Both the position numbers and the translations under genes were made by a program. DNA of 23,027 bases from a virus. A model generated the notes under the pieces. The model ran no database searches, had not been told where the DNA came from, and was given only the letters and a program-made list of their open reading frames with translations. Shown here in pieces: positions 1-23,027 of the stretch. Where the stretch lies: the IMG/VR virus record IMGVR_UViG_3300025890_000168, positions 1 through 23,027 of that record; one strand, 5' to 3'. Each line of letters opens with the position of its first letter. The stretch's first letter is position 1.

Positions 1-88
1 CAGGGCCGTACTCTGCAGTAAGAGCAACAACTTCACCAACAGCAAGCATACCAATAGTAGCAACAGCCATAAATTCAATACCTGTCAT
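1..88 (-). CDS. Hypothetical small protein, C-terminus outside the window
   Basis: A partial reading frame starts at the ATG complementary to 86-88 and runs off the window after 29 codons with no stop. It begins MTGIEFMAVATIGMLAVG, which is hydrophobic and could be a membrane segment, then becomes more polar. The start is well supported by AAGGAG at six bases upstream (complement of 95-100), which lies inside the end of the glutaredoxin gene. It is the next gene of the leftward operon after glutaredoxin. Function is unknown and too little is visible to assign a family. Confidence 0.6.
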   Translation of the reverse strand, partial: MTGIEFMAVATIGMLAVGEVVALTAEYGP

Positions 89-89
89 A

Positions 90-320
90 TCATTCTCCTT
101 TCAAGAGTTTTTTCAGGTCTGAGTAACCACCTATGTGATTACCTTCTATATCCCATATTTGGGGTACAGTCTTTATACCTGACTTATTAAACAAGTCAAG
201 TAACCACTTAGAGTCATTGAGAGAGTAGTACTGAGCAGCAAGACCACTATCCCTCAATAAACCCATAGCTTTGGAGCAGTGAGGGCAGTCAAGCCGCCCC
301 ACTAATGTATACACACTCAT
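90..320 (-). CDS. Glutaredoxin-like thiol-disulfide oxidoreductase
   Basis: This 76-residue protein has the full glutaredoxin pattern: a CPHC active site (C12, C15), the T51-V52-P53 loop with the cis-proline, and a GGY-x-D element (64-68) for glutathione binding. Its length matches compact phage glutaredoxins. Its ATG overlaps the stop of the ribonucleotide reductase gene (ATGA), so the two are translationally coupled. The likely job is to re-reduce the cysteine pair at the reductase C-terminus after each turnover; that partnership is inferred from adjacency. Thioredoxin is a less likely name because the active site is CPHC in a short chain without the WCGPC motif. Confidence 0.9.
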   Translation of the reverse strand: MSVYTLVGRLDCPHCSKAMGLLRDSGLAAQYYSLNDSKWLLDLFNKSGIKTVPQIWDIEGNHIGGYSDLKKLLKGE

Positions 321-2212
321 GTCAGATCTACCAACTCACAGGAATCGCCAGTACATGCCATAGTCTGACTACCTGCAGTATTGTCTTCGCTTTCGTACTG
401 AGTAAGCTCTGACCAAGCAATGCTGGTAGGCATCTTAGCTAAAAGCTCTTCGTACTCTTCCTTAGTGCAATCCTGATAAGGTGCTTGCTGATAAGTGTGG
501 TCTGTATGAGGCAAGAAAGATACACCTGACATTTCATCAAAGTGTTTGTAAACAAATGCACCTACTTCCATCCACTCAGCATCCCGTACTGAGATTGTCA
601 CGCTTGGCTTATGTTCGCACCAATGTCGCTGATAGGTAAGCCACAACTCTAGCTGCTCAATAGCTGTCATATCATTACGTGTAACCGCATTCTCAGGTGA
701 CTTTACAGGGAAGCTAAACACTGTGGTTGTGTCACCTTTCATAACACAAGGCTCATTAGGGATGCCTTTATCTTTCATAAACTGTGTTAGCGGATCTTTA
801 TTATCACCGCGCACAGTACGGATATAATAGGCACTATGGCGAGCATGTATGCCACTGGCGCTATCCACCAATTGCGATACTGTACCCGATGGTTTATTGC
901 ACGTAATTGCTGCAGATACAGGTATATTAAGCATACCAGCAAATTCAGCGTTAGTATTGACAGCCACACTACGTAAATGCTCAAGAGTCTGCTCCAATCC
1001 TTGATTCTTAGGCGTCATTAGAGGATTATCCATAACACCTGTAAGTGATACGCCAAGTAAGCGCTCTTCTTCTGTGTTCTTCTGCCATACTTTACGCAAG
1101 TAAGGAAACTTAGTGTAGGTAGACTGTACTGTTCCAAGAATAGTAGCAAGACGTACCTTACGCTCTAGGTCATCAATAGTGTCTGTAGAGCGTACAACAA
1201 CTTCCGTTAGGTTGCAAAACTGATACGGGCGTAAGCTGATTTCTGAACATGGGTTACACCCAAACTCATGGTTAGGGTCACGGCGTCCATGCTTAACTGC
1301 TAGGTCAACACAAGCTTGACGGTTGAACACTCCACGCTCACCTGATTTAGATGCTACAAGGGCTGTCCACTCACGCATGAATGTCTCCATGTCAGGCTTC
1401 TCTGTGTACCCTACGCTGTTGTTAGCTAAGGCTCTCCACGGCGCTGTTTCCCACCACTGGCCTGACTTAGCGTGACGCATACGGTCATCACTCAGGTTAG
1501 ACAAACTGATCATGGCTGAACGGCGTACACCACCTACGACAACGATCTGACCAATGAAGCACATAAGATCGTGACACTCAATGCTAGACAGCTTGCGTCC
1601 TTGTGCAGCCTTGAAGGTTGTGATAGCAAAGTTAAACAATTCAACTAGAGGCGCTGGGCCACTTGCTCTACCACCAAACGTCTTGAGCCTAGCACCTGCA
1701 GGGCGTACCAATCCAATATCCCACTGAGGGATCTCACCAGCCCAAAGGAGTGCCAGCAATTGTCTGAAAGCTTTAGCCCAACCTTCCTTACTGTCCTTAA
1801 CAACGATTGTAGTCTCACTGTCGAAGAGTTGAGGTATTTCAGGGAGCTTGCTAACGTATTGCCGCTCGACGCTGAAACCGACACCAGTACCGCACAAGAG
1901 GATGTACATAGCCTCGTCGAAGGACTTAGGGTCATCTACGGGTAAATAGCTGCAGTTATAACCAGCAGTATTATCTCTATCTAAAGCTGGGCCAGCAGTC
2001 ATCAAAGCTCGCATAGATGGCATGATATCTGTGTTAAGTATGGCAGACTCAATCGCTCTACAAATCTTAGGTTCTAACAGTGAATTAACTACATTGATCA
2101 TGTAGCGCTCTACTGTGTCTGTCCAAAACTCACGCCCGTAACCGTCATAGTATTTAGCGTAACGTGATTTGTGTATAAATGTCTGGTAGTCTGTTGGTAG
2201 TAGGTTGCTCAT
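317..2212 (-). CDS. nrdJ: Adenosylcobalamin-dependent (class II, monomeric) ribonucleotide reductase
   Basis: This 631-residue enzyme reduces ribonucleotides to deoxyribonucleotides using a cobalamin-generated thiyl radical. Visible signatures are the first redox cysteine C87 (AGYNCSY), the active-site block N320-P-C322-S-E324, a second redox cysteine at C333, the class II stretch KPSGTVSQL near 440-448 followed by SGIHARHS, and a C-terminal pair C620-x4-C625 that shuttles electrons out. The motifs fit the monomeric Lactobacillus-type enzyme, which is longer (about 740 residues), so this phage form is trimmed. The ATG has CAGGAG eight bases upstream. It overlaps MazG upstream and glutaredoxin downstream. 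Needing B12 makes dNTP synthesis oxygen-independent but dependent on the host cobalamin supply. Confidence 0.93.
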   Translation of the reverse strand: MSNLLPTDYQTFIHKSRYAKYYDGYGREFWTDTVERYMINVVNSLLEPKICRAIESAILNTDIMPSMRALMTAGPALDRDNTAGYNCSYLPVDDPKSFDEAMYILLCGTGVGFSVERQYVSKLPEIPQLFDSETTIVVKDSKEGWAKAFRQLLALLWAGEIPQWDIGLVRPAGARLKTFGGRASGPAPLVELFNFAITTFKAAQGRKLSSIECHDLMCFIGQIVVVGGVRRSAMISLSNLSDDRMRHAKSGQWWETAPWRALANNSVGYTEKPDMETFMREWTALVASKSGERGVFNRQACVDLAVKHGRRDPNHEFGCNPCSEISLRPYQFCNLTEVVVRSTDTIDDLERKVRLATILGTVQSTYTKFPYLRKVWQKNTEEERLLGVSLTGVMDNPLMTPKNQGLEQTLEHLRSVAVNTNAEFAGMLNIPVSAAITCNKPSGTVSQLVDSASGIHARHSAYYIRTVRGDNKDPLTQFMKDKGIPNEPCVMKGDTTTVFSFPVKSPENAVTRNDMTAIEQLELWLTYQRHWCEHKPSVTISVRDAEWMEVGAFVYKHFDEMSGVSFLPHTDHTYQQAPYQDCTKEEYEELLAKMPTSIAWSELTQYESEDNTAGSQTMACTGDSCELVDLT

Positions 2213-2595
2213 CTATTGTCTCCTGAACCCTTTAGTTTTCCGCGCTGCTCTCTGTCATCCAGCTTAGCCATGTTCATTTCCATAGTCTTCTTTAAGTTAC
2301 CACCAAAAATGTTTGATAATGCAACAACGTAGAACAACACATCTCCCAACTCTTTTAGTACATCTTCATCATTAAACTTATTTTTATCACGAAACAGTTT
2401 CTTTATTTTTTCTGCAACTTCACCTGATTCACCTACAAGACCCAAAGTGTTTTCTATTAACCGTTCTCGCCCCTTAGTAAAAACTTTATCCTCTACAAAT
2501 TGACTGTAGAAACGTAAGGGGTCATTATCCCAATCAGGGCTGTTCTGAAACATATCAAAGTAACCAAATGCTTCTAAGTCTGTCTCGTTAATCAT
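2209..2595 (-). CDS. MazG-like nucleotide pyrophosphohydrolase
   Basis: The 128-residue protein carries the MazG metal-binding pattern: E56-x2-E59 in GESGEV, followed by E82-x2-D85 in KELGDVLFYV, in an all-helical domain. MazG proteins hydrolyse nucleoside triphosphates to monophosphates plus pyrophosphate; in phages they may trim damaged or non-canonical nucleotides or affect host ppGpp-linked signalling, which cannot be told from sequence. The start is supported by AAGGAG seven bases upstream, located inside the preceding 57-codon gene, with an ATGA overlap. It directly precedes ribonucleotide reductase, fitting a nucleotide-pool role. Confidence 0.88.
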   Translation of the reverse strand: MINETDLEAFGYFDMFQNSPDWDNDPLRFYSQFVEDKVFTKGRERLIENTLGLVGESGEVAEKIKKLFRDKNKFNDEDVLKELGDVLFYVVALSNIFGGNLKKTMEMNMAKLDDREQRGKLKGSGDNR

Positions 2596-2765
2596 TGCCG
2601 CTCCTTAACTATTAAGTTTTGTATTGTTACATCATCAACATCATACATAACGTTTGTTATTAGATCATACACATCTTCTTGGTGGTGTTCCTCAGACGAT
2701 GATAGTATATTATTTTCTTCTTCTACGTTTAACATAAACATAACACTAAATTTTTTAATGCTCAT
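2592..2765 (-). CDS. Hypothetical 57-residue acidic protein
   Basis: A short frame fills the gap between the DUF3310 and MazG genes. Its ATG overlaps the upstream stop and its TGA overlaps the MazG ATG, both as ATGA junctions. Such exact nesting on both sides is strong evidence for a real gene. It starts MSIKKFSVMFMLNVEEE, has an acidic middle (SSSEEHHQED) and ends LIVKERQ. No known family is recognised. The MazG ribosome binding site lies in its last codons. Confidence 0.75.
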   Translation of the reverse strand: MSIKKFSVMFMLNVEEENNILSSSEEHHQEDVYDLITNVMYDVDDVTIQNLIVKERQ

Positions 2766-2989
2766 TTGTGGTTCTCTTTGTAGTTATCTATCAGCCAACC
2801 TAAGTATACCTGCGCCTTCTCTAAGTCTTCTAGACCATTCTTATACTCGTGACGCCAAACATATTTCAACACATTGCCAGCCATATATGCACTTGTACCA
2901 TTCATCTTACAGGTCATAGCACGTATAGCTTCTATGCACTCTATCCCCGCTTGATTATAGTGTACAGGTTTATTTACAGGGTCTACCAT
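2762..2989 (-). CDS. DUF3310 family protein
   Basis: The 75-residue protein matches the DUF3310 pattern common in phages: PVHYNQAGIECIEAI near the N-terminus, then GNVLKYVWRHEYKNG and DLEKAQVYLGWLI. The domain is sometimes annotated as a nucleotide-kinase-like protein, but its biochemical function is not established. It sits among nucleotide metabolism genes and its ATG overlaps the stop of the upstream gene as TAATG. The family assignment is firm; any enzymatic role is inference. Confidence 0.88.
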   Translation of the reverse strand: MVDPVNKPVHYNQAGIECIEAIRAMTCKMNGTSAYMAGNVLKYVWRHEYKNGLEDLEKAQVYLGWLIDNYKENHK

Positions 2990-3360
2990 TAAGCACTTCC
3001 TTGTGTTTTAGTAAATGCAGTAAGTGTATATACGTTACCTTTCTTGCTGTAAAGCTCTTCTTTTTCTGCTTCTGATAGCTCTTTTTCAGCCGCAGCATAT
3101 TGCTCAGGAAAGATATCTTTTAACATTTCCTGTTTATATTCAACAAGCTCTTCCTCAAATTCAGGATAATCTGATAAAAACGTTAGAGATGCTGCCATAG
3201 AAAGTGCAGCCTCGAAAGTTGCATGGGCGGCTGGCATAGGCGCATTTATAACTTCTCCAAAAGCTAATCCTGTAGCTAACTCAAGCGTCCATTTACCTTC
3301 TTCATCCATTACAGGCTTTACAATAACAGCAACTTCATCATCTTTTACTTCGTAAGACAT
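2989..3360 (-). CDS. Hypothetical acidic protein, 123 residues
   Basis: Not recognised. The protein starts MSYEVKDDEVAVIVKPVMDEEG, which looks like beta strands around an acidic turn, then has a helical Ala/Glu-rich half (PAAHATFEAALSMAAS, then a KELSEAEKEEL helix). The ATG at 3360 is chosen over a GTG one codon upstream because it forms a TGATG overlap with the endonuclease stop. It lies between endonuclease I and DUF3310 in the replication operon. Confidence 0.8.
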   Translation of the reverse strand: MSYEVKDDEVAVIVKPVMDEEGKWTLELATGLAFGEVINAPMPAAHATFEAALSMAASLTFLSDYPEFEEELVEYKQEMLKDIFPEQYAAAEKELSEAEKEELYSKKGNVYTLTAFTKTQGSA

Positions 3361-3803
3361 CACTTCTTCCTTTGTGTTTTTAGTATAACTCTTTCAAGCT
3401 TACACCTTTTACCTTTTTCTTTTAGCCACTCTAAAGGTATTAACCTATGTGACCACAAGAAGCCATGTTTATCACACCAGTTATAGTAGCGAGATTTGGC
3501 ACCTTTATACAGCTTGGCATTAGAATTACTAAATACAAAGCGTATGTCTAACTCTGGATGTTGTTCCTTTATTGCTAAGTGCTTGCGCCTGTCTTCGTTG
3601 TCAAAGATACCTTTAGTTTCTATAAAGATACCGTTGTCTAACTCAAAGTCAGGTGTATATGTACGATAGCGTAGGTCTTCCCATTCTACCTTTATCTTTT
3701 CGTACAACACCCTCTTTTGATGTTCTTTGAGAAACGCAGCGGCCTCTCTTTCAAGACCGCTACGATACACTCTAGAATTATGAGTCCTTTTCTTAGGACG
3801 CAT
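3360..3803 (-). CDS. T7 gp3-type endonuclease I (Holliday junction resolvase)
   Basis: The 147-residue protein closely follows T7 endonuclease I, which cuts branched DNA and helps degrade host DNA. Catalytic residues of the PD-(D/E)XK core can be aligned: E18 in YRSGLERE, D52 in YTPDFEL, and E62-x-K64 in IFIETKG. The conserved block EQHPELDIRFVFSNSN and the C-terminal WCDKHGFLW and IPLEWLKEKG are also present. Full family length suggests an intact enzyme. Its first codons overlap the end of the preceding gene by 11 bases. Together with the Cas4-like nuclease upstream it would supply nucleotides and resolve replication intermediates. Confidence 0.95.
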   Translation of the reverse strand: MRPKKRTHNSRVYRSGLEREAAAFLKEHQKRVLYEKIKVEWEDLRYRTYTPDFELDNGIFIETKGIFDNEDRRKHLAIKEQHPELDIRFVFSNSNAKLYKGAKSRYYNWCDKHGFLWSHRLIPLEWLKEKGKRCKLERVILKTQRKK

Positions 3804-4020
3804 CAGTATTAGAAGTATCTTCTAGCTCTAACTCAACTTCTTTAGAAGCATTCTCAATAGAACCTGCCAAGAAATTTACACGATTCTCAAGTACCTTAAA
3901 GGTGTACTCTAGCCGAGACATCTCAGCACTCGCAATTTGAATTTCCTGATAGAGTTTCATCTGATCCTCGTTAAAGTCATCAGTGTAGTACTCTTTGTCG
4001 TTGATAGTAAGTTTTGGCAT
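3793..4020 (-). CDS. Small coiled-coil protein, DUF6447-like
   Basis: The 75-residue product starts MPKLTINDKEYYTDDF, with a helical remainder and an acidic tail. This 'M-P-x-L-T-I-(N/D)-x-K-E-Y' opening followed by a predicted coiled coil resembles the DUF6447 family, whose function is not known. A frame extends five codons upstream, but the ATG at 4020 is chosen because AAAGGAAAAGATATG places a Shine-Dalgarno site just ahead of it. The same initiation sequence occurs at the gene starting at 5746. Confidence 0.75.
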   Translation of the reverse strand: MPKLTINDKEYYTDDFNEDQMKLYQEIQIASAEMSRLEYTFKVLENRVNFLAGSIENASKEVELELEDTSNTDAS

Positions 4021-4031
4021 ATCTTTTCCTT

Positions 4032-4883
4032 TCATACCATTTCGTTAATATAATCTACCATAGGTGGATTCTTAGCTTTAGAAGACCTAGAAGGCTCTGT
4101 ACTTAAATTAGGCCAGCACTTATGTTTGAATGCACAAAAACCACACTCAGTACCTAACTTTTTAAAGCCTGTCTTCTTCTTGTAAAACGTTTCTTCGATT
4201 GGCTCAAAGCAACGCTCAAAAGGTTGGTCTTGGTCAATGTAATTAACCGTATCTTGGATATCATCTAACACAGATTGTTTGTCTACATCAGAGGCTGATA
4301 CGTACTTAAACTCACCGTTAGCTTTGTTGATAACCCACCAGCCACCAACACCCTTACCTGCGCCTTCTGCGTACCCTACAAGCTGTGGGATGTAGCCAAA
4401 GCTATCGCCACTCTCTAGTGCATCAAATGAAGCAAACTTGTTTTGGTAAGACCAAGGAGAGGCAGACTTAACGTCATCAATCTTACCGTCCAACTCCATG
4501 TCATACTCACCATTTATTTCTTGACCGTGAGGTAGCTTTAGTGTGACTTTATCATTGTCCTTAAAGTCTATACCAGCAGAACGCATCACGCCCTTAAACA
4601 CAGCTTCAACAATGTCACCTAATATCATATTCATTAAGAAGTGGGGTGGGAAAGGAGTCTTATCCTTTGGGTCATTCTTCTCGTACCACAACTGACACTT
4701 AGGCTTACCAAGATTGGACATACGCATACGAAACTCGTCACGAGGCCCACTAGCAAACTGCTTTAGCATAGCAGCCTCAACATCAGAGGCGACTTTAGAA
4801 GCCACCTCTTTTGACATTGATGCCTCACCTGCCATAGCCTTCTGTAAGTAAGAGAAGATTGCTAATTCAGCAGGGTGTTCCAT
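4032..4883 (-). CDS. Cas4/RecB-like PD-(D/E)XK exonuclease with iron-sulfur cysteines
   Basis: The 283-residue protein has PD-(D/E)XK nuclease motifs: E93 in GDIVEAVF, D128 in GEYDMELDG, D137-x-K139 in IDDVKSAS, and the Q167-x3-Y171 motif (QLVGY) typical of RecB/Cas4-like nucleases. One cysteine near the N-terminus (C63) and three near the C-terminus (C247-x2-C250-x5-C256) match the 4Fe-4S arrangement of Cas4 and AddB. It probably resects DNA ends in recombination or host DNA breakdown. No helicase domain is fused. The next upstream gene is the candidate single-strand-binding protein, a common phage pairing. Confidence 0.85.
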   Translation of the reverse strand: MEHPAELAIFSYLQKAMAGEASMSKEVASKVASDVEAAMLKQFASGPRDEFRMRMSNLGKPKCQLWYEKNDPKDKTPFPPHFLMNMILGDIVEAVFKGVMRSAGIDFKDNDKVTLKLPHGQEINGEYDMELDGKIDDVKSASPWSYQNKFASFDALESGDSFGYIPQLVGYAEGAGKGVGGWWVINKANGEFKYVSASDVDKQSVLDDIQDTVNYIDQDQPFERCFEPIEETFYKKKTGFKKLGTECGFCAFKHKCWPNLSTEPSRSSKAKNPPMVDYINEMV

Positions 4884-5746
4884 TACTCTTCCACCTCTAC
4901 GATTGAAGCTACAATCTCTTTATCGGCGTGTGACAGACCATCAGAGCTACGCTCTTCATGTTTATCTAAGAGTGAGCCGTTGATGTATTCAATGAAGTCT
5001 AAGAAGTTTCCTAGTACATCATTGTCATCATCAGATAGCTCAACCTTATCCCCAATTGCTGCAGAGACATAACCAAAGGTAGCACCCGTAGGGATCTTAC
5101 CTACAGCAGGAGACAGCTTGATAGTGGACATAGGCGGTAGCAGATTCTTCTTGTTGATCTGTGCTAGTACACCGTCCAGTGCTTTTAGTGAGTCACGGTT
5201 CTTAACGTCAAACACAAATGGGATATCCGTGAAATTACCGTCTACTTTTTCACCCATAGCATCTGTAGGGCTGTCTAGTGTTACCAAGCCAAAGAATACC
5301 TTGACCCGCTTTACACTACGAATGAGAGACTTTGTTGCCTCTGGAAGCGCATTAAAGTCTTCGATGTAACCTGATGGCCTACCTAAGTTGTAGCCACCTA
5401 AGTTATCTTTAAGATCTTTGTTAAGGCTATTAGCTAAAACGCTTTTCTCCATTTCAGTAGTATCACCATTCCAGCGCTGCCACTGTTGGCGCACAGCAAA
5501 GATACGCACAGTAACTGTTTTACTGTATACTACATCATCACCTGTAGTTAGTTTGTAAGCTCCTTTTGGTACGGTTGGCTTCATAAATGTTTCGCCATCC
5601 ATAGATACCTCTTTCTCTAGGATCTCTTGGTTGACGTTGAGCCGTGATACGCTAGGCGTTGCGCTCTGTTGTGTGTTGTTAGACACACCCATAAGCTCTG
5701 CCATTGATTGTCCACGGTCTATTGCTACTGCTAACTCTTGGCTCAT
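4883..5746 (-). CDS. Conserved phage protein, candidate single-stranded DNA-binding protein
   Basis: No diagnostic motif is recognised. The 287-residue protein begins MSQELAVAIDRGQSMAELMG, has a central region with alternating beta strands (YSKTVTVRIFAVRQQWQRW; VKRVKVFFGLVTL; IPFVFDVKN), then an acidic C-terminal part (VELSDDDND) ending SIVEVEE. An OB-like beta-rich core plus an acidic tail, and its place between DNA polymerase and an exonuclease, resemble phage single-strand-binding proteins, so this role is inferred. The frame extends 15 codons upstream, but the ATG at 5746 has AAAGGA just ahead of it, identical in context to the start at 4020. Confidence 0.6.
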   Translation of the reverse strand: MSQELAVAIDRGQSMAELMGVSNNTQQSATPSVSRLNVNQEILEKEVSMDGETFMKPTVPKGAYKLTTGDDVVYSKTVTVRIFAVRQQWQRWNGDTTEMEKSVLANSLNKDLKDNLGGYNLGRPSGYIEDFNALPEATKSLIRSVKRVKVFFGLVTLDSPTDAMGEKVDGNFTDIPFVFDVKNRDSLKALDGVLAQINKKNLLPPMSTIKLSPAVGKIPTGATFGYVSAAIGDKVELSDDDNDVLGNFLDFIEYINGSLLDKHEERSSDGLSHADKEIVASIVEVEE

Positions 5747-5790
5747 ATCTTTTCCTTTCGATGAGCGTTTCATGAAATTGTAGTTATACA

Positions 5791-7845
5791 TTATACGTCT
5801 TTTGTGTCAAGCCAATTTGGACCTATTTTTGCCTCTAATAATAGTGGCACATTCATACGTACTTTGTACACATCTTCTATCAGGTCCACAAGGTTATCAT
5901 TAAGATCTGTAACTATTTGTAATACCTCTTCTTCTTCATCTGGGTGTATATCAGCCACCGCTGAATCATGTACTGTGTTGATCAATACAGAGTTTAGTGG
6001 CTTTAATCTTTTGTGAAACTCATTAAGTACAGCAGGGGTAACATCACCCGTAGCGAAACCCTGTACAGGATAATTCTTTAACATAGTAAAGTGTGTGACA
6101 CTACCATTAGCTCTGCGCTCAATGTCAGGAAAAGCATACTGCCTACCACTGATGTTAGTTATCTTATTGAAGCGCATTGCTTCGTCAGCCAGGTTTTGTT
6201 GCCAAGCTGCTATACCTCTATACTTCTCATTGAAGTGCTCGTAGTAAGCCTTCTCAGCGTTGCTGCGTCCATACCCAGTAGCGCCGAAGAGTGGGGCAAA
6301 CGTATGCTCCTTTGCTGCCTGTCTAGCAGTAGGCTGACCTGCATCAGAGATAACCTTTGCAGTGTAAGCATGTACGTCAAAACCTGTCTCAACTTCTTTC
6401 ATTGCAACCTCATCTTGAGCTAAGAACGCAGCCGCTCTAAATTCAAGCTGAGCAAAGTCGGCCTCTAAAATTTTACCGCCTTCCCAACGTGACACAAATA
6501 CTTTCTTAACAGGAAATGTACCACCACGAGGCATGTTTTGCATGTTAGGATTCTTACTACTAAATCTACCTGTAGCAGTTATGTGCTGGCTAAGAGTTGC
6601 GTGAAGGTATCCGTTAGACTTAGTATGCACAGATATGCCGCTAACAAAGCTAGAAAGATAGCTAGTGATAGCATTAAGGCGCTTAACATCCAGAATAAAG
6701 CTTGCCGCATCTTCCATGTTATTGTTTCTAGCTGTTGCCACCAGTGCATCTAAGTTATCCTTTCCTGTACCAAAACCACTATGCGCTATCCACTTCTTAT
6801 TTGGTGCACTAAAGCCCAGCCCTGCCATTTGCTTTGACCCTTTCAGGCCATAACCTCTTGAGTCACAGGTAGTGCACTTGTTGGGTCTAGCGTAGCGTGT
6901 ACCATCTTTCTTTGTCTTGTACGTATGACCTGCCCCGTTACATGTAGGGCAAGTGAAAGCTGTAGTCTTAAACAGCATCTTAGAATTAGCATTTACTGCA
7001 GCTTTAAACTCAGACTTATCTTTTACAAACTCAAATATGTCAGCCCATTCTTTCTTATCATTAGGCTTACGTGAGAAGATAACCTGAGATAGCTGTTCAG
7101 GTGAGTTTAAGTTGATAGGTGTGTCACCCATAAGGTCACGTACTTTGCTCTGTAGGCGCTCTTCTATCTGAGCCTGTTCAAGCTCAAACTCTTCCTTAAC
7201 CTGCTCCAATACATCAAGGTCTACCTTTAGTCCTGACATGTACATTTCGGTGAGGGTTTTGCATGTTTGAAAGGTGACGGTTCTGACTGCATAAAGGGAT
7301 CTGGACTCAGGGGTTGCGTAGTCGGCTTCGATGCTGTGGAACAACTCACAAGTTGTGAGGATATCAGCCCGAAGATAAATGCTAAGAGAATCGAGATCCG
7401 TCTCATGGGTGTTTATTCCTTTCTTTATACACGCAGTAAGGTAGTCTTCCTTCTGCTCTGCTAGACCTCTTCTAATGGCACAGGCTGATAGGCCAATACC
7501 TTCTTTGGGCTTCTGCCCTCTGCACAATATGTACTCTGCCAGCATGGTATCATAGATGTCACCATCGTATTTAAACCCACTAGCCCACAACCACATAAGA
7601 TCGTGCTTGGCATTGTGCATAATAAGAAGTGTAGTCTTATCAAGTAACTTCTGTATCAAGGCTCTACCTTGACCGTCTGAGTCCTTATGCTCATTGTGAT
7701 CCAATGTAACAAGCATAAGCTCTTCTTTGTTGTCAGCATTTACCATGCCTACCTGCACAAGGTGGTTACCTACCTCATACGGGTCAATGAACGTCTTACC
7801 ATCACGCCATGTAATGCTGTTCTCTACGTCTAATACAAGTCTCAT
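5791..7845 (-). CDS. Family-A DNA polymerase with DnaJ-type zinc-finger insertion
   Basis: The 684-residue replicative polymerase has a 3'-5' exonuclease domain (D6-x-E8, H77-N78-x3-D82, Y157-x3-D161) and polymerase motifs A (D463-FAQLEFR470), B (R508-x3-K512-x3-F516, ending F520-G521) and C (V625-H626-D627-S628). Between them, at 299-333, lies CPTC-NGAG ... CTTC-DSRGYG, the CxxC-x-G-x-G repeat of the DnaJ central domain, with four zinc-binding cysteines (C299, C302, C324, C327). This insertion is known from phage HMO-2011 and relatives. Motif C has Ser where E. coli Pol I has the acidic residue E883. The residue equivalent to Pol I 762 is Phe. TAGGAG precedes the ATG. The helicase gene lies 8 bases upstream. 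Confidence 0.96.
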   Translation of the reverse strand: MRLVLDVENSITWRDGKTFIDPYEVGNHLVQVGMVNADNKEELMLVTLDHNEHKDSDGQGRALIQKLLDKTTLLIMHNAKHDLMWLWASGFKYDGDIYDTMLAEYILCRGQKPKEGIGLSACAIRRGLAEQKEDYLTACIKKGINTHETDLDSLSIYLRADILTTCELFHSIEADYATPESRSLYAVRTVTFQTCKTLTEMYMSGLKVDLDVLEQVKEEFELEQAQIEERLQSKVRDLMGDTPINLNSPEQLSQVIFSRKPNDKKEWADIFEFVKDKSEFKAAVNANSKMLFKTTAFTCPTCNGAGHTYKTKKDGTRYARPNKCTTCDSRGYGLKGSKQMAGLGFSAPNKKWIAHSGFGTGKDNLDALVATARNNNMEDAASFILDVKRLNAITSYLSSFVSGISVHTKSNGYLHATLSQHITATGRFSSKNPNMQNMPRGGTFPVKKVFVSRWEGGKILEADFAQLEFRAAAFLAQDEVAMKEVETGFDVHAYTAKVISDAGQPTARQAAKEHTFAPLFGATGYGRSNAEKAYYEHFNEKYRGIAAWQQNLADEAMRFNKITNISGRQYAFPDIERRANGSVTHFTMLKNYPVQGFATGDVTPAVLNEFHKRLKPLNSVLINTVHDSAVADIHPDEEEEVLQIVTDLNDNLVDLIEDVYKVRMNVPLLLEAKIGPNWLDTKDV

Positions 7846-7853
7846 CTATTCTC

Positions 7854-9080
7854 CTAAGCGGTGTAGAGTGAACGCTCACCATCTAACTCACAATGGACAA
7901 CCCCATGCCATCCACCCTTTAGTTTATTCTTGGCAATGTTTAGGTGCCGCCGTGTTGACTCTTCTGACTGCCCTTCTACTATAGGATCTTTAGAGATTAA
8001 AACCATAAGATCTGCTTCCGCTGCCTTGCCTGTCTTAGATCCTTCCATCATGGACTGATCAACGTAGACCTTACCTTCTGCAACAGCAGATAGCTGCGAC
8101 ATCCATATCACACAACAATTATGTTGCTTTGCAATGTTACGTGCATGGATGGCTGCATCCTTGAGATATATGTCTGACTTATCGCTATTCTTGGTTGCAA
8201 ACTTGTCACCCATATCCAACACAACAATATCAGGCTTTTCATTCTTTACTACCGCCTCAACCCATTTCATATCTTTGTTGGTACTGTCTTTGATACGGAT
8301 GTTTTGTTTCACTGGATCATAGCGCTTACGTGCTAGTGATACATTCTCTTTTACTTCATCCATACTCATGTTGGTTGCAGCACTTAGGTAACGTGCACCT
8401 ACACGCTCGTAGCTCTCTTCGTTACACAGCACGATGCACTTGGCACCCTGTGACGCCCAACCGTCTATACCTGCTACCAGAGAGGCATGGAAAGAAGTTT
8501 TACCAGTATTGGGCCTAGCGCCAACCACAAGAAGATGACCATTACTAACGCCTTCCACCTTCCTACGGAGACTTGGTATGTTAAACTTCCACTGCGTTTC
8601 AAGGTTATTCGCAGCAAGCAGTGTGTCAATGTCAATATCATCCCAATCAATGCGAAGGTTAGGAGTAAAATCATCTTTGTAATCCTCTAATAATCGGCGT
8701 AAAGGCTCAAGACTATTCTGACTACCATTCACAAAGTCAAAACCTAAATTGGCAACCTGCTCCCCAACGTACTGCTGAAACAAGTGACTCAAGGTATCTT
8801 CTGCAATGTCTTTCTTGATAGGTTCAGCCTTATCTAAACGCTGAAACAAATCCTGGAATGCAGATTTGGTAGCCGTTGTCATGGTCTGATTAAGCCCCAT
8901 GAACACAGCCTCAAGATCCGACACAGACATATCTTCTTCATACGTCTGCATTGCCGTGTCTAATGCTTGTTTGATCTTACGTGTGTCTTTCGTAAAGATC
9001 TTATCAGGGCAGCGTATGCCCTTGTGTTGATCGTAAAACTCTTTGTTCAGTAGAGTTTTTATTAGTGCTAATTCAATCAT
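7854..9080 (-). CDS. DnaB/T7 gp4-like replicative helicase
   Basis: The 408-residue protein has a RecA-type ATPase core: Walker A GARPNTGKTS (187-196), a Walker B-like strand IVVLDMGD, and VIWMSQLS as the motif H3 sensor region. The N-terminal 180 residues are helical and lack a primase domain, so primase is supplied by the separate gene at 11030-11827, unlike the fused T7 gp4. It would unwind DNA ahead of the polymerase encoded just downstream. AGGAGACAAGG lies immediately before the ATG; the same AGGAGACAAGG block precedes the integrase start. Confidence 0.93.
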   Translation of the reverse strand: MIELALIKTLLNKEFYDQHKGIRCPDKIFTKDTRKIKQALDTAMQTYEEDMSVSDLEAVFMGLNQTMTTATKSAFQDLFQRLDKAEPIKKDIAEDTLSHLFQQYVGEQVANLGFDFVNGSQNSLEPLRRLLEDYKDDFTPNLRIDWDDIDIDTLLAANNLETQWKFNIPSLRRKVEGVSNGHLLVVGARPNTGKTSFHASLVAGIDGWASQGAKCIVLCNEESYERVGARYLSAATNMSMDEVKENVSLARKRYDPVKQNIRIKDSTNKDMKWVEAVVKNEKPDIVVLDMGDKFATKNSDKSDIYLKDAAIHARNIAKQHNCCVIWMSQLSAVAEGKVYVDQSMMEGSKTGKAAEADLMVLISKDPIVEGQSEESTRRHLNIAKNKLKGGWHGVVHCELDGERSLYTA

Positions 9081-9101
9081 CCTTGTCTCCTACAAGTGTA
9101 G

Positions 9102-9263
9102 TTATTTATTTATTCTTGCTCTCTCTAAGGCTCTCTTACGTTCTTCATCGTCAAACTCACGAATCAGTTTGTGGTCCTTAATGAAACGTCTAAGCCTACT
9201 GTTCTCATCTTTCAACAGTTTTATTTCCCAGCGCATGTCTTCTATTGTTCCAACCATACTCAT
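9102..9263 (-). CDS. Small coiled-coil protein, 53 residues
   Basis: A 53-codon frame fills the space between the helicase and the zinc-ribbon gene. It starts MSMVGTIEDMRWEIKLLKDE and continues as one charged helix ending in ERARINK. Leucines and hydrophobic residues at heptad spacing suggest a coiled coil. GAGGAAG lies about seven bases before the ATG, and the upstream stop is only two bases away. Function unknown. Confidence 0.72.
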   Translation of the reverse strand: MSMVGTIEDMRWEIKLLKDENSRLRRFIKDHKLIREFDDEERKRALERARINK

Positions 9264-9264
9264 A

Positions 9265-9483
9265 TCATTCTTCCTCTAAGCAAAAGCCACACATGTCATT
9301 CTGCGCTGGGCCACCACAACTTACACATTTCTGCCACTTCTCACTTTCCAGACCTCTTTTTACCAATGTCAAAAAGCCTACATCAAAGATAGCCATAAAC
9401 GTTTCTGGATCACACTCTACTTGTAGTGTAGCACTGCCATCCTCGTGTTCTTCTATGTCTGTTACTTTTATTTCACTCATCAT
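9265..9483 (-). CDS. Small zinc-ribbon-like protein
   Basis: The 72-residue protein has a short beta-like N-terminal half (IKVTDIEEHEDGSATLQVEC) and a C-terminal cysteine set C-V-S-C-G-G then C-G-F-C, which would bind one zinc ion. Two adjacent ATG codons open the frame; GGGAG lies just upstream and the second ATG overlaps the ThyX stop. No named family is recognised. A role in binding nucleic acid or a partner protein is possible but not shown. Confidence 0.78.
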   Translation of the reverse strand: MMSEIKVTDIEEHEDGSATLQVECDPETFMAIFDVGFLTLVKRGLESEKWQKCVSCGGPAQNDMCGFCLEEE

Positions 9484-10145
9484 CCATTCTCCCTTAATTC
9501 ATATGCGAGTGCTCTCCACGACACAGGAAACAAGTCAGTCATTACACGATCAATCTCCCAAGCTACCTCTGCAGTCTCAGCTTGTGTGTCAGGTGCACAA
9601 CGTAGCTTACACATATCAGCAAAGGCATCCAAGCTACCTGACCAGTACCACTGAGTCATCATGCTCTGAGGCAGTACCATACGTGCTTGCTCAGGGCATA
9701 CACCTAAATCTAGAAGAAACTCATACTCTGTCAATGCAATCTCGTTAAAACCATTGTCAGATACAGTTACTTTACCTGCGCTACCTTGCTTCTTATCAAG
9801 GCTACGTCCACGATACGTATCAGGCACATAAAACTCAGGCTCACTGTCCACATACCTACGGCTAATCTCATTCCAACGTAGAAACTTATGCTTGACTAAT
9901 TGCCTAGCCACAAATACTGGAGCCTTAACATGGAAAGATGCAAAGCAATGACCAAACGGGCTAAGATGTTTATGCTTAGCTAGGTATTGTATAAGCTTCC
10001 TATCTTTTGTTTTAAGGTGCTGCTTAAAGCTGTAAGCATCTGACTCTTCATAATCCCACTCAGTTTCTTTACCGAATGAAACTCTCGCAGCGTTACAGAC
10101 TGTAAGATCATTACCCATACTACCTTTGTAAGTTACTTTAATCAT
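9480..10145 (-). CDS. thyX: Flavin-dependent thymidylate synthase
   Basis: The 221-residue protein converts dUMP to dTMP using methylene-tetrahydrofolate, NADPH and FAD. The ThyX signature RHRX7S appears in modified form as K85-H86-K87-x7-S95 (KHKFLRWNEISRRY), with lysines replacing both arginines. Flanking elements are typical: HLSPFGH (60-66), a conserved helix before the motif, and the C-terminal region with VLPQSMMTQWYWSGSLDAF, which holds substrate-binding residues. It provides thymidine nucleotides alongside the ribonucleotide reductase of the same operon. The ATG overlaps the upstream stop. Confidence 0.94.
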   Translation of the reverse strand: MIKVTYKGSMGNDLTVCNAARVSFGKETEWDYEESDAYSFKQHLKTKDRKLIQYLAKHKHLSPFGHCFASFHVKAPVFVARQLVKHKFLRWNEISRRYVDSEPEFYVPDTYRGRSLDKKQGSAGKVTVSDNGFNEIALTEYEFLLDLGVCPEQARMVLPQSMMTQWYWSGSLDAFADMCKLRCAPDTQAETAEVAWEIDRVMTDLFPVSWRALAYELRENG

Positions 10146-10423
10146 TATAATTTCTCCTCTTTAGCTTCTGCCTTTAAAAACCACTCATTAAGGCCTTTTA
10201 AGCTACCTATATGATGTTCTGTAAACCATGATGCATCCTGTGATACATAACTATATAACTTCAAACTTTTTTGTTGCTCTTCTGTGGTACGTTCTTTTAG
10301 ATTGTCAATAACATCCCACTTATTTCCACCCTTGGATACATAAACTGTATCTTCACTGTAAGAAGGGTCAAGCACGAAAGCTATATAAGTTGTACTTGAT
10401 TCAGGTAAAAAGTTTTTACTCAT
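10145..10423 (-). CDS. Hypothetical 92-residue protein
   Basis: Not recognised. The chain has an N-terminal beta-like part (TTYIAFVLDPSYSEDTVYVS), a middle helix with charged residues and a Lys/Glu-rich end. It overlaps ThyX by one base and the upstream GIY-YIG-like gene by four, so it is part of the same transcript. There is no signal peptide or membrane segment. Confidence 0.75.
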   Translation of the reverse strand: MSKNFLPESSTTYIAFVLDPSYSEDTVYVSKGGNKWDVIDNLKERTTEEQQKSLKLYSYVSQDASWFTEHHIGSLKGLNEWFLKAEAKEEKL

Positions 10424-11037
10424 TCTTCTATCCTATTAATAATATCTATTGCTTGTTCTACTGACATCTTAAACCATTCACCGTTTTGTTTTTTGTCGTG
10501 ACCTATGTGGGTCTTCTGAGCTTCTACATGTGCAATACTTTCTGCGACATGCCTGTCAGAAAACTTTTTCATGTAGGCATACTCATGGTTTCTATATGGC
10601 GTTGATGTATGAAACTGACCAATTCTTCTATCTTCATAGCCTGTTTCAACTATCCCAATCTTTACCCAACCTTCAAAGCAAGGTGTAGTCACGACATACA
10701 CATATCCCTCTGATGATTTTACTCTTTTACTTTCCTGAGTAAATTCACCTACTATAATCTTTGCATTTTTATTCATCTTAGCCACAACTTCTGCCCAAGT
10801 TTTAAAATATCCTGGCGTGTGGTATCCTAGCAACACAAAGGGGTGAGGGTCACGATCTTTCCTTGTACCTTTAGGTATGTAACCATCCTTATATTCAGGC
10901 TTAGCTTCTGCTACGTACATCCTTCCTTTGTTTCTTTTATTGTGTGTAGACAGCCGCTGCCTTGGCTTACCATGTAACATGTACCACCATTCGCCATCAA
11001 CAAATTCTGCATTAGCAAGGTTCAGTTTATTACTCAT
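10420..11037 (-). CDS. GIY-YIG superfamily protein of the T5orf172 / MUG113 type
   Basis: The 205-residue protein has a C-terminal domain starting near residue 112 with GYVYVVTTPCFEGWVKIGI, then RRIGQFHTSTP, an Ala-rich helix containing the E of VAESIAHVEAQ, and NGEWFKMS. The order 'Y-V-Y ... K-I-G ... R ... E ... G-E-W-F' is that of T5orf172-like GIY-YIG domains, putative nucleases. The N-terminal 110 residues are basic (GKPRQRLSTHNKRNKGR) and may bind DNA. It could be a homing-type or host-DNA-degrading nuclease; no intron is visible nearby. It overlaps primase by eight bases. Confidence 0.72.
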   Translation of the reverse strand: MSNKLNLANAEFVDGEWWYMLHGKPRQRLSTHNKRNKGRMYVAEAKPEYKDGYIPKGTRKDRDPHPFVLLGYHTPGYFKTWAEVVAKMNKNAKIIVGEFTQESKRVKSSEGYVYVVTTPCFEGWVKIGIVETGYEDRRIGQFHTSTPYRNHEYAYMKKFSDRHVAESIAHVEAQKTHIGHDKKQNGEWFKMSVEQAIDIINRIEE

Positions 11038-11827
11038 TGTTCAACATTCCTTCTAGCTTTTCCATGTCATCTTCTACTCTGTATTTAACATCGTCGTTTA
11101 GCATGTAAGCCATAGTGCGTAGCCCTGTCCATGCCTGTATCTCTGATCTGTACTTGATAGTCTTATCTATAGCATCAGGATCAAGAGCAATAACAACCCT
11201 ATCGTATTCACCTATCTTCTCCATATGCTTGTCTGTTAATTGAGTACCAAGAATAGCCATGCTAGTTATATGCGGAAACTCTTGGTATGCAACGATTGCT
11301 GACACGACATCTTCAACAATGAATAGGACAGACCCTGTACCTATCGTGTAGTAGTCAGCTTTGCCAGTGTAGCGATACCATTTAGGGTGCTGTGTATTAC
11401 CTACAGCCCTACCGATAGCGTCTACCATGCGCCCCTTGTGGTGTATCGGAAATACAACACGCTCATCTTTAACATCGTAAAGTAAATTATCTATTGCTAA
11501 GCCCCAGCGCCTTACAAACCTGTTAAACTTTAGGTGCGTAGGCATAGGCTTCACCACGTACTGTGGTATCTCCATAGTCTCTTTCTCCCTATGTCGTTTT
11601 TGCTCTGCAGTTTGTCGCATAATCATCATTATTTCTGCAGCAGTCAAATCAGTGTGGATAAAACCGCCGATAGTACACGTATTTTTGTAGCAATTATACT
11701 TTACTACACCATTGTCATTGGTTGCAGTGAACGTATTACGCCCACCACACACAGGACAGTTACCACGATGGTTCTCACCCGTAGTCAGGCATAGATCACC
11801 GACATACTTACGAATCTTCATCATCAT
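11030..11827 (-). CDS. DNA primase with zinc-binding and TOPRIM domains
   Basis: The protein (about 265 residues) has a T7-type zinc-binding domain, C24-x2-C27 (CPVCGG) and C46-x4-C51 (NCYKNTC), then a TOPRIM domain with E172 in LFIVEDVVSA and D216-x-D218 in IALDPDA. It corresponds to the N-terminal half of T7 gp4 as a stand-alone enzyme and would make RNA primers for the phage polymerase together with the helicase at 7854-9080. Three consecutive ATG codons follow AAGGGG; the last two have better spacing, so the true start may be 11824 or 11821. It overlaps the integrase end by 20 bases. Confidence 0.9.
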   Translation of the reverse strand: MMMKIRKYVGDLCLTTGENHRGNCPVCGGRNTFTATNDNGVVKYNCYKNTCTIGGFIHTDLTAAEIMMIMRQTAEQKRHREKETMEIPQYVVKPMPTHLKFNRFVRRWGLAIDNLLYDVKDERVVFPIHHKGRMVDAIGRAVGNTQHPKWYRYTGKADYYTIGTGSVLFIVEDVVSAIVAYQEFPHITSMAILGTQLTDKHMEKIGEYDRVVIALDPDAIDKTIKYRSEIQAWTGLRTMAYMLNDDVKYRVEDDMEKLEGMLNNE

Positions 11828-12716
11828 TACCCCTTGCTGCCAAAGCTCTGCTTGCACCACTGAATGTATTAACCATGTAAGGCTTCAACGATGCAGGGTT
11901 CACATGACCTGTTACTTGCATTATACCCACTAGGTCAACCCCTGCTTCCATCATCTCAGTCACAGCAGTACGGCGCAGAGACATAGCTGTAAGCTCTCTA
12001 GGTAGATTAGCTTCGTCCAGTACCTCATTGATAAGAGGGGCTATTTCATTCAACCCATAGCGCCTAACCTGGCCTCGATCCAGTGATACCTTTGGTGCAA
12101 CGTAATCTTGAAAGCCAAAATCTTTATGTTGCTCACGTAACATCTTGCACAGGTTCTGACTAATAGGCAGGTGCACATCTGCACCCCTCTTAGATTGCGT
12201 CAGATCCATGCGGCACTGATCCAGATCCAATGTATCCCATGTCAGGGTACGCATGTCACCAGTACGTTGACCCCAATCATACGCCATGTGAACGATTAAC
12301 CCAATGCTGCGCCACCGCCACTGGCTGTACGCTGTAGTGAGGAAGGCCTTTACAGATGCCCGATCCCACTTAGTCTTTGTTTTACGCTCTGTGCTAGTCT
12401 CTATGAGGCTCACAGGGTTATGTCGCATGACATCCTTGGACATACTGTACTTCCATGCCCTAGATAGCACAGACTTTGTGTAATTAGCTGTGCGGATGCC
12501 ATGCTCTTGTTCCCACTTCTCGTAGGCTCTGTTCAGCATACCTGCTGTAACATCTTCGATAGATTTACTACCGATAGATTTATTAACTCTAGCCAAATGA
12601 TACTCATAATCTTTCTGGCTGCGAGGGCTGAGCTTAGCAAAGGCAGGGCTGTGCAGGTAGTAATCAATAAGTTTACTTACCTTGTCTGTCGCCTTTGGGA
12701 TCTTTACTTTTCTCAT
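11808..12716 (-). CDS. int: Tyrosine recombinase / phage integrase
   Basis: The 302-residue protein has an N-terminal core-binding (SAM-like) domain and a C-terminal catalytic domain with R151 (QRTGDMRTLTW), K176 (QSKRGADVHLPI), R248 in box II (SLRRTAVTEM), H271 (TGHVNP) and the nucleophile Y280 (SLKPYMVNT). The box II histidine position holds Met245. The frame extends 19 codons upstream, but the ATG at 12716 has AAGGAG about nine bases ahead. It implies the phage can integrate, though no attachment site was identified. Location inside the replication operon, next to primase, is unlike classical temperate phages but occurs in marine podoviruses. Confidence 0.92.
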   Translation of the reverse strand: MRKVKIPKATDKVSKLIDYYLHSPAFAKLSPRSQKDYEYHLARVNKSIGSKSIEDVTAGMLNRAYEKWEQEHGIRTANYTKSVLSRAWKYSMSKDVMRHNPVSLIETSTERKTKTKWDRASVKAFLTTAYSQWRWRSIGLIVHMAYDWGQRTGDMRTLTWDTLDLDQCRMDLTQSKRGADVHLPISQNLCKMLREQHKDFGFQDYVAPKVSLDRGQVRRYGLNEIAPLINEVLDEANLPRELTAMSLRRTAVTEMMEAGVDLVGIMQVTGHVNPASLKPYMVNTFSGASRALAARGNDDEDS

Positions 12717-12807
12717 CGTCCTTGTCTCCTTTTTTACTGGGGGGCATGTTGCCCGCCCAATGTGATGCATCATCGTGAGGGTTATCGCAATCCTTTTCGC
12801 TTTGCAC
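12673..12807 (-). CDS. Possible small hydrophilic protein overlapping the integrase start
   Basis: A 44-codon frame starts at a GTG with GAGGAG seven bases upstream. Its product is very polar: QSEKDCDNPHDDASHWAGN followed by a Lys/Asp-rich tail ending DRQGK. It overlaps the end of the membrane-protein gene upstream (26 bases) and the first 44 bases of integrase in another frame. The good ribosome binding site argues for translation; the overlaps and low-complexity tail argue for caution. Translation could couple the membrane gene to integrase. Confidence 0.45.
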   Translation of the reverse strand: MQSEKDCDNPHDDASHWAGNMPPSKKGDKDDEKSKDPKGDRQGK

Positions 12808-12910
12808 AGCTTAGCTCCTCATGGCTAGTAAACATCAAAGCAACAAAGCCAATTATGTAAGCAGCACAGATTAATAACACGATGCTATACTTTAAAATAA
12901 AGGAAACCAT
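12782..12910 (-). CDS. Small single-pass membrane protein, 42 residues
   Basis: The frame encodes MVSFILKYSIVLLICAAYI followed by more hydrophobic residues to about 26, then the polar tail TSHEELSCAKRKGLR. This is one transmembrane helix with a basic end. AAGGTGAT precedes the ATG. It fills the gap upstream of integrase and slightly overlaps the 67-residue gene. Function unknown; the size is compatible with a small inner-membrane modulator of the host. Confidence 0.65.
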   Translation of the reverse strand: MVSFILKYSIVLLICAAYIIGFVALMFTSHEELSCAKRKGLR

Positions 12911-13095
12911 ACATCACCTTTCTTATCTAACCCAGTTACGTGTGCTAGATCTGTGCGTAGGAAATCAGCGCGCTTAAAGTCACCTTCCCACTCTAGATCA
13001 TCTATCTGCCTCTTCAAAGAATACATAAGCTTCCTCACTGATACGCAGTTTCGCGGGGTATATACTTCTCCACCCTTGCTTTGACGTTTTCCCAT
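12892..13095 (-). CDS. Hypothetical 67-residue protein
   Basis: Not recognised by name. The C-terminal 44 residues (MYSLKRQIDDLEWEGDFKRA onward, ending GDVWFPLF) look like a folded helical unit. The ATG at 13095 gives a 61-base overlap with the gene upstream. An internal ATG at 13026, preceded by AGGAAG, would remove that overlap and give a 44-residue protein; both starts are possible. It lies in the run of short genes ahead of integrase. Confidence 0.6.
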   Translation of the reverse strand: MGKRQSKGGEVYTPRNCVSVRKLMYSLKRQIDDLEWEGDFKRADFLRTDLAHVTGLDKKGDVWFPLF

Positions 13096-13199
13096 TTAGA
13101 ATACTTCTCCAATAGTTTATCTACTTCAAGATGGTTCTTCGTGCTGATGTAACAGAATTCAAAACCTTTAGCATCACTAAGCCAGATACGATAGGTCAT
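13035..13199 (-). CDS. Hypothetical 54-residue protein
   Basis: A 54-codon frame begins with an ATG that overlaps the stop of the winged-helix gene as ATGA. The product starts MTYRIWLSDAKGFEFCYIST, beta-like, then becomes a charged helix and ends IPRETAYQ. Exact coupling to the upstream gene supports it. Its 3' part overlaps the start of the next gene if that gene begins at 13095. Function unknown. Confidence 0.62.
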   Translation of the reverse strand: MTYRIWLSDAKGFEFCYISTKNHLEVDKLLEKYSKWENVKARVEKYIPRETAYQ

Positions 13200-13408
13200 T
13201 TAGGTGAACCCTGCAGGTAGTAACGAACATACCGTTGATTGGTGACAGGGTGCCACTTCTTCATAGATAAAATGTCGTAGCCCTCTTCACGCATCTCTTG
13301 AATACGTTTAGTCAAGCTACTGATGCTGTATTCAATAAGCGCTTCACGCACTGTGATTGAACCTGCAGTTTTAAGGTGCTTCAAGATAGTTTGTTTTTGA
13401 TTAGTCAT
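13196..13408 (-). CDS. Winged helix-turn-helix DNA-binding protein
   Basis: The 70-residue protein reads as a compact winged helix: QTILKHLKTAGSITVREAL (helices 1-2), SISSLTKRIQEMREEGYDI (recognition helix) and a beta wing with W-H-P-V-T-N-Q-R-Y-V-R-Y-Y-L. Such proteins are common small phage regulators, so it could control early genes or integrase. The second ATG is chosen because AAAGGA sits eight bases upstream of it and it overlaps the previous stop as TAATG. The family is read from pattern; the regulatory target is unknown. Confidence 0.7.
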   Translation of the reverse strand: MTNQKQTILKHLKTAGSITVREALIEYSISSLTKRIQEMREEGYDILSMKKWHPVTNQRYVRYYLQGSPK

Positions 13409-13620
13409 TACCATTTTCCTTTTCTAATCATCCAATATGACCAACATGTCATACAATGCCCTTTTCCACAGATCAAGTCGATCAAAAATACCAAGTTAAA
13501 CCTGTGATCTTTTTGCCACTGATAGTTACGTGCACTGAAAGTTTGGTTCGAGGAACCTCCTAGCAGTACGTTAAACCAGACAGAGGTGGCAATGCCTAGC
13601 CTATACAAATAGCTATTCAT
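13408..13620 (-). CDS. Hypothetical conserved phage protein, 70 residues
   Basis: The product starts MNSYLYRLGIATSVWFNVLL, continues GGSSNQTFSARNYQWQKDH and ends with a Cys-containing hydrophobic helix (LICGKGHCMTCWSY). The 'N-x-L-L-G-G ... S-A-R-x-Y' pattern followed by a C-terminal H-C resembles a small phage protein seen in other podoviruses and siphoviruses, of unknown role. An upstream ATG exists, but the one at 13620 overlaps the previous stop by only eight bases. Confidence 0.62.
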   Translation of the reverse strand: MNSYLYRLGIATSVWFNVLLGGSSNQTFSARNYQWQKDHRFNLVFLIDLICGKGHCMTCWSYWMIRKGKW

Positions 13621-13813
13621 TAATAATCTCATCTGTTAATTCTGCGAGTGCAAAGAATACTTCTGCTCTGTGCAGCCAATATTCTGTTTGCTTAATACAG
13701 AAAAAGTCATCAAGCTCTGGCTCAGAAATAATAGTATCTTCAAAATCCTGACTGATAATTGCTTGAAGTGTTATCATTTGTGCAAGCGTCAATTTAAGAT
13801 CATACGTTTTCAT
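13613..13813 (-). CDS. Hypothetical 66-residue helical protein
   Basis: Not recognised. The sequence MKTYDLKLTLAQMITLQAII is followed by an acidic helical remainder that ends LAELTDEIINE. It overlaps neighbours by four and eight bases, as expected for a co-translated short gene. No membrane segment or metal site is visible. Confidence 0.68.
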   Translation of the reverse strand: MKTYDLKLTLAQMITLQAIISQDFEDTIISEPELDDFFCIKQTEYWLHRAEVFFALAELTDEIINE

Positions 13814-14013
13814 GCTGTCACCCCTCTTACATAGCCCTCTAAGATGGCTTGCACTTCATCTAATATATCGTTGAACCGATCCTGCGCCTCTTCTGTGTAG
13901 CGCTCATCACCGTTCTCATCCTCAACATAGATGTCATCAAGATATGCGTCATTCATCCATGCTTCTGCAATCTCTGCAGATAACTCAAGAAATGTTTGAT
14001 TAGATATGTTCAT
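13810..14013 (-). CDS. Hypothetical 67-residue acidic protein
   Basis: Not recognised. A strongly acidic, helical protein with a DDIYVEDENGDERYTEEAQD middle. Its ATG overlaps the stop of the methyltransferase-like gene. Small acidic phage proteins sometimes mimic DNA or inhibit host proteins, but nothing here proves that. Confidence 0.68.
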   Translation of the reverse strand: MNISNQTFLELSAEIAEAWMNDAYLDDIYVEDENGDERYTEEAQDRFNDILDEVQAILEGYVRGVTA

Positions 14014-14738
14014 TATACTGTTACTCCATTTGCATAGTACACAGCACTAGCAAAACCACGGGGTGTTGCGCTGCGTATGTTCTTAGTCTTCATTGATTTA
14101 CCGCCAAGCTTGCGGTGTTGCTTGCTGTAACCCTCTTCTGGCTCTACTGGCAAGCGGGCGGGCATAGTAAAGCCATTACCTGTCCACAGGCATGTCTTCT
14201 TAGGATAAGCATCACGGGGTGCAATATACTCAGGCCATGTTGGGTGCTCAGCATTACTCTTGCAGATGTAACCACCATACTCATACGGTTGGAAACAATG
14301 ATCAGGCTTGCGCCAAAGAGTTGCTAGTCGTGATACAGGGTTCTCAATAAAGAACGGCACCCCAAGCTCATTAAATAGCTGTGCACACATCTTTGCATAG
14401 TTTGCTGCTTTGATCTGAAAGTCGGGATCTTTCTCTGCTTTGCGCTTGAAGTGTGCTGCACCTGATACAGCCAGATCTGTACAAACAGGAAAGGCCATGC
14501 CAAAGACAACGTTTTCAAACTGCAGGTTGACAGCAATATTGTTGAGCACATTCTGGTCATGCAGATCTGCTTTGACATATTTGATGCTGCCACCACTACC
14601 ATACACATCTGTAACTGTATCATCGTGCTGTATATCAAAGGCAAGGCAGCTATAACCTGCTTCTGCCCAAGGCTTGAGAGCCTCGCCTGTGTAATCGTAA
14701 AGGCTGATGACATACTTATCTACATTAATATTCGACAT
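14013..14738 (-). CDS. C5-cytosine DNA methyltransferase-like protein
   Basis: The 241-residue protein follows the order of SAM-dependent DNA methylases: motif I-like SLYDYTG (12-18), an acidic residue D35 after strand 2 (AFDIQHDD), a motif IV-like loop F83-P-V-C86-T-D that would place a catalytic cysteine, E132-N-P134 in FFIENPVSRL corresponding to the ENV motif, and a C-terminal RGFASAV resembling motif X. It is shorter than typical Dcm enzymes and lacks an obvious large target-recognition domain, so activity is uncertain. It might protect phage DNA from restriction. The ATG at 14738 has GAGGAAA seven bases upstream. Confidence 0.68.
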   Translation of the reverse strand: MSNINVDKYVISLYDYTGEALKPWAEAGYSCLAFDIQHDDTVTDVYGSGGSIKYVKADLHDQNVLNNIAVNLQFENVVFGMAFPVCTDLAVSGAAHFKRKAEKDPDFQIKAANYAKMCAQLFNELGVPFFIENPVSRLATLWRKPDHCFQPYEYGGYICKSNAEHPTWPEYIAPRDAYPKKTCLWTGNGFTMPARLPVEPEEGYSKQHRKLGGKSMKTKNIRSATPRGFASAVYYANGVTV

Positions 14739-14898
14739 GATTAATTTCCTCTTCAATGATAACTCTGTAGCCACTAAGGGCCAATTCTTCTACACGTTCA
14801 AGCGCTAATTCAAGATCAAGATACCAACTCTGATTGTGTTGCTCATTTGCAACATTGGTGGTTGCAACGTACCACATGCTTTTACCTGTCAATCTCAT
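14725..14898 (-). CDS. Hypothetical 57-residue protein
   Basis: A short frame overlaps the stop of the upstream gene as ATGA and runs into the start of the methyltransferase-like gene by 14 bases. It begins MRLTGKSMWYVATTNVANEQ and ends EEINHVEY, with a beta strand then an acidic helix, the shape of a small ferredoxin-like or HTH-free domain. GGAG lies eight bases before the ATG. Function unknown. Confidence 0.68.
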   Translation of the reverse strand: MRLTGKSMWYVATTNVANEQHNQSWYLDLELALERVEELALSGYRVIIEEEINHVEY

Positions 14899-15116
14899 TT
14901 CAAATGCTCCGCAAATTCTACCGCTGCCTCTGCCATCAAGCAGCGCATTTCTTCCAAGCCATAATCGTGCAGCCGATAAACGTAATCGCTGTTATATCCA
15001 TTATCCTCAAGCCATACAGCCAGATCGTCAATCATCTGTTCACTGGCAAGGGATAGCTCCGCTGCGTCTTCATTAAAGTAAGCCGCTTTGGCTTGTTCAA
15101 AAGTAAATGTTTTCAT
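14895..15116 (-). CDS. Hypothetical 73-residue acidic protein
   Basis: Not recognised. The chain is helical and acidic, with aromatic residues in DNGYNSDYVYRLHDYGLEE. It overlaps both neighbours by four bases and so belongs to the leftward operon. No signal peptide or metal motif is present. Confidence 0.68.
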   Translation of the reverse strand: MKTFTFEQAKAAYFNEDAAELSLASEQMIDDLAVWLEDNGYNSDYVYRLHDYGLEEMRCLMAEAAVEFAEHLK

Positions 15117-15565
15117 CTATCCATGCCCCATCTTTTAGCAATTTCAGCCAATTTCTTTTCGTTGCCTACGGGTAAATACACACCGTAAACATCTATAACT
15201 TTGCGCCTGTCACGCTTTCGCGCTGCAGTATCAACCCAAGTTTGCCCTTGTGGCCCCAGCGCTAATACATGGCCCTCGACACGCACAACATAAAGCACGA
15301 CATCACCATGCGTCTTGAAATGCTTTTCAATTTCACCGCGCAAGCTTCCTACCGTACTATCTTTTTTGCAATGCACTGCAGTCTTTACGCTGCGAAAACT
15401 ATACAAAGATCCAATAGCACGTTTAAGATCCGGCCATGTGTGAAGATAAAGCGTCTTTTCTTCAACGCCTAAAATTTTAGCTATAGCCAATCCACAAGCA
15501 TTCTTTCGCGGGTTGTCGGGATTGTTTGACGTTTGCATCAAATATTTTCTTTTAAAGTATTGCAT
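15113..15565 (-). CDS. Hypothetical protein with a possible papain-like Cys-His fold
   Basis: The 150-residue protein has a conserved-looking Cys near the N-terminus (NACGLAIAKILG, C24), a His in a beta strand (YVVRVEGHVLAL, H99) and an Asp shortly after (WVDTA, D112). This Cys ... His ... Asp order with 'NxCxLAIA' at a helix start is how papain-like peptidases and transglutaminase-like domains begin, so a cysteine peptidase-like fold is proposed. This is inference only. GGAG lies nine bases before the first ATG at 15565, supporting that start. Confidence 0.6.
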   Translation of the reverse strand: MQYFKRKYLMQTSNNPDNPRKNACGLAIAKILGVEEKTLYLHTWPDLKRAIGSLYSFRSVKTAVHCKKDSTVGSLRGEIEKHFKTHGDVVLYVVRVEGHVLALGPQGQTWVDTAARKRDRRKVIDVYGVYLPVGNEKKLAEIAKRWGMDR

Positions 15566-15773
15566 CTTTTATTTCTCCAGTTTGTTGACGCATCAATCCA
15601 TATGACAGACCAAGATGCCCACCATATTTTTTGGGTTTATCGGTGAAGCGTAGCGCTAAACGCGCTCGCCTCTTTTGTTTTTTATAGCGCCACAAATAAA
15701 GCATTGTTTCTTGTCTATCAATTGCTTGCTCTAATGCTTGCGCTTTGCGAATTGCTTTTAACGGGGTTTTCAT
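15552..15773 (-). CDS. Hypothetical basic protein, 73 residues
   Basis: Not recognised. It has a basic helical middle (WRYKKQKRRARLALRF) and a Gly/Gln-rich end. The charge suggests nucleic acid binding. It is part of the GCG/CGC-rich gene cassette and overlaps the downstream gene by 14 bases. Confidence 0.62.
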   Translation of the reverse strand: MKTPLKAIRKAQALEQAIDRQETMLYLWRYKKQKRRARLALRFTDKPKKYGGHLGLSYGLMRQQTGEIKDAIL

Positions 15774-15988
15774 TTTGTCACCTTTACTTGATGTTGGCGC
15801 GGCGCGTTTAGGTTTATCTCAAAGCGCAACCCGCCTAAGCAATCGCGGCCAGTAATAACGCAATCAAGTTTTCGCGCTAATTGTTTCGCCTCTTTAAGCT
15901 TGTTATATGCGCTTATATTGCTTCCCAATATTGCAAGCGCTTGGCCGTGCTCATATTGCTTGTGTAAATAAATGGTCAAATTCTGCAT
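15770..15988 (-). CDS. Hypothetical 72-residue protein
   Basis: Not recognised. It contains an Ala/Leu-rich helix (GQALAILGSNISAYNKL), then KLDCVITGRDCLGGLRFEIN. It abuts the gene upstream (stop and start adjacent at 15988/15989). The two cysteines are 9 residues apart and do not form a clear zinc site. Confidence 0.62.
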   Translation of the reverse strand: MQNLTIYLHKQYEHGQALAILGSNISAYNKLKEAKQLARKLDCVITGRDCLGGLRFEINLNAPRQHQVKVTK

Positions 15989-16273
15989 TTATTCTGCCCC
16001 CATTGTTGCAAGCTTAAACTTAACTAAACCGTTTAAGCTTATTTCATGCGCGTCAATTGTGCGCGAAACAAAATCAATTTCTGGAAAAGCCGCCAATAAA
16101 TCATCCAAGCATTTTTTGTGTGATACAATGCGCACCACGTTTAATCGTGCGCTTGTGTGCAAGCTTTTTTCGGGGCACCTAAACCTTGCCGCAATTATCT
16201 TAGCAAATTCTATTTGTTCTTCGCGTGTGGTTTCGCGGTTTGATAAGCCCGTTATTCTAAACGCTATTTGCAT
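15989..16273 (-). CDS. Hypothetical 94-residue protein
   Basis: Not recognised. A mixed alpha/beta chain starting MQIAFRITGLSNRETTREEQ. AAGGAAG lies about five bases ahead of the ATG. The gene shows the same GCG/CGC-rich codon choice as its neighbours. Confidence 0.66.
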   Translation of the reverse strand: MQIAFRITGLSNRETTREEQIEFAKIIAARFRCPEKSLHTSARLNVVRIVSHKKCLDDLLAAFPEIDFVSRTIDAHEISLNGLVKFKLATMGAE

Positions 16274-16291
16274 TGTGCTTCCTTTCTTATT

Positions 16292-16501
16292 TTAAAATCT
16301 ATTGTCTACATACATGCCAAGCAATTGCTCGCGCTTTTCTAAAACGGCGCGGATAAATGCATGGCGTTGATCGCGGGCAACCCGCGTTTTACTATGGGGT
16401 TTTAAGCAATCATGCACGGCTTCAATAAAGCGCTTTGGTGATTGACCTACGCCACCAGCACGGCGTTCAATATGGCAATATGTTGAAAATGTTAAATCCA
16501 T
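16292..16501 (-). CDS. Hypothetical basic 69-residue protein
   Basis: Not recognised. It is Arg/His-rich (CHIERRAGGVGQSPKRF, KTRVARDQRHAFIRAVL) and probably helical. AAAGGA precedes the ATG by about nine bases. It follows the Gp88-like gene, from which it is separated by 28 bases. Confidence 0.64.
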   Translation of the reverse strand: MDLTFSTYCHIERRAGGVGQSPKRFIEAVHDCLKPHSKTRVARDQRHAFIRAVLEKREQLLGMYVDNRF

Positions 16502-16529
16502 GATGTTATGTCCTTTGATAGGTTAAGGT

Positions 16530-17441
16530 TTACGCTGCAGCAATTGCAGCGCTTAGGGTTTGTGCTTCACCAGTGTAAAGCTTGCGAACAGTAAAGCCCG
16601 TTGTGTCGGTTTTAGCGTCACCTTTTGCTTTCAAAACAATAACGCTATTACTTGGATCAATGGGGCGAAAATCATGCGCGTCACCGTCAACGGCTTTGTA
16701 TTTAATCGGTGCACCCGTTGGGCTTGGCAATGAAATATAACCTTGCGCTAAAACGTGCTTATAAACTTCTTTTGTTGCCACCATTGCAACATTTCCACCA
16801 TGCCATAAAACGCGAGCAACTTCTTTATCGTTATCTTCTTTTTTGCTGAACGTAATATGATAGTTTTTCGGCATGTCACCCTTTGCAAATTTAATAGCGC
16901 GATTATCAAAAGCCGTATAATCATAGAATTGTATTGCCCCAAAAGCATCCATGATTAAAACGGGTTTACCGTCTATTATCACCTTGCGGCTCTCAAAAGG
17001 TAAATCGCTAGTAGCGTTTAAGCGGAAAGCAATTTCAACACCTTGCTTAACAAAATACTTGCGATAATGCGCCAGCATTTCAAAGAACAAAACGGCCATG
17101 AAAGCATCGCGCTCTAAGAAATACGCACGGGTTTTAGCTATACGGCTTTTTTCTTTCTGTTCCATATATGCTGGATTGCCTGCAGTATGTAGACACGCTG
17201 CAGCGCAACCTTGTGAAGCTTTGGCGCAAACTTGAAAACCGGACAAATTAAACGGCGCAAGGTGAAGCGCGCATGTCATCACTTCGACAACCTTGCCATT
17301 TTTTGCAACCTTAGGGTTGCTTTCGGGCTGTGCAAGCAAGGTGCAAATATTGTGCCCTTTGCTTTTTAAATAGCGGATTGCTGCAGCCTTTGAAGTGAAG
17401 CCGTTTACATTAAAACCTTTTGTCAATTTTGAAATAAGCAT
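16530..17441 (-). CDS. Gp88-like phage protein with a cysteine cluster
   Basis: The 303-residue protein resembles the phage 'gene 88' family: an N-terminal K-x-x-GHNICTLLAQ region, then T-C57-ALHLAPF, C72-AKASQG-C79-AAAC83-LHTAGNP, a helix with RTRAYFLERDAFM-like residues and later strands (IAFRLNATSDLPFE, DYTAFD, NYHITFSK). The clustered cysteines suggest a metal or iron-sulfur site; the biochemical function of the family is not known. The frame extends 27 codons upstream, but the ATG at 17441 has GAGGAAAAACTAAAATG, an initiation sequence shared with the two genes upstream. A terminator-like hairpin lies just before it. Confidence 0.62.
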   Translation of the reverse strand: MLISKLTKGFNVNGFTSKAAAIRYLKSKGHNICTLLAQPESNPKVAKNGKVVEVMTCALHLAPFNLSGFQVCAKASQGCAAACLHTAGNPAYMEQKEKSRIAKTRAYFLERDAFMAVLFFEMLAHYRKYFVKQGVEIAFRLNATSDLPFESRKVIIDGKPVLIMDAFGAIQFYDYTAFDNRAIKFAKGDMPKNYHITFSKKEDNDKEVARVLWHGGNVAMVATKEVYKHVLAQGYISLPSPTGAPIKYKAVDGDAHDFRPIDPSNSVIVLKAKGDAKTDTTGFTVRKLYTGEAQTLSAAIAAA

Positions 17442-17483
17442 TTTAGTTTTTCCTCGTTTGCTAGGGTTGCTGGCAATTGTGCC

Positions 17484-17514
17484 AAAAATACGCCACCCGC
17501 TACAATGGCGTATT
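17484..17514 (-). terminator. Rho-independent terminator-like hairpin before the Gp88-like gene
   Basis: The arms AATACGCCA and TGGCGTATT pair over nine bases around a ten-base loop. On the minus strand the 3' arm runs into TTTTT. It lies 12 bases past the stop of the 82-residue gene. The short U-tract makes it a modest terminator, perhaps an attenuator limiting read-through from the control region. Confidence 0.5.
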
Positions 17515-17525
17515 GAGAGCATAAT

Positions 17526-17774
17526 TTATGACAGTCCATACAAGATATTATGTATTTCAACGGGTACGTTTTGCTTGCGCTTAAATTGCCCGTCATAAAA
17601 GCCGTAAATTTTGCGTCCTTTGAATACGGTAATTTCTTCGACGTCATTTATGGTTAAACCAAAAGGCTCTTTTTTCATTTGGCTAAAATAATGTGACTTT
17701 GCAGCGCGTAGCGTTTTTGCCATAGGTTGCAACAAGCCATTGCCGCGCGTCGTGTTTACTTCAATGTAATACAT
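17526..17774 (-). CDS. Hypothetical basic 82-residue protein
   Basis: Not recognised. It starts MYYIEVNTTRGNGLLQPMAK and ends HNILYGLS, with a beta-like N-terminus and several Lys/Arg. The ATG at 17774 is preferred to upstream ones because GAGGGAAACTAAAATG is the same type of initiation sequence used by its neighbours. It is the second gene of the leftward transcript as read here. Confidence 0.68.
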   Translation of the reverse strand: MYYIEVNTTRGNGLLQPMAKTLRAAKSHYFSQMKKEPFGLTINDVEEITVFKGRKIYGFYDGQFKRKQNVPVEIHNILYGLS

Positions 17775-17787
17775 TTTAGTTTCCCTC

Positions 17788-17967
17788 TCACCAATTGATT
17801 GAGCCGATAGTGAAACCATCGGCATTTACCCATATTCCATCTGCGCCGTGATCATTAGGAAATAAGCGCTTCAAAATGGCTGTAGCTGCAGCAATGTTAC
17901 TTGCTTCAATGGTGCCCAATTCAGCACCGGATTCACCTTCAAAACAAAATTCGTATTCGTTAAGCAT
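17788..17967 (-). CDS. Hypothetical 59-residue acidic protein, first gene of the leftward arm
   Basis: A 59-codon frame begins at the ATG complementary to 17965-17967, preceded by AGGAAAAACTAAAATG. It starts MLNEYEFCFEGESGAELGTI and ends NADGFTIGSINW, with an Ala-rich helix between. Family unknown. Its position beside the control region suggests it is among the first genes expressed on this strand, which fits a host-takeover role, but that is inference. Confidence 0.7.
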   Translation of the reverse strand: MLNEYEFCFEGESGAELGTIEASNIAAATAILKRLFPNDHGADGIWVNADGFTIGSINW

Positions 17968-18103
17968 TTTAGTTTTTCCTTTTCTTTAAAGTTAAATTGT
18001 TTCGAATTATTTGGTCCGTTTTGCGCCATTGTCCAGCCCAGCAAACGCCAAACTATACGCATGTCCTTGCTTTATATACGCGATTGCCTAAGCCAACACC
18101 TTT

Positions 18104-18427
18104 GGATAGCTCACGGATAGCCGCCGCCCGGCTAAAGGATATAACGTTATAACCAAAAGGATATAGCACTATACCAAAGGATAGTTTGTGTATCCGATAG
18201 GTATGTTTTTGGGGTAAAGCTTTTTAAGGTATCAGCACAAGGGAAAGCGCTTCCGGCGCTGTACGGGCTGTTTTAGCGTCTCTGAGCGCTATATATACCA
18301 GCGGATATAGGTTGAGCTAACCTGTTGTGCCACTCGTATATACAACAGTATAGCGCAACCAGGCTAAAGGATAGCTTGCCCGGCTAAAGGATAGATGTTA
18401 TATCCGAAGGGATAGGTTTGGGATAGG
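18104..18427 (+). repeat. GGCTAAAGGATAG-type direct repeats
   Basis: GCCCGGCTAAAGGATA occurs identically at 18126-18141 and 18378-18393, with a close copy GGCTAAAGGATAG at 18362-18374. AAAGGATA alone recurs at 18156 and 18176, and GGATAG or GGATATAG at 18104, 18115, 18303, 18410 and 18421. The shared core is GGATA. Repeated same-strand sites of this kind are typical of iterons or operator arrays for one DNA-binding protein. Confidence 0.8.
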
Positions 18428-18436
18428 TGCTGCTTT

Positions 18437-18510
18437 TGTGATCACATTTGAAAAGCTATTGCCGGTTTGTGATCACACTAAGAAGAGGGGTGGCTATTTT
18501 GTGATCACAA
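18437..18510. promoter_or_regulatory. Three phased TGTGATCACA palindromes, putative operators
   Basis: The perfect ten-base palindrome TGTGATCACA is found at 18437-18446, 18468-18477 and 18500-18509; the last extends to TTGTGATCACAA. Centres are 31 and 32 bases apart, about three helical turns, so proteins bound there would sit on one face of the DNA. Each is preceded by TTT. The half-site TGTGA recalls CRP/FNR-type sites but without the usual six-base spacer. Confidence 0.75.
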
Positions 18511-18869
18511 GAAAGTGACGGGTAGGGGTTTTTGTCCATCCAATTCGCGAAACGGGCACCATATGAAAAAAGCCTTTAAAATTTCACGTTTTCAGCATTT
18601 CAAGGACTGCATATCAGTTATAAAAACGTGTCTTTTCAATGGTTTACGCAATAAAACCAGCACAAATCAGCAGAAAAAACATAAAAAGGTATCATGCTAC
18701 CCCCCTGCGAGGGCCGGTACCCCCATCCACGGTATACGTGTATGTACAAGCACACAGAAGTGTTTTTTTAAGCCACAACTTTTACGTGTATACGCACCTA
18801 TGTATTATCACATATTGTTACAAACCTGCAATATATGTAACATTTTACAAGTAATTGCTTCCTGGGGTA

Positions 18870-18897
18870 TTGACAGGGGTGCTTTTCTGCGTATAAC
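18870..18897 (+). promoter_or_regulatory. Sigma70-type promoter facing the plus-strand genes
   Basis: A perfect -35 box TTGACA at 18870-18875 is followed after 16 bases by TATAAC at 18892-18897, close to the -10 consensus. Transcription would start near 18905 and read through the AT-rich repeats toward 19252, giving a leader of about 350 bases. Spacing is one base below optimum. Confidence 0.6.
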
Positions 18898-18914
18898 TGC
18901 GTAGCAGTAGCAGC

Positions 18915-19112
18915 AGAGTTATAACACTTTAAGTTAAAACACTTAAAAAAGAGTAATACTTAAAAGTAAAGTAATACTTTAGAAGAGTTATAACTTTATA
19001 TAAAGTGTTGTAAATGGGATAGTGGACATAGGAAGAGTTATAACACTATAGTAACACTTTATTCTTGTATAACATGTTTGTAAGTGATATACTTTCTTTA
19101 ATGTAACACTTT
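18915..19112 (+). repeat. AT-rich repeat cluster (AGAGTTATAAC and TAACACTTT)
   Basis: AGAGTTATAAC is found at 18915, 18984 and 19034. TAACACTTT occurs at 18922, 19052 and 19104, with variants AAACACTTA (18937), TAATACTTA (18954), TAATACTTT (18972), TAACACTAT (19041) and an inverted AAAGTGTTG (19002). The cluster lies in the leader after the 18870 promoter and is very AT-rich, compatible with a DNA-unwinding element or binding sites for a regulator. Confidence 0.7.
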
Positions 19113-19251
19113 CTCATAAGTAATAATCATAATTTGTGTTACAAACTGGTACGTGTTGCAACTCTTAGTGTTGCTCTCCCCCTTGTCTCCTCTCTCAATA
19201 CTTGTAGTTTGCGGCACGTACCACTTTTTTACGTATATTAATGTATTGACA

Positions 19252-19509
19252 ATGAAAAATAAAAACATACAACTATATGCATCTGATAATGTAATAGAAG
19301 AGTTTTACGATGCTCTTGTATCAGGTGACGCAGCACGTTTGAAACGTGTACACATTCCTAAGAGTGACGTATTCTATGTAAGGGCAGCTATAGAGGCTGA
19401 CACTGGCATCAAGTATTCTTTAGATCACGTAGAACGTGCTATGTACTTAGAGGGCCACTTACCTAGAAGAGACGTATTAGATCCTGACAGAAAGCGGAGC
19501 TACGGCTAA
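19252..19509 (+). CDS. Hypothetical protein, first gene of the rightward arm
   Basis: The 85-residue protein starts MKNKNIQLYASDNVIEEFYD and ends DPDRKRSYG; it is helical, with charged residues throughout. It is not recognised. The frame runs further upstream, but the preceding codons are low-complexity hydrophobic and overlap the leader, so the ATG at 19252 is used. No Shine-Dalgarno site is visible ahead of it, unusual for this genome. Its TAA overlaps the ATG of the HNH gene (TAATG). Confidence 0.68.
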   Translation: MKNKNIQLYASDNVIEEFYDALVSGDAARLKRVHIPKSDVFYVRAAIEADTGIKYSLDHVERAMYLEGHLPRRDVLDPDRKRSYG

Positions 19510-19775
19510 TGCCTTATATGACTAACGGTAAGCGTGACTACAAGAAGCAGAACGCTAAGTATGACAGTAAGCCATCCGTAAAGAAGGATAGAGCTTCTCG
19601 TAATGCTGCACGTAAAGCTATGGTATCTGGTGGTTTAGCTAAGAAGGGTGACGGTAAGGATGTTGACCACAAGGATGGCAACCCTCGTAACAACAAGCGT
19701 TCTAACTTACGTGTACAGACTAAGGCTAAGAACCGTAGTGTAGCCCGTACCAGTGGCAACAAGAAAAAGGTGTAG
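19509..19775 (+). CDS. HNH-type endonuclease-like protein
   Basis: The 88-residue basic protein carries an HNH-like core: D51-V-D53-H54-K-D-G-N58 ... N61-N62 ... N66-L67-R-V, followed by NRS. In phages, such short HNH proteins often lie next to the terminase or portal genes and may act in DNA packaging. The rest is Lys/Arg-rich (KRDYKKQNAKYDSKPSVKK). It is co-translated with the upstream gene. The motif assignment is good; nuclease activity is not certain because the domain is minimal. Confidence 0.8.
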   Translation: MPYMTNGKRDYKKQNAKYDSKPSVKKDRASRNAARKAMVSGGLAKKGDGKDVDHKDGNPRNNKRSNLRVQTKAKNRSVARTSGNKKKV

Positions 19776-19780
19776 CACAC

Positions 19781-20083
19781 ATGGCTAACGAGACTCGTAG
19801 AGAAAAAGCTATACGTAAGACCACTAAAGGTAAGAACGCTAATTACCGTAAGACAGAAGATGGTGCAGGTATGACACCTAGAGGTATAGCTGCACATAAT
19901 AGAGCTAATCCAAAATCTAAACTAAAGGGTGCTGTAACAGGAGAAGTCAAGAAGGGTAGTAAGGCTGCAAAGCGGCGTAAGTCTTACTGTGCTAGAAGCG
20001 CTGGGCAGATGAAGAAGTTTCCTGCAGCAGCTAAAGATCCTAACTCTCGTTTGAGACAAGCCCGTAAACGTTGGAAGTGTTAA
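19781..20083 (+). CDS. Basic protein, DUF6321-like
   Basis: The 100-residue protein has 'GMTPRGIAAHNRANP-x-SKLKGAVTG', then KKGSKAAKRRKSYCARSAGQ, and ends ARKRWKC. This layout matches the DUF6321 pattern of marine phages (a G-L-T/S-A-x-G-R... block, then RRKSFCAR and a final R-W-x-C). Function is unknown. The high Lys/Arg content suggests DNA association. AAGGTG lies upstream of the ATG. Confidence 0.7.
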   Translation: MANETRREKAIRKTTKGKNANYRKTEDGAGMTPRGIAAHNRANPKSKLKGAVTGEVKKGSKAAKRRKSYCARSAGQMKKFPAAAKDPNSRLRQARKRWKC

Positions 20084-20086
20084 TAC

Positions 20087-20356
20087 ATGAATGATTTAAA
20101 ATTACCTGTAGCATTAGTTATTGCTATGGCTGTACAGCTTGTAGCTGCTGTATGGTGGGTATCTAAGCAAGCTCACACTATTGATTTATTGCAGCAAGAC
20201 GTTACCGATATAAAAACCTACATAAACGATATGGATTTAGACTTAGAGGCACTAATAGACTTTGCTACATTTACAGAGAATAGGTGGGCTGAAGAATATT
20301 CTGAAGATATGACTTATCAAAGATCTTTTGGTACTAAGGAGCCTGTGCTTGATTAA
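20087..20356 (+). CDS. Small membrane protein with coiled coil
   Basis: The 89-residue protein has one N-terminal transmembrane segment (about 6-25, LPVALVIAMAVQLVAAVWWV), then a helical region with acidic heptads (HTIDLLQQDVTDIKTYINDM) and an acidic tail. The shape fits an inner-membrane spanin or a holin-like accessory protein, but no lysis gene is beside it, so that is only a possibility. Its last codons contain the ribosome binding site of the next small frame. Confidence 0.72.
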   Translation: MNDLKLPVALVIAMAVQLVAAVWWVSKQAHTIDLLQQDVTDIKTYINDMDLDLEALIDFATFTENRWAEEYSEDMTYQRSFGTKEPVLD

Positions 20357-20480
20357 GAATAAGAAGTTACCTAAACGTAAACGCCCTATTCAGAAACTCA
20401 AGAAACAAAGATACTTACAAAAGAAGAAAGACAAGGAGTTTGATAGAGGTGACACTTATATCGCACCTTCCGCTGCCTAG
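20349..20480 (+). CDS. Very basic 43-residue protein with TTG start
   Basis: A frame opens at TTG 20349 with AAGGAG seven bases upstream, overlapping the stop of the membrane protein. The product (IKNKKLPKRKRPIQKLKKQR, then QKKKDKEFDRGDTYIAPSAA) is highly basic. It overlaps the start of the next gene by 32 bases. Codon choices and the perfect ribosome binding site support translation; the non-ATG start would hide it from many gene finders. Confidence 0.6.
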   Translation: MIKNKKLPKRKRPIQKLKKQRYLQKKKDKEFDRGDTYIAPSAA

Positions 20481-20697
20481 TATGCCTTTTCAGACACATG
20501 ATAACATTGTGTTTGCAAGCCAAGACAAAGACAGATCACATAAAGCTAACGTAGAAGAGAAGCCAGAACCTAACAAGGTTACGCCTGACACTGCAGTAGA
20601 GGATCTCAAGTTAGTTAATCAAAAGTATGCATACCACCCTGATCCTAATAAGCTAAGAATGCCTGATGGTCAGATTGTAGACTTTATCATTGCTTAG
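20449..20697 (+). CDS. Hypothetical 82-residue protein with GTG start
   Basis: Not recognised. GTG 20449 is chosen because AAGGAG is ten bases upstream; an ATG at 20482 directly after the stop of the 43-residue frame is an alternative (71 residues). The protein contains SHLPLPSMPFQTHDNIVF, a Lys/Glu/Pro-rich linker, and ends LRMPDGQIVDFIIA. It appears soluble. Confidence 0.62.
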   Translation: MTLISHLPLPSMPFQTHDNIVFASQDKDRSHKANVEEKPEPNKVTPDTAVEDLKLVNQKYAYHPDPNKLRMPDGQIVDFIIA

Positions 20698-20729
20698 GGG
20701 TAGGCGATGCAAATTGAGAGAGAGACATT

Positions 20730-21182
20730 ATGGACCCTATTACAATCGCTATGGCGAGTTTCAGTGCTGTTAAAGCAGGGGTTTCTGCCGGGAAAGAAAT
20801 AACGTCTCTAGCTAAAGACATTGGTAGTTTATTCCAAGCAATTGATGACATTAATGATGACCACAGTAAGAAAAGAGATAGTGTCTTTGCTAACTCAAAT
20901 GAGGAAGCTTTATCTACCTTTGTAGCTCGTAAAAAAGCCGCAGACATGGAAGAGGAGCTAAGGCAGATCGTCATAGCTACACGCGGCTTCTCCGCTTGGG
21001 GTGAATTGGTAGAGTTACGCAAAGAGATACGTGTACGTAATAAGAAGGAACGGGAAGAGAAGCGCAAGAAAACGCAAAAGATGGTAGAGAATATACTTCT
21101 GTATGGTGGTATAGGTCTAATATTATTATTTATTTGTGGTTTTGCGTTAATAATTCTGCTGAGTTATTTAGGGAAAATCTAA
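20730..21182 (+). CDS. Tail-anchored membrane protein, 150 residues
   Basis: The protein starts MDPITIAMASFSAVKAGVSA, has a long helical charged middle (ARKKAADMEEELRQIVIATR; RKEIRVRNKKEREEKRKK) and one C-terminal transmembrane helix near 121-145. Similar proteins with an N-terminal Ala/Gly-rich segment and a C-terminal membrane anchor occur near structural genes in cyanophages and pelagiphages. Function is unknown. GAGAGAGAC precedes the ATG. Confidence 0.72.
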   Translation: MDPITIAMASFSAVKAGVSAGKEITSLAKDIGSLFQAIDDINDDHSKKRDSVFANSNEEALSTFVARKKAADMEEELRQIVIATRGFSAWGELVELRKEIRVRNKKEREEKRKKTQKMVENILLYGGIGLILLFICGFALIILLSYLGKI

Positions 21183-21184
21183 GT

Positions 21185-21346
21185 ATGGCTACACCAACTA
21201 ACAAAAAACTCTATGCGGTTGTAAAGGCGGCAGCTAAAAAGAAATTTAAAAAATGGCCTAGCGCTTATGCATCAGCCTGGTTAGTTAAGGAATATAAGCG
21301 TAGGGGAGGCAAATATAGTGGCTCAAGCAAAAACAAAGTCGCGTAA
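21185..21346 (+). CDS. Small basic protein, DUF5872-like
   Basis: The 53-residue protein has 'KLYAVVKAAAKKKFKKWPSA' then YASAWLVKEYKRRGGKY, a motif seen in many marine phage proteins and likely the DUF5872 domain. It is helical and strongly basic. GGGA lies about ten bases ahead of the ATG. It overlaps the next gene by 29 bases. Confidence 0.68.
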   Translation: MATPTNKKLYAVVKAAAKKKFKKWPSAYASAWLVKEYKRRGGKYSGSSKNKVA

Positions 21347-21602
21347 GACAGGCCACCTGATACAAAGCCGTAGAGGTTATTCTAAGGGTGGCTTAGGTAA
21401 GTGGTTCAGTGAAGAGTGGACAGACGTAAAGACAGGCAAAGAATGTGGTCGCTCAGGTAGTAAAGACTCAGGTAGACCTTATCCTGCATGTAGACCTAAA
21501 GCTGTAGCTAGTAAGATTAGTAAGAAAGAGGCCGCTAAGAAAACTGGCCCCAAGAAAGTAAAGTGGTCAACGACTGCATCAGGTAGAAAGAGGAATGCGT
21601 AA
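21318..21602 (+). CDS. Basic protein with a KWF-x-E-x-W motif
   Basis: The 94-residue protein starts at GTG 21318 with a strong GGGGAGG site eight bases upstream. It contains GLGKWFSEEWTDVKTGKECG and SGRPYPACRPK, a cysteine-containing pattern common in marine phage proteins of the DUF5872/DUF6321 group, and a Lys-rich tail. Function unknown; probably DNA- or virion-associated. Its TAA overlaps the next ATG. Confidence 0.68.
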   Translation: MAQAKTKSRKTGHLIQSRRGYSKGGLGKWFSEEWTDVKTGKECGRSGSKDSGRPYPACRPKAVASKISKKEAAKKTGPKKVKWSTTASGRKRNA

Positions 21603-21997
21603 TGGCTGATAAAAGACCCCCTAAAATAGGAGAGTTTCAAGAGCGCTACACTGGAAAAAAGACACCTAAGTGGTTACTTGATGCATATATACAAGGTAGT
21701 AAAAGCTATAATGCAAAAGAATTAAAGCATAAAATAATAGGTTATGCAGAGAAAAATAACCTAAAATACCCCCAAGTTGTTGCACAAGCCAGAGGTGAAG
21801 CAAATCAGATTAAGCACTACTTGAAAAAGACTGTGACGCCTAGTGGTAAAAATAAAGCAAGAAAACCTAAAGTATCTGGCGGCGGCGGTATGTTTAAAAT
21901 AGGTGATACAGCAAGCTCTATAAATAGAGGAACCCTATCTGTAGCTAAAAAACGTCAGCTGAATAAGGGTGGATTATTGAAAAAGGCTAAAAAATAA
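21602..21997 (+). CDS. Hypothetical basic protein, 131 residues
   Basis: Not recognised. It has 'FQERYTGKKTPKWLLDAYIQ', a Lys-rich helical middle, a flexible SGKNKARKPKVSGGGG linker and a C-terminal Lys/Gly tail. TAATG overlaps join it to both neighbours. The composition suggests nucleic acid binding. Confidence 0.68.
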   Translation: MADKRPPKIGEFQERYTGKKTPKWLLDAYIQGSKSYNAKELKHKIIGYAEKNNLKYPQVVAQARGEANQIKHYLKKTVTPSGKNKARKPKVSGGGGMFKIGDTASSINRGTLSVAKKRQLNKGGLLKKAKK

Positions 21998-22083
21998 TGG
22001 CAAAAAAGATGTGTCCTAAGTGTAAAGGAAAAGGGTGCTCTCATTGTGGGGGTACAGGTTATCATAAAAAAGGAAAGAAGTGA
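21997..22083 (+). CDS. 28-residue DnaJ-type zinc-knuckle microprotein
   Basis: A 28-codon frame fills the space between two genes, with a TAATG start and a TGATG end overlap. The product MAKKMCPKCKGKGCSHCGGT, then GYHKKGKK, has C6-x2-C9-x-G-x-G and C14-x2-C17-x-G-x-G, the paired CxxCxGxG repeats of the DnaJ zinc finger in the smallest possible form. Exact coupling on both sides and the conserved-looking motif make a chance frame unlikely. Confidence 0.8.
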   Translation: MAKKMCPKCKGKGCSHCGGTGYHKKGKK

Positions 22084-22379
22084 TGTTAAATAAGAAGCAA
22101 CAAAAGAAGATAGGTATTAAAGGTAAAACTAAACAGTATGATGTTGGGTATAGGGATACACCTAATTCTGAGGCTGTATTAACTGCTAAGGAAAAGAAAA
22201 AAGCAAAGGCGGCATTGAATGACATTTCTAACGCTTTGAAGATGGGTGCTGGCGGTGACGTTAAAAAGAAAAAAGGTATGGCATACGGTGGGATGATGAA
22301 AAAAGGCTTCAAGCATGGTGGCTTAGCTTGTGGTGCAGACGTTCCAGCAAAGAATCCTGTTAAGCGTGGTAAGTCTTAA
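22083..22379 (+). CDS. Lys/Gly-rich protein, 98 residues
   Basis: The protein starts MLNKKQQKKIGIKGKTKQYD and ends with a glycine-rich segment, KGMAYGGMMKKGFKHGGLAC and NPVKRGKS. Such 'GGM-KKG-KHGG-CG' tails are frequent in small cyanophage and pelagiphage proteins of unknown function. The ATG at 22083 is chosen over a GTG one codon upstream because of the TGATG overlap. Confidence 0.7.
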   Translation: MLNKKQQKKIGIKGKTKQYDVGYRDTPNSEAVLTAKEKKKAKAALNDISNALKMGAGGDVKKKKGMAYGGMMKKGFKHGGLACGADVPAKNPVKRGKS

Positions 22380-22612
22380 TGGCTAAGTATTACGATAAGT
22401 ATAAGAAGCAGCTTAATGCTGCAGGTTACACTATTGATGGTGATGGCATGGTTTGGGATGCTAATGGCAACCAAGCTGCAGGTGAGGATCGTTTTGGTAA
22501 CGTACAGAGTAAAGACCCTAACGTTACTCAGATCTGTAAGGATGCAGAGTCATCAGGTATATTTAATAAAGTGAAGAAGGCTATTAAGCCAAAAGCTAAG
22601 AAAGCAACCTAA
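22379..22612 (+). CDS. Hypothetical 77-residue protein
   Basis: Not recognised. It begins MAKYYDKYKKQLNAAGYTID, has a Gly/Asn-rich turn (DGDGMVWDANGNQAAGEDRF) and a Lys-rich end. TAATG overlaps link it to the genes on both sides. Confidence 0.68.
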   Translation: MAKYYDKYKKQLNAAGYTIDGDGMVWDANGNQAAGEDRFGNVQSKDPNVTQICKDAESSGIFNKVKKAIKPKAKKAT

Positions 22613-22971
22613 TGTCTTTTGTGAATCAAGGTAAGCCAGCACGTATTAAGTCTGTTTATGGTCACAATACAGGTACGACTACAGAGAATGTTTATACGTG
22701 TCCTGCAAACTGTACTGCTGAGATTACCTTTATTCATGTAGTTAATGGTGGTGGATCTACTAACACAGTAGAAGTAGGGTGGTACGTAGCTGCAGATACT
22801 TATGTTTCTAAATTTTTAAGTGCTAAATCTATAGGGAGCGGTGATTACATAAGCTTCAACCAAATAGATTTAGTACTTCAACCTAACGATCAAATAAGAG
22901 TTACCCCTACAGGTGCTGGGCATATAGATACGATATTAACAGTTACAGAAACCTTTGTGCCTGTAGGGTAA
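22612..22971 (+). CDS. Beta-rich protein, candidate virion protein
   Basis: The 119-residue protein is rich in beta strands: TTTENVYTCPANCTAEITFI, then TNTVEVGWYVA, YISFNQIDLVLQPNDQIRV and ILTVTETFVPVG. This strand pattern, with 'L-x-P-N-D-x-I-R-V-T' before a glycine turn, is that of small jelly-roll or decoration-like phage proteins found near structural genes. It ends with a plain stop and no gene is seen in the remaining 56 bases. The virion role is an inference. Confidence 0.65.
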   Translation: MSFVNQGKPARIKSVYGHNTGTTTENVYTCPANCTAEITFIHVVNGGGSTNTVEVGWYVAADTYVSKFLSAKSIGSGDYISFNQIDLVLQPNDQIRVTPTGAGHIDTILTVTETFVPVG

Positions 22972-23027
22972 CGGGTATGCACATTATGTATCTACTATAG
23001 CGCTAACATATAAGTATAACTATCTCC

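Follow-up and report, generated by a model that had tools for sequence, protein, structure and literature searches.

A small phage module, probably zinc-binding, standing alone in a 28-residue open reading frame

Closest described relatives

The DNA analysed here (the window, a stretch of 23,027 nucleotides from a virus) belongs near the Roseobacter phages CRP-2 and CRP-603, and both encode the module with which this report is concerned. The first 23 residues (MAKKMCPKCKGKGCSHCGGTGYH) of the hypothetical proteins CRP-603 gp72 (UAW59239.1) and CRP-2 gp68 (QBQ72544.1) are identical to those of a 28-residue ORF in the window (Table 1), and the gene slot and the Lys/Gly-rich type of tail are shared as well; in these two phages, however, module and tail form one protein of 89-104 aa, whereas the window has them as two ORFs. 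The same module occurs in PHROG 1418, which comprises proteins of about 240 aa from T4-like cyanophages, such as Syn9 gp186 (for which we found no paper). By hmmscan the 28-aa peptide matches this profile with E=2.3e-6, but at positions 51-73 of 313 alone, so that the window ORF has the module in common with these proteins and not the whole chain. CXXCXGXG repeats like those of the knuckle are also found in the DnaJ central domain (PF00684) and in the DnaJ-type polymerase finger, which one study reports for all HMO-2011-type phages (PMC9038755); passages in the papers on HMO-2011 and RCA phages describe this finger and give no account of the knuckle module (PMC9038755, PMC6918029). The knuckle differs from PF00684 and from the finger in its abutting repeats, in its xHC and GYH signatures and in the lack of co-occurrence with the finger across the phages described below. 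A Pfam search with the 28-aa ORF gave no match to PF00684 up to E=1 and returned just DUF5351, below cut-off; the knuckle likewise drew below-cut-off matches alone from NCBIfam.

An AF2 model of the 31-aa form of the module found in some relatives (mean pLDDT 79.7) places two short strands around the cysteine loop. The fused 90-aa protein was modelled with a mean pLDDT of 52.7, its tail mostly unstructured save two short helices, and for these reasons it was left out of the fold search. The top Foldseek targets were anti-TRAP, bacterial PheRS alpha and PilB, all non-significant (E at least 1.3), and the structural matches, with VIA Z at most 2.8, are no evidence of kinship. Anti-TRAP (RtpA, 53 aa, PDB 2zp9/2bx9), the first of them (0.8 A over 21 columns, E=1.3, VIA Z 2.8, non-significant), is likewise small and stand-alone and has two CxxC pairs; unlike in the knuckle, these pairs lie more than 4 residues apart, and the NCBIfam model NF058604 gave 11.4 bits against a cut-off of 65. 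In bacterial PheRS alpha (2rhq) the cysteine loop CFKCKGKGCNVCKHTGW matched the knuckle profile with E=0.0055, but it is a loop in a 294-aa enzyme chain, and the likeness is likely one of local shape and not of membership. Judging from the cysteine pattern and the AF2 model, the four cysteines probably bind one zinc; the model fits a small one-zinc knuckle, without amounting to proof.

Table 1. Features of the window discussed in the text
Feature	Coordinates	Strand	Remarks
DNA polymerase (family A), DnaJ-type finger	5791..7845	-	Pfam DNA_pol_A E=2.7e-49; weak DnaJ_CXXCXGXG match below cut-off
131-aa basic protein, no assigned function	21602..21997	+	Full-length 97-98% identity in 14/15 viral contigs
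28-aa stand-alone ORF, putative zinc knuckle, MAKKMCPKCKGKGCSHCGGTGYHKKGKK	21997..22083	+	ATG start; in relatives, same residues as N-terminal domain of proteins of 82-154 aa
Core module CPKCKGKGCSHCGGTGYH, C-x2-C-x4-C-x2-C-x5-H	22012..22065	+	80 distinct viral peptides; pN/pS 0.04
98-aa Lys/Gly-rich tail protein (99 aa from GTG 22080)	22083..22379	+	C-terminal part of relatives' knuckle-fused protein
77-aa gene downstream of the tail ORF, a conserved slot flank	22379..22612	+	
119-aa protein, slot anchor kept in distant relatives	22612..22971	+	43 loci; also in L079, L226, L277

The 28-residue frame and its conservation

The preliminary description had proposed an ORF of 28 residues at 21997-22083; both position and length proved exact, and the ORF starts with ATG. 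It was also right that the frame is too short for standard gene calling: gene callers usually stop at a lower limit of 90 nt, and this ORF has 87 nt. Its start is shared with the stop of the upstream gene (TAATG) and its own stop with the next start (TGATG), so the reported coupling to both neighbours stands; such stop/start overlaps are, however, common to all five junctions (21602, 21997, 22083, 22379 and 22612), and the coupling therefore reflects the style of the operon and is not particular to the 28-aa ORF.

Relatives were gathered by degenerate DNA patterns and by neighbour genes, the upstream gene yielding 15 viral contigs and the gene at 22612 yielding 43 (several contigs are in both lists). 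The module is nearly restricted to viral contigs: CPxCxGxGCxHCxGxG was found in at least 120 of them, while 84,980 species genomes of prokaryotes gave 8 matching stretches, and with GYH added (CPxCxGxGCxHCxGxGYH) there were still at least 120 viral contigs and no match in the same 84,980 genomes. The prokaryote matches to the shorter pattern lie in eight MAG contigs (L301-L308), 7 of them labelled Planctomycetota, and are without the GYH end. As a control, the pattern written backward was found in 0 of 17 records versus 9 of 17 for the real one. The peptide recurs across many viral contigs while its DNA differs at silent sites, and this, together with the clean control, argues that the ORF is not a product of chance; it is real, and in it a small module, probably a zinc binder, stands on its own. 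While the histidine before the fourth cysteine was fixed by the search pattern, the tyrosine and histidine after the last glycine were not, and these are present in 76/80 and 79/80 distinct peptides, respectively. In the 28-aa peptide the four cysteines, the glycines, xHC and GYH all stand at the fixed spacing of the module.

Conservation acts at the protein level. Among 11 distinct DNAs (the window plus loci found through other genes only), the 18-codon core gave pS 0.30, pN 0.013 and pN/pS 0.043, and against 8 of the 10 other DNAs the window has no nonsynonymous change in the core. A second estimate of 0.054, from sequences selected by pattern, was set aside because the pattern itself fixes residues and so biases the ratio. 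Compared among themselves, the stand-alone copies yielded pS of 0.27-0.55 and pN of 0.02-0.05. The knuckle is under strong purifying selection. Loss of the cysteines, or frameshifts and stops at this spot in related phages, had been named as what would count against the microprotein. Every copy seen keeps its cysteines (very divergent modules could escape the search), but the frame usually continues into the tail, and some relatives that are 98% similar have no module. A tBLASTn search of annotated phages with the 28 residues, proposed earlier as a check, returned nothing, though CRP-603 and CRP-2 share its first 23 residues; a further tblastn alignment covered just residues 42-89 of the knuckle protein of CRP-603 itself. 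Since this protein was aligned without its knuckle, the null result is apparently due to masking of the knuckle by the low-complexity filter.

Fused, split and module-less forms

Marine phages usually carry the module inside larger, mostly uncharacterised late proteins. Its carriers span 28 to 1460 aa and include gp186 of the T4-like cyanophage Syn9 and proteins with an endolysin-like part; placement is mostly N-terminal, sometimes internal or C-terminal. In contigs found via neighbour genes the module, where present, is always part of a larger ORF. The common fused form (82-102 aa) consists of MAKKxCPKCKGKGCSHCGGTGYHK followed by MNAGMAALKKEAPEVAKKMGY...HGGLACGA...VKRGK, the fused ORF reaches 154 aa in L023 and L033, and in L051 and L052 the module lies inside a 161-aa protein. 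Between knuckle and tail the 154-aa form has the segment that opens the next ORF of the window (KQYDVGYRDTPNSEAVLTA...). Residues 2-98 of that ORF (22083-22379) are 67-69% identical to the fused 154-aa ORF of L023/L033 (loci L180, L181), and its protein is 64-68% identical to ORFs of L182, L184 and L185, in which segment and tail are present and the knuckle is absent. When the window is aligned with its relatives at the DNA level, knuckle and tail are seen to be separate in the window and the linker replaced.

Other close relatives lack the module altogether. L005, L008, L009 and L014-L016 have an upstream gene that is 98% identical and no knuckle; in the first three the slot is filled by a different 60-aa gene, and several of the viral contigs with the 131-aa gene have a different gene next to it. 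The slot after the 131-aa gene is a hypervariable small-gene cassette site, the 60-aa MAKGVKHYFKDGTEHKGGMHKMPNGEVHSGKTHG protein being one example.

Stand-alone copies make up 4 of the 92 distinct proteins in the CPKCKGKGCxHCG subgroup: that of the window (28 aa) and those of three diverged phages (L079, L226 and L277; 31 aa). The latter occupy the same slot, after a 76-98 aa MKKPQKSLKNW protein and before small genes that are followed by the same 119-aa gene, and their presence in three diverged phages indicates that the split form recurs. The gene after the 31-aa knuckle is the tail alone in L226 (MDKKPMNEGMKALKKAAPAVAKKMGYKYGG...), and in L079 it is again a separate tail piece, which ends like its fused counterpart in L110. 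Separation or fusion thus took place more than once. The exact split of the window was found in that contig alone among those seen. Its two ORFs differ in frame and adjoin an A6 run at 22066-22071, and a one-base indel, whether real or an assembly error, could therefore cause the separation here. What is chiefly in doubt is whether the separation seen in this one contig is stable in the phage or of recent or technical origin.

Two further observations concern the same genes. Members of the tail family contain cysteine-rich inserts in L055 (3481-3702; ACSDCPSPAKCAKEGC) and L039 (566-808; GCPKCGGDKSKCSCG), as if different metal modules were exchanged within it. Upstream in the window, the overlapping ORFs 21185-21346 and 21318-21602 match positions 1-51 and 38-104 of the Pfam profile DUF5872, the second just under cut-off; they are another possible split pair, and module separation may therefore be common in this operon.

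The polymerase finger and other readings of the module

The preliminary description saw in the peptide the same paired CxxC motif as in the polymerase insertion and suggested that it might share or compete for a ligand of the finger. Knuckle and finger do have two CxxC pairs each, in a Gly-rich context and in the same genome. The finger CPTCNGAGHTYKTKKDGTRYARPNKCTTC, however, reads CPTCNGAG-(17 aa)-CTTCDSRG, with 21 residues between the pairs versus 4 in the knuckle; its second repeat is without the first Gly of CXXCXGXG, xHC and GYH are missing, and the flanking residues are unlike. The motif is thus not the same, and a separate ORF with a spacing of 4 instead of about 21 does not belong among the polymerase fingers. 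Furthermore, the module occurs independently of the polymerase. In G001 and G003 the polymerase is 98% identical to that of the window and the finger letter-identical, yet there is no knuckle anywhere in either record (both possibly fragments, with the slot present and other genes in it); nor is there one in the records of G010 and G011, whose finger polymerases are more distant (68%). Syn9, on the other hand (G014, a complete cyanophage of 177.3 kb), has the knuckle and no match to the polymerase of the window. Largely for this lack of co-occurrence we rejected the idea of a peptide that binds the ligand of the finger, which we regard as very improbable. In G004, the contig of L033, the polymerase match (11023-13084) falls into several overlapping pieces with stops, where relatives are intact; this gene is possibly unusual or disrupted.

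A net charge of +9 in 28 residues, with small basic neighbours upstream of terminase, would suit a nucleocapsid-like role, in which the zinc-knuckle peptide would bind the DNA or RNA of the phage as it is packaged. At the variable positions of the knuckle, however, charge correlates with that of the protein carrying it (Spearman 0.89, n=99, uncorrected for relatedness), and acidic versions, e.g. CPKCEGEGCDHCDGKGYH, are found in acidic proteins. Positive charge is therefore not what the module conserves. This argues against a nucleic-acid function of the module itself that depends on charge, and makes the role improbable in our view. There is a real if minor chance that the ORF is instead a remnant of gene fission, left from the 5' part of a once fused gene, its frame lost or interrupted by a contig indel, and functionless alone. 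The fused form is far commoner, the different frames near the A6 run would fit such an origin, and the slot is a recombination hot spot. Against this, the residues of the module are all intact, with silent differences only relative to 8 of 10 fused homologs, and the TAATG and TGATG junctions are clean; the 31-aa copies of L079, L226 and L277 stand alone before other downstream genes, with protein-level conservation of their own, and the window peptide has a Lys-rich C-terminal ending like theirs (KKGKK).

We favour, with moderate confidence, the reading that the ORF encodes a free-standing, mobile, phage-specific knuckle module, likely with a docking or structural role beside the tail protein in late complexes. 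Its four cysteines are predicted to bind one zinc and to form a rigid turn, with a short strand on either side. Most relatives have the module as a domain within small, Lys/Gly-rich late proteins, whose genes lie upstream of those for terminase; the window phage has module and tail as two overlapping, coupled ORFs, and the knuckle peptide most likely works next to the tail protein, for docking or as a structural part, in late-stage virion or packaging complexes. Here we infer that the 28-aa product is translated, that it associates with the tail protein and that it functions in assembly. Gene position makes a virion or assembly role plausible: the knuckle gene lies upstream of the terminase small subunit, and another knuckle protein is encoded directly upstream of presumed scaffold and coat genes (called by position, as in CRP-3). 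Because AF2 predicts the tail to be largely disordered, a specific contact between knuckle and tail is speculative. The earlier suggestion of a stand-alone virion or assembly factor is thus borne out in part. The 31-aa copies show that the module can stand alone, but most relatives have it as one domain within a larger protein, and the role, although plausible by position, is still a predicted one.

It is also conceivable, if unlikely, that the knuckle is a phage-specific docking tag, which the window phage expresses alone as a trans-acting adaptor or competitor. If so, the tag would bind one common partner, either a factor of the host or a conserved component of phage assembly, and its carriers in marine podo- and myophages would be late proteins with no relation to each other, ranging from peptides of 28 aa to lytic proteins of the SleB type. 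The finding describes a tiny, probably zinc-binding module that occurs almost exclusively in viral contigs, is shuffled between numerous late proteins of phages and is without a Pfam family here. Masking in tblastn and short length in gene calling apparently hide it, and such microproteins may be under-reported. Since fused, split and module-less versions exist in nearly identical phages, the role of the module is directly testable, and these forms illustrate how very small genes are put together and split up in phages.
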